NCBI RefSeq assembly: GCF_900109615.1
Contig: NZ_FOIX01000001.1
Coordinates: 310,001 to 374,000 of the forward strand
Origin: Kaistella antarctica
Lineage (GTDB): Bacteria; Bacteroidota; Bacteroidia; Flavobacteriales; Weeksellaceae
Length of the DNA stretch: 64,000 nt
Direction of reading: 5' to 3'
The position numbers and the translations under genes were made by a program. Position 1 is the stretch's first letter. Each line of letters opens with the position of its first letter. Below, piece by piece: positions 1 to 64,000 of the stretch. The notes under the pieces are model-generated. The model was not told the origin of the DNA, did no database searches, and saw only the letters and a list, made by a program, of their open reading frames with translations.

Positions 1-1055
1 CTGATCGTGATTATACCGTAGAATCGTTTGTGGTTTTAGATGGACCAAAGATTTATTACGTTTATCAAAAATCAGAAAAAACTAAATATTGGGAAGAGTC
101 GAAACCTTATGTGACCAAGTTTTTCCAGATAATGAATGCGACTTACGGAAGATATGTTTATCCTTCCTACTCCTTTATTCAAGGTGGTGACGGCGGAATG
201 GAATACGGAATGGGCACTATGATGTTGGGTGAAGCAACAAGTTTAAATGGCTTGGTTGGTTTAATGGTACACGAGGGTGGACATTCTTGGAACCAGCAAA
301 TGATGGCGTACAACGAAAGCGTTCGTCCGTGGATGGATGAGGGTTTTACCAGTTATTATGACGATTACATTATGCATCAATTGTTCCCACCAAAAACGCC
401 CCAAGCGAATCCTTTCACCGTAAGCATCGACCGATACAGAACTTTTGTGAAAAAAGGAATTGAAGAACCAGCTGGTTGGTTAGGCGATCACCACGATAAT
501 GGAACCGCTTATTCGTTCGCAACCTATTATAAAGGCGAACTTTTTCTGGTTCAGTTAGGCTATATCATGGGCGAGCAAAATTTGGCTTTGGTTATGAAAG
601 AATTTTATAACGAATGGAATTTGAAACATCCGACTGATAGAGATTTCATGCATATCGCCCAAAAAATTGCGGGGATGGATTTAAAGTGGTTTCTCCATTA
701 TTGGATCAACACCACCAAAACCATTGATTACGGAATTAAAGACGTGAAATACGAAGAAAATTACACCACCATCATTTTAGAAAATAAAGGAACTGTTCCA
801 ATGCCTGTTGACTTCTCTATTTTAACAACTGACAAAAAAGTAGTTAATTTTCAAATTCCATTAAACATGACGCACACTTGGAAAACGAAAGATATCTATG
901 GAGATTTCAAAACTGAAGCATATTGGCCATGGACGCAAAAGGAATATACCTTAACAATTCCATACAATAAGTCACAGATTTCTGCTTTGGGCATTGATTT
1001 TTCGCAAAGATTAGCCGATGTAAATTTGGAAGATAATCTGGTAGAAGTAAAGTAA
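1..1055 (+). CDS. M1 family zinc metallopeptidase, C-terminal part (gene starts before the window)
   Basis: The reading frame is open from base 3 to the window edge, so the N-terminal part is missing. The visible part holds the gluzincin signature HEGGHSWNQQ (two zinc histidines and the catalytic glutamate, near base 270), followed by WMDEGFTSYY, whose glutamate would be the third zinc ligand. This spacing is that of M1 aminopeptidases. A beta-rich C-terminal segment follows. The end is an ordinary tail without a recognisable type IX secretion C-terminal domain. Family assignment is firm; substrate and location cannot be judged without the N-terminus. Confidence 0.85.
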   Translation, partial: DRDYTVESFVVLDGPKIYYVYQKSEKTKYWEESKPYVTKFFQIMNATYGRYVYPSYSFIQGGDGGMEYGMGTMMLGEATSLNGLVGLMVHEGGHSWNQQMMAYNESVRPWMDEGFTSYYDDYIMHQLFPPKTPQANPFTVSIDRYRTFVKKGIEEPAGWLGDHHDNGTAYSFATYYKGELFLVQLGYIMGEQNLALVMKEFYNEWNLKHPTDRDFMHIAQKIAGMDLKWFLHYWINTTKTIDYGIKDVKYEENYTTIILENKGTVPMPVDFSILTTDKKVVNFQIPLNMTHTWKTKDIYGDFKTEAYWPWTQKEYTLTIPYNKSQISALGIDFSQRLADVNLEDNLVEVK

Positions 1056-1123
1056 TAGGGAAGAGAGTCCGCAGAGTTCAATAACGATAACCGTAGGCAA
1101 AACCGACGGCAAAATAAAATTAA

Positions 1124-1885
1124 ATGAGTTCCATCGTCATCAATATAGGAAACACCAATATCAGATTCGGATTGTTTGAAAATGACAATTGCGATATCTC
1201 GTGGATTCTAAATACCAAACCCTACCGAACCAGCGACGAGATGCAGATGCAGTTTATGATGATGTATCAAACCCATCGAATTGACGCTGAGAAAATTGAA
1301 AAAATCATCATCGGGTCGGTCGTGCCGCAATTAACTTACGACGTTTCCCGCGCTATTCAGAAAATTCATAATAAGAAACCCATTATTGTTGACCGAAACA
1401 CTCCCTCTGGAGTGGAGCCAAAATCGAAACAGATGGGAACTGATATTTATGCTAATTTGGTAGCCGCACATCATCTTTATCCAGCTGATAAAAAGAAACT
1501 TGTTTTCGATTTCGGCACGGCATTAACCGCAAGCTGTATTAATGAAAGTGGTGAAACCCTCGGCGTCATCATCGCACCTGGAATTATTACGGCCCTTAAT
1601 TCTTTGATTCACGACACCGCACAACTACCGGAAATTGAATTAATAAAACCAAAGTCTGTTTTGGGTTTAGATACGGTTTCCTGCATGCAAAGTGGAATGG
1701 TATACGGTTACTTGGGAATGGTTGAAGGATTCGTAGACCGCATCAACGAAGAAGTTAAAGCTGACTGTTTCGTAATTGCCACCGGTGGCGTTTCGCATGT
1801 TTACAAACCTTTGACCGAGAAAATTCACATTGCAGACCGACTGCATACTTTGAAAGGATTGTATTATTTAGGTAAAGATTTATGA
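1124..1885 (+). CDS. coaX: Type III pantothenate kinase
   Basis: First step of coenzyme A synthesis, phosphorylating pantothenate with ATP. The 253 residues fit the family. The N-terminal phosphate loop INIGNTNIRFG (residues 6-16), GTDIYANLVAA (from 105), DFGTALT (129-135) and the following GVIIAPGI are the hallmarks of CoaX, an ASKHA-fold enzyme unrelated to CoaA. The ATG at 1124 begins directly before the phosphate loop, as expected. The gene lies 68 bp downstream of the M1 peptidase on the same strand; no consensus promoter is visible in that gap, so cotranscription is possible. Confidence 0.93.
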   Translation: MSSIVINIGNTNIRFGLFENDNCDISWILNTKPYRTSDEMQMQFMMMYQTHRIDAEKIEKIIIGSVVPQLTYDVSRAIQKIHNKKPIIVDRNTPSGVEPKSKQMGTDIYANLVAAHHLYPADKKKLVFDFGTALTASCINESGETLGVIIAPGIITALNSLIHDTAQLPEIELIKPKSVLGLDTVSCMQSGMVYGYLGMVEGFVDRINEEVKADCFVIATGGVSHVYKPLTEKIHIADRLHTLKGLYYLGKDL

Positions 1886-1925
1886 TTAGTTGATAGTTGA
1901 AGAAATTTAATTCAAAGAGGAGTCG

Positions 1926-2357
1926 CTATCTTTTATTCTTAAAAAACTCTTTCACAATTACAGAACATTCATGTTCCATCACACCCAGAATAATTTCGGT
2001 CTTCGGATGAAGCGTTAAGTGCTTGTTGATAAAACCGCGTTGTTCATCTCGCGCTCCAATTACCACTTTCGAAATCTGTGACCAGTTTAGCGCACCTGAA
2101 CACATCACACACGGCTCCAGCGTGACATACATGGTACAGTTTTGCAGATATTTTCCGCCAAGATAATTAGCTGCTGAAGTGATTGCCTGCATCTCTGCGT
2201 GTGCAGTCACATCATTTAAAGTTTCGGTCAGATTATGTGCTTTCGCCAGAATACGATCGTTTGAAACAATGATGCATCCAATCGGTACCTCCTCTTTTTC
2301 TAAAGCAGATTGGGCTTCTTGCAGCGCCATTTTCATGTAATATTTGTCGGTAAACAT
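1926..2357 (-). CDS. tadA: tRNA adenosine(34) deaminase TadA
   Basis: Deaminates the wobble adenosine of tRNA-Arg(ACG) to inosine. The 143-residue protein starting at 2357 has the zinc-deaminase signature HAE (His53, Glu55) and PCVMC (Cys83, Cys86), almost the same spacing as E. coli TadA. The frame is open further upstream to 2516, but that extension runs into the end of the neighbouring gene and contains no family sequence, so the ATG at 2357 (MFTDKYYMKMALQEA) is chosen. It lies 58 bp downstream of the next minus-strand gene and may be cotranscribed with it. Confidence 0.92.
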   Translation of the reverse strand: MFTDKYYMKMALQEAQSALEKEEVPIGCIIVSNDRILAKAHNLTETLNDVTAHAEMQAITSAANYLGGKYLQNCTMYVTLEPCVMCSGALNWSQISKVVIGARDEQRGFINKHLTLHPKTEIILGVMEHECSVIVKEFFKNKR

Positions 2358-2415
2358 GTTGAAGTTAGATTTTTGATGTTGGGTGTTGGGTGTTGGAAAG
2401 AAGATTTTTATATTT

Positions 2416-3039
2416 CTATTTAAAATCCATGGCGACAGGAAGTCTGAATTGATAACGGATTGGTGTTCCATTAATAAATGCAGGCGAAAACTTTTCGGGA
2501 AGAAGATAAAAAGCAATTTCTGCCTGTTTATTAAAAGAAAAATTATCGCCTTCTGCTTTCACGGAACTTACAGAACCGTCTTTTTCAACGACGAAGAGCA
2601 AATCTGCTTTCATCATTTTGTGATCAGTTAAAACAGCATCTGTATAAAATAAATCAATAATTTGCTGCCGCATTAAATTGAAACCACCTGGATAATTTGC
2701 GTTACTGCTCAATTGAGATTTTATTGGATTTTGGTTTGAAGTCAAAGTTTGATTTTGTAGTCTGCTGAGATCTTCCCGTATTTTCACGGTCACCAACGCA
2801 TTGACCATCGCATTATTTTGAATACTATCGAGCTTCAACATAAATTCTTGGAAATCATTTTGAACGGCGATCTTATTCGCATTGTTTGCTTCTCTATCAA
2901 ATCTCTTTTTGAATTCACGGTTCAGCATTGTTCGTTGATAGTCATAATAGTTTTTCACCATTTTAAACTCTTCAGTCTGCTGTGCGAAAGAAATAGTGAA
3001 AAGGAATAAAGAGAAGATGCTGAATAATTTTTTGAACAC
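2416..3039 (-). CDS. Secreted protein with TonB C-terminal-like domain
   Basis: The 207-residue product begins with a clear signal peptide (MFKKLFSIFSLFLFTISFA, cleavage near residue 19). The middle is charged and probably helical. The last 60 residues (FVVEKDGSVSSVKA ... FSPAFINGTPIRYQFRLPV) resemble the TonB C-terminal domain, with the typical NGxPIRYxFxLPV ending. Full TonB proteins carry an N-terminal membrane anchor and a proline-rich linker, both absent here, so this is a periplasmic TonB-C-like protein rather than a working energy transducer. The exact role is unknown. Confidence 0.7.
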   Translation of the reverse strand: MFKKLFSIFSLFLFTISFAQQTEEFKMVKNYYDYQRTMLNREFKKRFDREANNANKIAVQNDFQEFMLKLDSIQNNAMVNALVTVKIREDLSRLQNQTLTSNQNPIKSQLSSNANYPGGFNLMRQQIIDLFYTDAVLTDHKMMKADLLFVVEKDGSVSSVKAEGDNFSFNKQAEIAFYLLPEKFSPAFINGTPIRYQFRLPVAMDFK

Positions 3040-3145
3040 AGAAATAGGTTTTTATTAAAGTAAAACTAATTAAAAAAATTGACAATGTTGAACGCGTACT
3101 ATTATATACGATTGAAGTTAAGATACAGATTTTGTTAAAATACCA

Positions 3146-3243
3146 AATCTGCAGCCCGGCTTGAGTGAAGCTCATTTTTTTTGCGGTGGCAATAGGAAGG
3201 GAAAAAAATAGCGGGAACGGAAGACGGATGAAGCTGCCCAAAT
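3146..3243 (+). repeat. Intergenic repeat, copy A
   Basis: This non-coding block reads CTGCAGCCCGGCTTGAGTG near its left end and AGCGGGAACGGAAGACGGA near its right end, around a T-run/variable core/A-run that can fold into a hairpin. The arms match copy B (31606-31696) nearly base for base, while the cores differ. It lies downstream of the rplY terminator, antisense to rplY. Confidence 0.7.
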
Positions 3244-3264
3244 AATACCGCCAAGAAAGGTGTA

Positions 3265-3296
3265 TAAAAAAATCCCGCTCATTGCTGGGCGGGACT
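3265..3296 (-). terminator. Rho-independent terminator of rplY
   Basis: On the minus strand a TCCCGC/GCGGGA stem (3289-3294 and 3273-3278) is followed by a run of eight T (3272 down to 3265). It lies just past the rplY stop codon. Confidence 0.75.
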
Positions 3297-3316
3297 TTAT
3301 TAATATAAAGTGTAGA

Positions 3317-3949
3317 TTATTCTGCACTTGCTTCTTCAGCTGCTGGAGCTTCTCCTTCCACTGCAGTTTCTTCGTCTTCATCATCACCTGCACCACCTTT
3401 GGCTGCAGTTCTAGACATTTTAACAGCAACTACTACTGCATTGTCTGGATGCATAAAGATGAAACCTTCAGCTTTCACATCGCCAACATAAAGTTTGCTG
3501 CCAATCTTAAGTGGAGTAACATCTACCACGATTTCGTCTGGCAAGTTTGCTGGGATTGCTTTTACTTTCAGTTTTCTGAATGATTGTCTCATAGAACCAC
3601 CGGCAACAACACCTTTTGCACGACCTGTAAGTCTTACTGGAACTTCCATAACTACTGGTTTATCATCTGACATCTGATAGAAATCAGCATGTAAAATTTT
3701 ATCAGTTAATGGGTGAAACTGGATGTCTTGAAGAATACAAGAAATAGTTTTTCCGTCAACTTCAATAGATACCGTGTGTGCTTCAGGAGTGTAAACTAAA
3801 CCTTTGAAAGATCTTTCTTCTGCAGAAAAATTTAGGGTTTCTTCACCTCCGTAAACAACACAAGGAACTAATTCAGCATCACGTAAGGCTTTAGTAGACT
3901 TTTTGCCCACGCTTTCTCTTTTTGTACCTTGAATTGTAATTGATTTCAT
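3317..3949 (-). CDS. rplY: 50S ribosomal protein L25 (Ctc/TL5 form)
   Basis: 5S rRNA-binding ribosomal protein of the long bacterial form. The 210 residues show the L25 N-terminal domain ([35 protein letters not shown]) and the TL5-type beta C-terminal domain ([14 protein letters not shown] ... [12 protein letters not shown]). An acidic, alanine-rich tail of about 30 residues (GAGDDEDEE ... EEASAE) ends the protein, as in many Bacteroidota. It is downstream of prs on the same strand, and a minus-strand TATCTTTG (3978-3985) could give it its own promoter. Confidence 0.93.
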
Positions 3950-3977
3950 TATAATATATTAAAAAATTTTAAGTGTG

Positions 3978-3985
3978 CAAAGATA
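3978..3985 (-). promoter_or_regulatory. Candidate -7 element for rplY
   Basis: The minus strand reads TATCTTTG, a perfect TAnnTTTG element, 29 bases before the rplY ATG and past the end of prs. No TTG lies 17-23 bases upstream, so this is only a half match. Confidence 0.4.
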
Positions 3986-3996
3986 TCATTTTATTT

Positions 3997-4935
3997 TTAA
4001 ATAATAAATTTATCGCTAATTGATTTGTTCTCGTGAACCATCTTCATCACATCCGCAAAAAGTTGGGCACAAGACAATACTTTAATCTTCGAGCATAATT
4101 CTGTTTTTACAGGAATGGTATCGGTTACGATTACTTCTGACAATTTTGATTTCTCAATATTTTCATAGGCCTTTCCTGAGAGAACTCCGTGGGTGGCCAT
4201 TGCCCGAACGCTTTTCGCACCGTTTGCCATCACGATATCAGCAGCTTTGCAAAGTGTTCCTGCGGTATCAATCATGTCGTCAATAAGAATTACATTTCTT
4301 CCTTCAACATGTCCAATCAAAAACATTTCTTCAATGACGTTAGCCTTTTTTCTTTCTTTGTAGGCAATAACCACATCAGCTCCAAGATGACTCGCGTAAT
4401 TTTTCGCTCTTTTTGCGCCACCCATATCTGGTGACGCAATGGTGAGATCGCTCAAATTTAATTTTTGGATGTAGTCGATGAAAATGGTGGAAGCGTAAAG
4501 ATGATCTACAGGAATTTCAAAGAATCCTTGAATTTGATCTGCATGCAAATCCATGGTCATAATTCGTGTTGCTCCGGCTGCAGTCAAAAGATTGGCGACC
4601 AACTTCGCTCCAATTGGCGCTCTGGGCTGATCTTTTCGGTCTTGTCTGGCCAACCCATAATAAGGAAGAACAACCGTGACGCTTTTTGCAGATGCTCTTT
4701 TCGCAGCATCAATCATGAGCAATAACTCAAGAAGATTGTCTGCTGGTGGAAAAGTAGATCCAATCAAAAAAACCCGCCCACCACGGACGGATTGCTCCAA
4801 AATGGGTTCAAACTCACCATCACTAAACTCTTGGAAAATAATTTTCCCCATTTCTTGCCCATAAAATCGGGCAATTTTTTCCGCCAAAACTTTACTTGTT
4901 CGGGTAGAGAATAAATAACTCGCCTGCTCAGCCAT
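3997..4935 (-). CDS. prs: Ribose-phosphate pyrophosphokinase
   Basis: Makes PRPP from ribose 5-phosphate and ATP for nucleotide, histidine and NAD synthesis. The 312 residues match the class I family length. Visible motifs are the FSDGE segment, YYGLARQDRKDQPRAPIGAKLVANLL (ATP/ribose-5-phosphate and flexible-loop region), the metal-binding MDLHADQIQGFF and the PRPP-binding loop VILIDDMIDTAGTL. It is followed by rplY 47 bp downstream, a pairing common in Bacteroidota. Confidence 0.95.
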   Translation of the reverse strand: MAEQASYLFSTRTSKVLAEKIARFYGQEMGKIIFQEFSDGEFEPILEQSVRGGRVFLIGSTFPPADNLLELLLMIDAAKRASAKSVTVVLPYYGLARQDRKDQPRAPIGAKLVANLLTAAGATRIMTMDLHADQIQGFFEIPVDHLYASTIFIDYIQKLNLSDLTIASPDMGGAKRAKNYASHLGADVVIAYKERKKANVIEEMFLIGHVEGRNVILIDDMIDTAGTLCKAADIVMANGAKSVRAMATHGVLSGKAYENIEKSKLSEVIVTDTIPVKTELCSKIKVLSCAQLFADVMKMVHENKSISDKFII

Positions 4936-4956
4936 TTTTACTTTTTTTTAGATGTG

Positions 4957-4964
4957 CAAATTTA
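4957..4964 (-). promoter_or_regulatory. Candidate -7 element for prs
   Basis: The minus strand reads TAAATTTG (TAnnTTTG consensus), 21 bases before the prs start. The nearest upstream TTG is 26 bases away, longer than usual. Confidence 0.4.
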
Positions 4965-5001
4965 AAAAAATAAAACCACTCGACGGAATTCAAGTGGTTT
5001 T
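4963..5001 (-). terminator. Terminator after the FadL-lipase operon
   Basis: The arms AAAACCACT (minus strand, from 5001) and AGTGGTTTT pair across an 11-13 base loop and are followed on the minus strand by a T-rich run. It lies downstream of the lipase stop at 5026 and overlaps the prs promoter area. Confidence 0.7.
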
Positions 5002-5025
5002 ATAATTATAAATTTTAAATAAGGA

Positions 5026-6567
5026 TTATGGGAAAGTTACTCCTTGATACTTATTCACGTTTACCATTGGTAAAGTTGATTTGTATTTCTGATTGATCAC
5101 TCTCAAAAACTCGTTAGCGATTAAAGCGTAACCTCTACCTGTAAGGTGAACACCATCTAAAGAGAATGTTCCGCCTGTTACAAAACTTGCCGTGTATTTT
5201 ACCCCATCAAACTGAATTCCAGATATTGATGAAAGTTCCATCATTTTAGCATTCGCATCTACAAATGCCAAACCTTTTGCTGTAGCAATAGATTTAATTG
5301 AAGCGTTGTACGCTGCAGTTGCTGTTAAAACTTTTGCTGTTTCAGTTTCTGTCAATACATATTGGTTAGCCATCGGATAAGAAATACCATTTACGTTGAT
5401 GCTTGCTGGCGCACCTGCAACAGTAGCTCCAATTGCAGAGCTCGCTGTTAAAAGAACAAGATCTTTCGAAGTAGCTTGTCTTGCACGACCGTAAATCTGA
5501 CCGAAAGCTGCAGCTGTTGGCGCTCCTAAAGAAGGCGTTAAAGCAGCAGTAAGTTGTGCAGAAAGATTTGGTAAATCATTATCTACAATTAATAATGGAT
5601 TTGCTGCTGTAGCAGATAATAGATTTAGTCTACTCCCAGCTCCAAAAGCAGTAAGCGCTTGTTTCAATGGTCCATATAAACTTGTATTTAACGCAGTAAT
5701 ATTAGATCCTAATAACGCTGGTGTTAATGGATTATAAGGTACTCTTGTAAAGAAAGGGATTGAAGTTACATTTGGAATATTAGCAATCACTCCTTTCGCA
5801 CCTCCTGAAGTTAAAGCAGTTACATAACCGTTAATTACTTGAGTAACAACCGCTGGATCTGTAATATCATTTGAACCATAAGTTGTAGGATTATTGCCCG
5901 TACCCGTTTGATCAATTCCTGATCCTCCACTTGTGGCATAAGAAAGAACATCGTTATTCCCAATCCAAAGAGAGAAAAAAGTAGGTGCCTGAGCCATTGC
6001 ATCACCAATTATAGAAGCATTTGGTCCTGTTGCGAATCTTACAAAGTAAGGATTTGCCGCACCAATTGCTAAACCTGCAGGGTTACCGTATCCAGGAGCT
6101 CCTAAGTGGAAAGATTTCGCACCGGGAACACCCATATTGTTAAACATTTTTCCCGGACCACCGATGATATCGATATCTGCAGCAGGAGCGCTTGGCGTTG
6201 GAGATAAAGAACCATTCACCACTTTAAGGGTCAATTTTCCGTAGAAATCTTTCATACCAGAAGCAGCAAATAGACTTGTAAATCCACCAACATTATTTGG
6301 CATCATTGGTTGTGTAAATACACCACCGCCGGCAAGCTGCATTTGTTGAGCCATCATCGAAGGGAAAGATTCCATCTGCCCATCGCTATACAAAGCGCCA
6401 TCTCTATAACCTGAACTTAAGGAGTTTCCAACAGAAACAAATTTTGTAAAATTCGCCTCTCCGTTCGTTACCTGAATATTGGTTACATCTGTTTCAAAAT
6501 CTGTATCACAACTTATTGTAAAAAATAATGCTGAAACAGCTATTGTTGAAATTAATATTTTTTTCAT
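5026..6567 (-). CDS. SGNH/GDSL-type lipase or esterase, lipoprotein
   Basis: The 513-residue product has a lipoprotein signal (lipobox FTISC, Cys20), so it is probably membrane-anchored. SGNH blocks are recognisable: block I FVSVGNSLSSGYRDG (nucleophile Ser in GNSLS rather than GDSL), block III LWIGNNDVLSY (GxND) and block V SLDGVHLTGRGYALIANEF (catalytic Asp and His in DGVHLT). The middle is rich in Ala, Ser and Thr. It lies 14 bp downstream of a FadL-family porin, which suggests ester hydrolysis coupled to uptake of the fatty acid released (inferred). Confidence 0.82.
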   Translation of the reverse strand: MKKILISTIAVSALFFTISCDTDFETDVTNIQVTNGEANFTKFVSVGNSLSSGYRDGALYSDGQMESFPSMMAQQMQLAGGGVFTQPMMPNNVGGFTSLFAASGMKDFYGKLTLKVVNGSLSPTPSAPAADIDIIGGPGKMFNNMGVPGAKSFHLGAPGYGNPAGLAIGAANPYFVRFATGPNASIIGDAMAQAPTFFSLWIGNNDVLSYATSGGSGIDQTGTGNNPTTYGSNDITDPAVVTQVINGYVTALTSGGAKGVIANIPNVTSIPFFTRVPYNPLTPALLGSNITALNTSLYGPLKQALTAFGAGSRLNLLSATAANPLLIVDNDLPNLSAQLTAALTPSLGAPTAAAFGQIYGRARQATSKDLVLLTASSAIGATVAGAPASINVNGISYPMANQYVLTETETAKVLTATAAYNASIKSIATAKGLAFVDANAKMMELSSISGIQFDGVKYTASFVTGGTFSLDGVHLTGRGYALIANEFLRVINQKYKSTLPMVNVNKYQGVTFP

Positions 6568-6581
6568 AATTAAATTAAGTC

Positions 6582-7820
6582 TTAAAATGCGTTATATGAT
6601 AAACCTAAACCAAAGTAATATGCTTTAGCTTTCGCCTGTCCGTAGAAATTATTGTATGCATTGCTCACCAATCTGCTTTTTGGAAATGCAATCCCACCAG
6701 CGATATCAACTCCAAATCCTTTCATAACATTGATTCCTACCCCTGCTGTAAATACGTTCGTATCAAAAGATGGCGTTTCTGCCTGGAAGTCTGTATCAGC
6801 ATAAGGTGATTGATCATAGTAATATCCGGCACGTGCTGCAAACATATCATTAATTTGGTATTGAGTTCCAACTCTCCATGTCTGGGTGCTTTTGAAGTTT
6901 TTCGGACTAACCAAGATCGTTGGATCATTTGGTTGGTTACCAATCGGTGCATTTGCAAAATCCAATGAAAGCTGATTATACTGATCCCAACCAGTGTAGT
7001 TGAAATCTCCTGAAACATACCATTTTGGAGTTATCTTGTACGTTACACCGATGGTATATTCGTCTACCAAAGGCAGTGTTGCTTTAAATGAATCTTTTCC
7101 AGAAGCATCAAGACCCAAACTAGGATATAATGCCGGAGAAATATCGAAACTTACGGTTCCGTTTTCAGCTTCCATATCAATAGGAGATCGGTAAGCGATA
7201 CTCACGTCTAACTTATCAGTTGGCTGAAAATAAAACCCTAAACCAAATCCGCTTCCGCTGGCTTTATCATCTTTTAGGTTTAGCGTTCCGCCTAATTGCG
7301 TCACCGCCTTATCCCAATTTACAAGTCCCTTTGCATAAATATAGCTACCACCCACAGAAGCCCATGGAGCTAATTTAAATGAAACCATCGGTTGAAAATA
7401 AAATGCTTTTAATTCCAAACGCTGAACTATTTCCCGACCTGCCCAATCTGATGGCCATTCGATAGTACTTCCGAAAGGCGTTGAAAAACTGAAACCGACA
7501 GAAACGTTATCCAAAACTTTGTATGCAATTGCTGCATAAATTGGAGTTCCAATCGGGTTATTGGTATCGAAAGATTCGAGAGTAGAAAGATTTTGATAAG
7601 TTACACTTGATTTTGCGCCAAATCCACCAGCTGCGATACTCAGTTTAGCTGGGATGAAAGACATTCCCGCTGGATTAAAAAAGGTAACACTCGCATCCTC
7701 TGCGTGAGCACTAGTGTGCGCCATTGCCAATTGCTTGACACCTTGCAGAGAAACTCTAAAGCCTCCAGCCTGCGCAAGAACACCAGCTAACAATACTGTT
7801 GTTAAAACTATTTTTTTCAT
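6582..7820 (-). CDS. OmpP1/FadL-family outer membrane transporter
   Basis: The 412-residue beta-barrel protein starts with a signal peptide (MKKIVLTTVLLAGVLAQA). The mature N-terminus GGFRVSLQGVKQLAMAHTSAHAEDASVTFFNPAGMSFI is the FadL hatch region with its NPAG motif. Amphipathic strands continue to a C-terminal aromatic strand ending YNAF. FadL proteins carry long-chain fatty acids or other hydrophobic molecules. It forms an operon with the SGNH lipase downstream. A TATATTTG (-7 type, minus strand, 7840-7847) lies just upstream of the ATG. Confidence 0.88.
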   Translation of the reverse strand: MKKIVLTTVLLAGVLAQAGGFRVSLQGVKQLAMAHTSAHAEDASVTFFNPAGMSFIPAKLSIAAGGFGAKSSVTYQNLSTLESFDTNNPIGTPIYAAIAYKVLDNVSVGFSFSTPFGSTIEWPSDWAGREIVQRLELKAFYFQPMVSFKLAPWASVGGSYIYAKGLVNWDKAVTQLGGTLNLKDDKASGSGFGLGFYFQPTDKLDVSIAYRSPIDMEAENGTVSFDISPALYPSLGLDASGKDSFKATLPLVDEYTIGVTYKITPKWYVSGDFNYTGWDQYNQLSLDFANAPIGNQPNDPTILVSPKNFKSTQTWRVGTQYQINDMFAARAGYYYDQSPYADTDFQAETPSFDTNVFTAGVGINVMKGFGVDIAGGIAFPKSRLVSNAYNNFYGQAKAKAYYFGLGLSYNAF

Positions 7821-7839
7821 AAAATCATTATTAATGTGC

Positions 7840-7847
7840 CAAATATA
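7840..7847 (-). promoter_or_regulatory. Candidate -7 element for the FadL-lipase operon
   Basis: The minus strand reads TATATTTG 19 bases before the start codon. A TTG lies upstream at a 15-base spacing, shorter than the usual 17-23. Confidence 0.45.
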
Positions 7848-8152
7848 AAATTATTTTTTAAACAAATGTTAATTATTCTTAAATCATTTTAAACAAATGC
7901 TATTTAATGCTTAATGTTTAATTTAAAAGTAAGGGTTGATATTAAAAGATTTCAATGTTAATAAGCCTTTCTTCACTCACATTCCATAATTTCCCACCTT
8001 TGTTTAAATTAAATGAAATCAATAAAGCCGTAGAGGTGCTTCTTATTTTAATTATATGATTTACATAATAACTAATACATTAATGAATAATTCACAAGAT
8101 AACGGCTTAGTTTTGTGTAATTAAAAAATCAATACTGTTAAATTCGCGCTCA

Positions 8153-8185
8153 TTGAAATATACAGAAAAATTTATACTAAATTTG
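8153..8185 (+). promoter_or_regulatory. Promoter of the ricT-gldH-pbp1A operon
   Basis: TTG (8153-8155), a 22-base spacer and TAAATTTG (8178-8185) match the Bacteroidota promoter TTG-N17-23-TAnnTTTG. The start codon is 23 bases further on. Confidence 0.65.
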
Positions 8186-8208
8186 CAACATATAATTAAA
8201 ATATAAAT

Positions 8209-9504
8209 ATGAGTTGTGGATGTAAAACATCCGGCGATTCGTCCCATTCGTGCGGCACAAAATCCTCGAATGGCTGTGAAAGTGTAGATACTTGCGGAAA
8301 TAGCTATAAATTAAGCGTTTTCGATTGGCTCTCGAATATCAATAACCCATCTCAATCTCAAACAGATTTTGTGGAAGTAAGATTCAAGAACGATCGTAAA
8401 TTTTTTTATAAAAACGTCAATAAATTACCGCTTCATATGGGAAGCGTCATCACAGTAGAATCTAGTCCGGGTCACGATATAGGTGTAGTAAGCCTTACAG
8501 GAGAATTGGTGAAAATTCAGATGAAAAAGAAAAATATCTCTGAAGAAAACCCTCTGAAAATTTACCGATTAGCCAACCAAAAAGACATTGAGGTTTGGCA
8601 AGATGCACGAGGAAGAGAGGAAGGGGTGAAAATTCAAGCAAGAAAGATTGCGTACGCCCTGGATCTTGAAATGAAAATCACCGATATTGAATATCAAGGT
8701 GATGGTACAAAAGTCACCATCTTCTACACAGCCGAAACCCGCGTAGATTTCCGACAATTGATTAAAGAGTATGCGTCTTTATTCCGTACTAAAATCGACA
8801 TGAAACAAATTGGTTTTCGTCAGGAAGCTGCAAAAGTTGGTGGTATTGGGTCATGCGGAAGAGAACTTTGCTGTTCGACTTGGTTAACTGATTTCCGTTC
8901 TGTAAACACGAATGCGGCGCGTTATCAACAATTGAGTATTAATCCCCAGAAATTAGCCGGACAATGTGGAAAATTAAAATGTTGTTTAAACTACGAACTC
9001 GACAGTTATCTGGATGCATTAAGTGACTTCCCACCTTCTTCAACTACCATCGACACAGAGAAAGGAAAAGCTTTCTGTATTAAAATTGATGTTTTCAAAA
9101 AGAAAATGTGGTTTGCCTACGCCGATCATTCAATGGCGTGGTATGATCTAGACACCAAAGATGTTAAAATGATGATCGCCAAAAATAAGAATGGTGAAAA
9201 GGCTCCGCCTTTAGAGGATGTAAAAGTGCACGATATTCCTGTAAAATCAGTCGATCTTATTCAGGAAAATAATATGGATCGCTTTGAAAGAAGAAATAAA
9301 AATTCTGGTAAAAGTCAAAACAAAAGAAAACCCAATCCTCAAAATAGATCGGACAACAGACCTGCGGAAAACTCCGGCGACCGTAGAAACAAACCAGGTG
9401 AAAAACCACTTGATAAAACTGTACAACCAAACGCTAAGCCGGCCAATCAGAAACCTAAAAACTTTAAAAAGAAACCACAGCCAAAACGTGATGACAATGC
9501 ATAA
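8209..9504 (+). CDS. ricT: RicT/YaaT (PSP1 domain) protein
   Basis: The 431-residue protein contains the PSP1 core (about residues 120-280) with the cysteine motifs GSCGRELCCSTWL and GQCGKLKCCLNYE. In Bacillus RicT, which acts with RicA and RicF in RNA maturation, such cysteines help hold Fe-S clusters. Two extras flank the core: a Cys-rich N-terminus (Cys3, 5, 15, 23, 29) and a basic, disordered C-terminal tail from about residue 357 rich in Asn, Lys, Pro and Arg. It is first in an operon with gldH and PBP1A. No RicA or RicF homologue is seen in the window. Confidence 0.85.
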   Translation: MSCGCKTSGDSSHSCGTKSSNGCESVDTCGNSYKLSVFDWLSNINNPSQSQTDFVEVRFKNDRKFFYKNVNKLPLHMGSVITVESSPGHDIGVVSLTGELVKIQMKKKNISEENPLKIYRLANQKDIEVWQDARGREEGVKIQARKIAYALDLEMKITDIEYQGDGTKVTIFYTAETRVDFRQLIKEYASLFRTKIDMKQIGFRQEAAKVGGIGSCGRELCCSTWLTDFRSVNTNAARYQQLSINPQKLAGQCGKLKCCLNYELDSYLDALSDFPPSSTTIDTEKGKAFCIKIDVFKKKMWFAYADHSMAWYDLDTKDVKMMIAKNKNGEKAPPLEDVKVHDIPVKSVDLIQENNMDRFERRNKNSGKSQNKRKPNPQNRSDNRPAENSGDRRNKPGEKPLDKTVQPNAKPANQKPKNFKKKPQPKRDDNA

Positions 9505-9961
9505 GATAATAGGTGCTTTTTTCGTTTTGTTTTTTCTTGCGAGCTGTAAAAGTGATTCCGAGCAGGTGTTTTTAAATGATCTTAACGGAAAATGGAATAA
9601 GAAAGCAGAACAGAAATTTAACTTTAAAGTAGAGGATGCGCAAAATCCAAAAAATATTATATTTGTTGTAAGAAACAACAATGATTATCCTTATAGCAAC
9701 ATCAGATTAATCGTTAATTTTTCAGATCTTAAAGCAAAAAGTAAAAGTACCGATACTTTAAATTATATTTTAGCAAAGCCCAATGGCGCCTGGATTGGAA
9801 AAGGATTCGGTGAAACGAAAGAGACTCTTTTTCAATATAAATTAAATTACAAATTCCCGGCAAACGGTAATTATTCCATCGGAGTTATACAGGCGATGAG
9901 AAATGATAACTTAGTGGGAATAGAAGATATTGGTGTAAAAATAGAAACGGCTAAACCGTAA
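9491..9961 (+). CDS. gldH: Gliding motility lipoprotein GldH
   Basis: The frame is open well upstream, but that part overlaps the 3' end of ricT. The ATG at 9491 (or 9497) gives a proper lipoprotein signal, MTMHKIIGAFFVLFFLASC, with the lipid-modified Cys at residue 19. The 156-residue product has the GldH pattern (FVVRNNNDYPYSNIRLIVNF ... GKGFGETKET). GldH is needed for gliding in Flavobacterium johnsoniae and belongs to the gliding/type IX secretion gene set. The start overlaps the ricT end by 14 bp, implying translational coupling. Confidence 0.85.
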   Translation: MTMHKIIGAFFVLFFLASCKSDSEQVFLNDLNGKWNKKAEQKFNFKVEDAQNPKNIIFVVRNNNDYPYSNIRLIVNFSDLKAKSKSTDTLNYILAKPNGAWIGKGFGETKETLFQYKLNYKFPANGNYSIGVIQAMRNDNLVGIEDIGVKIETAKP

Positions 9962-9969
9962 ACTTATTT

Positions 9970-12348
9970 ATGGAAAACATAAAGAATAAAGGAAATACTC
10001 AACAGAAGTTTCCACTTCCTCCGAAGAAAGTCAAAAACACTGGCTGGAAAAAATGGGTGAAATTCATTTGGATGTCAGTAATTGTCTTAATCGTAGGACT
10101 TGCGGGCTTATTTTTCGCCGTATCTCAAGGATTTCTGGGCGATATGCCCGATGTGAAACAACTTGAAAATCCCGATATTTATGTGGCCTCAGAAATCTAT
10201 TCTTCTGATGGAAAAATGCTGGGTAAATTTGAAAAAGAAAAAACCCAACCGGTTACTTACAAGGAGTTACCACCATATTTAATCTATGCTTTACAGGCAA
10301 AAGAAGATGAGCGTTTCAAAGAACATTCTGGAATTGATTTACAGTCCATCGCGAGAGCCGTGGCTTATGGGGGAAATCGTGGTGGTGGATCGACGATCAC
10401 CCAACAGTTAGCTAAACTATTATTTACAGGATTAGCTTCTCAAAATAAATTTCAACGTGTTTTTCAAAAGTTAAAAGAATGGGTTGTGGCGGTAAGCCTG
10501 GAGAAAAGATATACCAAAGAAGAAATAATCACCCTCTATTTCAACAAATTTGATTTCGTTAATAATGCCAACGGAATTGAAATGGCCTCCAGAATTTATT
10601 TCAATAAAAAAGCTAATAAATTGACATTGCCTGAATCCGCGATGTTTGTTGCGATGTTAGAAGCGCCAGTTGCTAACAATCCGTTACGAAATCCAGAAAG
10701 AGCAAAGCGAAGACGCGACGTTGTTTTAGATCAAATGTTAAAAACAGGCTATCTGGATCAGGAAACCTATGGGAAAGCGGTCGCAACTCCGATCACGGTA
10801 GACTTTCATCCGATTAAAACTATTGATGATGGCTACTCCGCTTATTACAAATATTATCTTAGAAAAGAAGTAGAGGTTTATATTAAAGATTATGAAAAAA
10901 AGACCGGTAAAACTTTAAATCTTTTTAAAGACGGTTTAAAAATTTACATAACGCTTGATTCGAAAATGCAAACCTACGCTGAAGAGGCCATTAAAGAACA
11001 CCTAACCGATTTACAGAAAAGATTTGATGCCGAGCAAAGAGGAAGAAAGCAACGCCCTTTTTATAAAATTAATGATAATCAGATCAACTCAATCATGCTT
11101 AGCGCAATGAAGAGAACTGGAAGATACAAGCAATTAAAAAATGCTGGGGTTTCGGAAGATTCGATAATGCTCGACTTTAAAACTCCTGTTAAAACCTCTC
11201 GATTTACCTGGCAAGGTGAGGAAGAAGTAGAAATGACGCCTTGGGATTCTATCCGTTATCACAAGCAAATTGCTCAAGCAGGATTAATGTCGATGGTTCC
11301 CGGAACTGGTGAAATTAAAGCTTGGGTTGGTGGAATTAACTGGCAACATTTCCAATACGATCACATTAAACAAGGAAAAAGACAAGTTGGGTCAACCTTC
11401 AAACCATTTGTTTATGCGACCGCCATTATGAAATTAGGAATGACGCCATGTTCTACAGTTTCCAACGCTACTTATACGAAAGGCTCTTGGAGCGTTAGAG
11501 GAAGAGGTGGAATGTTAACTTTAAAAGATGCTTTAGCGCAGTCCCAAAACCCGGTCGCAGTTCGATTAATTGAAATGACTGGGGTGAAAAGCGTAATTCA
11601 AACTGCTCGAGATCTCGGTGTGACTGAAGATATACCAAATGAATATGCGGTTGCTCTAGGCTCCTCGGATATTACCATTTATGAAATGTTAGGCGCTTAC
11701 AGTACGTTTGCTAATTACGGAAACTACATTAAGCCCGAAATGATTTGGCGGATTGAAGATGCCAATAGCCGTCTCATCAAAGAAGTTAAGCCAGTGCTGA
11801 AGGAAGTAATGAATGAATTGTATGCTTATACTATGATTGATTTAATGCGCGGTGTAGCAGATTTCGGTACAGCTTCTGGCGAATTGGGAAGACGAGGTGT
11901 TGCGAAAGGAATTGAAATTGCGGGTAAAACAGGAACAACACAGAACAACTCCGATGGTTGGTTTATGGGAATTACACCCAATTTAGCTACAGGTGTTTGG
12001 GTTGGTTGGGAAGATCGTGCCACTCACTTCTTTGGAACAGGCGAAGGACAAGGAGCTAAAATGGCCTTACCAATTTGGGCGATTTTTATGAAAAAAGTTT
12101 GGGGCGATAAAGAACTGGGTATTTTGCCAGAAGATAAATTCGTAAAACCATCTAACTGGACAGGGAACTGCTCCGATTTACAAGGTTTAGGTGGCTACGG
12201 CGATGATGGTGGTTTACAAACTTTAGATCAAATTAAAAATCCAACCATTGTAGAACCGACCAATACGGTAAAAAAACCACCGGCGAAAACCGAAGATAAC
12301 GTGAATGAAAAAATCAATACCGGCGACGATATTGACTTTAATAAATAG
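9970..12348 (+). CDS. Penicillin-binding protein 1A (transglycosylase/transpeptidase)
   Basis: Bifunctional class A PBP that polymerises and crosslinks peptidoglycan. The 792 residues comprise a short cytoplasmic tail, one TM helix (about 32-53), a GT51 domain (KEDERFKEHSGIDLQSIARA, GGSTITQQLAK, EKRYTKEEI) and a transpeptidase domain with the SxxK serine in GSTFKPF (Ser475, Lys478), SQN, and KTGT (653-656). The tail after about residue 740 is Pro/Asn/Asp-rich. It follows gldH by 8 bp, the order typical for Flavobacteriia, and ends at a strong terminator. Confidence 0.93.
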   Translation: MENIKNKGNTQQKFPLPPKKVKNTGWKKWVKFIWMSVIVLIVGLAGLFFAVSQGFLGDMPDVKQLENPDIYVASEIYSSDGKMLGKFEKEKTQPVTYKELPPYLIYALQAKEDERFKEHSGIDLQSIARAVAYGGNRGGGSTITQQLAKLLFTGLASQNKFQRVFQKLKEWVVAVSLEKRYTKEEIITLYFNKFDFVNNANGIEMASRIYFNKKANKLTLPESAMFVAMLEAPVANNPLRNPERAKRRRDVVLDQMLKTGYLDQETYGKAVATPITVDFHPIKTIDDGYSAYYKYYLRKEVEVYIKDYEKKTGKTLNLFKDGLKIYITLDSKMQTYAEEAIKEHLTDLQKRFDAEQRGRKQRPFYKINDNQINSIMLSAMKRTGRYKQLKNAGVSEDSIMLDFKTPVKTSRFTWQGEEEVEMTPWDSIRYHKQIAQAGLMSMVPGTGEIKAWVGGINWQHFQYDHIKQGKRQVGSTFKPFVYATAIMKLGMTPCSTVSNATYTKGSWSVRGRGGMLTLKDALAQSQNPVAVRLIEMTGVKSVIQTARDLGVTEDIPNEYAVALGSSDITIYEMLGAYSTFANYGNYIKPEMIWRIEDANSRLIKEVKPVLKEVMNELYAYTMIDLMRGVADFGTASGELGRRGVAKGIEIAGKTGTTQNNSDGWFMGITPNLATGVWVGWEDRATHFFGTGEGQGAKMALPIWAIFMKKVWGDKELGILPEDKFVKPSNWTGNCSDLQGLGGYGDDGGLQTLDQIKNPTIVEPTNTVKKPPAKTEDNVNEKINTGDDIDFNK

Positions 12349-12371
12349 CGGTAATTTATAGATAATATAGA

Positions 12372-12408
12372 AACATCCTTTCAAACTTTTGGAAGGATGT
12401 TTTTTTTA
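12372..12408 (+). terminator. Terminator of the ricT-gldH-pbp1A operon
   Basis: A perfect 9-bp stem (AACATCCTT, 12372-12380; AAGGATGTT, 12393-12401) is followed by a run of eight T. Confidence 0.85.
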
Positions 12409-12418
12409 ACGAACTTTG
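12389..12418 (+). promoter_or_regulatory. Possible selO promoter overlapping the terminator
   Basis: TTG (12389-12391), a 19-base spacer and GAACTTTG (12411-12418; one mismatch to TAnnTTTG). The selO ATG is only 5 bases past the -7 element, so the transcript would have almost no leader. Confidence 0.35.
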
Positions 12419-12422
12419 GATC

Positions 12423-13967
12423 ATGAATTTAGATCATATCACGCAACAATATTTATACTTATTTCCAGGAGACTTGTCGGGAAATAAGAGGCAAAGGCAA
12501 ACTCCGAAAATAGTTGTTTCCACCACAGAAATTGCTCATTTTGAAAATCCAGACTTAATTATTTTCAATGAAAAGCTTTCCGCAGAGATTGGTTTAGGTA
12601 AAATTGAAAATGAGGAAGATAAAGATTTCCTCAACGCGAAAGCTCTTCCTTCAACGATGAAAACGTACGCAACAGCTTACGCAGGTCATCAGTTTGGAAA
12701 TTGGGCGGGGCAACTTGGTGATGGTCGCGCAATCTTTGCTGGAGAAATTAAAAATAAGGAAGGCGAAAAAACAGAAATACAATGGAAAGGTGCTGGCGCA
12801 ACGCCCTATTCCCGTCACGCCGATGGTCGAGCGGTTCTTCGCTCTTCTGTGCGAGAATATTTGATGAGTGAAGCCATGTTTCATTTGGGCGTTTCCACAA
12901 CGCGCGCCTTGTCACTTTCTTTCAGTGGCGAGCAAGTTGTGCGAGATATGTTATATGATGGAAATGCTGCCTACGAAAAAGGAGCTGTGATGACCAGAGT
13001 AGCAGCAAGTTTTTTAAGATTCGGGCATTTCGAATTGTTATCTGCGCAAGGCGAATTTGAAACGCTCAAGCAGCTTACAGATTTTGCGATCGAAAACTAT
13101 TTTCCACAAATAGAAAAGGATAGTGAAGATAAATATGCAGCATTCTTCCAGTCCGTGGCAGATAAGACAGCCGAAATGATTGTGGATTGGTTTCGGGTCG
13201 GATTCGTTCACGGTGTAATGAACACGGATAATATGTCTATTTTGGGATTAACGATTGACTACGGCCCATTTTCCTTTTTAGATGAGTACGATCTCAATTT
13301 CACGCCTAATACAACTGATTTACCCGGTCGTCGATATGCTTTCGGAAATCAGGCAAAAATCGCTCAGTGGAATCTTTGGCAATTGGCCAATGCTCTTTTT
13401 CCCTTAATTAAAGAAGAAGCGAAATTAGAAACTATTCTCAATAATTTCAACACGACTTTCTGGAAAAAGCACGATGAAATGATGGCTAAGAAATTCGGCT
13501 TTGATGAAGTTCAAGAAGCCGATGGAGAATTCTTCACAGAAGCACAGCAGCTGATGCAGGATTTGAAGATCGATTACACCTTATTTTTTAAACAGCTGGA
13601 AAGTTATTCCGAAAGCGTCGACTATAAAATCCATTTTAAAGAAGTTTTTTACACAAGAATATCGGAAGAGCAATTTCTACAACTTAGGGAGTTTCTCCAA
13701 AGTTATAAAGAGAGATTAACGAAAAACACTATTTCAAAAGAAGACTCTGTAAGATTAATGAAAAAAACAAATCCTAAATTTATTCTGCGAAATTATCTTC
13801 TGTTCGAATGTAGTAATGAGTTGAATGAAGGAAAAAAAGATTTGCTCAACAAACTGGTAATCGCGCTAGAAAATCCGTACGAAGAAATCTATCCCGACTT
13901 CTCAGTTAAAAGGCCGATCGAATATGATGGACAAACGGGCTGCTCTACGCTTTCTTGTAGTTCTTAA
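12423..13967 (+). CDS. selO: SelO/YdiU protein adenylyltransferase (AMPylator)
   Basis: Pseudokinase-fold enzyme that transfers AMP to Ser/Thr/Tyr of proteins, linked in E. coli to redox stress. The 514 residues show the family signatures YAGHQFGNWAGQLGDGRAIFAGEI, QWKGAGATPYSRHADGRAVLRSSVREYLMSEAM and HGVMNTDNMSILGLTIDYGPFSFLDEYD (active-site Asn/Asp region). The C-terminus GCSTLSCSS retains two cysteines of the redox tail, which carries selenocysteine in eukaryotes. It stands alone between a terminator and a membrane-protein gene. Confidence 0.93.
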   Translation: MNLDHITQQYLYLFPGDLSGNKRQRQTPKIVVSTTEIAHFENPDLIIFNEKLSAEIGLGKIENEEDKDFLNAKALPSTMKTYATAYAGHQFGNWAGQLGDGRAIFAGEIKNKEGEKTEIQWKGAGATPYSRHADGRAVLRSSVREYLMSEAMFHLGVSTTRALSLSFSGEQVVRDMLYDGNAAYEKGAVMTRVAASFLRFGHFELLSAQGEFETLKQLTDFAIENYFPQIEKDSEDKYAAFFQSVADKTAEMIVDWFRVGFVHGVMNTDNMSILGLTIDYGPFSFLDEYDLNFTPNTTDLPGRRYAFGNQAKIAQWNLWQLANALFPLIKEEAKLETILNNFNTTFWKKHDEMMAKKFGFDEVQEADGEFFTEAQQLMQDLKIDYTLFFKQLESYSESVDYKIHFKEVFYTRISEEQFLQLREFLQSYKERLTKNTISKEDSVRLMKKTNPKFILRNYLLFECSNELNEGKKDLLNKLVIALENPYEEIYPDFSVKRPIEYDGQTGCSTLSCSS

Positions 13968-13982
13968 AATTCCTTACTTTTG
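13955..13982 (+). promoter_or_regulatory. Promoter inside the 3' end of selO
   Basis: TTG (13955-13957), a 17-base spacer and TACTTTTG (13975-13982) match the Bacteroidota consensus exactly. It overlaps the first possible TTG start (13980) of the downstream gene, so translation must begin further in. Confidence 0.55.
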
Positions 13983-13997
13983 CCGAAATTTCTTACC

Positions 13998-15272
13998 TTG
14001 AACTTTAAACAAAAATTCTCCGATTTTCTGAAAACTGTTTTCCCAGAAACAAAATTCGAATTGGTGTTGTTTCTATTTTTCCTGACCGCTTATGGGATTT
14101 TGGGAACTTCAATTGCCCTGAATTATCGGATTATTTTTGATGATCGAATTCCCTGGGATGCCTATTTTAGTTTTGATAATCGAGCGATTGTCATGACTGG
14201 CGGCGGCTATGAAAGACATCCATTGGCCAATTATTTTTTCGACTGGCTTCGTGAATTTGCGTATTTGTTTTCCGGTGGTAGAAAAGATGATGTATTTCGT
14301 CTTGTTTTGGCCTGGTGCAGCAATATTGCAATAAGCTTGAGTTTAGTTCAGCTCTACAAATATTTAAAGAATATCATCAACTTACCGAAAAAGATTTCTT
14401 TACTCATCTTGTTCTTCTTCTCCTTCTTTACGACGCCCATTTTACTTTCTTTCACACCAGAAACTTACACCTATACTTTACTATTTCTAGTTTTATTTAA
14501 TTATTATGCCGCCTTAAAATTAAGAAAAGAAGAGAAAATTCCGGCAACTGCATTGGCTCTAACTGGAATTGCTATCGGTGGATTAACCATCACGAATATC
14601 GTTAAAGTTTATATCCCACTTCTTTTTGAAAAGCAAGTTTTCCGAAATTGGAAAAAGTTTGGCAATTTGGTTTTACGCGTATTAATCTCGGTTTCGGTTT
14701 TTCTGTTGCTGTTTTTTTATCGTTTAGATTTTAAGGTTTTAAACTTACTCAATAAATCAACCCAGCAATATGAAAAATTTTCAACACACAAAGTGACGCC
14801 CATTTGGGATATGATTGTTTCCTGGTTTTTTGGCGGAAACATGCTTTTCACCAGTTTTACACTGCGCGATTATCACAATAAAAAAGGTTTTGAGTTCAAA
14901 GCTCTTTTTATGGAAACTTATTCGTCTGTACTTCCGTATCTTTTTGTGGCAGTGATTTTATCCTTGGTTATATGGAGTTATGCAAAGAACTTTAGAAATA
15001 AATTCGTTCAGATTTTAATGATTTCATTTCTGGTCGACATTTTAATTCACACTGTCTTAAAGTTCGGCCTTCATACTTCCTACATCTATGGCGGCCATTT
15101 TATATTTATCGTTCCATTGATGATTGGTTGGCTATTCTTTAGTTATAAAGATTCACCAAAAACACTTAGTTCGCTGTATGTAATCATTTCGATTTCGTTT
15201 TTCTATTTGGCAATTACCAACGTTTTCAGAATGGTTGAATTTTTTAATTTCTTGGAAAAATATTATCGGTAA
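13998..15272 (+). CDS. Multi-pass membrane protein of unknown function
   Basis: The product has about 424 residues and no ATG near the N-terminus. The frame offers TTG at 13980, which lies inside the promoter, and TTG at 13998, chosen here because it is the first after the promoter. Hydrophobic segments suggest about ten TM helices (for example LVLFLFFLTAYGILGTSIAL, LLILFFFSFFTTPILLSF, VLISVSVFLLLFFY, FIFIVPLMIGWLFF). The arrangement recalls membrane glycosyltransferases of the GT-C type, but I see no diagnostic motif, so no function is given. Confidence 0.7.
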   Translation: MNFKQKFSDFLKTVFPETKFELVLFLFFLTAYGILGTSIALNYRIIFDDRIPWDAYFSFDNRAIVMTGGGYERHPLANYFFDWLREFAYLFSGGRKDDVFRLVLAWCSNIAISLSLVQLYKYLKNIINLPKKISLLILFFFSFFTTPILLSFTPETYTYTLLFLVLFNYYAALKLRKEEKIPATALALTGIAIGGLTITNIVKVYIPLLFEKQVFRNWKKFGNLVLRVLISVSVFLLLFFYRLDFKVLNLLNKSTQQYEKFSTHKVTPIWDMIVSWFFGGNMLFTSFTLRDYHNKKGFEFKALFMETYSSVLPYLFVAVILSLVIWSYAKNFRNKFVQILMISFLVDILIHTVLKFGLHTSYIYGGHFIFIVPLMIGWLFFSYKDSPKTLSSLYVIISISFFYLAITNVFRMVEFFNFLEKYYR

Positions 15273-15372
15273 TTTTAATTTGAAGAATAGTTCGATAAGC
15301 TCAACCTGAGATGAACCAGTTTAATTTGTCAGCGACAATCTTGGCGTAATTTATTCCTTCAAAAATAGTTTT

Positions 15373-15405
15373 AAACAAAAAAAAACGCACTTTACGGTGC
15401 GTTTT
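15373..15405 (-). terminator. Terminator between convergent genes, mainly for the TPR gene
   Basis: Arms AAAACGCAC (15382-15390) and GTGCGTTTT (15397-15405). On the minus strand the stem is followed by a long T run (plus-strand A run from 15389 leftward). On the plus strand the T run is short, so it works best for the minus-strand gene. Confidence 0.75.
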
Positions 15406-15421
15406 GTATTTAGTCAAAATA

Positions 15422-16792
15422 TTACTTCTTTTTAGTCTTTACTTTCTCAACCTCGTCTTTAATGAAAGGATATTTTTGCTGCATATCTTCCAATAGATGC
15501 GGATCAAGTTCTAAAGCCGTGGCTAATGCTGTTCGTCCTTTTTTTGGATTATTGAGCTGGAAATAACAATTGCTTAATTGATAAAACAATTCGGCTCGAT
15601 TGTGCAATTTCGTGGCTTCTACTAACAAGGAAGTCGCATCTTCATATTCGCCAATCAACATCAGCACTTCAGAATAGGCATACCAATTATAAAAACGTGT
15701 CGGTTCGAAATCGACTAACTTTTTCAAACATGCCAAGCTCTCTTCAAACTTTCCACCCTCAATGTAGAGAAACGCCAATCTTTTTTGATAATCTAAATTG
15801 GAGTCATTCAAAGAAACGGCTTCTTTTGCAAAGTGTAGCGCCTCTTTCATTCCACCCATTTCTTCGTAGATGTAGGATTGCTCCATCATGGAAAGGTAAA
15901 ACTGTGGATCGTCACGCAACGATTTCTGAAAGGAATTTAGAGCCAAAACTGGCTGCTTGTTTTCTTTATAACACAACCCAATTTTGTAAAACGTAAACGA
16001 TTTGGTATATTCTAAAGCCAACATTTCTTCATAAACAGCAATAGCTTTCAACCACTCGCCCATCGCTTCAAAACACGCCGCTTTATTGGCATATACGCCC
16101 ACCGATTGTGGATTAATTGCCAATAAATAGTCGAACCCTTTGATGGCTTCTTCGTATTTCTTTTTGTTGAAATAAAACTGCCCGTATTCATACCAAGCGG
16201 TTTCAGAGAAGGCATATTTATCCAAGTATCCGTTCAGGAAATCGATGGCTTCATCGCTTCTCTTGAGTTGGTTGTAACAGAACATGACGTTTTCTAAGGC
16301 ATATTCGTCTTGCGGATCAAAATTCAAAGCCAGTTTATAATGCTTCAAAGCCTTGAATGGATCTTCTAAATTCACAAATTCATCAGCGATAAAATTGTGC
16401 AGAAAATTTTCTTCTTCTTCTAATTCCAATCCTTTTTCACAAAACTCGATGGAGCGTCTCGGGTTTCCTAGATTCGAAAAATATTTGGCGCAACAAACTA
16501 AGAAATCGGTATTATCCATACAGCTTTCCTTTAATTCAGCCATCAGTTCCTTAGCCTCAGCGTATTTCTCTAACTCCAAGAAAACTTCGAATTGCTTCAC
16601 TTTTAAATCCAGAGAATTAGGATGAATTTTCAATCCATATTTTGTTGCCACATCGGCAAAGGAAATATCACCCATTTCAAGGTAATAAATAATGATCTCT
16701 TCATACTCTTCGGTTTCGAAGTAGAATTCATCATTATTTTCAATCATTGCTTCGAACTTTTCAACAAGTTCATTTTCAAAAAATTCTTCCAA
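15422..16792 (-). CDS. Tetratricopeptide repeat protein
   Basis: The 456-residue protein has no signal peptide and is made largely of TPR units in tandem from about residue 65 to 430 (for example AWYEYGQFYFNKKKYEEAIKGFDYLLAINP and ELFYQLSNCYFQLNNPKKGRTALATALELDP). The N-terminus is strongly acidic (EEFFENELVEKFEAMIENNDEF). It ends in a Lys-rich tail (KVKTKKK). The likely start is TTG at 16792; the next ATG is 15 codons in. TPR arrays bind proteins, and the partner cannot be told from the context. Confidence 0.8.
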   Translation of the reverse strand: MEEFFENELVEKFEAMIENNDEFYFETEEYEEIIIYYLEMGDISFADVATKYGLKIHPNSLDLKVKQFEVFLELEKYAEAKELMAELKESCMDNTDFLVCCAKYFSNLGNPRRSIEFCEKGLELEEEENFLHNFIADEFVNLEDPFKALKHYKLALNFDPQDEYALENVMFCYNQLKRSDEAIDFLNGYLDKYAFSETAWYEYGQFYFNKKKYEEAIKGFDYLLAINPQSVGVYANKAACFEAMGEWLKAIAVYEEMLALEYTKSFTFYKIGLCYKENKQPVLALNSFQKSLRDDPQFYLSMMEQSYIYEEMGGMKEALHFAKEAVSLNDSNLDYQKRLAFLYIEGGKFEESLACLKKLVDFEPTRFYNWYAYSEVLMLIGEYEDATSLLVEATKLHNRAELFYQLSNCYFQLNNPKKGRTALATALELDPHLLEDMQQKYPFIKDEVEKVKTKKK

Positions 16793-16845
16793 TATATTGT
16801 TGTTTTTTTCTCTACCTAACTTATAATTAGATATGAAAAAGTTTT

Positions 16846-17141
16846 TTAATTAATTTTTAAGTTGCTCGGATCTCTTCTATTATCGAAGAATGATAAGATT
16901 TTAATTTCGTCATTCATTAATTTATAGAACAGAGAAAATTCTCTAAAATTAAAATTCTTCTGATTTTTTTAATTTTATTTTCCTCACCAATGTAACTTTG
17001 TGAACGTACTAAATTAATCATTCTAAAACTTTCATCAAGAATTTTTTCTGAATATACATTAGACTTATTGTGAAGTGTCCAATAATCATAAACCTCATTT
17101 AATTCTTTACTGCCTTTTAGGGACCAACTTACATTTTTCAT
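16846..17141 (-). pseudogene. ParE/RelE-type toxin, frameshifted in a homopolymer
   Basis: From the ATG at 17141 the frame reads MKNVSWSLKGSKELNEVYDYW ... SYIGEENKIKK, the start of a ParE/RelE toxin, then leaves the family pattern and stops at 16917. A one-base shift at the A7 run (plus-strand T7, 16964-16970) restores the typical C-terminus NFNFREFSLFYKLMNDEIK then ILSFFDNRRDPSNLKIN, ending at 16846. With eight A the product would be 98 residues, a normal length. The ATG overlaps the antitoxin stop by 4 bp. It may be a real inactivating mutation, a phase-variable tract or a sequencing error. Confidence 0.75.
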
Positions 17142-17356
17142 CTTCCAAAAGATTTCATAACTTCTTCATGTGAAATTACTCTTCCTTCTTCGACATCTTT
17201 CAAACCCATTTCGATAGAATGTTTTTCAGAGTCTGAAAGTTCATGCCACCAATCATTTTCTAAAGTGTCTTCGACAAAATCAACCTCAATTGCTTTGAGA
17301 ATCGCTTTTATCTTTTCAGATTCTTTTTTATTTTTGGGGTTTATTGTAATTGTCAT
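17138..17356 (-). CDS. Antitoxin of a ParE/RelE-type toxin-antitoxin pair
   Basis: This 72-residue protein is placed directly upstream of the ParE-like toxin with an ATGA overlap (17138-17141), the usual antitoxin-first order. It begins MTITINPKNKKESEKIKAIL and contains WWHELSDSEKHSIEMGLKDVEEGRVISHEEV, the pattern of small antitoxins paired with ParE in Bacteroidota. The helix with E/K repeats would bind the toxin. No classical DNA-binding domain is obvious. It appears intact, so the cell would be left with a lone antitoxin if the toxin is truly broken. Confidence 0.75.
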   Translation of the reverse strand: MTITINPKNKKESEKIKAILKAIEVDFVEDTLENDWWHELSDSEKHSIEMGLKDVEEGRVISHEEVMKSFGR

Positions 17357-17390
17357 TGCTAAAATTTGAAATAAAGTTACTTAATTCTAA

Positions 17391-18773
17391 TTAAATCAAA
17401 CTTCTTATTTTTTCTATCATTTCATCGCCAAGACGGTCAGCTTCTTCTTGTGAAAAGGCTTCGGTATAAATTCTGATAATCGGTTCTGTATTCGATTTTC
17501 TCAAATGAACCCAATTGTTTTCAAAATCTATTTTCACCCCATCAACAGTCGAAACATCCTCTTTTTGATACTCTTTTTCCATTTTTGTTAAAAGAGAGTC
17601 AACATCGATATCTGGAGTTAATTCAATTTTCTTTTTACCCATGAAATAACTCGGGTAAGTTGCTCTCAGCTCAGAAACCGTTTTATTTTCCTTTGCCAAA
17701 TGGGTTAGAAACAAAGCTACACCAACCAAAGAATCACGACCGTAATGAAGTTCAGGATAGATGATTCCACCATTTCCTTCACCACCAATAACAGCGTTTT
17801 TCTCTTTCATTAAAGTAACTACGTTTACTTCTCCAACAGCGCTGGCAAAATATTCAGAACCTAAATTTCTTGCTACATCTCTTAAGGCACGACTTGAAGA
17901 AAGATTGGAAATCGCTGCTCCTTTCTGATGTCTTAAAAGATAATCAGCTACGGCAACCAAAGTATATTCCTCACCGAAAAGATCTCCGTTTTCATCGACC
18001 AACGCCAAACGGTCAACATCTGGATCGACTACGATTCCAACATCTGCTTTTTCGGTTTTCATGAGCTCGCAAATATCTCCTAAATGTTCCTTTAACGGTT
18101 CTGGATTGTGCGGGAAATGACCGTTGGGTTCGCAGTATAATTTCACCACTTCACAGCCGAAATGTTCCAGCAATTGTGGAATAGCAATTCCACCTGTTGA
18201 ATTTACAGCATCAACAACAACTTTAAATTTCTTGGCTTTAATTGCTTCTGCATCGACCATGGGTAAATCCAGAATCTTTTGAATATGGATATCAAAACCG
18301 TCATTCCGAGTTTCATATTTCCCTAAATTATCAACCTGAGCATAATCAAAATCTTGACTTTCTGCTAAACCCAGAACTTCTGTTCCGTTTTCACCTGTTA
18401 TGAATTCGCCTTTTTCATTTAATAATTTCAAAGCATTCCATTCCTTGGGATTATGAGATGCAGTCAAAATAATTCCTCCATCTGCGTTAAGTTCAGGAAC
18501 CATTACTTCAACCGTTGGAGTTGTAGAAAGGCCTAAATCAATAACGTGAATTCCCAGTCCCTGCAATGTTGCGGTCACCAATGAGTTCACCATAGATCCA
18601 GAAATACGGGCATCACGACCAACGACGATTGTTAAATCTTTTTTATTATTATTGTTCTGAAGCCAGGTTCCAAATGCAGACGTAAATTTTACGACATCAA
18701 GCGGCGTTAGGTTTTCATCAACTTTGCCACCGATGGTTCCGCGGATTCCTGAAATAGATTTTATTAAAGCCAT
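17391..18773 (-). CDS. glmM: Phosphoglucosamine mutase
   Basis: Converts glucosamine 6-phosphate to glucosamine 1-phosphate for UDP-GlcNAc synthesis. The ATG at 18773 (MALIKSISGIRGTIGG) gives 460 residues; the frame is open to 18836 but that stretch lies near the putative promoter and is not family sequence. Motifs: active-site serine loop TASHNPKEWN (Ser106), metal loop DPDVDRLALVDENG, sugar-binding GGEGNGG and the C-terminal phosphate loop RKSNTEPIIRIY. A general phosphomannomutase activity cannot be excluded from sequence alone. Confidence 0.88.
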   Translation of the reverse strand: MALIKSISGIRGTIGGKVDENLTPLDVVKFTSAFGTWLQNNNNKKDLTIVVGRDARISGSMVNSLVTATLQGLGIHVIDLGLSTTPTVEVMVPELNADGGIILTASHNPKEWNALKLLNEKGEFITGENGTEVLGLAESQDFDYAQVDNLGKYETRNDGFDIHIQKILDLPMVDAEAIKAKKFKVVVDAVNSTGGIAIPQLLEHFGCEVVKLYCEPNGHFPHNPEPLKEHLGDICELMKTEKADVGIVVDPDVDRLALVDENGDLFGEEYTLVAVADYLLRHQKGAAISNLSSSRALRDVARNLGSEYFASAVGEVNVVTLMKEKNAVIGGEGNGGIIYPELHYGRDSLVGVALFLTHLAKENKTVSELRATYPSYFMGKKKIELTPDIDVDSLLTKMEKEYQKEDVSTVDGVKIDFENNWVHLRKSNTEPIIRIYTEAFSQEEADRLGDEMIEKIRSLI

Positions 18774-18840
18774 AAAATGATTTTTATTTAAATGATTTTC
18801 AAGAATAAATAAATTCTCGAAAGTCGGATTTCTCAATCTG

Positions 18841-18848
18841 CAAAAATA
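18841..18848 (-). promoter_or_regulatory. Candidate -7 element for glmM
   Basis: The minus strand reads TATTTTTG (TAnnTTTG) 67 bases before the glmM ATG. The nearest upstream TTG is 28 bases away, outside the usual spacing. Confidence 0.3.
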
Positions 18849-18944
18849 CGAATTAAATAGGAGAAAGAATGATAGGCAAAGAGTATTGCTTCAATCTTAT
18901 TAAAAAAATAGACCTTTGATTTTGAGTGCTTTAACTCAAATCAT

Positions 18945-19097
18945 TTATCCACAACAATCGGAATCGCAGCCAGGTTTTCCTTTCTTTTTAAATTTATTGG
19001 AACTGAAATTTTTAGCGATGACTTTAAATAAAGAATAAGCTGCAATCACAACGATTACAGCGATAATAAGGTATTGAACAAGAAGTGAATTATCCAT
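18945..19097 (-). CDS. FeoB-associated Cys-rich membrane protein
   Basis: The small 50-residue protein is MDNSLLVQYLIIAVIVVIAA..., with one TM helix (about residues 6-26), a basic stretch and a Cys-rich tail GCDSDCCG. The ATG overlaps the feoB stop codon by one base (TAATG). The frame is open further upstream inside feoB, but the overlap and the match to small FeoB-linked Cys-rich proteins favour this start. In other bacteria such proteins accompany FeoB and are proposed to help ferrous iron uptake, perhaps filling the place of FeoC. Confidence 0.8.
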   Translation of the reverse strand: MDNSLLVQYLIIAVIVVIAAYSLFKVIAKNFSSNKFKKKGKPGCDSDCCG

Positions 19098-21130
19098 TAT
19101 TTTAGAATTTGGTAGACAATTAAAGATGCAATATAAGCCAAGCCCGACATGCCGAAAAGTTGCGCCATCGTCCATTTCCAGGACTTTGTTTCTCTATATA
19201 CAACGGCTAAAGTAGAAACACATTGCATGGCAAAGGCGTAGAAAAATAGGATAGAAATTCCCGTGGCAAAACTATAGACTTTGTCACCATTAGGTTTTCG
19301 GTCGCTGCGCATTTTTTCAATGATCGTTCCTTCTGGAGCTTCATCATCTAAACTATATAACGTTGACATGGTTCCGACAAAAACTTCTCTGGCTACGAAA
19401 CTTGTTAGAATCCCAACACCCATTTTCCAATCGTAACCGAGCGGCGCGATGGCAGGTTCAATGGATTTACCCATTTTGGCAAGGTAAGATTGTTCTAATT
19501 TCACATCGGTGGCGACGAATTCATCATCGTTTTGCTTGGGACCAATATAACTGAAGAACCAGATAACGATACTGAACAAGAAAATTATTTTTCCCGCACC
19601 CGTGATAAATTCCCAAACTTTACCAAGTACGATTTTGAAATCATACCCGAAAAGCGGCATTTTGTAAGAAGGCAAATCCATCACAAGAAAGGATTTAGCG
19701 GTGCTTTTAATAACTTTTTTTAGGATTAAAGCGGCAATTAATGAGGTGAAAAAACCCAGGAAATACATGGCCATTAAAGCAATTGCTTTGTAACTAATTC
19801 CGATAAAATATTTATTAGGAATGATCAAGCCAATAATAATACTGTAAACTGGAAGCCGCGCTGAACACGTCATAAAAGGCGTTACCAAGATGGTAATCAA
19901 ACGTTCTTTTACATTCTCAATATTTCGCGTGGACATGATCGCGGGAATCGCACAGGCCGTCCCGGAAACCAAGGGCACGATACTTTTCCCGTTTAAACCA
20001 AAGGGACGAAGAAATCGATCCATTAAAAATATAACTCTAGCCATATATCCTGAATCTTCTAGCAGATAAAGGAAGTAAAGTAAAATACCAATCTGTGGTG
20101 CGAAGACCATAATTCCTCCAACTCCAGGAATAATTCCATTTGCTAATAGAGAATTGATCGGTCCGGCCGGAAGGTGCGCATTAGCAAAGGAAGAGAACCA
20201 AAGGAAGAATTCTGAAATCCAGTTCATTGGATATTCTGCCAAGAAGAAAACACTTTGGAAAATAATCAGTAAAATAAATCCAAAAATGACATAGCCCCAA
20301 ATCGGATGAACTAAAACCTTATCTAATTTCTCCGTTAGCAATTCTTTGAACTGAGGTTTCTTAAATAGTACTTTGGTAATTATCTTATCAATTTCCTGAT
20401 ACCTTCTGATGGTTTCCTGAGTCTGCAACCTTTTCGGAACCAAACATTTAACCTCATCATTATTCAGTTGTTCATGAACGGTTTCTATCTTTCCTAAATA
20501 AGTGTCAGACGATAATAAGGTCCAGATTTTATACTGATTTTCTTCTTTTGTTTCGGCTAAGATTTTAAAAACCAAACCTTTGTGCTCGGTTGGAATATCG
20601 AAAGAGACGGTGTCGGATTTAGTAAAACTGCCTTTATGAATTTCGGCACGAAGCTCTTCAATCCCTTGATTTTCTTTGGCGTTGGCCTGCAGAACGGTGA
20701 CGTTAAGTTCTTTTGAAAGTTGGTCGATGTCAATTTTGATTCCGCGTCGTTCGGCTTGATCGATTTGATTGACCACCAATAAAGTAGGAATACCTAAATC
20801 TTGAATTTGTTGGAAAAGAAGCAATCCTCGTTTAATGCTTAAAGCTTCTAAAATATAGACGACACCTGAATATTGATCTTGCTCTTTGATCAAAAATTTT
20901 GATAAAATAGCTTCATCTTCAGAACTCGGGTAAATACTGTAAGAACCCGGCAAATCGATTATTTCTATGTTTTCACCTTGATAGTCGTAGTCGCCAGAAT
21001 GGCTTGCTACTGTAACTCCGGCGTAATTTCCGGTCTTTTGCTTTTTGTTACAAAGTAAATTAAAGACGGTAGATTTTCCCACGTTGGGATTTCCGACCAG
21101 TAGGATTTGTTTCTTGTTTGAAGTTTTCAT
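19097..21130 (-). CDS. feoB: Ferrous iron transport protein B
   Basis: Inner-membrane Fe(II) transporter. The 677 residues comprise an N-terminal G domain (GNPNVGKST, residues 13-21; DLPGSYSI; NQID), a helical regulatory segment and a C-terminal multi-pass part with two Gate regions, including LVSGTACAIPAIMSTRNIEN and FVAREVFVGTMSTLY. It is the middle gene of feoA-feoB-Cys-rich, with 37 bp to feoA and a one-base overlap with the small downstream gene. Confidence 0.95.
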   Translation of the reverse strand: MKTSNKKQILLVGNPNVGKSTVFNLLCNKKQKTGNYAGVTVASHSGDYDYQGENIEIIDLPGSYSIYPSSEDEAILSKFLIKEQDQYSGVVYILEALSIKRGLLLFQQIQDLGIPTLLVVNQIDQAERRGIKIDIDQLSKELNVTVLQANAKENQGIEELRAEIHKGSFTKSDTVSFDIPTEHKGLVFKILAETKEENQYKIWTLLSSDTYLGKIETVHEQLNNDEVKCLVPKRLQTQETIRRYQEIDKIITKVLFKKPQFKELLTEKLDKVLVHPIWGYVIFGFILLIIFQSVFFLAEYPMNWISEFFLWFSSFANAHLPAGPINSLLANGIIPGVGGIMVFAPQIGILLYFLYLLEDSGYMARVIFLMDRFLRPFGLNGKSIVPLVSGTACAIPAIMSTRNIENVKERLITILVTPFMTCSARLPVYSIIIGLIIPNKYFIGISYKAIALMAMYFLGFFTSLIAALILKKVIKSTAKSFLVMDLPSYKMPLFGYDFKIVLGKVWEFITGAGKIIFLFSIVIWFFSYIGPKQNDDEFVATDVKLEQSYLAKMGKSIEPAIAPLGYDWKMGVGILTSFVAREVFVGTMSTLYSLDDEAPEGTIIEKMRSDRKPNGDKVYSFATGISILFFYAFAMQCVSTLAVVYRETKSWKWTMAQLFGMSGLAYIASLIVYQILK

Positions 21131-21167
21131 TCTTCGCTCGATCTATTTTGAGATTTATCGGGACTGC

Positions 21168-21425
21168 TTAAGATAAAGTTTCCACGATGATAAACTGCGC
21201 TTCTTCTTCGCGAAGGGCAATTCTGCTTTTTTCGTCGCCAAATTCTATATACATGGGACCTTTGAAGGGTGCCTGGTACAGGATTTTGAAAACGGTTTCT
21301 GGGAGCAGACCCATTTCAATAATTTTATTGGGCATTCTAAGGTCGTCATTTTCGTAACCCAAAATTTTCCCAGATATATTCTTGGGAAAACAGCATAATT
21401 TATTTGATTTATCTCCTTTCAACAC
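21168..21425 (-). CDS. feoA: FeoA-domain protein
   Basis: Small SH3-like partner of FeoB; the product has about 85 residues. The core MPNKIIEMGLLPETVFKILYQAPFKGPMYIEFGDEKSRIALREEEAQFIIVE is a complete FeoA domain. No ATG is available. A TTG at 21443 is the last three bases of a perfect -7 element TATATTTG, so it would precede the transcript. GTG at 21425 (VLKGDKSNKLCCFP) or TTG at 21422 is more likely. First gene of the feo operon. Confidence 0.82.
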   Translation of the reverse strand: MLKGDKSNKLCCFPKNISGKILGYENDDLRMPNKIIEMGLLPETVFKILYQAPFKGPMYIEFGDEKSRIALREEEAQFIIVETLS

Positions 21426-21440
21426 TAAAATTTTGATGCG

Positions 21441-21448
21441 CAAATATA
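21441..21448 (-). promoter_or_regulatory. Candidate -7 element of the feo operon
   Basis: The minus strand reads TATATTTG, matching TAnnTTTG. No TTG at the right distance is seen upstream. It decides the feoA start (see feoA). I see no convincing Fur box. Confidence 0.45.
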
Positions 21449-21501
21449 GGTTATTTAAATTAAATCTAAATAAGGATTCTCGCCAAAATGACCAGAATCA
21501 T

Positions 21502-21538
21502 AAAAAAACCCCAAAACAAAAATTTGTTTTGAGGTTTA
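21502..21538 (-). terminator. Terminator of the GLPGLI gene
   Basis: A stem of about 12 bp with one mismatch (arms starting AAACC at 21506 and ending GGTTT at 21537) is followed on the minus strand by seven T. Confidence 0.75.
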
Positions 21539-21563
21539 AAATATAATTGAGAATCTATGAGTT

Positions 21564-22454
21564 CTATTTTTTCGCTTTTGCAGCCTGAATTTCGATCGGA
21601 TTATCATTCGCATTAAAAAAGTCATTCAACATTTTTTCTTGCTGTTTTACCATTTGCCCAATTGTTAAATCACTTCCTGGAATCTTTTGTGAAAGAACTT
21701 CCGTCGTGAAATATGGTCTTGCAGTCGCCATAGGATCTTTCTTAAATTCTCCAAAAGTTTTCTCGAACTTTTCACGGGAAACTTCTACAACTTTTCCACC
21801 ATCGCCACCTGGCGACACGGTCTCGATGTAAGGAATTTCATTAAAATTCTCTACTTTTTTATTCCCTTTTAATTCCCAAGAATAATTGTTTCCATCATCG
21901 GATACTTTAACAATTAAACCTGGCAAACCATGAAATTTATAAGGACCATCTTGCAACGGAATGTCAGCAGTAAACCACGCCGTCCATTTACGACCACCAT
22001 ATTCCGTGGTTGCTTTTTGAACATTGTAAGCACCAATTTTTTCTTTTTGAGCGTCAATTTTCCAATTGAACTTTAAATCTTCGTTGTATCCGATATTCAT
22101 TGGCGTAAATCCATTGGCTACGCGATCAACGTACTGCACTTTAATGCTCGGATAAAACTTATAAATCTTCTCTGAAAATTTCGGCATGGTTATACTCTTA
22201 GAAATATCCTTGAAAACTCCAGATTTCTGCATCGCTTCAATTTGAATTTTAAGAATAGAATCTTGAGCAACAATCGTATAATCTCTGTAAATCGATTTAT
22301 CTTTTACAACATCCAAAATCGTCATCACCTTCTCTACTTTCGCAGAATCTTTCTTCGGCTTAAAGGTTAATTCATAAAAGAATCGGTTAGCTGTTTCTTG
22401 CGCATTCAAAGCAAAAAAAATGCTTACGGCAAAAAGAGTGAATAGTTTTTTCAT
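21564..22454 (-). CDS. GLPGLI family protein
   Basis: The 296-residue secreted protein has a signal peptide (MKKLFTLFAVSIFFALNA). It carries the name-giving motif GLPGLI at residues 176-181 after KWTAWFTADIPLQDGPYKFH, the pattern that defines this Bacteroidota family. Members usually sit beside large outer-membrane receptor-like barrels; here such a barrel (23148-25847) lies upstream on the same strand, with a DinB gene of opposite strand between them. Molecular function is unknown. Confidence 0.9.
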   Translation of the reverse strand: MKKLFTLFAVSIFFALNAQETANRFFYELTFKPKKDSAKVEKVMTILDVVKDKSIYRDYTIVAQDSILKIQIEAMQKSGVFKDISKSITMPKFSEKIYKFYPSIKVQYVDRVANGFTPMNIGYNEDLKFNWKIDAQKEKIGAYNVQKATTEYGGRKWTAWFTADIPLQDGPYKFHGLPGLIVKVSDDGNNYSWELKGNKKVENFNEIPYIETVSPGGDGGKVVEVSREKFEKTFGEFKKDPMATARPYFTTEVLSQKIPGSDLTIGQMVKQQEKMLNDFFNANDNPIEIQAAKAKK

Positions 22455-22575
22455 AATTTTTATTTAATGTATTAGTTAACCTACTTAAAGATTTGTTACA
22501 GAAATAAAGAAAATTTAATATTTGTTTAACTACAAATTAAAAAGCAACCTTTTACCTTTACTGAAAACATCTATT

Positions 22576-23073
22576 ATGGAAACACTACCGCTTCTCAGAA
22601 AAGAATTGACGCAGGAATTTGAAACGACGAAAGAGTTCTTCAATATTTACCCCGACGAACTTAACGAATACCAACCGCACGAAAAAAGCATGAAGATGAT
22701 TACTCTCGCGATACACATCGCAGAAATTTTTGGGTGGCCTGCCTTTATGATGACGACGGAAAAACTAGACTTTGCAGCGGGAGATTATGTACCTACTTTT
22801 CTAAACACAAAAGCGGAGCTTCAACAGAAATTTGAAGAAGATTATCAAAAGAGTAAAGAAATTCTGGAAACTATTAATGAGGAAGATCTACTAGGCAGCT
22901 GGAGTATTAATAATGGCGAGCAAGTCATCGCTTCATTTAACAAATATGAAGCAATCAGACATGGGCTGAATCAAATTGCGCATCATAGAGCACAACTTGG
23001 CGTTTATTATCGGTTAAATAATATTGCGCTGCCGGGAAGTTATGGGCCCAGCGCAGATGATGGAAGTTTTTAA
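22576..23073 (+). CDS. DinB-family putative metal-dependent protein
   Basis: The 165-residue product starts at METLPLLRKELTQEFETTKEFF; an open stretch before it (from 22522) lacks family features. Four-helix DinB-type features are HIAEIFGWP (first His) and IRHGLNQIAHHRAQLGVYYR with the HxxxH-like pair, consistent with a three-histidine metal site. Family members act as thiol transferases or are uncharacterised. The gene is inserted between two minus-strand genes and ends at a bidirectional terminator. Confidence 0.82.
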   Translation: METLPLLRKELTQEFETTKEFFNIYPDELNEYQPHEKSMKMITLAIHIAEIFGWPAFMMTTEKLDFAAGDYVPTFLNTKAELQQKFEEDYQKSKEILETINEEDLLGSWSINNGEQVIASFNKYEAIRHGLNQIAHHRAQLGVYYRLNNIALPGSYGPSADDGSF

Positions 23074-23095
23074 TAATAACCATTTTACCTAAAAT

Positions 23096-23131
23096 AAAAA
23101 TCCCATCCTGTTGAGACAAGATGGGATTTTT
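23096..23131. terminator. Bidirectional terminator between dinB-like gene and the receptor gene
   Basis: The arms AAAAATCCCATC and GATGGGATTTTT (23096-23107, 23119-23130) pair perfectly, with T runs on both strands. It serves the convergent genes on either side. Confidence 0.85.
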
Positions 23132-23147
23132 GATAGTAAGTATACAA

Positions 23148-25847
23148 TTATTTAAAATTAAATTTTACCGTAAACATCACTTGACTAGGTCTAATTTCAA
23201 TGCTATTTCGGGTCGTTGAAAAATAGGTCGTATTATAACTGATGGTTTCGTACAGTTTTTTGTTGCCAATATTTAACCATTTGATTTCAAAATCAATTTT
23301 CTTTTTTGCCCAAGTATATTGGTAAGATAGATCGTAGAAGGAGTTTCGAAGATTCGTCGCGCCTTGTGAAGTGGTAACATCATCCCAAACCAAACCAACG
23401 GTATGATTTTCTATCGGATAAAGGAACAAGTTTAAATTGTGATTCCACCCAGAATTTTTATTGACATTATTTCTATAATCGTCACTATTTTTATTCCAGT
23501 TCAAGGAGATATTATAATCTAAACTCATCCAAGAGAAATAGGTATTATTAAATTTTACCGCGACAGTTTGTGCGTTGTTTTTGCTTTCAATATAGTTGTC
23601 GACATTATTTTGATCCACCAAAATACTGAATGAATTAGAATCTCTATTGGTGAAACTTACTGAAGCATTGGTTTTAAATTTCGGGAAATACTTACCAATT
23701 TCTGCACTCTCCGTTTGTGAAAAAGAATTGTTATCGATGAATTCTAAAGTCACCGCCGAAGCTCCAGACGCAAAAGGACGAGACTTGGTGATGATGTTTT
23801 TCTTGGTATCGTTATAACTATATCGAACATTGAAAAATAAATTATTCAATGGGTTTCTATATTCCAGTCGAGCTGATGAGTTTATATTTCTATTTTCTGG
23901 CAAAAGATTACTGTCTCTAAAGTTCAAAGATTTCGGACTTGTTAAAATAGATCCATCGTAAACCGACCCAAAATCTCCGTATCTGTAATTTAAACCACCG
24001 TAACCAGAAACTTTCCAGAAAGAGGCAAAGTCGAAACTTCCATAAAAAGTAGGTTCAAAAACAGTTTTGCTGATTTCAGAATCTTTCGATCTCAGTAAAT
24101 CTTTGTAATCAATGCCGTACATATTTAAAGGTAAATTGATGCTTAGGTTTAAAGCATTGCCTTTATAATTAAAACCAACTTGCGTGTAAGGATTAATCTC
24201 ATTCCATTTAATATTATTCTGATAGCCGATCCCTAATAAATTTCCATCCGCAAACAATTGGGAATTCATTTCGTTGAAAGAAAGATTCAAACCTACTTCT
24301 GGCGTAATGGTTAATCTTTTATAAGAAAACCCAACCGAGGCAGAATGATTTGCATTTAAAGTGGAGGAAGAAATTCTTTGGTCAAAACGGTCGAAACCAG
24401 ACCCAAGATCTGTAAAGTTTTCATATTCCGCCGACAACGTTTGCCGATCTTTTTGGTAAGAAAGGTAACTCATGAAATTAACCAGTTTTTCTTTCCAGGG
24501 AATAATGGTACTTAAAGAGTTTTTGATAATTCCCGTCGGCGCGCTCAGCGATTCATCGATGAAAATATCCTTCAAAGTAGGATCTGGAACTGCCATATTA
24601 TACCTCGTCGACGTATTCCCACGATCTTCATTCCAGAAGCCATTCCAAGTAGTGGTATTTTTAAAGAATCCTTTCTTGGCATTTTTCGTGATGATGATTT
24701 CGCCTTTTGCGGCATTGCTGTAAAGGTTGTTCGATTCTGTAGTTGTTATTTTTCCAGCTTTAAAGAAATCGGTATCAATTTCATAAATGGTTTCCCGGTT
24801 AGAATCTCTGTTGATGGCGTTGTTGGTGTAACTCGTGCTCGCCTTCAATTCCCATTCTTTACTTTTAAAAGGGTTGGTCAAAATATTGGCCGAGAAAAAA
24901 TGAACGTTGTTCATCAGATATCTTTTTTCTGGGATATTAGGCGTGCTGGCTTTATCAACACTCAACCAGTAATTTCCGGCGGATTGTCCTCTTCTGCCTT
25001 CCCAACGACTGCCGAACGCCAACATGTTGCCTTCTCTTTCTACGCTCTCACCGTTATTATTGGTTTTATAGTTGACGACCCATTGATTTTTCTGGCCGAA
25101 AAACATTGGCGTTAATTTCAAATTATATAAGAATGGTTCCATTCCAACACCGACTTCTCCGCGACCCGTCATGGTAACTGCCTTTTTTAACTTGATGTTG
25201 ATCGCAGCATTTTCTGAGGGAACTTTATCTTGAAGAATTTTTACAGGCTGGTGATTTTCCATCACTTCTACCTTGGAAACAGCGCCCGTTGGCAATGAGT
25301 TATTGATGGTTCCATAACCACCTTCCATTAAATCTTTTCCATTGACATAAAATTTATTGATGGCTTCACCTTGGTAAAGAACCGTTCCATCTTTATTTAC
25401 ATCAATGCCGGGAATTTTCTTTAGAACATCTGCCAGCGTACGGTCAGATTTGCTTTCAAAAGCTTTGATATCGTAAGAAATCGTATCGCCTCTTTTGGTA
25501 ATCATTTTGGCTTTTAGCTTTACCTCTTTAATTTCTGTAGCGTCTGGCTGCAAAGTAAAGTTCTGAGTTTGATTTTCATTCTTAACCGCTTTTTGCGACG
25601 GTTTTTGATTAAAGGCTTTGATCTTTAAATCTACATTTTGCTCAGGTGTGGTAAAAGTAACTTTGTATTCTCCTTTAATATTGGTAATTGAGTAAGCGAT
25701 AATGGCATCTTTTCCCGGTTCTTCTACGGTTACACTCGCACTGGGAATTGGCTTGCCATCTTCATCAACAATTTTTCCACTAATGGAGGATTGTGCCCAC
25801 ATAAATAGGGAAAAAAATAAGGCAAAAAGAATAGAAAGTTTTCTCAT
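23148..25847 (-). CDS. TonB-dependent receptor-like outer membrane barrel with N-terminal regulatory domain
   Basis: The 899-residue protein has a signal peptide (MRKLSILFALFFSLFMWA), then a carboxypeptidase-regulatory-like beta domain (about 20-110, SISGKIVDEDGKPIPSASVTVEE), a plug-like part (LADVLKKIPGIDVNKDGTVLYQGEAINKFYVNGKDLMEG) and a long barrel of the OMP_b-brl_3 kind ending in FTVKFNFK. This architecture is typical for Bacteroidota TonB-linked receptors associated with GLPGLI proteins. Substrate is unknown. No SusD-like partner is present. Confidence 0.85.
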   Translation of the reverse strand: MRKLSILFALFFSLFMWAQSSISGKIVDEDGKPIPSASVTVEEPGKDAIIAYSITNIKGEYKVTFTTPEQNVDLKIKAFNQKPSQKAVKNENQTQNFTLQPDATEIKEVKLKAKMITKRGDTISYDIKAFESKSDRTLADVLKKIPGIDVNKDGTVLYQGEAINKFYVNGKDLMEGGYGTINNSLPTGAVSKVEVMENHQPVKILQDKVPSENAAINIKLKKAVTMTGRGEVGVGMEPFLYNLKLTPMFFGQKNQWVVNYKTNNNGESVEREGNMLAFGSRWEGRRGQSAGNYWLSVDKASTPNIPEKRYLMNNVHFFSANILTNPFKSKEWELKASTSYTNNAINRDSNRETIYEIDTDFFKAGKITTTESNNLYSNAAKGEIIITKNAKKGFFKNTTTWNGFWNEDRGNTSTRYNMAVPDPTLKDIFIDESLSAPTGIIKNSLSTIIPWKEKLVNFMSYLSYQKDRQTLSAEYENFTDLGSGFDRFDQRISSSTLNANHSASVGFSYKRLTITPEVGLNLSFNEMNSQLFADGNLLGIGYQNNIKWNEINPYTQVGFNYKGNALNLSINLPLNMYGIDYKDLLRSKDSEISKTVFEPTFYGSFDFASFWKVSGYGGLNYRYGDFGSVYDGSILTSPKSLNFRDSNLLPENRNINSSARLEYRNPLNNLFFNVRYSYNDTKKNIITKSRPFASGASAVTLEFIDNNSFSQTESAEIGKYFPKFKTNASVSFTNRDSNSFSILVDQNNVDNYIESKNNAQTVAVKFNNTYFSWMSLDYNISLNWNKNSDDYRNNVNKNSGWNHNLNLFLYPIENHTVGLVWDDVTTSQGATNLRNSFYDLSYQYTWAKKKIDFEIKWLNIGNKKLYETISYNTTYFSTTRNSIEIRPSQVMFTVKFNFK

Positions 25848-25964
25848 GGAATGATTTATTAATGAGTAAAGGAAACATCCTATTTGTTACACTGCATGGA
25901 TAGAATTGGCGATGGAGATGATAAATAAAATTATATAATCGCGACTTCTCATTATAAATCGATG

Positions 25965-25990
25965 TTGGAATCTTTTTTTTATTATTTTTG
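25965..25990 (+). promoter_or_regulatory. Candidate promoter of the cupin gene
   Basis: TATTTTTG (25983-25990) lies 21 bases before the ATG. TTG (25965-25967) is upstream with a 15-base spacer, shorter than usual. Confidence 0.4.
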
Positions 25991-26011
25991 TTACATTAAT
26001 AAGAACTCAAT

Positions 26012-26893
26012 ATGGGACTTCACTTACAACCAATCGATATTGTAGAATCGATCACAAAGGAAGAATTTAGGGAAAAATACCTGCTTCCAAGAAAACCAGT
26101 TGTCCTAAAAAACATGGCAAAAAACTGGCCTGCGTACCAGAAATGGACCATGGAATATATGAAAGAAGTTGTTGGTGATGTAGAAGTTCCGCTCTATGAT
26201 TCCTCGAAAGCAGATCCTTCAGCACCTATTAATTCTGCAGCGGCAAAGATGAAGTTCAGTGACTATATCGATTTAATTAAAGAAAAACCGACTGATTTAA
26301 GAATCTTTCTTTTTGATCCTATTAAACAAGCTCCCAAACTTTTAGAAGATTATATTTCGCCGAAAGAATTGATGGGCGGCTTTCTGGATAAATATCCCAA
26401 CATGTTTTTTGGCGGGAAAGGTTCGGAAACATTCCTTCATTTTGATATTGATATGGCGCATATTTTCCACACGCATTTTAATGGAGGAAAACATATCATC
26501 CTTTTTGATAACAAATGGAAAGACCGATTGTACAAAATTCCGTATGCCACATACGCGCTAGAAGATTATGACATAGCAAATCCAGATTTTGAGAAATTCC
26601 CTGCGTTAGACGGTGTGGAGGGAATTGAGTGTTACTTAGAACACGGCGATACTTTGTTTATGCCGACAGGTTGGTGGCATTGGATGAAATATCTGGACGG
26701 AAGTTTCTCGATTTCCTTGAGAGCTTGGGATGAATCTTGGATGGTGAAAGCAAAGTCGCTTTATAATTTGACTGTTCAGCGAAACTTCGATAATTTTATG
26801 AAGAAAAAATTTAAGAAGAAGTATATGGATTGGAAAGAGCGAAAAGCTATTGAGCGCGCCAATTTTGCTTTAAAGAAAGGATTGCCAAAATAA
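26012..26893 (+). CDS. JmjC/cupin_8-like 2-oxoglutarate Fe(II) dioxygenase
   Basis: The 293-residue protein resembles the cupin_8/JmjC hydroxylase family. It has the N-terminal PVVLKNMAKNWPAYQKW (typical of FIH-like enzymes), the metal motif HFD (His143, Asp145) in SETFLHFDIDMAH, and the distal His223 in PTGWWHWM. HxD...H is the Fe(II) facial triad of this fold. The C-terminus is Lys-rich. Family members hydroxylate proteins or tRNA; the target here is unknown. A terminator follows the gene. Confidence 0.85.
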   Translation: MGLHLQPIDIVESITKEEFREKYLLPRKPVVLKNMAKNWPAYQKWTMEYMKEVVGDVEVPLYDSSKADPSAPINSAAAKMKFSDYIDLIKEKPTDLRIFLFDPIKQAPKLLEDYISPKELMGGFLDKYPNMFFGGKGSETFLHFDIDMAHIFHTHFNGGKHIILFDNKWKDRLYKIPYATYALEDYDIANPDFEKFPALDGVEGIECYLEHGDTLFMPTGWWHWMKYLDGSFSISLRAWDESWMVKAKSLYNLTVQRNFDNFMKKKFKKKYMDWKERKAIERANFALKKGLPK

Positions 26894-26913
26894 TTGACCG
26901 TTAAAATTGATCT

Positions 26914-26944
26914 AATCTGTTTCTTTTGAAGCAGATTTTTTTGT
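26914..26944 (+). terminator. Terminator of the cupin gene
   Basis: AATCTG (26914-26919) and CAGATT (26932-26937), extended by inner pairs, are followed by a T run. Confidence 0.75.
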
Positions 26945-26956
26945 GAAATAACGTGT

Positions 26957-27018
26957 AATCACGGGAATAGAAAGCGTGATTTAACGGGTCTACAATACTC
27001 AGCTTACCCATAAATTTG
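26957..27018 (+). promoter_or_regulatory. Inverted repeat and -7 element before the 619-residue gene
   Basis: AATCACG (26957-26963) and CGTGATT (26975-26981) form a 7-bp inverted repeat with an 11-base spacer. About 30 bases further on, TAAATTTG (27011-27018) matches the -7 consensus but has no TTG at normal distance. The repeat sits where an activator could replace the -33 element (inferred). The leader to the ATG would be about 55 bases. Confidence 0.4.
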
Positions 27019-27079
27019 TAGTGTAATTAAGGATTAAGCCGAAAACCTTATAGAGTAGGCAAACCAAATTCACTATACC

Positions 27080-28939
27080 ATGAGTTTTATTATCAAAGGA
27101 AACTTTTCTGCCCGCTTATGCGAAGATTGTTTCGAAAACCTGAGTCAGGTAAGAGTACGTATTTATCTTCCGTTACGGGAGAATGATGTTGCGGCAGTTT
27201 CTGCTGCGGCAATCAAAGACACTTTCAGAGAGCTTAGCGATGAAGAAATTAAAGCTAAACAGAATCGCTTAATCGCTGAAGCAGAAACGGATATGGAAGG
27301 AAATTTTGGAATCAATATTGACGAGAAATATTCACGCTCAGCTTTTGAGATTGATATTTATTGCGACAGCGTTCCTCGCCTTCCACATCCGCCAAAAAAA
27401 GGAAAAGCGCGACAATTTCACATCACCACTTTCACCCCAGAATGGAAGTTAATAGACGATCAAAATCACGTGTCTAATTTCCAATGCCGACTTCCCTCAA
27501 AATGGTGGTGTATGATCAAAGGTAAATATTTCGATGTTTGGTCCATCTGCGGACAGTTAATCGACTGCAAGACAAAAAAAGCCCTACCCGGAATTACCGT
27601 TATTGCAATGGATGCCGATTTCATTACCGATGATGAGTTGGGCAGAAATGTGACCGATAGTAATGGCTATTTCAAAATCTTTTACACGTCGGTAGAATTT
27701 AAAAAAACCTTTCTCTCACCTGTAATTAATATTGAAACAGATGTTCTTCTGCCATTTGCCAGCGGTCCTGATGTGTACTTTCAATTAGAATATGGCGGCC
27801 AGCGATTCGCGCTCGAAACCAAAGCCAATCGACGCAATAATGTAGGATATTGCTTGTGCGTAAAATTATGTGCGAAAGAACTAATTGCGGTAGAATCTGA
27901 TACACCACCATCTTTCACGCATTTTGGTTTAACGCAACATATCCCGATTCAATCCGGCATCAATCTGGCGACTGGGAAAACCTTGGCGGGCTATGCATTT
28001 TTCTCTTCCGTTAATTTAATTGGAACGATTTGTAAAAAAATCAATGCTCAACCGATGGAATATTTATTTGAATTTCAACAATTAGCAAATCCGACCGATG
28101 CGATAAACCCCGGAAACTGGAGTCCCATCGTGCCGAATATGATTGATAAAACAGTGATCGGATATCTGTACACTTACACCGGCGATCCTAACAACTTCGT
28201 AGATTTCGAAGACTATTACATCAACGGAACCGGCACTGAGAAAACAGTTACCTTCAATGGAAACTGGATTCAAGTCCCGCAGGAGTCCAACTTTATCGGA
28301 CATGCCGACGGTCAAATCCTGAAACTTAATACCGAAAAATTAGCTGGCGTGACGACTATTGATATGAGCACGCCTACTTCTACAATCGGAAGTGCCACCG
28401 TTTCACCAGCAAGACCGCAGGTGAAAAATAAATATTACGCACTACGAATGCGACAAAGACAACAGGGAAATGCCGCAACAGAAATGATTGCGGGAACATC
28501 AAAACCAATCGCAATTTATAATGTGCTTTACAAAAATGTAAACAAGAATGGAAGTTGGGCACCATCAACTGTTTCCGATCAATACATCGCTGTTTCAGTT
28601 GACCTACAAGAAATTGTGGCAGGCCTCAGCGGTTGTAGCAAAGTAACGAACGCATTACATGTAAAATATGGAGCGAGAAATGAGAATTTAAGCAACGTCA
28701 GCCTTTCCATAACTGGACCTCACAAACCGGGACAAAGTTTTGGGTTTGATCCGATCGCGCTACTTGCTGCACCAGAAACATTTGGCAGTACGCAGTTAAT
28801 ATTTACACCACCAACCGATACCGTTGCGGATCTTTTGCCATGCGCTTATACCGTTAGTATTTCAGCGACCGCTTTACTTACAACGGGTGATGGCAATCTT
28901 AATTCCTACAATGATTTTGTTTCTTTCTGTAAGGTTTAA
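27080..28939 (+). CDS. Protein of unknown function with transthyretin-like beta domains
   Basis: The 619-residue protein has no signal peptide or TM helix. Two regions look like transthyretin/carboxypeptidase-regulatory beta domains: about residues 1-80 (VRVRIYLPL ... AEAETDMEGNFGINI) and 150-240 (ICGQLIDCKTKKALPGITVIAMDAD ... GRNVTDSNGYFKIFY). Cysteines are frequent, including LCEDC, CRLPSKWWC and GYCLCVKLC. The C-terminal half is a Thr/Asn-rich beta-type region ending in FVSFCKV. I do not recognise a family with a known role. It has its own promoter-like region and terminator, so it is probably monocistronic. Confidence 0.7.
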   Translation: MSFIIKGNFSARLCEDCFENLSQVRVRIYLPLRENDVAAVSAAAIKDTFRELSDEEIKAKQNRLIAEAETDMEGNFGINIDEKYSRSAFEIDIYCDSVPRLPHPPKKGKARQFHITTFTPEWKLIDDQNHVSNFQCRLPSKWWCMIKGKYFDVWSICGQLIDCKTKKALPGITVIAMDADFITDDELGRNVTDSNGYFKIFYTSVEFKKTFLSPVINIETDVLLPFASGPDVYFQLEYGGQRFALETKANRRNNVGYCLCVKLCAKELIAVESDTPPSFTHFGLTQHIPIQSGINLATGKTLAGYAFFSSVNLIGTICKKINAQPMEYLFEFQQLANPTDAINPGNWSPIVPNMIDKTVIGYLYTYTGDPNNFVDFEDYYINGTGTEKTVTFNGNWIQVPQESNFIGHADGQILKLNTEKLAGVTTIDMSTPTSTIGSATVSPARPQVKNKYYALRMRQRQQGNAATEMIAGTSKPIAIYNVLYKNVNKNGSWAPSTVSDQYIAVSVDLQEIVAGLSGCSKVTNALHVKYGARNENLSNVSLSITGPHKPGQSFGFDPIALLAAPETFGSTQLIFTPPTDTVADLLPCAYTVSISATALLTTGDGNLNSYNDFVSFCKV

Positions 28940-28969
28940 AGATTATTTTATATCGAATCATTGATAGGT

Positions 28970-29001
28970 AGAGATCAACTTTTTGTTGGTCTCTTTTTTA
29001 T
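28970..29001 (+). terminator. Terminator of the 619-residue gene
   Basis: AGAGATCAAC (28970-28979) pairs with GTTGGTCTCT (28985-28994), followed by a T run. Confidence 0.8.
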
Positions 29002-29014
29002 TTCTGAAAATTTC

Positions 29015-30712
29015 TTACAGAATTCGGTAAATTGGATATAAACCCACGCTTCCTTCGTAATATTCTGAATGCTTATAAATATATTCTAATTGCGCATTGC
29101 CGTCTTTTGCAAAATCAGGATTCGCTATTTTCTCAAATTCAAGAGCAGTTCTTAAAACTTGATTATTTTTCAATAATTCTGCGGCGGTATCTTCAAAAAC
29201 ATAATCCGAGAAATACTCTTTTTGTCCCAGAATAGCATCAAAGAAATTCCAGTTGAAGAAGGAATCAGTCGCTTCTGGTTCTAAAGTTTCGAGCAAATAT
29301 TTCACGCCATATTGTTTGGTTGAAACCAATACATCTCCTTTTCTAAATTTAACGTTTTTATTCTCAGATTTCACTTTAGTGTCATAGTGAAGATAATGTC
29401 CCTCGTAAGGATTTTTCACCGTTTTATAATCTGAAACCATGTATTGCTGAGCAAAAATAGTGGAATCTTGCTTGATCACTTTCATCGCTATATTATTGCG
29501 CTTCAGATATTGCAGAACTTTTTGTTCGGACTGTGGGATTACATAATAAGAAGGAATTGCAATTTCTTTAGTTGGAATATATTGATCGTAGAATTTCACT
29601 TTTCTCGTAAAAGGTTTGTTTCGGTCGTAGAATAATCTTGGTTTTCCAGAAACTAAACTTGGTTTTTGTCCAGCTTCAAATCCTGTGAAATCGATGAGTT
29701 TAAATTTCGTGCTGTCCAGTTCCCACTGAATTGGATATTTCATTTTGGGTTGATAATTGGCGAGACTTTCACCCATTAATTTTTGAATTTCCTTGGAGTT
29801 TTTCGCAGTGTAATTAATGGAACTCACCATGTTTTCATAAGTCGCTCGCACTCGGTCTTTGTATGGTTTTAGCATGTGAGTTTCGGCCACTGTTCCCATC
29901 GTATTAAAAAGGGTCGTGTAACCAGTTGCATATCTTGGAGAATCCATAAAGGTGGGAAATCCTTCGTCCGGAGAATCACCATGAATATTGACATAAGGAG
30001 TGGTCAGAATTCCTTTCTTTTCTAAAGTCTGTACTATTTCAGGTTGCATTTTTTGATTAAAATAATTGCCCAAACCTTTTCCTAACCTTTCTTTATTTGT
30101 AGAAATATAAGTGAATAAATACTGGTAATCGGCACCATTACTCACATGATTATCTATAAAATAAATGGGTTTAAAATGTTGGAAAATGGTTTGAAAGGAT
30201 TTCGCATTCTCGGTATCATTTTTAATGAAATCCCGATTCAAGTCATAGTTTCTGGCATTGCCGCGAAAACCATATTCTTCGGGCCCATTTTGGTTGGCTC
30301 GGATGTGCGATCCTCTTCTCAACATCCCAGAAATATTATAGGCTTGAATGGCCACAATTCTTAAATTCTTCGCTTCAATTTTTCCAGTGGCGAAATCGCG
30401 CATCATCATCATAGTGGCATCAATCCCGTCTGGTTCGCCTGGATGAATACCATTATTGATCAAGATTGTGGGATTGTTTTTATCTACTGTCGCATTGTAA
30501 ATGACGACTCGTATTGGTTCTCCATTATCATCATTCCCTATGGATCTCACGGTGATCGTTGGGAAATCCTTAGATAAATCATCGTAATATTTCACCATTT
30601 CTTCATAGGTCGTGGTTTGGTTACCGTTACCTTTTTCGTAGGGTGTTTGATGGTTGGTTTGGCAGAAAATAAGGTTAGCTGCAAAGAGGAAAATAAAAGA
30701 GATATATTTCAT
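29015..30712 (-). CDS. M14-family zinc carboxypeptidase-like protein
   Basis: The product has 565 residues from the ATG at 30712, which begins a signal peptide (MKYISFIFLFAANLIFC); a seven-codon longer form is possible. The M14 site is visible: GIHPGEPDG (zinc His and Glu), FIDNHVSNGADYQY (third zinc His) and a later AETHML, where the general-base Glu may lie. NYDLNRDF provides substrate-binding Asn/Arg, typical for M14. The C-terminal 220 residues are a beta-type extension. Likely periplasmic or secreted. Confidence 0.85.
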   Translation of the reverse strand: MKYISFIFLFAANLIFCQTNHQTPYEKGNGNQTTTYEEMVKYYDDLSKDFPTITVRSIGNDDNGEPIRVVIYNATVDKNNPTILINNGIHPGEPDGIDATMMMMRDFATGKIEAKNLRIVAIQAYNISGMLRRGSHIRANQNGPEEYGFRGNARNYDLNRDFIKNDTENAKSFQTIFQHFKPIYFIDNHVSNGADYQYLFTYISTNKERLGKGLGNYFNQKMQPEIVQTLEKKGILTTPYVNIHGDSPDEGFPTFMDSPRYATGYTTLFNTMGTVAETHMLKPYKDRVRATYENMVSSINYTAKNSKEIQKLMGESLANYQPKMKYPIQWELDSTKFKLIDFTGFEAGQKPSLVSGKPRLFYDRNKPFTRKVKFYDQYIPTKEIAIPSYYVIPQSEQKVLQYLKRNNIAMKVIKQDSTIFAQQYMVSDYKTVKNPYEGHYLHYDTKVKSENKNVKFRKGDVLVSTKQYGVKYLLETLEPEATDSFFNWNFFDAILGQKEYFSDYVFEDTAAELLKNNQVLRTALEFEKIANPDFAKDGNAQLEYIYKHSEYYEGSVGLYPIYRIL

Positions 30713-30765
30713 TAGGATTAGATTAAGGGTCACGAATTTACAAAAAAGATTATCTTTATTAAATT

Positions 30766-31548
30766 ATGAATTATCTGAAACTTTTATTCATCGTCCTCCT
30801 TTTGGTTGGCTGTAAAAAGAAAACTTTTGCAGATGATATTGTTTTAACAAACAATCATAAAAACCAGATGAAAATTCAGGAATTTAATGAAGGAATACAC
30901 GAATATGGCTCTTCAATAATATACATAGGAAAGATTCAAGACTCCATTCCTCTTAAGTATTATGATTCAATGTTTTCTGCTCCGCCACCTCCTCGACCTC
31001 TTGGTTATGTCAAAACAGTAAAAGATATTAATGATTCACTTGTCTTCAATAAAATGCGTGATAAGTATTTTCATAGTGCGTTTGATAGAATGAAATTTTC
31101 AAATAAACCGGTCAAGTTTGATTCTCTTACTCACGATTTATTAGAAATTGTCGTGAAACCAAACGATACAATTCCTCATTTTATACTTGATTCTGCGAGA
31201 AATATTAAAGCATATCAATCATTTCCAGTATTTGTAAAAAATATTTCTGGAAGAAAAATCATCCTTCCAGAGAATGAGTCGCTAGGAACTTTCGTGCTTA
31301 ACAAAAAGAATAAGTGGCAATTAATCTGGAATGATAATGCTTTTGTTTGTGGCGATGCTATGTTAAATCGAAGATACTGGACTTTGAATCCCGAAGAAAT
31401 AATTATCTTTTCTGTGAACTATCTTAAAGGTGAAATGAAAACCAAATTTAAAGTTGGACTTTCTTATTATTTTTTCTCTGAAGAGTTTGAAGGAAATATC
31501 AATCCAAAATTATTTCAAGAACAGACTAGAATTTTTGAATTGCCATAA
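30766..31548 (+). CDS. Putative lipoprotein of unknown function
   Basis: The 260-residue product has a lipoprotein signal, MNYLKLLFIVLLLVGC (Cys16), followed by KKK. A Pro-rich stretch APPPPRPLG lies near residue 85. The rest is mixed and ends in a beta-type part (WTLNPEEIIIFSVNYLKGEMKTKFKVGLSYYFF). I do not recognise the family. It is transcribed divergently from the M14 peptidase gene and ends at a bidirectional terminator. Confidence 0.6.
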   Translation: MNYLKLLFIVLLLVGCKKKTFADDIVLTNNHKNQMKIQEFNEGIHEYGSSIIYIGKIQDSIPLKYYDSMFSAPPPPRPLGYVKTVKDINDSLVFNKMRDKYFHSAFDRMKFSNKPVKFDSLTHDLLEIVVKPNDTIPHFILDSARNIKAYQSFPVFVKNISGRKIILPENESLGTFVLNKKNKWQLIWNDNAFVCGDAMLNRRYWTLNPEEIIIFSVNYLKGEMKTKFKVGLSYYFFSEEFEGNINPKLFQEQTRIFELP

Positions 31549-31580
31549 AAAAATTCCTGAACGAATTCAGGAATTTATAT
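31545..31580. terminator. Bidirectional terminator between the lipoprotein gene and lepA
   Basis: AAATTCCTGA (31551-31560) and TCAGGAATTT (31567-31576) form a perfect stem. The T run is better on the minus strand (seven T), so it may end lepA transcripts after copy B of the repeat. Confidence 0.7.
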
Positions 31581-31605
31581 TATTACTTATTTTTTGACGA
31601 AGCGA

Positions 31606-31696
31606 AAATCTGCAGCCCGGCTTTAGTGGAGCTCTTTTTATGAGGAGGAACGACGAGCAAAAAAGCGGGAGTGGAAGACGGAAATGTCTGCCCAAT
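31606..31696 (+). repeat. Intergenic repeat, copy B
   Basis: Arms CTGCAGCCCGGCTTTAGTGG on the left and AGCGGGAGTGGAAGACGGA on the right match copy A (3146-3243), while the core between the T run and the A run is different. It lies immediately 3' of lepA, antisense to it. Confidence 0.7.
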
Positions 31697-31701
31697 TAAA
31701 A

Positions 31702-33498
31702 TTAATCGTTCAACTTCAATACCGCCATAAATGCGGATTGTGGAACCTCTACTCTACCGATTTGTTTCATTTTCTTCTTCCCTTCTTTTTGTTTCTCCAA
31801 CAATTTACGCTTACGGGAAATATCTCCACCGTAACATTTTGCGGTAACATCTTTTCTCAAAGCTTTGATGCTTTCTCTGGCGATAACTTTCGCTCCAAGA
31901 GCTGCCTGAACGGCAATATCAAACTGTTGACGTGGAATCAGTTCGCGTAATTTCTCACACATTCTTTTACCGATGTAAAAGGCATTGCTATCGTGAATCA
32001 ACGAAGAAAGCGCATCGACCATATCGCCATTGATCAGAATATCCATCTTCACTAATTTGGAAGCACGGAAACCGATTGGATGATAATCGAACGAGGCGTA
32101 ACCTTTGGACACTGATTTTAAACGGTCATAAAAGTCGAAAACAACTTCTGCGAGCGGCATATTGAACACCAACTCTACCCGATCTGAAGTCAAATAACTT
32201 TGACCGACAATTTCACCTCGCTTTTCAATACACAAGGTCATTACGGCACCTACATAATCAGATTTGGTAATGATGGATGCTTTGATGAAGGGCTCTTCCA
32301 CACGATCCATAATCATCGGATCCGTCATTTCTGAGGGATTGTTGATGAGGATCATGGTGTCTGGATCTTTCTTAGTATAACCGTGGTACGAAACGTTGGG
32401 CACGGTCGTAATAACGTCCATGTTGAATTCGCGGTCTAATCTTTCCTGTACGATTTCCATGTGTAACATTCCGAGGAATCCACAACGGAAACCGAAACCT
32501 AGAGCGGCTGAACTTTCTGGTTCGAAAACAAGAGAAGCATCATTTAATCTTAGCTTCTCTAAAGAGAAACGCAGTTCTTCGAAATCCTCCGATTCAATAG
32601 GATAAATCCCAGCGAAAACCATTGGTTTCACTTCTTCAAAACCGTCGATTGCTTCAGTAGCACCTTTTTCGAAAGTAGTGATGGTATCTCCCACTTTTAC
32701 CTCGCGAGCATCTTTAATTCCAGAAATAATATAACCTACATCACCGGTTTTAATTTCGGCTTTCGGGTTTTGTTTTAATTTTAAAGTTCCTACTTCATCG
32801 GCTTCATACATTTTGTTGGTCGCCATGAATTTAATTCGCTGTCCTTTTTTAATGCTTCCGTTGACTACTTTGAAGTAAGCTTCAATTCCACGGAAAGGAT
32901 TATAAACAGAATCAAAGATTAACGCTTGCAATGGTCCATCTTCATTTCCAACTGGTGCCGGAATTCTATTAACGATATGCTCCAATAATTGATGAACGCC
33001 TTCGCCTGTTTTGCCAGAAACGCGTAAAACATCATCGTAATCACAACCGATTAAACCCATGATTTCATCGGTAACTTCTTCAGGATTTGCTGAAGGTAAA
33101 TCGATTTTATTTAAGATTGGAATGATTGTTAAGTCATTTTCTAAAGCCAAATATAAATTGCTTATAGTTTGTGCCTGAATACTTTGCGCGGCATCAACGA
33201 TAAGAAGCGCACCTTCGCAGGCAGCGATCGAACGCGAAACTTCATAAGAGAAATCAACGTGCCCTGGAGTATCGATAAGGTTGAGGATATATTTTTCACC
33301 ATTCATTTCATAATCCATTTGAATGGCGTGTGATTTAATGGTAATTCCACGCTCTTTTTCAATATCCATATCATCCAGCGTTTGGGACTGGAGTTCTCTT
33401 TGGGTGACTGTGCCGGTGTACTCTAAAAGTCGGTCTGCCAAAGTAGATTTACCGTGGTCAATATGCGCAATAATGCAAAAATTCCGTATGTTTTTCAT
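31702..33498 (-). CDS. lepA: Elongation factor 4
   Basis: Ribosomal GTPase (EF4). The 598 residues match the family. N-terminal G domain: [19 protein letters not shown], the switch-I/effector part [22 protein letters not shown] and NKIDLPSA. The C-terminus shows the LepA-specific domain with [39 protein letters not shown]. Monocistronic, between two copies of the intergenic repeat. Confidence 0.96.
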
Positions 33499-33568
33499 CT
33501 ATATTTATCGTAATCTGCAAATTTAATCTTTTTTGGTGGATATCATCAATGTTTCGAAGGTTGCTTTT

Positions 33569-33650
33569 GCGATAGGGATCGAAACGGAAATCCCGGAATA
33601 AGCGAAGGGAAGGCAACGGCATGAGGAATTGCAGTGGAGAGCCCGACCCG
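33569..33650 (+). repeat. Intergenic repeat, copy C
   Basis: Begins with GCGATAGGGATCGAAACGG and AAATCC, then a variable core, then AGTGGAGAGCCCGACCCG. The arrangement follows the same arm-core-arm order as copy D read on the minus strand. It lies 3' of the terminator of the 33753-34265 gene, antisense to that gene, and upstream of lepA. A G-rich stretch (33651-33685) continues after it without recognisable structure. Confidence 0.6.
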
Positions 33651-33690
33651 AGGTGCTGGCCAGAGAAGTGGCGAGGGAATCGCCCAAAAT

Positions 33691-33730
33691 ATAAAAAGAA
33701 CGACCTCTACAATAAAATTATAGAGGTCGC
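33691..33730 (-). terminator. Terminator of the sigma-factor operon
   Basis: CGACCTCTA (33701-33709) and TAGAGGTCG (33721-33729) form a 9-bp stem. On the minus strand it is followed by a T-rich stretch. Confidence 0.8.
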
Positions 33731-33752
33731 TCAAACATTAAAAAATAAACTA

Positions 33753-34265
33753 CTAACGTCGACTGCGCTGCGAACCTGGATTTCTAGGTCCGTCTTGTTT
33801 CTTATCTAATATCTTGTTGCGCATTTTCCCTTCGGTTTGATACATTCTTAAAACCTGTTGCGGGGAAATTACTTTCATGAATCTGTCCGCATAATTTTTT
33901 CTATTATCGAGAAGCTGCTGACCGACATCGAAACTGTGATTGAGTTGTGTTGATGCTTCCTGATCACTCATGTTTTCGTAATCTTCATTTGGGGTAAACT
34001 TCGATTTTATTTCGACCTGCTTCTCTTGATATTCAGAATATAAATTCTTGAACTCTGGTTGATTATTTTCTGGAACCGCAAGCTCCTCAATAATCATTTT
34101 CTCGCGAAATTCTTTCAGAAGCGACATCCTATCTTCTGGCTTCATCTTCTGAATAACCTCTTTTCTTTGCTCTGGCTTCATGCTTTTCCAATCATAGCCA
34201 AACTGTTGCGCAAAACTGAACTGAACTGCCAAAAGCAAGGTTAATGCTAGTGTTATCTTTTTCAT
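33753..34265 (-). CDS. Small periplasmic CpxP/Spy-like protein
   Basis: The 170-residue product has a signal peptide (MKKITLALTLLLAVQFSFA). The mature part is helical and charged, with KPEQRKEVIQKMKPEDRMSLLKEF and a QLLDNRKNYADRFMKVISPQQVLRMYQTE segment that resembles the LTxxQ-type repeats of Spy/CpxP proteins. The C-terminal tail is Arg/Gly/Ser-rich. It is third in an operon with a sigma factor and a single-pass membrane protein, the usual setting of such periplasmic sensors or chaperones. Similarity is by pattern only. Confidence 0.65.
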   Translation of the reverse strand: MKKITLALTLLLAVQFSFAQQFGYDWKSMKPEQRKEVIQKMKPEDRMSLLKEFREKMIIEELAVPENNQPEFKNLYSEYQEKQVEIKSKFTPNEDYENMSDQEASTQLNHSFDVGQQLLDNRKNYADRFMKVISPQQVLRMYQTEGKMRNKILDKKQDGPRNPGSQRSRR

Positions 34266-34274
34266 GGTGTTTTA

Positions 34275-34814
34275 TTAATTATACAAATCCAGATAAATGT
34301 CTTGTTCTGTATTTCTTCCCAAGTTTGCTAACTCTGCTGAGGTAAAACTTGAAAGAATTTGGTCAACCTGAACCTCAGGATTGATTTTGACTGCTTTTTC
34401 TTTTTGAACTGCAAAACTGGCTTTTCCTGGAGCAGAATTCATTTTAGGTTGTGATTTTCTATTTTGATAAATCTGGGAAGCTGAAGTTAAATCTTCTTGT
34501 GCCATCTTCAAATCAGTCGCTTCTTTTTTTTCTGGCTGGACTTCTGCGAATGCAGACATGACTGGAGTTTCTTGATGAACTTGTTGAGCAATTGCTTCTG
34601 TTTCAACCGCTGACTCTGAATTAAAAAATGCAGTTACGCCTATTAAAAGTGCGATTGCCGCTGCTGCACTGTAGGCCCAATTCAATTTTATAATTTTCCC
34701 GCGCGGTACTGGCTTAATTTCTTGCAGCACTTTACTTTGCATATCGTCAAAAAAACCAGCTGGTGTTTTGAAAATATTTTCCCGTTTTAATTTATCAATA
34801 TCAAACTCTTTCAT
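34275..34814 (-). CDS. Single-pass membrane protein, probable anti-sigma factor
   Basis: The 179-residue protein has a short cytoplasmic part (MKEFDIDKLKRENIFKTPAGFFDDMQSKVLQ), one TM helix (about residues 46-64, WAYSAAAAIALLIGVTAFF) and a periplasmic Gln/Glu/Lys-rich part. The KTPAGFFDDMQ segment before the TM is common in Bacteroidota membrane proteins encoded next to sigma factors. The position, 12 bp after the sigma-factor gene, suggests it controls it (inferred). Confidence 0.65.
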   Translation of the reverse strand: MKEFDIDKLKRENIFKTPAGFFDDMQSKVLQEIKPVPRGKIIKLNWAYSAAAAIALLIGVTAFFNSESAVETEAIAQQVHQETPVMSAFAEVQPEKKEATDLKMAQEDLTSASQIYQNRKSQPKMNSAPGKASFAVQKEKAVKINPEVQVDQILSSFTSAELANLGRNTEQDIYLDLYN

Positions 34815-34826
34815 TTCTAAATGCTC

Positions 34827-35378
34827 TTATTCTGTGTAATTCTTTTTTAAATAATCCTCTACTTTTTGTTTGGCGTAATGGTAATTGGTTTTCAATGTTC
34901 CCACCGACATGTCTAAAATCTGAGAGATATCTTCGTAAGGTAAATCTTCATAATACCTCATGTTAAATACTAGTTTCTGTTTTTCGGGCAAGGTGTTGAT
35001 CGCATTTTGCAATAAAACCTGAATTTCATCCGCGCTCGGTTGCACATTGTCTGCGACTAAATTTTGCAGATGGTTAGTCACCTCTTCGTCCGATTTTTGC
35101 ATTTTCTTCATCTTGTTCAATTGCTGCAACGATTCGTTGGTTGCAATTCGATAAAGCCAAGTATATAACTGACTTTCCCTTTTGAACTGATGAAAATTCT
35201 GATAAGCTTTGATGAAAGTATCCTGCAAAATATCCTGCGCTAAATCGTGATCAACCACAAACCTTCTGATATGCCAATATAATCTACTCTGATACGCATC
35301 CATCATCAAGCGAACTCCTTTTTCACGGGATTTTTCGCTAGACATCAACTCGATAATTTCGGTTTCCTGGATCTTCAT
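34827..35378 (-). CDS. ECF-type RNA polymerase sigma factor
   Basis: 183 residues from the ATG at 35378. Region 2 (RLYWHIRRFVVDHDLAQDILQDTFIKAYQNFHQFKRESQLYTWLYRIATNESLQQL) and region 4 (LPEKQKLVFNMRYYEDLPYEDISQILDMSVGTLKTNYHYAKQKVEDYL) are complete. A longer reading frame to 35435 is rejected because it runs through the promoter (35404-35435). It heads a three-gene operon with a membrane protein and a CpxP-like protein, suggesting an envelope-stress circuit. Confidence 0.9.
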   Translation of the reverse strand: MKIQETEIIELMSSEKSREKGVRLMMDAYQSRLYWHIRRFVVDHDLAQDILQDTFIKAYQNFHQFKRESQLYTWLYRIATNESLQQLNKMKKMQKSDEEVTNHLQNLVADNVQPSADEIQVLLQNAINTLPEKQKLVFNMRYYEDLPYEDISQILDMSVGTLKTNYHYAKQKVEDYLKKNYTE

Positions 35379-35403
35379 GTAGATGCTTTCAGTGTTTGGA
35401 TGG

Positions 35404-35435
35404 CAAATATATTTAAAAGTTAAACAACACTTCAA
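35404..35435 (-). promoter_or_regulatory. Promoter of the sigma-factor operon
   Basis: On the minus strand TTG (35435-35433), a 21-base spacer and TATATTTG (35411-35404) match the general Bacteroidota consensus, so transcription is by the main sigma factor. Confidence 0.6.
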
Positions 35436-35458
35436 CTTTTAGTCCAAACCAAAATAGG

Positions 35459-35466
35459 TATCTTTG
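35459..35466 (+). promoter_or_regulatory. -7 element of the DUF2520-kdsC-maf operon
   Basis: TATCTTTG, a perfect TAnnTTTG, 15 bases before the ATG at 35482. There is no TTG at the right distance. A TTG start codon at 35464 lies inside it and is therefore unlikely. Confidence 0.5.
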
Positions 35467-35481
35467 TTCATATCCCTTTAT

Positions 35482-36234
35482 ATGAAGATTGTTATCATCG
35501 GTTCTGGAAACGTAAGTTACCATTTAGCAAAGGCATTTCAACAAAATAATATCCCAGTTTCCCAAATTTTTGGCAGAAACGAAAGCGATTTAAAATTCAT
35601 TTCCGACCAACTGCAAATCCCTTTTTCTACGAGCAAATTAAATGATGCTGATTTGTATCTGATTTGTGTAAGTGATGGTTCTGTTGGTGAAGTTTCAAGA
35701 TTAATAACAAAAGAGAATTGTTTAGTAGCACACACTTCAGGGTCTTTACCTAAAGAAATCTTAGCAGGGAATTATCGAAAAGCCAGCTTTTATCCTTTAC
35801 AAACTTTCTCAAAATCGAAGAATTTAGATTATAAAGAAATTCCATTTTTTGTAGAGTCAGAAGGTGAGGAGGATTTAGAATTGTTAAAAAATATTGCCTT
35901 AAAAATTTCTAAAAAGGTCATGGTTTCGACTTATGAAAAAAGGAAGTATATTCATCTGACTGCCGTCTTTGCGTGTAACTTTGTGAACCATCTTTATGCA
36001 AGAGCCAAAGAAATTTCAGATTCGCAAGAAATTCCGTTTGATTACTTTTTACCTTTAATTAAAGAAACCACGCAGAAAATTGAAATATTGGAACCAAAAT
36101 TAGCACAAACTGGCCCGGCGATTAGAAATGATGAACGGGTTTTGAAAGCACACGAAGAATTAATTACAGATCAAGAGCAGTTGAAAATTTATAAAATAAT
36201 GAATGAATCGATAAAGAAAATGTATGAGTTATAA
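35482..36234 (+). CDS. Rossmann-like/DUF2520 domain protein
   Basis: The 250-residue product has an N-terminal NAD(P)-type Rossmann fold (MKIVIIGSGNVSYHLAKAF; then LYLICVSDGSVGEVS and VAHTSGSLP) and a C-terminal helical DUF2520 domain (YIHLTAVFACNFVNHLYARAKEI). The family resembles 6-phosphogluconate dehydrogenase-type reductases, but no reaction is established. It overlaps kdsC by 11 bp and forms an operon with kdsC and maf, a conserved order in Flavobacteriia. Confidence 0.85.
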   Translation: MKIVIIGSGNVSYHLAKAFQQNNIPVSQIFGRNESDLKFISDQLQIPFSTSKLNDADLYLICVSDGSVGEVSRLITKENCLVAHTSGSLPKEILAGNYRKASFYPLQTFSKSKNLDYKEIPFFVESEGEEDLELLKNIALKISKKVMVSTYEKRKYIHLTAVFACNFVNHLYARAKEISDSQEIPFDYFLPLIKETTQKIEILEPKLAQTGPAIRNDERVLKAHEELITDQEQLKIYKIMNESIKKMYEL

Positions 36235-36742
36235 ATCGAATTTAAAAAATATAAAAGCCTTTGTATTTGATGTAGACGGTGTTTTTACGGATGGAAGTGT
36301 TTATTTGATGCCTGACGGAAGCATGTGTCGCGTCATGAATGTGCTCGACGGTTATGCAGTAGTAAAAGCCAGAAAATACAACTATCCTATTTGTGTGATT
36401 ACTGGTGGCGACGATCCGATGGTAAGAAATCGAATCAACTATTTAGGAATTACAGAGTATTATGCAAAAGTTGGTGATAAGCTGGAAAAATTTGAAGAAT
36501 TTAAAGCAAAATACAACTTACAAAATCACGAAATCTTAACGATGGGTGACGATCTTCCAGATTTGGGAATGATGAGAATCTCGGGAATTTCAGCCTGTCC
36601 AGAAAATTCGGTGGCGGAAATTAAATTGATTTCAGATTATATTTCACCAATTCAAGGTGGCAAAGGAGCCGTAAGAGATGTGATCGAGCAAGTGATGAAA
36701 GTTCAAGGAAAATGGTTGGTAGACGATACCAAAAGCACTTAA
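36224..36742 (+). CDS. kdsC: 3-deoxy-D-manno-octulosonate 8-phosphate phosphatase
   Basis: HAD-family phosphatase that makes Kdo for lipopolysaccharide. The 172 residues fit the short, cap-less KdsC form. Motif I is FDVDGVFTDGSVYL, motif II VITGG, the Lys of motif III lies in AKVGDKLEKF, and motif IV is TMGDDLPDLGMM. No kdsA or kdsB is in the window. Confidence 0.93.
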   Translation: MSYKSNLKNIKAFVFDVDGVFTDGSVYLMPDGSMCRVMNVLDGYAVVKARKYNYPICVITGGDDPMVRNRINYLGITEYYAKVGDKLEKFEEFKAKYNLQNHEILTMGDDLPDLGMMRISGISACPENSVAEIKLISDYISPIQGGKGAVRDVIEQVMKVQGKWLVDDTKST

Positions 36743-36761
36743 AAAATAGTTTAAATTTTAT

Positions 36762-37331
36762 ATGAAAATATTATTAGCTTCCAATTCTCCGCGTAGAAAA
36801 GAACTCTTGAAAGAATTGGGTTTAGACTTTGAAGTTGTTTCTGTAGATTGTGACGAAGTATTTCCTGCTGATCTGGATGTTGAAAAAATCGCTGGTTATC
36901 TGTCGGAATTAAAGTCAAATTTTTTTCGGGAATTAAAGGAAGATGAATTGTTGATCACCGCTGATACGATTGTGGCACTTGACGACGAAATTTTAGGGAA
37001 ACCAAATGATGAAATTCACGCTAGAGAAATGTTGGGAAAACTTTCTGGAAAAACGCATCAGGTTTATACTGGAATCACGCTGAAAACTTCAACAAAAACC
37101 ATTACTAAAACTGATGTCGCCAACGTAGAATTTGATGAAATTAGTGAGGAGGAAATCAACTTTTATATCAGCAATTATAAACCGTTTGACAAGGCCGGAA
37201 GTTATGGAGTGCAAGAGTGGTTGGGCATGGCTAAAATTAAAAATATTGAAGGAAGTTTCTACACGATAATGGGATTACCCACTCATTTAGTCTATTCGCT
37301 CTTAAAAAATTTCCAACAAGGCACTTCCTGA
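36762..37331 (+). CDS. Maf-type nucleoside triphosphate pyrophosphatase
   Basis: The 189-residue protein starts with the Maf signature LLASNSPRRKELL and carries ITADTIVALDDEILGKP and GKTHQVYTGITL. The C-terminal part DKAGSYGVQEWLG has the further conserved KAGxYxIQ-like motif. Maf proteins hydrolyse dTTP/UTP or modified nucleotides to the monophosphate and pyrophosphate. Last in the operon with the DUF2520 gene and kdsC. Confidence 0.92.
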   Translation: MKILLASNSPRRKELLKELGLDFEVVSVDCDEVFPADLDVEKIAGYLSELKSNFFRELKEDELLITADTIVALDDEILGKPNDEIHAREMLGKLSGKTHQVYTGITLKTSTKTITKTDVANVEFDEISEEEINFYISNYKPFDKAGSYGVQEWLGMAKIKNIEGSFYTIMGLPTHLVYSLLKNFQQGTS

Positions 37332-37409
37332 AACAAAAAATCATTATTTTTACAAAAATTAATGAGTAGATTAATACTAAACTACTGATTTGAAAGTTAT
37401 TATCTGATA

Positions 37410-39980
37410 ATGAAAAAAACCATACTTTTTCTTTTAGCAATCATTGTTTTCAATTCTTGTTCCTCTCGAAAGAAGACCAATGATTCTACTTTTATGAAAG
37501 GATTTTTCTCTTACTACAACACGCTATTTAACAGTAAAGATGCGCTGGAAACCGAATTGAATAATAGAGACAAAGCCCATAAAGACAATTTCTACGCTCC
37601 CTACATTCAACTCTTAACGTACGATGAGCAACCGATGGGCACCGATTTTCAAACCGGGTCAGGTGGTGGAATGTTTGGTGATGATCCGGCCTCAGGAAGT
37701 AATGATCCAGCCGCAGGAAGTAGAAATAGAAACTCAAGCGGGCCGCCTTCTCCTCCAGGTTCAAATAATTCCGCGGGGAATTTTGGTTCTTCAGGAAGTT
37801 CCAGACAAGATGCTTTCACTAAAAAAGGCGCTTCAATTTTAGAGATTTCTGAAGCAAAAGCTTTGAAAGCCATCTCGAAATACTCGGTGATAAAAGGTGG
37901 TGAGGAGAAAAACAAAAAAATGTTTGATGCTTATATTTTATTGGCTCAATCAAGATTATACCGCGATAAACCTTTAGAAGCTTTAGACGGATTGAACTTT
38001 GTTTTTTCTAATATGAGAAACGATAAGCGAATTCCGTTAGCAAGAATTTATCAGGCACAAGCTTACTCAAAAATGGAAGATTATCATAGAGCCGAAGAGG
38101 TTTTTGCTGATTTGAAAAAAAGTAAAATTAAAAAAGACTATCGTAAATTGCTCGAGATTTACTATTCGGAAATGCTTTTAAACGCTGGTAAAAAGCAAGA
38201 TGCGGTCAACGAACTTGATGATGCTTACGCTATTAATAAAAATAGAAAACTAAGAAGCAGGATTGCTTTCTTACGCGGACAAATCTTAGCTGATTTGGAT
38301 CGAAATGAGGAAGCCAGAGAGAGTTTTGTTACTGCTTATAAAAATGCCAATGACTTTGAATTTGAAGTAAAATCTCAAATTGAGATTGCGAAAACCTTTA
38401 ATGGAAAAGACGATGATTACCAAGGCGCCAAATCTTATTTAGAAAAAATAAGCAAAAAAGGAACGTATGGTTCTCGAAAGAATGAGTTTTATTATGCTCT
38501 TGGTTTAATGGCCAATAAAGCGGGTAAGAAAGACGAAGCGAAAGAGTTTTTCGCCCAGTCTCTAAAAGAAAAAGTTTCCGATCCGCAAGTTCGTGGGTTG
38601 ACTTATTATGAAATTGGAAAGGCTTATTTTGAAGACAGCGATTATCTTTCAGCTGGTGCTTTTTATGATTCGTCACTTGCTGTAATGACCTATCAACCCT
38701 CAAAAATTCTTTTGGAAGAGCAATCTGCAAACATTAAAAAAGTTTCTGCCAATTATTATTTGATTAAAAAGAATGACAGTATTTTAGCTTTAAGCAAAAT
38801 GCCGGAAGCTGAAAGGATTGCTTATTTTGATAAATTTATTGAGGGAATAAAAGCCAAGGAAGACAAAGAAGAATTAGCACGTAAAAAAGACGAGCGATCC
38901 AAAGGTTTTGATATCGGCGACTATAATGCCAATTCCCCATTCGCAGGAAATACAGGCGGGTTTCAGGATTACGGTGCAAGTAAAGGTGGTTTTTACTTTG
39001 CCAATCTAGGTACCGTTGCCAAAGGAGAATCTTCCTTTAAGCAAATTTGGGGAAACAGGGCCTTAAATGACAACTGGCGAACTTCTGCCCGAGGATCTTC
39101 CATTGATGATTTAAAAAATATGGCGATGGGAATAACGAACGTTCCTGATCCGAGAAGATTAGAACCAAGTTTTTACATCGAGAAAATTCCTACAAAAACC
39201 GAGGATATTTTAGCTTTGAAAAAAGCCAGAGACACGGCCTCTTTAGGCTTGGGAAGAATGTATGAAACTTATTTTTCTGATACGCCACTTGCGACCAAAA
39301 CTTTATACGATTTAGTGGATACTCGTCCTGAAGAAGAAATTAAACTGCAAGCGTTATATCAGATATTTGCCTTTAACTATGAGAAAAACCCAACTGCGGC
39401 GGAAAGAGCAAAACAAATGATTTTAACTGAATATCCTTATACTTCTTACGCAGAATTCGTGCGAAATCCGAAAAATAGTTCTTTCTCACAATCTGCTGAA
39501 GAAGTAGAAAAATTATATTCCCAGGCATTTGATTTATATGATCAAGAAAAGTATGAAGAAAGTAAAGTTTTAATTGATGGTGCCTTGGAAAAATATCCAA
39601 AGGATGCTCTCGTTCCAAAATTTTCGTTGTTAAATGCTTTTAATATTGGAAAGACCGCAGGAAAGGAGATTATGATTTTGCAACTAGAACAAATCGCACT
39701 CAACTATGCCAGAACGCCGGAAGGTGAAAAAGCGAAAGACATGCTTAAATATTTGAAAAGTGATTTAGAAATTGAAAGTTTAGATGCCAACGGCAAAGTG
39801 ATTAATGCGAATCAACCAGCGATGCCGATTGAAAATCAACCTGAAAAAATCGACGCGGATGATAATGATCCAGCAAGCCTACCAGATACTGATACAAAAA
39901 GACCCGCACCAAAAATGCCTCAGTCAATTGATAGTAAGCAGATGAAAACGGCTGTTGTTGAGGAGCAAAAAATAAAGTAA
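37410..39980 (+). CDS. sprE: SprE/PorW-like TPR lipoprotein (type IX secretion/gliding)
   Basis: The 856-residue lipoprotein has the lipobox VFNSC (Cys17), then FMKGFFSYYNTLFNSKDALETELNNRDKAHKDNFYAPY, which resembles the N-terminus of SprE/PorW. TPR units occupy about residues 140-450 and 620-770. A low-complexity Gly/Ser/Asn/Pro stretch (residues 82-133) interrupts the N-terminal part, and the C-terminus is again Pro/Asp-rich. SprE is needed for gliding and type IX secretion in F. johnsoniae. The assignment is by architecture and the N-terminal pattern. Confidence 0.7.
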   Translation: MKKTILFLLAIIVFNSCSSRKKTNDSTFMKGFFSYYNTLFNSKDALETELNNRDKAHKDNFYAPYIQLLTYDEQPMGTDFQTGSGGGMFGDDPASGSNDPAAGSRNRNSSGPPSPPGSNNSAGNFGSSGSSRQDAFTKKGASILEISEAKALKAISKYSVIKGGEEKNKKMFDAYILLAQSRLYRDKPLEALDGLNFVFSNMRNDKRIPLARIYQAQAYSKMEDYHRAEEVFADLKKSKIKKDYRKLLEIYYSEMLLNAGKKQDAVNELDDAYAINKNRKLRSRIAFLRGQILADLDRNEEARESFVTAYKNANDFEFEVKSQIEIAKTFNGKDDDYQGAKSYLEKISKKGTYGSRKNEFYYALGLMANKAGKKDEAKEFFAQSLKEKVSDPQVRGLTYYEIGKAYFEDSDYLSAGAFYDSSLAVMTYQPSKILLEEQSANIKKVSANYYLIKKNDSILALSKMPEAERIAYFDKFIEGIKAKEDKEELARKKDERSKGFDIGDYNANSPFAGNTGGFQDYGASKGGFYFANLGTVAKGESSFKQIWGNRALNDNWRTSARGSSIDDLKNMAMGITNVPDPRRLEPSFYIEKIPTKTEDILALKKARDTASLGLGRMYETYFSDTPLATKTLYDLVDTRPEEEIKLQALYQIFAFNYEKNPTAAERAKQMILTEYPYTSYAEFVRNPKNSSFSQSAEEVEKLYSQAFDLYDQEKYEESKVLIDGALEKYPKDALVPKFSLLNAFNIGKTAGKEIMILQLEQIALNYARTPEGEKAKDMLKYLKSDLEIESLDANGKVINANQPAMPIENQPEKIDADDNDPASLPDTDTKRPAPKMPQSIDSKQMKTAVVEEQKIK

Positions 39981-39983
39981 CCT

Positions 39984-40012
39984 AAAAGCGAAGATTATTC
40001 TTCGCTTTTTTT
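39984..40012 (+). terminator. Terminator of sprE overlapping the end of tsaB
   Basis: AAAAGCGAAGA and TCTTCGCTTTT form a stem with a four-base loop, followed by a T run. The hairpin lies over the last codons of the convergent tsaB gene. Confidence 0.8.
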
Positions 40013-40675
40013 CTTTTTAACGCCTTGAAAATCTTTTAGGTAAAAAGGTTCAAAATAAGCAACATCCTCAAAATCCTTTCGATTGTATTTTTCGACTGCT
40101 TTCTTAACAAGGTACTTTGCGGAGGGATATATTGTTTCGTTAAAGTCAGCGTTTGGAAGTTGCAGAATATCCTTTGCTTTTAGAGCGCCATCACCCACAA
40201 ACAAAATCTTTTTATGCTGATATTCCTGATAGGAATTTTCATCTAAGACTTTCGCCTCGGTTTCACTAATCATATCGCCTGAATCTCCCTCAAAGATAGC
40301 GGAATAAACCTCCATTCTTCTGGCATCGATTAATGGAATGATAAAATCGTGACCCTGGTTTAAAAACTGCTCTATCATCGTTTCTAAAGAATTAATCGCA
40401 ATCAAAGGAATATGGAGTCCAAAGCAAAAACCTTTTGCTGAGGAAGCTCCTATTCGTAGGCCCGTGTAAGAACCTGGTCCTTTTCCTAAAGAAATGGCAT
40501 CAAGGTCTTTCAAAGAGATTTTTGCTCCTTCCAAAGCCCATTCAACAAAGGTGTGTAGACTTTCAGATTGTTTATAATTTTCGGAAATCTCTTCACACAA
40601 ACAAAGCAATTCTAAACCATCAGAAATGGCAACAGAACAGTTTTTAGAAGAAGTCTCGATGTGAAGGATTTTCAT
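39995..40675 (-). CDS. tsaB: tRNA threonylcarbamoyladenosine biosynthesis protein TsaB
   Basis: Partner of TsaD in making t6A at position 37 of tRNA. The 226 residues show the ASKHA features MKILHIETSSKNCSVAISDG, LGKGPGSYTGLRIGASSAKGFCFG and PLIDARRMEVYSAIF. The C-terminus (YFEPFYLKDF) is typical. Last gene in a minus-strand run lysE-ldcA-yraN-SDR-tsaB. Confidence 0.93.
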   Translation of the reverse strand: MKILHIETSSKNCSVAISDGLELLCLCEEISENYKQSESLHTFVEWALEGAKISLKDLDAISLGKGPGSYTGLRIGASSAKGFCFGLHIPLIAINSLETMIEQFLNQGHDFIIPLIDARRMEVYSAIFEGDSGDMISETEAKVLDENSYQEYQHKKILFVGDGALKAKDILQLPNADFNETIYPSAKYLVKKAVEKYNRKDFEDVAYFEPFYLKDFQGVKKKKSEE

Positions 40676-40699
40676 TTTTTTGTAAAAATTTAGTAGTCT

Positions 40700-41449
40700 C
40701 TATTTTCGATGAATTGTTCGCGGTTCGCTTTGAGCACTTGGATAAATCGTAAGATCTGAAATCATAACATGCTTCGGAGCGTTAATACAATAAGCAATTG
40801 CATCTGCAACATCTTCCGCTTTCAATGCTTCATAGCCTTGATAAACTGTTTTCGCCCGATCGTCATCGCCTTTAAATCTCACTTTTGAAAAATCAGTTTC
40901 AACGGCGCCTGGTTGAATATTGGTGACTTTAATTCCAAACTCGGTGAGTTCCAAACGCATTCCTTCTGACAGAACGTCAACAGCTTTTTTCGAAGCACAA
41001 TAGACCACGCCATTTGCATAGGTTTGTCTCGCTGCAACGGAAGAAATATTGACGATATGCCCCGAATTTCTCTCTTTCATTCCCGGCATAATCATTTTGG
41101 AAACATACAGAATTCCTTTCACATTACCGTCAATCATCATGTCCCAATCATTGATATTCCCCTCAATGAGCGAATCTAAACCGTGCGCATTTCCAGCATT
41201 ATTAATGAGTATATCAATTTTCTTCCAATCTATGGGAAGTGATTCAAAAGCTTTTTCTACTTCTTCAAAATACCGTTGATCAAAGTTTAAACTAAAGGTT
41301 TCTGTATAAGCTGAAAGTTCAAATTTTAGCTGATCCAAAACTTCAGTTCTTCGTCCGCAAAGAATCAATCTGAAACCTTGCTTAGCGAGGAGTTCTGCCG
41401 TGGCTTTTCCGATTCCAGAAGTGGCTCCGGTGATGAGTGCTGTTTTCAT
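40700..41449 (-). CDS. Short-chain dehydrogenase/reductase (YdfG-like)
   Basis: The 249-residue SDR has the NADP-binding TGATSGIGKATAELLA near the N-terminus, the Rossmann NNAG motif (ILINNAGNAHG), the catalytic Ser in VNISSVAA and YCASKKAVD (Tyr-x-x-x-Lys). The closest pattern is that of NADP-dependent 3-hydroxy acid dehydrogenases such as YdfG (GAVETDFS). Substrate is unproven. It lies between yraN and tsaB. Confidence 0.88.
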   Translation of the reverse strand: MKTALITGATSGIGKATAELLAKQGFRLILCGRRTEVLDQLKFELSAYTETFSLNFDQRYFEEVEKAFESLPIDWKKIDILINNAGNAHGLDSLIEGNINDWDMMIDGNVKGILYVSKMIMPGMKERNSGHIVNISSVAARQTYANGVVYCASKKAVDVLSEGMRLELTEFGIKVTNIQPGAVETDFSKVRFKGDDDRAKTVYQGYEALKAEDVADAIAYCINAPKHVMISDLTIYPSAQSEPRTIHRK

Positions 41450-41469
41450 TGATCACTGTTTTATATTAA

Positions 41470-41841
41470 TTAATTGGCATCAAAGCTTTGAAAGGCATCT
41501 TCGAGATGCGTAATATTTAATCTTCCTTTTTCATCTCGTAAAACGGCAATGATATCAAAACGAACTTCCTTATCGATATTTCTATCCTTCATATAAAAAT
41601 CGGCTGCCATGACTAGAGATTTTATTTTGGTTTTCGTTACGGCCTCTTGTGGTTCCATAAAGATATCGCTTCCCCTGGCTTTAACTTCTACGATGATAAT
41701 TTCGTTCTTAAATTCTGCAATAATATCGATTTCCGATTTTTGATACCGAAAATTTTTAAGCAAAATTTTGTAGCCTTTCTTTTCTAAAAAAGAAGTGGCA
41801 AGCTCTTCTGCGATATTTCCAAAATCGTTGTGTTCTGCCAT
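41470..41841 (-). CDS. YraN/UPF0102 endonuclease-fold protein
   Basis: The 123-residue protein is a restriction-endonuclease-like fold of the YraN family: GNIAEELATSFLEKKGYKILLKNFRYQKSEIDIIAEFKNEIIIVEVKARG, with the E...D...ExK active-site arrangement. The biological role is unknown. It lies 11 bp after the S66 peptidase gene. Confidence 0.9.
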   Translation of the reverse strand: MAEHNDFGNIAEELATSFLEKKGYKILLKNFRYQKSEIDIIAEFKNEIIIVEVKARGSDIFMEPQEAVTKTKIKSLVMAADFYMKDRNIDKEVRFDIIAVLRDEKGRLNITHLEDAFQSFDAN

Positions 41842-41852
41842 TGCATATTGCT

Positions 41853-42782
41853 CTAAAATATAACTTTTACTTTATCTTCAACTACCAGTTTGATGTTGGC
41901 TCCAATAATTAAAGGTTTATTATCTAAAATATGTCCGTTTGGAAAACCAAAGAGAGTAGGGAAGTTGTATTTTTTTATCCGTTCTGAAATAATTTGATTG
42001 CTAAAGTCATCGAAACTTTCTTCGTAGTTTTTATTATCCTTTTCGTCGCCCATGTTGATCATTCCACCAATGATTAAACCTTTGATTTTTCTAAAAACTC
42101 CAGCTAACTCAAGACTTATCAGCATACGATCTAAAGCATAATATTTCTCGCCAATTTCTTCTATAAAAAGGATTTTATCTTTAAAATCAAAAGAATATGG
42201 GCTTCCTAAAAGTGCATAAACCAAGGCTAAATTTCCACCGATTAGTTGACCATCTACGCGTCCAGTTTTATTTAATAAATTACTTTCTAAATAATATCTA
42301 GGTTTTTTACCTTGAAGAATGTTAAATATGAAATCATAGCTTTCATCCGTCACCCCAAAACTTGAGGTCTTAATAGTTTGTCCATTGATAGAAGCGAAAT
42401 TATTCTTCAATAGAAAGCTCTGAATGACGGTGTTGTCAGAATATCCAATATACCATTTTGGATTTCTTTTAAATTTTGAAAGTTGCAGATGTCCTAATAA
42501 ATGCTGACAACCATAACCACCTCTGGAAGTCCAGATAGCGGAAATATCTTCATCATTAAAGGCCCAGTTTAAGTCAGAAATTCTTTCCTTTTCAGTTCCA
42601 GCGTAATTGTATCCATGAGAAAACTGGGTGTAAAGATGTTCCCCCAAAACAGGTTCAAATCCTTTTTGCTCAATCATTAGTAAACCCTTTTCCAGTTGCT
42701 GCTCTTCCACGGCGCCGGCCGGAGAAATAATTGCGATTTTATCACCTTTTTTGACAGATTTTGGGAAAATGATCTCATTCAT
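41853..42782 (-). CDS. LD-carboxypeptidase (peptidase S66 family)
   Basis: Recycles peptidoglycan tetrapeptides by removing terminal D-Ala. The 309-residue protein shows DKIAIISPAGAVEEQQLEKGL, the region around the nucleophile (AIWTSRGGYGCQHLL, WYIGYSDNTVIQSFL) and the later Glu/His part (LFIEEIGEKYYALDRML; FPNGHILDNKPLIIGA). There is no signal peptide, as for cytoplasmic LdcA. It overlaps the lysE stop by ATGA. Confidence 0.9.
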   Translation of the reverse strand: MNEIIFPKSVKKGDKIAIISPAGAVEEQQLEKGLLMIEQKGFEPVLGEHLYTQFSHGYNYAGTEKERISDLNWAFNDEDISAIWTSRGGYGCQHLLGHLQLSKFKRNPKWYIGYSDNTVIQSFLLKNNFASINGQTIKTSSFGVTDESYDFIFNILQGKKPRYYLESNLLNKTGRVDGQLIGGNLALVYALLGSPYSFDFKDKILFIEEIGEKYYALDRMLISLELAGVFRKIKGLIIGGMINMGDEKDNKNYEESFDDFSNQIISERIKKYNFPTLFGFPNGHILDNKPLIIGANIKLVVEDKVKVIF

Positions 42783-43462
42783 TTTTGAAGATGTTTTTGT
42801 TCTGTCTTTTCTGCCTGTTCTAGTTTTTTATCAAATTGATTGAACTTTTTGAAACTTTGTAAGAATATAAAAATACTGAAAACTACCAAGATATAACCAA
42901 CCGCTTTTCTGATTTGATTCGCCAGCTTTTGAGTTAATTTATCTCGAAATACTTTAGCCAAATAAATTTTAAAGAAATCAATAACCAGATAAGTCCCGAC
43001 GACTAGGCACATGTATAACAGAAAATCATTGGTTTCAGGATAGGAATTTCTAACTGAAATTACCGTAGCCAACCAAAAAAGAACAACGCCTATATTCAAA
43101 ATATTAAAGAAAAAACCATTCAAGAAAGTTTTAAAATAATTCTGACTGATTAGTGTTTCTTCGCCTGGCAAGTGCATTTTCGTTCGAGAAACGATCATGT
43201 AAAGGGCATAAATGAACACAATGAAAGCCGTAATCCGATAGAATCCGGGATGTTTATCTATTAATTCTACCAAATCGCCACTCGCAAAATAGGCCGCTAC
43301 AATACAAACGATATCGGCTAAAACAACGCCTAAATCCAGTGTAAATGCATGTTTAGGTCCACGCAAAAAACTTGTTTCAATCAGCAGAAAGAAAATCGGC
43401 CCGATGAAGACAATACTCAACATAAATCCTAATCCGACGGCTGAAAGTATAAGTTCTACCAT
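42779..43462 (-). CDS. LysE-family transporter
   Basis: The 227-residue inner-membrane protein has six hydrophobic segments and the LysE N-terminus GLGFMLSIVFIGPIFFLLIETSFLRGPKHAFTLDLGVVLADIV, including the conserved GP and the D of the next helix. The family exports amino acids. The C-terminus is Lys/Gln-rich. It heads a tight minus-strand operon running through to tsaB. Confidence 0.85.
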   Translation of the reverse strand: MVELILSAVGLGFMLSIVFIGPIFFLLIETSFLRGPKHAFTLDLGVVLADIVCIVAAYFASGDLVELIDKHPGFYRITAFIVFIYALYMIVSRTKMHLPGEETLISQNYFKTFLNGFFFNILNIGVVLFWLATVISVRNSYPETNDFLLYMCLVVGTYLVIDFFKIYLAKVFRDKLTQKLANQIRKAVGYILVVFSIFIFLQSFKKFNQFDKKLEQAEKTEQKHLQK

Positions 43463-43529
43463 TAATAATTTTTTGGAAACGAATCGATTTTTAAATCAGT
43501 CCATTTACAGTAACCCGCAAAAATACGTT

Positions 43530-45683
43530 TTACGGTTGAATGATTTTAAAATCTAATTGTTTCTGAATGAGATTGGCCTTCATTACCCTAATCGTAACTT
43601 CATCACCTAATTGGTATTTATTCCCAGTTTTGCTGCCATAAACAGCGTGATTTTTCTGATCATAGGAATAAGAGTCATCCATCAAATCTCTCAATTTAAT
43701 TAGTCCTTCTGCACCATTTTCTGGAATTTGAACCCAGAATCCGAAATCAGCAACGCCAGAAATAACACCCGTGAAATCTTCGCCCAAATGCTGCTCCATG
43801 AACTTAACCTGCATAAACTTGATAGAGTCTCTTTCGGCATCTGAAGCCAGTTTTTCCATCGCACTGCAATGCTTGCATTTGTCTTCGTATTCTTGCTTTT
43901 GAGGAGATTTACCACCATCTAAATAATGCTGCAACAAACGATGAGCAATTAAATCTGGATACCGGCGAATAGGAGAGGTGAAGTGCGAATAATATTCGAA
44001 GCCGAGACCGTAATGTCCGATAGGGTCAGTAGAATAGACCGCTTTACTCATCGAACGCATTGCCAAGGTTTCGATCATATTTTCTTCGCCTTTTCCTTGA
44101 ATATCTGCTAATAATTTATTGAGAGATTCAGCTACTTTCTTGGTATTCGCTAAGTTCATGGTATAACCAAAAGTACCTACAAAATCTCGCAAGGCTTCTA
44201 ACTTAGCAGGATCTGGATCATCATGAACTCTATAAATAAAGGTATTACTGGTCGGAGATCCTTTCTTATTTAAAGAAATAAATTCAGAAACTTTCCGGTT
44301 GGCCAGCAACATAAACTCTTCAATCAAGTGATTAGAATCTTTGCTGACTTTAAAATAAACACCAATTGGCTGGCTATTTTCATCTAAATTAAAACGAACT
44401 TCGCTTCTATCAAAAGTAATAGCACCGTTTTCAATACGGGCTTTTCTTAAGATTTTCGCTAAGCGATCAAGTGCCAAAATTTCTTCAGCTAAATCACCTT
44501 CTTCCGTTTCAATCCTTTCTTGTGCTTCTTCATATGCGAATTTTCGATCAGAATATGTGATCGTTTTTCCAAACCATTCGCTTTTAATTTCAGCGTTGTC
44601 ATCAATTTCGAAGACGGCTGAAAAGGTATATTTTTCTTCATTTGGTCGAAGCGAACATACGTCGTTACTTAGAACTTCAGGTAACATGGGAACCACACGA
44701 TCGACCAAATAGACTGAGGTAGCGCGCTTATATGCTTCTGCATCAAGGATTGTTCCTGGCACAACATAATGCGAAACATCGGCAATATGAACTCCTATTT
44801 CCCAGTTTCCATTATCTAATTTTTGAATCGAAAGAGCATCATCGAAATCTTTTGCATCTTTCGGGTCAATGGTAAAAGTACAAACTCCTCGCATATCACG
44901 TCGTTTCGCAACTTCATCTTCATGAATTCTACGATCGATTTCCTGAGCTTCTCTTTCTACTTCTTCGGGGAATTCATAAGGCAAGCCATATTCGGCTAAA
45001 ATTGAATGTATTTCTGTTTCATGTTCACCTGGTGCACCAAGAACTGAGATAATTTCACCTTCAGGATTTTTCTCTCCAGCTCTCCAAGCAGTCATTTTAA
45101 CGACGACTTTATCACCGTCTTTTGCACCACCAATTTTACCTTGTGGAACAAAAATATCAGTGTTAATATGCTTTTTATCGCCTACAACAAACCCGAAATC
45201 TTTGTGTTTGATGAATTGAAAAGTACCCACGAATTGATCGCGTTTTCTTTCCATTACTTCTAAGACTGAACCTTCCATTTTTTTACCTTTAAATTTATAG
45301 GTAACAATAAGTACGGTATCGCCTTGGAGCGCATCTTTTACATTTTTAGAATGAATAAAAATATCATCATCTAAACCAACCACCTTTACATAAGCGTTTC
45401 CGGTTTGGTTAAAATCGATGGTTCCACTTAACGTTCCTTCGATTTTAAGATTAATAATGTATTTTCCTTTCTCAACTTCTTTTATTCGTTGATCAGAAAG
45501 CAATTTATGTATCGACTGTATGACCAATTCCCGTTGTCTTGGATTCTTATAGTCAATACCGTCTGCAATTTGCTTGTAATTATAGATTTTACCGGATTTA
45601 TCGTTCATAAAACCTAAAATCAGTCGTCCGATTTCTTGCAATTTATGATTATTTTTATCCGAGAAATATTTTCCTTTTGCCAT
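43530..45683 (-). CDS. rnr: Ribonuclease R
   Basis: 3'-5' exoribonuclease of the RNase II/R family; 717 residues. Order: N-terminal winged-helix-like part, cold-shock domains (GTLSGTIDFNQTGNAYVKVVGLDDDIFIH; GTFQFIKHKDFGFVVGD), RNB domain with the metal aspartates (TFTIDPKDAKDFDDALSI) and HYGLGFEYYSHFTSPIRRYPDLIAHR, then S1 (FTGVISGVADFGFWVQIPENGAEGLI). The Lys-rich tail seen in E. coli RNase R is absent. It follows rpiB by 32 bp. Confidence 0.94.
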   Translation of the reverse strand: MAKGKYFSDKNNHKLQEIGRLILGFMNDKSGKIYNYKQIADGIDYKNPRQRELVIQSIHKLLSDQRIKEVEKGKYIINLKIEGTLSGTIDFNQTGNAYVKVVGLDDDIFIHSKNVKDALQGDTVLIVTYKFKGKKMEGSVLEVMERKRDQFVGTFQFIKHKDFGFVVGDKKHINTDIFVPQGKIGGAKDGDKVVVKMTAWRAGEKNPEGEIISVLGAPGEHETEIHSILAEYGLPYEFPEEVEREAQEIDRRIHEDEVAKRRDMRGVCTFTIDPKDAKDFDDALSIQKLDNGNWEIGVHIADVSHYVVPGTILDAEAYKRATSVYLVDRVVPMLPEVLSNDVCSLRPNEEKYTFSAVFEIDDNAEIKSEWFGKTITYSDRKFAYEEAQERIETEEGDLAEEILALDRLAKILRKARIENGAITFDRSEVRFNLDENSQPIGVYFKVSKDSNHLIEEFMLLANRKVSEFISLNKKGSPTSNTFIYRVHDDPDPAKLEALRDFVGTFGYTMNLANTKKVAESLNKLLADIQGKGEENMIETLAMRSMSKAVYSTDPIGHYGLGFEYYSHFTSPIRRYPDLIAHRLLQHYLDGGKSPQKQEYEDKCKHCSAMEKLASDAERDSIKFMQVKFMEQHLGEDFTGVISGVADFGFWVQIPENGAEGLIKLRDLMDDSYSYDQKNHAVYGSKTGNKYQLGDEVTIRVMKANLIQKQLDFKIIQP

Positions 45684-45715
45684 TTATTATGGTTTGTAAT
45701 TATATTAAAGAAGGT

Positions 45716-46147
45716 TTAACAAGTAGAAATCTTTTCAACTCTGTTTTGATGTCTGCCACCTTCGAAAGCAGTGTTGAGAAAAGTATCAACAATATCAGTT
45801 GCCAACTGGGTAGCAATAAAGCGAGCAGGAAGGGCGATCATATTTGCATTATTATGTTGTCGCGCAAGACTTGCAAGTTCGGGCATCCAACATAAAGCAC
45901 ATCTGATATTCTGATGTTTATTTGCTGTAATCGCAACGCCTTCGCCACTGCCGCAAATTAGAATTCCCCATTCATTTCTTCCCTGTTCGATAGAGTTTGC
46001 GGCAGGATGCACAAAATCTGGATAGTCAACCGAATCGAGGGAAAAGGTGCCGAAATCTTCAACTTCAAATTTGCCTTCTAAATGCTTTTTTATAATTTCT
46101 TTATATTCAAAACCTGCGTGATCGCTGGCTATTGCTATTTTCTTCAT
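45716..46147 (-). CDS. rpiB: Ribose 5-phosphate isomerase B
   Basis: Interconverts ribose 5-phosphate and ribulose 5-phosphate. The 143-residue protein has MKKIAIASDHAGFEYKE, the catalytic-Cys region GILICGSGEGVAITANKHQNIRCALC and HNNANMIALPARF. It is the last minus-strand gene before the divergent 621-bp region and is followed by rnr. Confidence 0.94.
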   Translation of the reverse strand: MKKIAIASDHAGFEYKEIIKKHLEGKFEVEDFGTFSLDSVDYPDFVHPAANSIEQGRNEWGILICGSGEGVAITANKHQNIRCALCWMPELASLARQHNNANMIALPARFIATQLATDIVDTFLNTAFEGGRHQNRVEKISTC

Positions 46148-46768
46148 GTCTATACTTTAAAACTTAATTTCTTAAGTCAGACAAATTTAAGATTATTAAT
46201 ATAAAAACATTCCATAATACATTAAATCTTTGTAATCCTTATATATGACGATTGAAATCAGCTTTCACTTTGATGACTTTTAATCGAAAAAATATTTTTG
46301 CAAATAACTTGGGGACAACCTACAGAAAGGGTGTTGATAAGTTCCCCGAACAATGTCTTTTATTATTGAAGTTAATTAGCTAATGGACATTAACTTCCCA
46401 ACATTGCAAATAATCTTTTATAAAATTGTCATGCTTCAATTCCGAAGTTGTTAAGATTCAGTTTATAAATAGTAGCACGCAAATAAAATTACTCACAATT
46501 GTTAATTAGTAGTACAAGAAGCTCATATTCTAGTAATTATAATGTTAATAAACTATGATTAACCTAAGAATTAAATGGGGTCAAATTATTTATTTTATTT
46601 CTCCCCATACTACCAAACTACAACAACATCATTCATTTTCTTTCTATATATAAATAAACGATTGTAGATAAGATGAGTATTTGTGGATTGTGGATTTTTA
46701 AACTCAAATTAATCTTGAATCGAGGGAATTAATGGTAAATTTGTGAAACTTAAAAGGGAGAAAATTTT
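46148..46768. other. 621-bp non-coding region, candidate chromosomal replication origin
   Basis: No ORF or RNA gene is seen between divergent rpiB and pgk. The region is very AT-rich. DnaA-box-like nonamers (consensus TGTGGATAA) are TGTTGATAA (46332-46340), TGTAGATAA (46663-46671), TGTGGATTG (46682-46690) and TGTGGATTT (46689-46697), all on the plus strand. TAGTAG triplets (46470-46474, 46507-46512) recall DnaA-trios. Two perfect parS sites lie 2.3 and 4.2 kb to the right. The right end also holds the pgk promoter. The origin call is an inference; dnaA is not in the window. Confidence 0.45.
46715..46743 (+). promoter_or_regulatory. Promoter of pgk
   Basis: TTG (46715-46717), an 18-base spacer and TAAATTTG (46736-46743), a perfect fit to the Bacteroidota consensus, 25 bases before the ATG. 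The leader contains AAAAGGGAG near the start codon, a rare purine-rich Shine-Dalgarno-like stretch in this window. Confidence 0.65.
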
Positions 46769-47959
46769 ATGAAAACAATTAACGATTTTAATTTCAAAGA
46801 TAAAAAAGCTTTGGTGAGAGTAGATTTCAACGTTCCTCAAGATGAAAATTTGAAAGTAACCGATAATACAAGAATTCAGGCTGTGAAACCTACCATTGAA
46901 AAGATTTTAAATGATGGCGGATCGGTTATTTTAATGACCCACTTGGGAAGACCCAAAGGTAAGGTTGCTGATGAATTTTCATTAAAAAAAATTCTTCCGG
47001 AAATAGAAGAAGTCTTGGGAAAAACAGTTAAGTTTTGTAACGACTGTGTTGGTGAAGATGCTAAAAAAATGGCTGCTGATTTACAACCAGGTGAAATTCT
47101 TCTATTAGAAAATCTTCGTTTTCACAGCGAGGAAGAAAATGGCGATACTGTATTTGCTAAGAAATTAGCTGACCTAGGAGATGTTTACGTTAATGATGCT
47201 TTTGGAACTGCTCACCGAGAGCATGCCTCAACAGCAGTTATAGCTCAATACTTTCCTTCAACGAAGTACTTCGGTTTATTGATGGCTAAGGAATTAGAAG
47301 CTATTGATAAAGTATTGATGAGTGGTGAAAAACCGATTACGGCAATTTTGGGAGGATCAAAAGTCTCCAGTAAAATTACTATTATTGAGAATATGTTGCC
47401 GGCAATTGATAACTTAATTATCGGCGGTGGAATGGCCTTTACTTTTATACGAGCCTTAGGAGGAGAAATTGGTAATTCTTTGGTTGAGGTTGACAAGCAG
47501 ACGCTAGCTTTAGAAATTTTAGAGAAAGCGAAAGAACAAAATGTCGCTGTGTATTTACCTGTTGATTCAATAATAGCTGATGACTTTAATAACGACGCTG
47601 AAATAAAAGAAGTTGATATTTACGAAATTCCTCAAGGTTGGATGGGATTAGATGCAGGGGTGAGAAGTAGAAAATTATTTCACGATGTGATTATGAATTC
47701 TAGGACTATTCTGTGGAACGGGCCAATTGGTGTTTTTGAAATGTCACATTTTTCGGCAGGAACTGTTGCCTTAGGAGATAGTATTGCAAAAGCAACCAAG
47801 TTAGGTGCTTTCTCGCTTGTAGGTGGTGGAGATAGTGTTGCCTTCGTAAAACAGTTTGGATATGAAGATAAGGTTAGCTATGTATCTACGGGTGGAGGAG
47901 CTATGCTTGAAAGTTTAGAAGGTAAGGAACTTCCTGGAGTAAAAGCAATCAATAATTAA
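46769..47959 (+). CDS. pgk: Phosphoglycerate kinase
   Basis: Glycolytic enzyme converting 1,3-bisphosphoglycerate and ADP to 3-phosphoglycerate and ATP. The 396 residues match. Motifs: [26 protein letters not shown], the [14 protein letters not shown] substrate region, the ATP-site GGSKVSSKI and the C-terminal [13 protein letters not shown] ... [20 protein letters not shown]. Monocistronic, with its own promoter and strong terminator. Confidence 0.97.
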
Positions 47960-47986
47960 TTTGGACTAAACCTTTAGTTTTTACAT

Positions 47987-48025
47987 AAAAGAAAAGTTTC
48001 CTGTAAAAAGGAAACTTTTCTTGTT
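47987..48025 (+). terminator. Terminator of pgk
   Basis: AAGAAAAGTTTCC and GGAAACTTTTCTT form a 13-bp stem with a short loop, followed by GTTTT. Confidence 0.85.
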
Positions 48026-48218
48026 TTACGAAATGTTTGTAAGGAATGTTTATTTGTAAACTATTACTTACCTCTTAAAAATAAAAAAGTAGTAATTTTT
48101 TTTACCATCTATCTCTTTCATCTAAGTAATATGGATTTTAATAAATTTTTAATTATTTCAATATTTCTGACGAATCAAGTGAAAATATGGGTCCAGAAAC
48201 CTATCTAAAATCGACAAT

Positions 48219-49037
48219 CTATTTCTTTTCGATAATATATATCAAACTTGAATATTCGCCAGTTTTTGATGCTTTAAAATTAGAAATGAATCCGAAAATT
48301 AGTCCTTTGAGCCAAAAAAGAGAAGATTTCTTATATTTTTCACTTAACATTGAAATATAAAACGAATCGAGTAGGAGTGGTTTTATTTTTTTGACTTTCC
48401 AATCTTCGGTATTCATTAATTTTTCCATCCCAGATTTTGAGAAATGATAGACGTGTCTCGGGACATCGTATGCAGCCCAAAATTCTCTATATTTCAATGC
48501 ATCGTATGAAGTTGGATTTGGAACCGCGATAATTAGCATCCCTTTATTTTTTAGTTTATCATGAAATAAATGTAACATTTCTTTTTGATTTTCGATATGT
48601 TCGAAAACATGCCATAAAGTAATTGCATCTAAAGACTGACTTTCAATAAAATCTAGATTATAAATGATCTTAGTTTTTTTAACTTTTTGAAGTACATATT
48701 TGCGGGCAGATTCGCTAGGTTCAAATCCTAAAGTTTCAAAATCATTTTCGATATATTTTACAAATTCGCCAGCACCACATCCATAATCTAAAACTTTTTT
48801 ATCTTTTCCTACAAAATCAAATAGAATATTTCGCTTGTACCTCAGATTGAAGTTCTGCAACACTTTATATAATTTCTCTTTTAAAGATCCTGAATCTTGA
48901 TGATGAGAAATATAGTCGGTGCTATCATAATATTTCACAATATCTACTGGAATAGGGTGGGTTTTGAAAACGCCAGGAATAACGGTTTCCTTAATTTCGA
49001 ATTCTTCTTTAGTAAGAAAATGGTCTATAACTTTCAT
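48219..49037 (-). CDS. Class I SAM-dependent methyltransferase
   Basis: The 272-residue protein has SAM motif I KKVLDYGCGAGEFVKYIEN, the post-motif FEPSESAR, and ITLWHVFEHIENQKEMLHLFHDKLKNKGMLIIAVPNPTSYD, the Methyltransf_23 pattern seen in sugar- and lipid-associated methyltransferases. Residues 150-215 (EFWAAYDVPRHVYHFSKSGMEKLM) are also typical of that group. Substrate is unknown. It lies 40 bp downstream of mnmG, separated from it by a parS site. Confidence 0.87.
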   Translation of the reverse strand: MKVIDHFLTKEEFEIKETVIPGVFKTHPIPVDIVKYYDSTDYISHHQDSGSLKEKLYKVLQNFNLRYKRNILFDFVGKDKKVLDYGCGAGEFVKYIENDFETLGFEPSESARKYVLQKVKKTKIIYNLDFIESQSLDAITLWHVFEHIENQKEMLHLFHDKLKNKGMLIIAVPNPTSYDALKYREFWAAYDVPRHVYHFSKSGMEKLMNTEDWKVKKIKPLLLDSFYISMLSEKYKKSSLFWLKGLIFGFISNFKASKTGEYSSLIYIIEKK

Positions 49038-49061
49038 GTGGTAAATGGGAAACTCTGGATA

Positions 49062-49077
49062 TGTTTCACGTGAAACA
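49062..49077. other. parS site 1 (ParB binding)
   Basis: TGTTTCACGTGAAACA, a perfect 16-bp palindrome (18 bp with flanking A/T) identical to the canonical parS of chromosomal ParABS systems. It directly abuts the mnmG stop codon. Confidence 0.85.
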
Positions 49078-50937
49078 TTATTTCAAGTAAATTAATAAGA
49101 TGTTAATATCTGCAGGGGAGACACCACTAATTCTTGCTGCTTGTGCAATTGTTTTTGGACGCACTTTATTAAACTTTTGCTTTGCCTCAGCAGACAATGA
49201 TTTTAAATTATCATAATTAAAATCATCTCCGATTTTTATTGTTTCCAGTCGAGATAGTTTAGCAACATTATCTCTCTCTTTCTCAATGTAACCCTTGTAC
49301 TTAATATTAATTTCTGCTTGTTCTTTTACTTCTGTAGAATATTGATGAGTGACTTCCTTAATAAAATCAATTTCTTCTAATTTCTCCAAAGTCATATTAG
49401 GTCTGGTCAGTATTTGAGCGGACCGGTAAGCTTGGTCAACTTTAGCAGATGAGATAGTGTCTAAAATTGGATTAATAATTCCTGGTTTCAATGAGGTATC
49501 TCTTAAGAAACTCTCTAATTGATTACTTTTATTAATTTTCTCCTTAACTTTTATAAGACGTTCTTCGGATGCTAACCCTAAATTATAAGATTTTTCTGTC
49601 AGGCGAATATCTGCATTATCTTGTCTTAATAACAATCTATATTCTGCTCTGGAAGTAAACATGCGATAAGGTTCGTCAGTGCCTTTGGTAATTAAATCAT
49701 CTATAAGTACACCGATATATGCTTCATCTCTTTTAAGCGTAAAATCTTCTTTTCCGTGAACTTTATTATGAGCATTTATTCCAGCTATTAATCCTTGTCC
49801 AGCGGCTTCTTCATAACCGGTAGTGCCATTTATTTGCCCTGCAAAGTATAGATTTTCGATGAGCTTTGTTTCTAAGGTGTGGTTAAGTTGAGTAGGAGGG
49901 AAGTAATCATATTCAATGGCATAACCGGGTCTGAAAACCTTTGCGTTTGCAAATCCTGGTATATGTCGCATGGCTTTAATTTGAATATCTTCAGGCAATG
50001 ACGAGCTGAATCCGTTCACATAAATTTCAACTGTTCGCCACCCTTCTGGTTCAACAAACAATTGGTGACGTTCACGTTCAGCAAAACGATTAATTTTGTC
50101 CTCGATACTTGGACAATAGCGTGGGCCGATACTTTGGATCGTTCCATTAAACATAGGACTTCTGTCGAATCCTTCTCTTAATATTTCATGAACCGTTTCA
50201 TTGGTATAAACAATATGACAGCTCATCTGTTTTGTCAATTTGGGACTGTCTAGATAAGAGAAGTTTTTAGGATTTTCATCGCCTTTTTGCTCTTCCATTT
50301 TAGAATAGTCTAGGGACCTTCCGTCTACCCTTGGCGGAGTTCCCGTTTTCATACGACCTGATTCAAAACCTAAATCTACCAATTGTTCAGTAATTCCAAA
50401 CGCTCGCGGTTCTCCCATTCTACCGCCACCTAATTGCTTAATTCCAACGTGAATTAATCCATTAAGGAAAGTTCCGTTGGTCAGGACTACTGACTTTCCT
50501 CTAATTTCAAGTCCTAAAGAAGTGATTACTCCAACAACTCTACTTTTTTCTATGATTAAACTTTTTACCATATCTTGGAAAAAATCTAAGTTAGGAGTTT
50601 GTTCCAAAGCGATACGCCATTCTTCAGCAAATAACATTCGGTCATTTTGAGTTCGCGGTGACCACATTGCAGGGCCTTTGGAAAGATTGAGCATTTTGAA
50701 CTGAATGGCTGATTTATCTGCAATAATTCCAGAGTAGCCACCCATTGCATCAATTTCGCGAACAATCTGTCCCTTTGCAATTCCGCCCATGGCTGGATTA
50801 CAAGACATTTGTCCAATTGTCTGCATATTCATTGTTATAAGTAAGGTCTTCGAACCTAAATTGGCTGCGGCAGCTGCTGCTTCTGAACCAGCATGTCCTG
50901 CTCCTACTACAATAACGTCGTATATTTCGTTTATCAT
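49078..50937 (-). CDS. mnmG: tRNA U34 carboxymethylaminomethyl-modifying enzyme MnmG (GidA)
   Basis: FAD enzyme that acts with MnmE on wobble uridines. The 619 residues include the FAD-binding YDVIVVGAGHAGSEAAAAAANLG, SCNPAMGGIAKGQIVREIDAMGG and LGGGRMGEPRAFGITEQL, plus the C-terminal AARISGVSPADINILLIYL. gidA is a classic replication-origin neighbour in many bacteria. parS palindromes lie just beyond both ends of the gene. Confidence 0.96.
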   Translation of the reverse strand: MINEIYDVIVVGAGHAGSEAAAAAANLGSKTLLITMNMQTIGQMSCNPAMGGIAKGQIVREIDAMGGYSGIIADKSAIQFKMLNLSKGPAMWSPRTQNDRMLFAEEWRIALEQTPNLDFFQDMVKSLIIEKSRVVGVITSLGLEIRGKSVVLTNGTFLNGLIHVGIKQLGGGRMGEPRAFGITEQLVDLGFESGRMKTGTPPRVDGRSLDYSKMEEQKGDENPKNFSYLDSPKLTKQMSCHIVYTNETVHEILREGFDRSPMFNGTIQSIGPRYCPSIEDKINRFAERERHQLFVEPEGWRTVEIYVNGFSSSLPEDIQIKAMRHIPGFANAKVFRPGYAIEYDYFPPTQLNHTLETKLIENLYFAGQINGTTGYEEAAGQGLIAGINAHNKVHGKEDFTLKRDEAYIGVLIDDLITKGTDEPYRMFTSRAEYRLLLRQDNADIRLTEKSYNLGLASEERLIKVKEKINKSNQLESFLRDTSLKPGIINPILDTISSAKVDQAYRSAQILTRPNMTLEKLEEIDFIKEVTHQYSTEVKEQAEINIKYKGYIEKERDNVAKLSRLETIKIGDDFNYDNLKSLSAEAKQKFNKVRPKTIAQAARISGVSPADINILLIYLK

Positions 50938-50951
50938 TATGATCTTTTAAA

Positions 50952-50967
50952 TGTTTCACGTGAAACA
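50952..50967. other. parS site 2 (ParB binding)
   Basis: TGTTTCACGTGAAACA, identical to site 1 and 1.89 kb from it. It lies 14 bp upstream of the mnmG ATG, so ParB bound here could affect mnmG transcription. Confidence 0.85.
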
Positions 50968-51093
50968 TTACTTTGAATTAAATTATATGCTTTCTTTATC
51001 GCTCTAATTAATGTGCCATCGTATTGTAAATCCTTTCGGAGTACTAATCGTAGAATCGGGCGGAACAGTAGATGTAGATTCACCGGAAAGTTC

Positions 51094-51501
51094 CTAAAAG
51101 AGATTGAGATAAAGATCCTCTTTTCCCGTCATTTCATTCTGCTCATCTTCGGTTTTATCTTTGTAACCGCACAGATGAAGAAGTCCATGCGCCAAAACTC
51201 TGCGAAGTTCTGACTCAAAATCTTTTGAATGCTCCAGAGCGTTTTCAGAAATGCGGGGCAAAGATACAAAAATATCGGCCGAAATAGTTTTGCCTTTCAC
51301 ATAATCAAACGTAATGATGTCAGTATAATAATCATGATTTAAGAAATCTTGATTGACTTTCAGTAATCCCTCATCAGTCACGAATATATAATTGATTTTA
51401 CCCAGTTTCTTATTCTCTGCGATCACAAGTTTTTCTAACCACTCACTTGTTTGAGCGGTGATTTCGATGGAATCTATATTTTCGAAAAAAAATTGTATCA
51501 T
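51094..51501 (-). CDS. ybeY: rRNA maturation endoribonuclease YbeY
   Basis: Zinc-dependent single-strand RNase for rRNA processing. The 135 residues contain DIITFDYV, the substrate-binding DIFVSLPRI and the zinc motif HGLLHLCGYKD. Compared with HxxxHxxxxxH of most YbeY proteins, the first two His are present (His105, His109) but the third ligand position is Asp115. This may be a lineage variant. Five bp downstream of the patatin gene. Confidence 0.9.
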   Translation of the reverse strand: MIQFFFENIDSIEITAQTSEWLEKLVIAENKKLGKINYIFVTDEGLLKVNQDFLNHDYYTDIITFDYVKGKTISADIFVSLPRISENALEHSKDFESELRRVLAHGLLHLCGYKDKTEDEQNEMTGKEDLYLNLF

Positions 51502-51505
51502 AATT

Positions 51506-53671
51506 TTAAAACCAATGTCCTAGAATGACACTGAACATTCCTTGATTAATGCTTAAAGCACGGCTGTAATTTATTTTTATCTGACCAAAAGGTGATTTAT
51601 AACCCGCAGTAAGTCCTGCTGAAGATTGCGAAACATGAAATAGATTGTCGACTTTGATATCATTAAATAAGTTTGCAAATGAAAAATTAGCATCAGCAAA
51701 AAAGTTTTTGGTCAGCCTGAATTGCAGAGTACTGGAAGAAGTCAAGATATTTTGCGCTACTTCTTGACCAAAATTATACCCTTGAAAATCAACGAAATTT
51801 CCTAAATTTTGATCAAATATACCACCGAGCCTATAGTTATAGTAGGGACTTAAATTATCACCAATCGTAAATCCACCCACTAAACCGAGACGGTAGGTTA
51901 ACCAAGAAGTCAAGGGAAAATTGAGTTGTGTAGTAATTTTTGCCTGGAATGTTTTACCATCATCAAACTTATCCAAAATATCTAGAAGTTTTCCCTCAGC
52001 ATTTAATAGGAAACCTCTGGTGGGAAAACTACGATCATCTTGAGTGTCGCTTTTAATAAATGCATAGGCATTTACAAAATTTTGTGGATCGCCATAACCA
52101 CTATTTCCAGTTATTTTGGAATCAAAATAATCGTTGCTGAGTCCTATACCAACTGCATATTTATCTCTCCAAATAGATTGTATGAAGACTTCATTGCGAA
52201 ACCAATTCCATTTTTCATAAATGTTACCTGACGAATCTTTTAAGTCCAAGGACATTCCTGAAGCATATACGCCCAAGCCAGGGATATAGCCGTTATCAAT
52301 AAAATAATTGAAATAATACCGAGGTTGATCACCTACGACAATGTCGAGCGAAACGGTTGAGTTGCGGAAGAGAAGTCGCTTTGCTGTAACGTTTAGAAGC
52401 AAACCCGTTTTGAAAATTTCATCGTAATGCAAACCGAATTTCAAGAAGAATCTGGTATCATCTTCAGTGACGTTTAACTTTAAATAATTTTTATCATTTT
52501 CTTGAACGATATCGTAATTAATTAATCGGTAGTTATTAGTTGCATATAATTTATCAACCATTTTATTAATTCCGCCATAGGTCTGCAAAGAAGGAATTTT
52601 CAAGTTCATTTTACCTAAGACATAATTCTTTCTGAAGATATGATCATTTTCTAAGATTAAGCTATCAATTTTGTACACGTTAGAATAGATTGCATTCATA
52701 GGGGCACGCAGCAACTTATCGTCTTTTTTTGGTAGTAAAGAGAGGGTTTGCGCATATTTTTGCGCTTCTACATAGCCTGAATCCAAAATCGCTTTTTTAG
52801 AATCATAACTGGTAGCACCTGTGCCGTCTAGGTTCGGATGAATATTAATATCCGTATAATTATATTGATTTTTTGTTTCGTTCTGAATACCGAAATCAAT
52901 CACTTGATTTAAAATCGATATGGCAGATTGCAAATCTTTTCTATTGGATAAGCCCTGGCTCAAATCTACTCCAATCACAATATCGATTCCTTTATCTTTT
53001 AATGGTTTAGAAGGGTAATTGATGGTCATTGCCCCATCAATATACAACGAATCTCCAATCTTAACTGGATCCATTAACGAAGGAAAAGCAGAACTGGCCA
53101 TAATAGAACTTACCAAATCTCCCTCCTCGAACAATTTCATTTTTCCACTTTCAAGATTGGTAGCAACACACATAAAAGGAATGGGTAACTTCGAGAAATC
53201 AGTGATGGTAGAAACATTTTTAAAGAGTTCTTTCAACATATAAATGTTTTTCTGACCTGTAGATATTGCTTTTGGTAAAACGTTAATTTTTCCATCTTTT
53301 ATTGGAACCGTTAAAATATATTTATCAACAGATTTATTAAAGAAGGAAGTTTCTTGTCTTGTTTTTTCATTCGCAATGAGGGAATAAAAATCAGTATCCA
53401 TTACAATTTTTTCGATTTCTTTTCCTGTATAACCAGAGGCGTATAAACCTCCTACAATTGCTCCCATGCTGGTTCCAGAAATATAATCGACTTTTACTCC
53501 CAATGAATCGAGCACTTTCAAAACGCCAATGTGGGCAAATCCTTTCGCGCCGCCACCTGAAAGTGACAAACCAATTTTAGGATTGGGAGGTATTGTAAAT
53601 CCTTGTTTAAGCTGAGATTTTCCGTAGAAACTTAACAATAGCAGGAATAGGAGAGTGATGTATTTTTTCAT
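51506..53671 (-). CDS. Patatin-like phospholipase with BamA-type barrel
   Basis: The 721-residue protein has a signal peptide (MKKYITLLFLLLLSFYGKS). The patatin domain (about 30-320) holds the oxyanion loop SLSGGGAKGFAHIGVL, the nucleophile Ser68 in GTSMG and the DGA motif of the Ser-Asp dyad (SLYIDGAMTINYP). The C-terminal part (about 400-721) is a 16-strand BamA/surface-antigen-type barrel ending SVILGHWF. This resembles PlpD-type type V secretion, an autotransported lipase. Confidence 0.88.
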   Translation of the reverse strand: MKKYITLLFLLLLSFYGKSQLKQGFTIPPNPKIGLSLSGGGAKGFAHIGVLKVLDSLGVKVDYISGTSMGAIVGGLYASGYTGKEIEKIVMDTDFYSLIANEKTRQETSFFNKSVDKYILTVPIKDGKINVLPKAISTGQKNIYMLKELFKNVSTITDFSKLPIPFMCVATNLESGKMKLFEEGDLVSSIMASSAFPSLMDPVKIGDSLYIDGAMTINYPSKPLKDKGIDIVIGVDLSQGLSNRKDLQSAISILNQVIDFGIQNETKNQYNYTDINIHPNLDGTGATSYDSKKAILDSGYVEAQKYAQTLSLLPKKDDKLLRAPMNAIYSNVYKIDSLILENDHIFRKNYVLGKMNLKIPSLQTYGGINKMVDKLYATNNYRLINYDIVQENDKNYLKLNVTEDDTRFFLKFGLHYDEIFKTGLLLNVTAKRLLFRNSTVSLDIVVGDQPRYYFNYFIDNGYIPGLGVYASGMSLDLKDSSGNIYEKWNWFRNEVFIQSIWRDKYAVGIGLSNDYFDSKITGNSGYGDPQNFVNAYAFIKSDTQDDRSFPTRGFLLNAEGKLLDILDKFDDGKTFQAKITTQLNFPLTSWLTYRLGLVGGFTIGDNLSPYYNYRLGGIFDQNLGNFVDFQGYNFGQEVAQNILTSSSTLQFRLTKNFFADANFSFANLFNDIKVDNLFHVSQSSAGLTAGYKSPFGQIKINYSRALSINQGMFSVILGHWF

Positions 53672-56116
53672 TTAATCTTTGATATATATTCGTTTAACGC
53701 GTCTCGAGATGGATGTTAAAACTTCGTAAGAAATTGTATTACAATAACATGCGAAATCTTCAAGAGATGGATTTGAGTTGAAAATAATTACCTCTTCTCC
53801 TTCTTTTGCAGGAGAATCACCGATGTCAATCATCATCATATCCATGCAAACATTGCCTACAATCGGATAAAGTTCTTTTCTAATGCCCAAAAAACCAACA
53901 TTATTTCCAATTAATCTCGGTATTCCGTCTGCATAACCAACGGGAATCGTTGCAATTCTAGTATTTTTATTTGCTTTGAATTTGCGGTTATAGCCAACTG
54001 AATCGCCTATCTCAATTGGTGATATTTGAGAAATTACGGTTTTGAAAGTAACTGCGCTTTTCAGTTGTTTTTTGATTTCGGAACTTGCAGATACACCAAC
54101 CATTCCAATACCGATTCTTACCATATCAAATTGGTGGTCGGCGAAATTTGTAATTCCTGAGGTGTTGAGAATATGCCGAATCGGTTGATCTGGTAAACCC
54201 TCAATAAGTATTTCGGAACTGTTTCCAAAGGTTTCGATCTGTTGCAAAGTGTAATCTCGTTCCGATTCATCATCAGACGAAGATAGATGACTAAAGATAG
54301 AAATGACTTTTACATTCATTGAACGCAACTTTTCAATAAGTTCCTGCAATTCTTCTGTCTTAAAACCGAGACGATTCATCCCTGTTTCTAGTTTGATATG
54401 AATTGGGTATCGATGCTGAATTCCTTTTTGAGTAAGTTTTTCATTAAATAATTCCAGCACGCGAAAACTATAAATTTCTGGCTCTAGATTATAATCGATG
54501 ATGATGTTGTAGCTGTGTTGCTCAGGATTCATCACCATGATTGGTGTCGTAATTCCGTTTTTTCTTAAATCTACGCCTTCATCTGCGTACGCGACGCCTA
54601 AATAATCAATGTGATGATGTTGTAGGAACTCAGCAATTTCATAGCCACCTAACCCATAAGAGTATGCTTTTACCATCGCCATCATTTTGGTTTTCGGTTT
54701 GAGCAAGGCTTTATGAACATTAATGTTATGGAGAATAGAATTCAGATTTACTTCTAAAACGGTATCGTGTTTTTGTAATTCTAAATAAGATTTTACTTTA
54801 TCAATTTCAAACTTTCTAGCACCTTTTAGCAATATGAGATTATCTTCGATTTGATTAAGATTAACGCTTTCAATGAGTTCTGTCGTGTTACTGAAAGTAA
54901 ATGTTGTCGCGGTAAAAAGGCCTTCCAATTTGGTGATTTCATCACCAATCAGAAATACCGTCTTGAAATTCTGCTCATTAGTTATTGCCGCTACTTCTTG
55001 ATATAATCGATCTGAATCTTTCCCTTCTACAAAATCGGTCAGGATCAAAGTTTTATGTGGTCTGTTATATTCGTTAATATTTTGAAAAGCTATTTTTAAA
55101 GAATCTAAGTCGAGATTAAAGGAATCATTAATTATCAAATTGTTCCGAATCCCATTAACACTTTCTAACCGCATTTCTACAGATTTTAAAGAGTTCAGTT
55201 TCTCTACAATTATTGAATTTTCAATACCAAACTCCTTTAAAACACAAACAACACACAAAGCATTACTAATGGTTGCCTCGTCTCTCTGGTGAATCGGCAC
55301 CGAAAATTCCTCCTCGAAATATTGAATAATAACGCCTTGTGATTTATTCTTCCAATCATTTTTAATAGACACATTATTGGTACTATTAAACCCGAATGAT
55401 ATTAAATTTTTAACTGAATAGGCATCGGCTAACTTTTTGCAAACCAAATCACTATCACCATTAAAAATGATGGTTTTAGAATTTACGAATAATTTTATTT
55501 TTTCATCAATCAACTCATCAACGTACTCGAAATTTGAAGAATGAGCAGATCCGATGTGCGTAAGAATACCAACTTCTGGAGAAAAAATATGCTCAAGCAA
55601 CTCCATCTCTTTTGGTTTTGAAATTCCTACTTCAAAAATTCCCAATTGATGTTTTTTATTAATCTCAAGCAAAGAAATCGGAAGTCCCAATTGCGAATTG
55701 AAACTCTTGGGACTTTTCACCGTAGCGTAATCATGAAACAAAGATTGATACAGCCATTCTTTTACGATCGTTTTACCATTGCTACCCGTAATTCCAATGG
55801 TTTTAAGCTGGAATTGCTGTAGATGGTATTTCGCGATTTGTTGAAGAAATTGAATTGAATTACGAACGATGATCCAAGTAATATTTTCATATTGCGGGTG
55901 ATAATGTTCAGAAATAATAATGTTAATTCCTTTATCAATCGCCGACTGAATATATTTTTCGCCCGAATTTTTCGAGGTATTAATTGCTAGAAAAGCCGAG
56001 TTCGCCTCCGAAAATATGGTCCTGCTGTCGTAGGCGATATTTTTAACTTCTGCAGTTTCATCACCAATTAATTGGGAATTTGTAATTTCTGCAATTTGTT
56101 TGGTGGTGTAATTCAT
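53672..56116 (-). CDS. Bifunctional MurF ligase/alanine racemase
   Basis: The 814-residue fusion is characteristic of Bacteroidota. The N-terminal MurF (about 1-450) adds D-Ala-D-Ala to UDP-MurNAc-tripeptide: ATP loop GITGSNGKTIVKEW and GIFEVGISKPKEMELL. The C-terminal alanine racemase (about 455-814) has the PLP lysine in MAMVKAYSYGLG and the catalytic-Tyr region SVGYNRKF. The first supplies the peptide end and the second its D-Ala. It overlaps tdk by 4 bp. Confidence 0.95.
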   Translation of the reverse strand: MNYTTKQIAEITNSQLIGDETAEVKNIAYDSRTIFSEANSAFLAINTSKNSGEKYIQSAIDKGINIIISEHYHPQYENITWIIVRNSIQFLQQIAKYHLQQFQLKTIGITGSNGKTIVKEWLYQSLFHDYATVKSPKSFNSQLGLPISLLEINKKHQLGIFEVGISKPKEMELLEHIFSPEVGILTHIGSAHSSNFEYVDELIDEKIKLFVNSKTIIFNGDSDLVCKKLADAYSVKNLISFGFNSTNNVSIKNDWKNKSQGVIIQYFEEEFSVPIHQRDEATISNALCVVCVLKEFGIENSIIVEKLNSLKSVEMRLESVNGIRNNLIINDSFNLDLDSLKIAFQNINEYNRPHKTLILTDFVEGKDSDRLYQEVAAITNEQNFKTVFLIGDEITKLEGLFTATTFTFSNTTELIESVNLNQIEDNLILLKGARKFEIDKVKSYLELQKHDTVLEVNLNSILHNINVHKALLKPKTKMMAMVKAYSYGLGGYEIAEFLQHHHIDYLGVAYADEGVDLRKNGITTPIMVMNPEQHSYNIIIDYNLEPEIYSFRVLELFNEKLTQKGIQHRYPIHIKLETGMNRLGFKTEELQELIEKLRSMNVKVISIFSHLSSSDDESERDYTLQQIETFGNSSEILIEGLPDQPIRHILNTSGITNFADHQFDMVRIGIGMVGVSASSEIKKQLKSAVTFKTVISQISPIEIGDSVGYNRKFKANKNTRIATIPVGYADGIPRLIGNNVGFLGIRKELYPIVGNVCMDMMMIDIGDSPAKEGEEVIIFNSNPSLEDFACYCNTISYEVLTSISRRVKRIYIKD

Positions 56117-56703
56117 TTACGATCGTTGATCAGAAATTCATCATTGAAAACTCTTCTACTCACGGCTTCATAACTGTCTGTTTCTCCTAACTGCACCAAA
56201 TCAGTATTGGCTGATGTTCTCATTGAATGGTTCGCGAGGTTTCCCGTTCTCTTACAAATAGCGTGCACTTTCGTAACGTATTCTGCAGTGGCCATTAAAT
56301 TGGGTATGGGTCCAAAAGGGCGGCCCATAAAATCCATATCCAAGCCTGCAATTACTACTCGTATTCCGCTATTGGCGAGTTTATTAGCTACCTCTACAAT
56401 GCTTTCATCAAAAAACTGCGCTTCATCAATTCCGACTACATCGCAATTAGATCCTAAAAGTAAAATTTCACTGGGGTTTTCCACAGGAGTGCTGCGGATT
56501 TTATTTTGATTGTGAGAAACAACTTCTTCATCAGCATATCTGGTATCCAATTTTGGTTTAAAGATTTCCACGTTTTGTCCTGCCATTTCTGCACGTCTCA
56601 AACGACGGATCAACTCTTCAGTTTTCCCCGAAAACATCGACCCGCAGATAACCTCCATCCAGCCGCTTTGTTTTGCGTGATTTATTGTATTTTCTAAAAA
56701 CAT
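56113..56703 (-). CDS. tdk: Thymidine kinase
   Basis: The 196-residue type II thymidine kinase has P-loop GSMFSGKTEELIRRLRRAE, the catalytic DEAQFFDESIVEVANKLA and the thymidine-binding lasso near the C-terminus. The zinc site is reduced: only one Cys is visible in HAICKRTGN. It is first in a pair with murF-alr (ATGA overlap). Confidence 0.93.
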   Translation of the reverse strand: MFLENTINHAKQSGWMEVICGSMFSGKTEELIRRLRRAEMAGQNVEIFKPKLDTRYADEEVVSHNQNKIRSTPVENPSEILLLGSNCDVVGIDEAQFFDESIVEVANKLANSGIRVVIAGLDMDFMGRPFGPIPNLMATAEYVTKVHAICKRTGNLANHSMRTSANTDLVQLGETDSYEAVSRRVFNDEFLINDRK

Positions 56704-56764
56704 TTGTTAATTTAGCCGTAAGATTTAAAAAATCAAAATTACGGAAATATAATAAGAATCTAAT

Positions 56765-57787
56765 ATGCAAAATCTTCAAGATATACACGACAAAATTTTT
56801 TTTGAAACCAAAAGTATTCTCGAAACATTGTGTAAAATTAATTCAAAGGACGAGCTTCTTTCCAGACAAGATTTATTCGCCGAACTAACTGATCGAATTG
56901 CCTTTTTACGAATTTTAGAAAAAAACGAGGATCAATTCTCTCTTATGCTGAAAGGTGGAAATATAGAGCAGTTCAATGATGATAACCTCACTCTAGATGA
57001 AAGTGCGGAACAGGTAGCGTTCAATGGAAATGATTTCAAAGAGAATTTGGTTGAAGAAGAAGTAATCTTCACCAATGATTTAAACGATTTTGAGGAAGAA
57101 ATTCAAACTGAAGAAAAGTATGCTACTTCAATGGTAGAGGATAACGACGATTTAGAATCGAATGAAATCCAAAACGGTTCTATTTCAGAATCAGATCTGT
57201 CGCCAGAGGATGAAATTCCTTTAATTATCGAGCAAGAGGAATCTGATTACGCCCAAAGAGTTGCCCAGAAAGAAAGAGATCTAGAGGAATTGGAAGAACG
57301 CAGACGTAAAATCGTTGAAATTACCAAGCCTGATGTCTTACCTGCGGAATCAGATATAATTCCTGAACAGAAAGCAGATGCGCTACCCGAGCATCTCGAG
57401 AAAAAATTTAAATTGGCCAATATAAAAGGGTTAAGAGTTGTGCAACATTTGTTTGATAATGATCCTTTGGAAGACGAAAAAGAACAAGAAAAACCAAAAC
57501 CTGAGCTTGGAAGTCTTTTGAAAGCTAATGTGCGCACTGATTTTATGGAAGCCGAAAGAAAGAAACCTGAATTTAGGCTTGATCTAAATGACAAGGTTGC
57601 CTTTACCAAAAGCTTATTTGCTGGTGATGCGGACGAATTGAAATTAACCATCGACAAATTAAATAGCTTTAGCAATCTGGAAGACGCGAAGAATTATCTG
57701 AGCGAAGTTTATTACCGAAAAGATTGGGCTAAAGCCGACGAATACGCACAACGACTTTGGAACTTGGTAGAAAATAAGTTCATGTAA
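56765..57787 (+). CDS. Conserved acidic protein of unknown function
   Basis: The 340-residue cytoplasmic protein has an N-terminal helical part (LQDIHDKIFFETKSILETLCKI), a long low-complexity acidic middle (about 90-200, rich in Glu, Asp and Asn), and a C-terminal helical domain (DLNDKVAFTKSLFAGDADELKLTIDKLNSFSNLEDAKNYLSEVYYRKDWAKADEYAQRLWNLVENKF). I do not recognise a characterised family. It is transcribed divergently from tdk and lies 12 bp upstream of a MurC-like ligase. Confidence 0.7.
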   Translation: MQNLQDIHDKIFFETKSILETLCKINSKDELLSRQDLFAELTDRIAFLRILEKNEDQFSLMLKGGNIEQFNDDNLTLDESAEQVAFNGNDFKENLVEEEVIFTNDLNDFEEEIQTEEKYATSMVEDNDDLESNEIQNGSISESDLSPEDEIPLIIEQEESDYAQRVAQKERDLEELEERRRKIVEITKPDVLPAESDIIPEQKADALPEHLEKKFKLANIKGLRVVQHLFDNDPLEDEKEQEKPKPELGSLLKANVRTDFMEAERKKPEFRLDLNDKVAFTKSLFAGDADELKLTIDKLNSFSNLEDAKNYLSEVYYRKDWAKADEYAQRLWNLVENKFM

Positions 57788-57799
57788 ACTCTGAAATAT

Positions 57800-59179
57800 A
57801 TGATGATTAGAAATATAGAAGATTTCCAAAACGTTTTTTTTATCGGAGTAGCAGGAGTCGGAATGAGTGCAATCGCACAGTATCTACAAGGAATTGGAAA
57901 GCAAGTTTCTGGCAGTGACCGATATTTTCATCCTAATGAATATAACAAAACCAAAGATCAATTAGAAAGCGAAGGAATCAAATGTTTTCTTCAAGATGGC
58001 AGCGGAATTAATAAGTATACAGATTTAATTGTAGTTTCGACTGCGATCGAAGATACGGTTTACGAAGTTCAAAAAGCCAAAGAACTTGGAATTTCAATTA
58101 TTAAACGGAGCGAGCTTTTATCAACTATTGCGAAAAGTAAAAAGACCATTGCCGTGGCCGGAACTTCTGGTAAATCCACTTCTTCTGCCATGCTTTATCA
58201 AATTCTATTGGATGCTAATTTTGAACCTAGTATTATTTCTGGTGCCGGATTAACAAGCATTATTAAACAAGGAAAGATTGGGAATGCTGCCGTAGGAAGA
58301 GGCGAGTGGTTAATCATCGAAGCAGATGAAAGTGATGGTTCCGTTGTTCAATATGAACCCGAAATAGGCTTGCTTTTAAATATTGACAAAGATCACCAGG
58401 AAATTGACGAATTAATAGAGCTATTTACTATTTTTAAAAACAATACGCAGAGCCTATTCATTGTTAATCAATCAAATGCACTAGCCAAATCATTGTCAGC
58501 TGATGCTAAAAACGATTTTGGATTTGAAGATTTCGCTGCAGGTTATTCAGCCGTAAATTTCAAACAAGATGGCCTTTCGTTAACTTTTGAAGTTTTGAAT
58601 CAGCATTTTCAAATGAATTCTTTGGGCCAACATTCCGTTGAAAATGCTACCGCCGCAATTGCTGTGGCTCATCAAATCGGAATTGACCTTAAGACCTGTG
58701 CTGAAAGTTTAGAAGCCTACGAAGGAATTTACCGACGACATCAAATTTTAGGTAAAAAACATGGAGTTTGGGTAATTGATGATTATGCACATAATCCTGC
58801 CAAATGTGCAGCTTCAATTAAAGCCTGCCAACCTCTAGCGAAAAAAGTAATTGCCTGGTTTCAACCACATGGGTATAAGCCAACGAGATTTTTAAAAGAT
58901 GATTTTATTCAAGAGATTGCTGATGCATTGCGACCTCAAGATGAAATCTGGATGAGCGAAATTTTCTACGCTGGCGGAACTGCGGTGAAAGATATTTCAG
59001 CCAATGAATTAGTAGAAGGAATTAAAGCTAAAGGTAAAAACGCCCATTTCGTTGAAGATCGAAATGATTTATTACAAGCATTGCGGCCTGAATTAAAAGA
59101 AGGTACAGTTTTATTGCTCATGGGCGCCCGCGATCCCAGCTTAGAAACTTTTTGCAAAAATCTTTATGAAAATTTATAA
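57800..59179 (+). CDS. MurC-like Mur ligase
   Basis: The 459-residue Mur ligase has the MurC/Mpl-type N-terminus VFFIGVAGVGMSAIAQYLQGIGKQVSGSDR, ATP loop AVAGTSGKSTSSAML, EADESDG and the C-terminal DDYAHNPAKCAASIKA. This is MurC pattern rather than the Mpl pattern I know from Flavobacteriia. It lies outside any dcw cluster, so it may be a second MurC-type enzyme. It is followed by rsmI with no gap. Confidence 0.8.
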   Translation: MMIRNIEDFQNVFFIGVAGVGMSAIAQYLQGIGKQVSGSDRYFHPNEYNKTKDQLESEGIKCFLQDGSGINKYTDLIVVSTAIEDTVYEVQKAKELGISIIKRSELLSTIAKSKKTIAVAGTSGKSTSSAMLYQILLDANFEPSIISGAGLTSIIKQGKIGNAAVGRGEWLIIEADESDGSVVQYEPEIGLLLNIDKDHQEIDELIELFTIFKNNTQSLFIVNQSNALAKSLSADAKNDFGFEDFAAGYSAVNFKQDGLSLTFEVLNQHFQMNSLGQHSVENATAAIAVAHQIGIDLKTCAESLEAYEGIYRRHQILGKKHGVWVIDDYAHNPAKCAASIKACQPLAKKVIAWFQPHGYKPTRFLKDDFIQEIADALRPQDEIWMSEIFYAGGTAVKDISANELVEGIKAKGKNAHFVEDRNDLLQALRPELKEGTVLLLMGARDPSLETFCKNLYENL

Positions 59180-59914
59180 ATGAGTGGAATCCTATATTTT
59201 GTCCCAACACCAGTTGGAAATTTAGAAGACATTACTTTCAGAGCGGTAAAAATTCTGAAAGAAGTCGATTATATTTTATGTGAAGATACCCGAACTTCAG
59301 GTTTTCTTTTGAAACACTATGAAATATCTAAACCATTAAAATCCTACCACTTACACAATGAGCATCAAAGCACTCAAAAAGTAATTGATGATTTAAAAAA
59401 CGGCCAAAATATCGCCATCATTACAGATGCTGGCACTCCTGGAATTTCGGATCCGGGTTATCTTTTGGCGAAGGCTATTTCTGATGCGAATTTAGAAATG
59501 CAATGTTTGCCTGGCGCAACAGCGTTTGTTCCCGCCTTAGTAGTTTCAGGTTTGCCCAATAACGAATTTTTATTTGCTGGATTTTTACCTCAAAAAAAAG
59601 GGCGACAAACCAAGCTTAAACAATTGGCGGAAGAAAAAAGAACCGTTATTATTTATGAAAGTCCGCACAAGATCAATACTACTTTAGAACAGATTAAAGA
59701 ATTTTTTGGTGAGGAAACCAAAGTGAGTCTAAGCCGCGAAATTTCAAAAAAGTTTGAAGAAACTAAAAGAGGAACAATCAATGAGTTAATTGACTTCTCC
59801 AAAAGCAAAACTTTAAAAGGTGAAATTGTTTTGGTTATCAATAATGTCGATAATAAGGAAGTTGATGAGGAAAAACCTTTGTCTAAAAATAAATACAAAA
59901 ACGTAGAAAAATAG
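59180..59914 (+). CDS. rsmI: 16S rRNA (cytidine1402-2'-O)-methyltransferase
   Basis: SAM-dependent tetrapyrrole-methylase-fold enzyme. The 244 residues include LYFVPTPVGNLEDITFRAVKIL, CEDTRTSGFLLKHY, AIITDAGTPGISDPGYLLA, and LPGATAFVPALVVSGLPNNEFLFAGFLPQKKG. The C-terminal extension is Lys/Glu-rich. It begins one base after the MurC-like stop codon. Confidence 0.95.
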   Translation: MSGILYFVPTPVGNLEDITFRAVKILKEVDYILCEDTRTSGFLLKHYEISKPLKSYHLHNEHQSTQKVIDDLKNGQNIAIITDAGTPGISDPGYLLAKAISDANLEMQCLPGATAFVPALVVSGLPNNEFLFAGFLPQKKGRQTKLKQLAEEKRTVIIYESPHKINTTLEQIKEFFGEETKVSLSREISKKFEETKRGTINELIDFSKSKTLKGEIVLVINNVDNKEVDEEKPLSKNKYKNVEK

Positions 59915-59922
59915 AATATACT

Positions 59923-60666
59923 ATGGGATTATTAGAAGGAAAAGTTGCTTTAATTACCGGTGCAACACGGGGAATCGGAAAGGGAATTGCGGAGGTTTTC
60001 GCCAAAGAAGGAGCACACGTTGCCTTCACTTACGCAGGTTCTGTGGATAAAGCTAAAGCCTTAGAGGAAGAATTAGGAAAAATTACGAAAGTGAAATCAT
60101 ATCAATCCGACGCTTCAGATTATGAGGCGGCCCAGAAATTAGCAGCAGATGTTATCGCGGACTTCGGTAAAATTGATATTCTTATTAATAACGCTGGAAT
60201 TACCAAAGATAATTTAATGCTCAGAATGTCCAAAGAAGATTGGGATACCATCATTAATGTTAATTTAAACTCTGTATTTAACTTGACTAAAGCGGTAATT
60301 AAACCTATGATGAAAGCAAGATCAGGCTCAATTATCAATATGACTTCCGTTGTCGGAATCAAAGGAAATGCAGGTCAGGCGAATTATGCGGCATCGAAAG
60401 CGGGTGTCATTGGTTTCTCGAAATCAATCGCGCTTGAGTTAGGTTCCCGAAACATTCGGTGCAATGCCATCGCTCCAGGATTTATTGAGACCGAAATGAC
60501 TGCAGCTTTAGACGAGAAAACAGTTCAAGGTTGGAGGGACGCAATTCCTCTAAAACGAGGCGGTCAGCCGGAAGATGTGGCCAATGCCTGTGTGTTCTTG
60601 GCCAGCGACATGTCAACTTACATCAGCGGTCAAGTGCTGAATGTTGATGGCGGAATGTTGACTTAG
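59923..60666 (+). CDS. fabG: 3-oxoacyl-[ACP] reductase FabG
   Basis: Reduces the beta-keto group in fatty-acid elongation. The 247-residue SDR has GATRGIGKGIAEVFAKEG, NNAGITKDNLMLRM, SVVGIKGNAGQANYAASKAG (Ser-Tyr-Lys) and the FabG-type GFIETEMTAAL followed by YISGQVLNVDGGM. It ends the run from the acidic unknown gene (56765). The 3' region holds copy D of the repeat. Confidence 0.93.
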   Translation: MGLLEGKVALITGATRGIGKGIAEVFAKEGAHVAFTYAGSVDKAKALEEELGKITKVKSYQSDASDYEAAQKLAADVIADFGKIDILINNAGITKDNLMLRMSKEDWDTIINVNLNSVFNLTKAVIKPMMKARSGSIINMTSVVGIKGNAGQANYAASKAGVIGFSKSIALELGSRNIRCNAIAPGFIETEMTAALDEKTVQGWRDAIPLKRGGQPEDVANACVFLASDMSTYISGQVLNVDGGMLT

Positions 60667-60701
60667 ATTCTTAAGGAGCAAAAAGATTTATATCTATCCT
60701 C

Positions 60702-60780
60702 AAAAGCGGTCCCGCTTTCCACTATATCTTTTGCAATCGCTATCGCGATCGTAAAAGGATACCGCTCCAATCGCGGCTAC
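60702..60780 (-). repeat. Intergenic repeat, copy D
   Basis: Read on the minus strand: AGCCGCGATTGGAGCGGTAT, CCTTTT, a core with a small self-complementary CGATCGCGATAGCG-type hairpin, AAAAG, then AGTGGAAAGCGGGACC. The same layout as copy C. It lies 3' of fabG and antisense to it. Confidence 0.65.
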
Positions 60781-60797
60781 AACAAAAATCATTTCAT

Positions 60798-60832
60798 CTT
60801 ACTAACAATTTTACCAACCAATTGTTAGTAAG
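60798..60832. promoter_or_regulatory. 13-bp inverted repeat, candidate operator of the egt operon
   Basis: CTTACTAACAATT (60798-60810) and AATTGTTAGTAAG (60820-60832) are perfect arms with a 9-base spacer. A further partial copy CTTACTAATT follows at 60837-60846. The right arm contains the TTG of the candidate promoter, so a bound regulator could block it. Confidence 0.6.
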
Positions 60833-60848
60833 ATTTCTTACTAATTTG
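60822..60848 (+). promoter_or_regulatory. Candidate promoter of the egt operon
   Basis: TTG (60822-60824), a 17-base spacer and TAATTTG (60842-60848), one base short of TAnnTTTG. The start codon is 77 bases downstream. Confidence 0.4.
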
Positions 60849-60924
60849 CACAGAATAGTTGATAATTTTTCAATTGCGGAATATTATTTGTATTCTTCTA
60901 AACTTATAATTGATCCTAATTGTT

Positions 60925-62076
60925 ATGAGTGAATTATTGCAACTATTTCAAAACACAAGAGCGCAATCTGTTGCACTCTGCGAGCCACTTCACATTGAGG
61001 ACTACCTTCCACAACCTGTAGATTTTGCCAGTCCACCAAAATGGCATCTCAGTCATTCAACTTGGTTTTTTGAAGAAATGGTGCTCAAGAAATTCGTTAC
61101 CGACTATAAAATTTTCAATCCACACTTTTCATTTTTATTCAATAGTTATTATCAGACGATAGGCGAAAGAGCGATCCGAACGGAGCGTGGCACCATCACC
61201 AGACCAACCGTTGCAGAAGTTTACGAATACCGTAAATATGTAGATGCTCATATCAAGCGTTTATTGCAAAATGCTATAAGTCCTGAGTTGGAAGAACTAA
61301 TTATTTTGGGAGTCAACCATGAACAGCAACATCAGGAACTACTTATCACCGATTTAAAACACACTTTCTCCTATAATCCAATACATCCAGTTTATAAAGA
61401 AAACTTCAATCTTACCGCGCAAAATAACGAGGAAGACGGTTGGTTGCAAATAAGTGAAGGAATTTACAAAATTGGGTTTGAGGGTGAAGGATTTCATTTT
61501 GATAACGAAAAAGGGAGGCACAAAGTTTTTCTGCATGATTTTGAGATTTCTAAATTTTTGGTCACCAACGCCGACTTCTTAGAATTTATGGAAGTTGGCG
61601 GATACGATAATTTTAAATTCTGGCTGGATGAAGGTTGGAATTGGGTCAATGAAAATCAAATCAAATCACCACTTTATTGGACAAAAATAGATGGCGATTG
61701 GCATTCCTTTACTCTGGAAGGTTTAAAACCCATCGAACATGATGATATTTTAACCCATATTTCTTTCTACGAAGCACAAGCTTTTGCATGCTGGAAAGGT
61801 TTAAGATTGCCGACTGAATTCGAATGGGAAGCTGCGGCAGATCAATTAAATTGGGGGAAAAGATGGGAATGGACTTACTCGGCTTACCTTCCTTATCCCA
61901 ATTTTCAAATTGCTGAAGGTGCGGTCGGTGAGTATAATGGCAAATTTATGGTGAGCCAAATGGTTTTGCGCGGCGCCTCCACGGCAACTCCAAAAGGACA
62001 CGAGCGAAAAACCTACAGAAACTTTTTCCATCCTAAACACAGATGGCAAGTAACCGGAATAAGATTAGCAAAATGA
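60925..62076 (+). CDS. egtB: EgtB-type sulfoxide synthase (ergothioneine pathway)
   Basis: 383 residues. The ATG at 60925 (MSELLQLFQNTRAQSVALCEPL) is used; TTG at 60910 is less likely. The N-terminal DinB-type domain supplies the iron histidines (WHLSHSTWFFEE with His44; NHEQQHQELL with His132 and His136), and the C-terminal formylglycine-generating-enzyme-like domain (about 170-383) has GLRLPTEFEWEAAA and VTGIRLAK. EgtB forms the C-S bond from trimethyl-histidine and a thiol. Translationally coupled to egtD (ATGA). Confidence 0.9.
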   Translation: MSELLQLFQNTRAQSVALCEPLHIEDYLPQPVDFASPPKWHLSHSTWFFEEMVLKKFVTDYKIFNPHFSFLFNSYYQTIGERAIRTERGTITRPTVAEVYEYRKYVDAHIKRLLQNAISPELEELIILGVNHEQQHQELLITDLKHTFSYNPIHPVYKENFNLTAQNNEEDGWLQISEGIYKIGFEGEGFHFDNEKGRHKVFLHDFEISKFLVTNADFLEFMEVGGYDNFKFWLDEGWNWVNENQIKSPLYWTKIDGDWHSFTLEGLKPIEHDDILTHISFYEAQAFACWKGLRLPTEFEWEAAADQLNWGKRWEWTYSAYLPYPNFQIAEGAVGEYNGKFMVSQMVLRGASTATPKGHERKTYRNFFHPKHRWQVTGIRLAK

Positions 62077-63026
62077 CGAAAAACAATACTTTTTTAAAGG
62101 ACGTGAATGACGGTCTCAGTCAATATCCCAAATATCTTTCTTCACATTATTTTTATGATAAAAACGGCGATGAGCTATTCCGCCAAATTATGGAAATGCC
62201 TGAATATTATCTGACCAATTCTGAATTAGAAATTTTTAAGGAGCAGACCGACTCCATTATTGGATCCTTTGGCCTCGATAAAAGTCAAGGATTTGAATTA
62301 ATTGAGCTCGGAGCAGGAGATGGGGAAAAGACACAACATCTTTTAAAGCGTTTGATAGACGAGGATTTCAAATTCAAATTTATTCCTGTTGATATTTCGA
62401 ATAATAGCCTTCACCAAATTACCGAACGGATGACAGATTTATTTCCGACATTAGAAATTGAAGGAAAACAGGGCGATTATTTTTATGTCCTCGATGAACT
62501 TTTTATTTCAGATAAACCCAAAGTCATTCTCTTTATCGGTTCTAATCTTGGCAATATGGCAGATGAAACAGCTGCCAATTTCTTAAATAAGATCGCAATC
62601 AATATGAAGCCTGGTGAAAAATTATTGTTGGGCTTAGATTTAATAAAGTCACAAGATATCGTCCTTCCAGCTTACAGCGATGCCGCCGGAATTACAAGAG
62701 ACTTTAATTTAAATCTTTTAAAAAGAATTAATAATGAACTCGGTGCGGATTTCGACATTTCAAGTTTTGAACATCAACCAGAATATACAGAAGAAGAAGG
62801 TATTGCAAAAAGTTTTTTGAGATCTAAAAAGAAACAAACTGTTTATATCAAAGACTTGGAGAAATTTTTCGAATTTGCTGAAAATGAAAGCATCCACACG
62901 GAAATCTCGCGCAAGTATAATGATGAAATTTTACAGAGGCTGATCGCTACCTCCGACTTGGAAATCTCGACTAAATTACTAGATCGGAAAAATTATTTCG
63001 CGGACTATATTCTTATAAAAACATGA
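62073..63026 (+). CDS. egtD: L-histidine N(alpha)-methyltransferase EgtD
   Basis: Trimethylates histidine to hercynine. The ATG at 62073 overlaps the egtB stop; the 317-residue product matches the family. Features: FLKDVNDGLSQYPKYLSSHYFYDKNGDELFRQIMEMPEYYLTNSELEIF, SAM site LIELGAGDGEKTQHLLKRLI, FIPVDIS and LFIGSNLGNM. A longer start at 62043 within egtB is rejected. Confidence 0.93.
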   Translation: MTKNNTFLKDVNDGLSQYPKYLSSHYFYDKNGDELFRQIMEMPEYYLTNSELEIFKEQTDSIIGSFGLDKSQGFELIELGAGDGEKTQHLLKRLIDEDFKFKFIPVDISNNSLHQITERMTDLFPTLEIEGKQGDYFYVLDELFISDKPKVILFIGSNLGNMADETAANFLNKIAINMKPGEKLLLGLDLIKSQDIVLPAYSDAAGITRDFNLNLLKRINNELGADFDISSFEHQPEYTEEEGIAKSFLRSKKKQTVYIKDLEKFFEFAENESIHTEISRKYNDEILQRLIATSDLEISTKLLDRKNYFADYILIKT

Positions 63027-63685
63027 GTGAAAAATTACCCATTAAAGGAATTTTAGGTTTAGGTAAAGCATCAACGCTCTACTATTTAAATGAAATTCAA
63101 GAAAGATATCAGCGAAAAAATGATTTATACTCTACGTGTCCATTTATCCTATACCAAGTTGACTTTCAAGAAATAAACCCTTTTTTGCCAAATAATTTTT
63201 CTATTCTAATTCCCAAACTTGAATATTTCTTTCATCAGATAAAAGAACTTGGAATTTCTAAATTATTAGTTCCTAATATAACATTGCACGAAAGCATAGA
63301 TCAAGTTAGTTTTCAATTTGATATTTGTCATCCTGTTTTTTTAACGTTAAAATATTTGGCAGAAAATAAAATTTCAGAAGTTTGCCTATTTGGGACGAAG
63401 TATACGATGAACTCAGAATATTTGCACCATAAGTTTTCTGAAAAGAATATTAAAATGTATTTGCCCAGCAAGGAAGATCAAGACTGGATTGACCACTTTA
63501 GGAAATCAGTTTACTCCCAAAAATCTTCTTCTGAGGAAACTTTAAAGTTTCAACAATTGATTAGAAAATATTCATCAAAAAGCGCGGTCATCATTTCATG
63601 TACCGAGCTTTCTTTATTTTCTTTAAAAAATGATTCTTCTTGTATTGATATGGCAGACCTACAAATAGAAGAATTTCTGCGCTAA
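63023..63685 (+). CDS. Aspartate/glutamate racemase-like protein in the egt operon
   Basis: The 220-residue protein overlaps egtD by ATGA and is the third gene of the operon. It has the racemase fold pattern: ILGLGKASTLYYLNEI (glycine-rich start) and ISCTEL (Cys193, the second catalytic Cys). At the first cysteine position, where most members read CNTxH, it has NITLH (Asn85-His89). With one cysteine it may act only in one direction, bind a substrate, or do another reaction. The function in ergothioneine metabolism is unknown. Confidence 0.75.
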   Translation: MSEKLPIKGILGLGKASTLYYLNEIQERYQRKNDLYSTCPFILYQVDFQEINPFLPNNFSILIPKLEYFFHQIKELGISKLLVPNITLHESIDQVSFQFDICHPVFLTLKYLAENKISEVCLFGTKYTMNSEYLHHKFSEKNIKMYLPSKEDQDWIDHFRKSVYSQKSSSEETLKFQQLIRKYSSKSAVIISCTELSLFSLKNDSSCIDMADLQIEEFLR

Positions 63686-63690
63686 AATTT

Positions 63691-64000
63691 CTAGTGGAAA
63701 ACCTGATTTTCCTGTTCCAATACTCTAATAAAAGTTGTTCTTTTCGAAAGCTCCCGCAATTGTGAAGCTCCGACATAAGTGCAAGTTGACCGAACGCCGC
63801 CCAGAATATCTTTCACGGTCACTGCAACTGCTCCCTTGTAAGGAACTTTTACCGTCTTTCCTTCAGAAGAACGATATTCTGCCACGCCACCTGAATGTTT
63901 ATCCATCGCCGTTTGGGAACTCATTCCGTAAAAAAGTCTGAATTTTTCACCGTTTTCTTCTACAATTTCTCCACCACTTTCATCATGACCCGCAAACATT
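63691..64000 (-). CDS. guaC: GMP reductase, C-terminal part (gene continues beyond the window)
   Basis: The visible 102 residues read [57 protein letters not shown], closely like the GuaC C-terminal part including [14 protein letters not shown] and the C-terminal [15 protein letters not shown] dehydrogenase is less likely because of the GuaC-type tail. GMP reductase returns GMP to IMP. The start lies beyond base 64000. Convergent with the egt operon, with 5 bp between stop codons. Confidence 0.9.

Follow-up and report, generated by a model that had tools for sequence, protein, structure and literature searches.

Two perfect copies of a 16-bp palindrome flank the gene mnmG in the DNA analysed here (a stretch of 64 kb, referred to as the window). 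Their sequence raises the question of whether they form a chromosomal parS centromere, and their position raises a second one, namely whether the expression of mnmG depends on them. A motif search of the 64-kb window for TGTTTCACGTGAAACA gave matches at 49062-49077 and at 50952-50967, with 0 mismatches each; these are the two exact copies of the parS 16-bp palindrome tGTTTCACGTGAAACa. No third site with up to 3 mismatches to TGTTTCACGTGAAACA was found by a mismatch search of the window. Both 16-mers are nested in the 18-bp palindrome ATGTTTCACGTGAAACAT. Site 1 abuts the stop codon of mnmG, with which the 18-mer shares one base, and is located 24 bp ahead of a downstream gene on the same strand; the ATG of mnmG follows 14 bases after site 2. 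An earlier note on this DNA had described two perfect 16-mers within an 18-bp palindrome, one touching the stop codon and one 14 bp before the start, and this description proved to be exact. The features of the locus are as follows.

49062..49077, no strand: putative parS site 1, a perfect palindrome of 16 bp, located after the mnmG stop codon and ahead of the downstream methyltransferase-like gene
50952..50967, no strand: putative parS site 2, a perfect palindrome of 16 bp, located 14 bp ahead of the mnmG start
49061..49078, no strand: extended 18-bp palindrome of site 1, two outer pairs conserved 95-97% in relatives
50951..50968, no strand: extended 18-bp palindrome of site 2, outer pairs conserved 96-100% (two) and 93% (third)
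49078..50937, minus strand: mnmG (gidA), tRNA uridine modification enzyme (TIGR00136, 852 bits), bracketed by both sites
51094..51501, minus strand: ybeY (TIGR00043), upstream neighbour
48219..49037, minus strand: methyltransferase-like gene, downstream neighbour, named from sub-cutoff matches

In the complete set of 6 contigs (3.13 Mb) only 2 exact copies of TGTTTCACGTGAAACA were present, both flanking mnmG and 1.89 kb apart. The genome scan proposed in the earlier note thus returned a few clustered sites, as expected of parS, rather than sites spread evenly over the genome. Two look-alikes with 2 mismatches occur elsewhere on the same contig (C6:154517 and C6:290658), which is about the level of chance because the reversed pattern, used as a control, gave 1 match at up to 2 mismatches in this genome. 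The reversed degenerate pattern also had one match there. The expected number of exact 16-mers, estimated with an order-1 Markov model, was 2.7e-5 per window, and the claim that a chance origin is unlikely was borne out by this figure. Shuffled sequences contained on average 0.61 sites, and at least 2 sites in 13 of 100 shuffles; these shuffles are uninformative on exact copies because 3 mismatches were allowed.

The lack of parA and parB, which the earlier note had named as an argument against parS, does not apply to this organism. A single ParB gene was detected; it is located on contig C5 (the sites are on C6) and directly follows the gene of a ParA-type ATPase, which had sub-cutoff NCBIfam matches only and was named from its sequence and gene place. 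The ParB is of the chromosomal type. It scored 181 bits against TIGR00180 (cutoff 58) and failed the Noc model with 240 bits (cutoff 315). It matched solved chains of ParB, Spo0J and Noc with a best E of 8.4e-52, and three of these alignments were free of gaps across residues 39-226. According to the part of PMC7383237 used here, R173 and G201 (Caulobacter numbering) are invariant among ParB proteins, and Noc has other residues there. By a hand count, made without the Caulobacter sequence alongside, the protein has Arg and Gly at these places and also keeps the shared residues Gln162, Gly170, Lys171, Asn178 and Arg204, and the contact position Ser172 is Glu. Mapped in this way, the residues which in that account set recognition of parS apart from that of the Noc site are present.

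The arrangement was also found in relatives. An exact search for the 16-mer in 60 genomes, this one included, gave a match in 37. Among the 36 genomes of the genus, 25 had two exact copies 1890-1939 bp apart (20 of them viewed directly at one site, 5 resting on the spacing alone), nine had one copy and two had none. All 11 genus genomes with fewer than two exact copies had two sites with 0-2 mismatches flanking mnmG. The gene adjoined the site in all 30 loci fetched, with one site taken from each of 30 of the 37 exact-match genomes. When the collection of named genomes was searched for MnmG, 553 relatives were found, and the best 80 loci served as the named relatives. The closest of these 80, with 96% identity, belonged to Kaistella sp. 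SH40-3, and Chryseobacterium supplied most of the rest; the window is therefore probably from a Kaistella. Exactly one GTTYCACGTGRAAC site on each side of mnmG was found in 76 of the best 80, and at least one such site in 79; the strict core site was present downstream in 77 and upstream in 78. The exceptions among the best 80 were a locus with no site (L290), one with a downstream site only (L299), one with two upstream sites (L306) and one with an upstream site only, in which the contig ends inside mnmG (L294). Conservation of the core is no evidence here, because the search motif fixed the core. Outside the 14-bp search motif, three upstream pairs were conserved 93-100% (72 distinct rows), and two downstream pairs 95-97%, with 0.77 and 0.73 for the third (75 distinct rows); the means of the flanks were 0.61 and 0.63 for comparison. 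A record of Riemerella anatipestifer filed as a plasmid (L353, NZ_CP081938.1 55286-69120; 101.9 kb) carries pckA, ybeY and mnmG, the last with one parS-like site on either side, and may be a mislabelled chromosome piece or a secondary replicon.

In a wider set, 53 of 58 mnmG loci had one or more strict sites no further than 1.5 kb away, a set biased to the order since loci were taken by best MnmG scores or from picked genomes; sites on both sides were present at 42, and none within 1.5 kb at L059, L060, L063, L091 and L092. When loci of the class were chosen by the motif alone, mnmG was present in 27 of 30. These were 30 of 105 motif-positive genomes, and 6 of the 30 overlap with genomes examined earlier. 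Two of the three loci that had no mnmG (L331, L339 and L342) are cut by contig ends, namely L339 and L342. Outside the class, a site was located within about 0.6 kb of mnmG in 15 of 17 single-contig genomes; in the other two the site was about 12 kb away (G235) or absent (G247). The degenerate motif matched 184 of 198 genomes of the phylum, compared with 10 of 198 for the reversed pattern in our own count. The motif search gave no strict site in 14 of 198 phylum genomes and in 14 of 119 class genomes. One genome (G222) had its site about 27 kb from mnmG.

The number and the place of the sites vary in some lineages. In the five genomes sampled from one family (f19; loci L315-L319 in G218, G234, G214, G120 and G093) the sites were off mnmG, at a distance of 118 kb in one genome and on other contigs in the remaining four. 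One site falls within the coding frame of a gene, which we take to be threonine synthase-like, in four of these five genomes, and the sites of the family stand beside what are presumably homoserine kinase and threonine synthase-like genes. It looks as if the centromere had moved in the family as a whole. Three loci of a single genus (L048, L071 and L073; family f3, genus g4) have 7-8 parS-like sites around mnmG, all but one of them upstream; in many relatives there are two. At L339 (G284, C24:13203-13809) seven GTTYCACGTGRAAC sites spaced 98-99 bp form a repeat array, and five further copies on other contigs bring the total in this genome to 12.

The relation of the sites to the replication origin was estimated from GC skew in five single-contig relatives. 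Twenty samples of about 20 kb were taken per genome, and origin and terminus were fitted. Expressed as a fraction of the half-chromosome, parS was 0.06 (G007), 0.24 (G226), 0.01 (G017), 0.06 (G190) and 0.13 (G030) from the fitted origin. For dnaA the distances in the same order were 0.67, 0.65, 0.60, 0.82 and 0.35, and for parB 0.79, 0.57, 0.68, 0.38 and 0.77. With random independent positions, all five parS distances would be 0.24 or less with p 0.0008, a value to be read as a guide only because the genomes are related and in two of them (G226 and G017) the samples were spaced more closely around parS. For G226 the fit puts the origin about 0.58 Mb away from parS, with near-best fits extending from 1.12 to 1.58 Mb and parS at 1.00, and the skew keeps its sign across parS. 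In G030 the skew around parS is irregular. These distances make dnaA look like a poor marker of the origin in the five genomes, since it is 0.35-0.82 of a half-chromosome away from the fitted one.

The skew of the contig that carries the window (C6) was weakly negative on the left (8 stretches) and weakly positive on the right (12 stretches) with strong noise, and was rejected as an origin locator for that reason. The 64-kb window contains 2 exact TTATCCACA DnaA boxes and one TTATGCACA, and no DnaA-box cluster near mnmG; an oriC inside the window was rejected on this ground.

The observations that bear on the identity of the palindromes are the sites themselves, their uniqueness in the genome, their conserved position, the pair of parA and parB genes and, in complete relatives, the nearness to the skew-fitted origin. 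They agree with the identification as parS made in the earlier note. The two palindromes very probably constitute the parS centromere of the chromosome, placed in its origin region; binding, clamp loading and segregation would proceed as in known ParABS systems. By analogy with these systems, the ParB encoded beside ParA on the other contig would recognise each palindrome, bind CTP and close into clamps, and the clamps would spread over mnmG and its neighbours. ParA would then be expected to shift the ParB complex with the origin region to opposite cell halves, so that the origin region would segregate first. That parS flanks mnmG is real and well supported, and the element is of a known kind in an unusually stable position.

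For the condensin proteins Smc and ScpA, genomes inside and outside the order gave different results. ScpA (PF02616) gave no match in a profile search of 22 genomes from the order, among them the present one, and Smc (TIGR02168) gave only weak sub-cutoff matches in the same 22. Outside the order ScpA was present in 19 of 19 genomes; Smc scored above the cutoff in 18 of 19 and was split into two pieces in the last. In one of the runs, scoring covered the best 12 candidates of each genome. Smc together with ScpA, as needed for a centromere that loads Smc-ScpAB, was accordingly recognised in none of the 22 genomes of the order, which cover five families, and Smc-ScpA has apparently been lost across the families sampled. 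With no recognisable Smc and ScpA in the order, the parS centromere here probably functions without that condensin. A comparable case is described in PMC10197239, where, in the part used here, no known condensin is reported for two gut Bacteroidetes.

The best-surviving alternative assigns the palindromes a role as cis operators, through which ParB or another regulator would control mnmG and the next gene, with segregation being secondary. Site 2 is within the mnmG leader and site 1 is placed ahead of a gene on the same strand, and the wide association of the sites with mnmG would fit such a role. An artificial parS upstream of a promoter also had a negative effect together with the ParB of P. 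aeruginosa, as described in the available part of PMC7022226; the same part states that loss of Spo0J in B. subtilis left genes adjacent to parS unaltered. The geometry of the sites argues against an operator. The gap between site and start ranged from 10 to 64 bp in the 77 named relatives (among the best 80 of 553) that have just one site upstream, and across the larger set of loci from 3 to 559 bp. Sites were found only downstream of mnmG at L051, L056 and L058 and inside its coding part at L326, L327 and L343, and they were off mnmG in the five f19 genomes sampled. As the spacing varies, some sites are coding and those of f19 are elsewhere, control of mnmG is not supported as the main role, and the operator reading appears very unlikely. 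The link between segregation and mnmG expression suggested in the earlier note found no support for the same reasons, to which the upstream-only loci can be added. ParB may still influence the transcription of mnmG as a side effect. The phasing of the sites relative to the 10.5-bp helical repeat was also computed and was set aside since related genomes dominate the set.

If the palindromes acted as RNA, they would form hairpins in the mnmG transcript, either a terminator or a leader structure, and a perfect inverted repeat right after the stop codon and another in the leader are what such a role would call for. Variants that keep a U-G pair on the sense strand numbered 24 in the 58 loci, compared with 26 that produce a C-A mismatch (two-sided p 0.89, the related genomes not being independent). 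Such a balance is expected of a site in double-stranded DNA and makes an RNA hairpin unlikely; as the motif also fits the parS consensus given in the part of PMC10197239 used here, this alternative is considered highly improbable. Chance or a dispersed repeat, for which the two 2-mismatch look-alikes on the same contig could be cited, is a negligible explanation in view of 0.0013 exact copies expected per genome, no match of the reversed pattern at 0 mismatches in any of 60 genomes, and the conservation in 76 of 80 named relatives and 27 of 30 class loci.

With the palindromes read as parS, the choice of mnmG as their neighbour would have a simple reason. The gene, as gidA, is listed among the ancestral origin genes together with parA, parB, gidB, dnaA, dnaN and others in the part of PMC2099444 used here, and parS would sit at mnmG because gidA is such a gene. 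Most likely, therefore, mnmG is the address of parS as an ancient origin-linked gene and not through regulation by ParB. The history inferred here is that dnaA and parAB left the origin, where parS and mnmG kept their place. A more far-reaching version, which is tentative and somewhat less likely to be right than wrong, is that parS-mnmG-parS is a fixed two-site centromere unit inherited from the ancestor of the phylum. It would have remained at the origin while dnaA and parAB left and become free of Smc-ScpA in the Flavobacteriales-type order, so that ParB would segregate the origin with no helper other than ParA, or else with a partner that has escaped recognition; the bracketing of mnmG might itself be under selection.

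The less ordinary aspects of the locus are the breadth of the association between parS and mnmG and the use of a centromere of two sites in an order where Smc-ScpA is not recognisable. No report of a phylum-wide mnmG position of parS was found in the literature searched (titles and the beginnings of abstracts), and prior publication is possible. If the association holds, the origin region could be marked by a simple sequence throughout a large phylum in which dnaA can mislead. It also draws attention to an order whose ParABS centromere is minimal, with two sites, and which has no recognisable Smc-ScpA; such an order would be a natural test of the role of ParB when the usual condensin cannot be loaded.

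Four known systems can be compared with this locus. The Noc-binding site is a related palindrome bound by a related protein family. Its sequence differs from that of parS. The base contacts described in the available part of PMC7383237 are also different, and the ParB encoded here is below the Noc cutoff. The ancestral origin cluster, in the part of PMC2099444 used here, likewise has gidA as an origin gene, but the cluster looks dispersed in this group, with dnaA and parB far from mnmG and parS in five relatives. A third comparison is with the parS sites of the gut Bacteroidetes Bacteroides caecimuris and Muribaculum intestinale (PMC10197239). According to the available part of that study, its 12 gut species have ParABS homologues and sites that fit the parS consensus, and dnaA does not systematically mark the origin. 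Consensus sites and an origin not tied to dnaA are shared with this locus, and no known condensin was found in the two Bacteroidetes; the same part of the text does not mention mnmG or gidA. The chromosomal ParABS system (Spo0J-Soj) differs from the present case in three respects: here only two sites are present and bracket one gene, mnmG; in five complete relatives, parAB and dnaA are set off from the fitted origin by 0.35-0.82 of a half-chromosome; and the 22 genomes of the order examined have no Smc above the cutoff and no ScpA. What the two have in common is an identical 16-bp palindrome in few clustered copies, a parA-parB pair and, in relatives, sites that sampled GC skew tends to place near the fitted origin.
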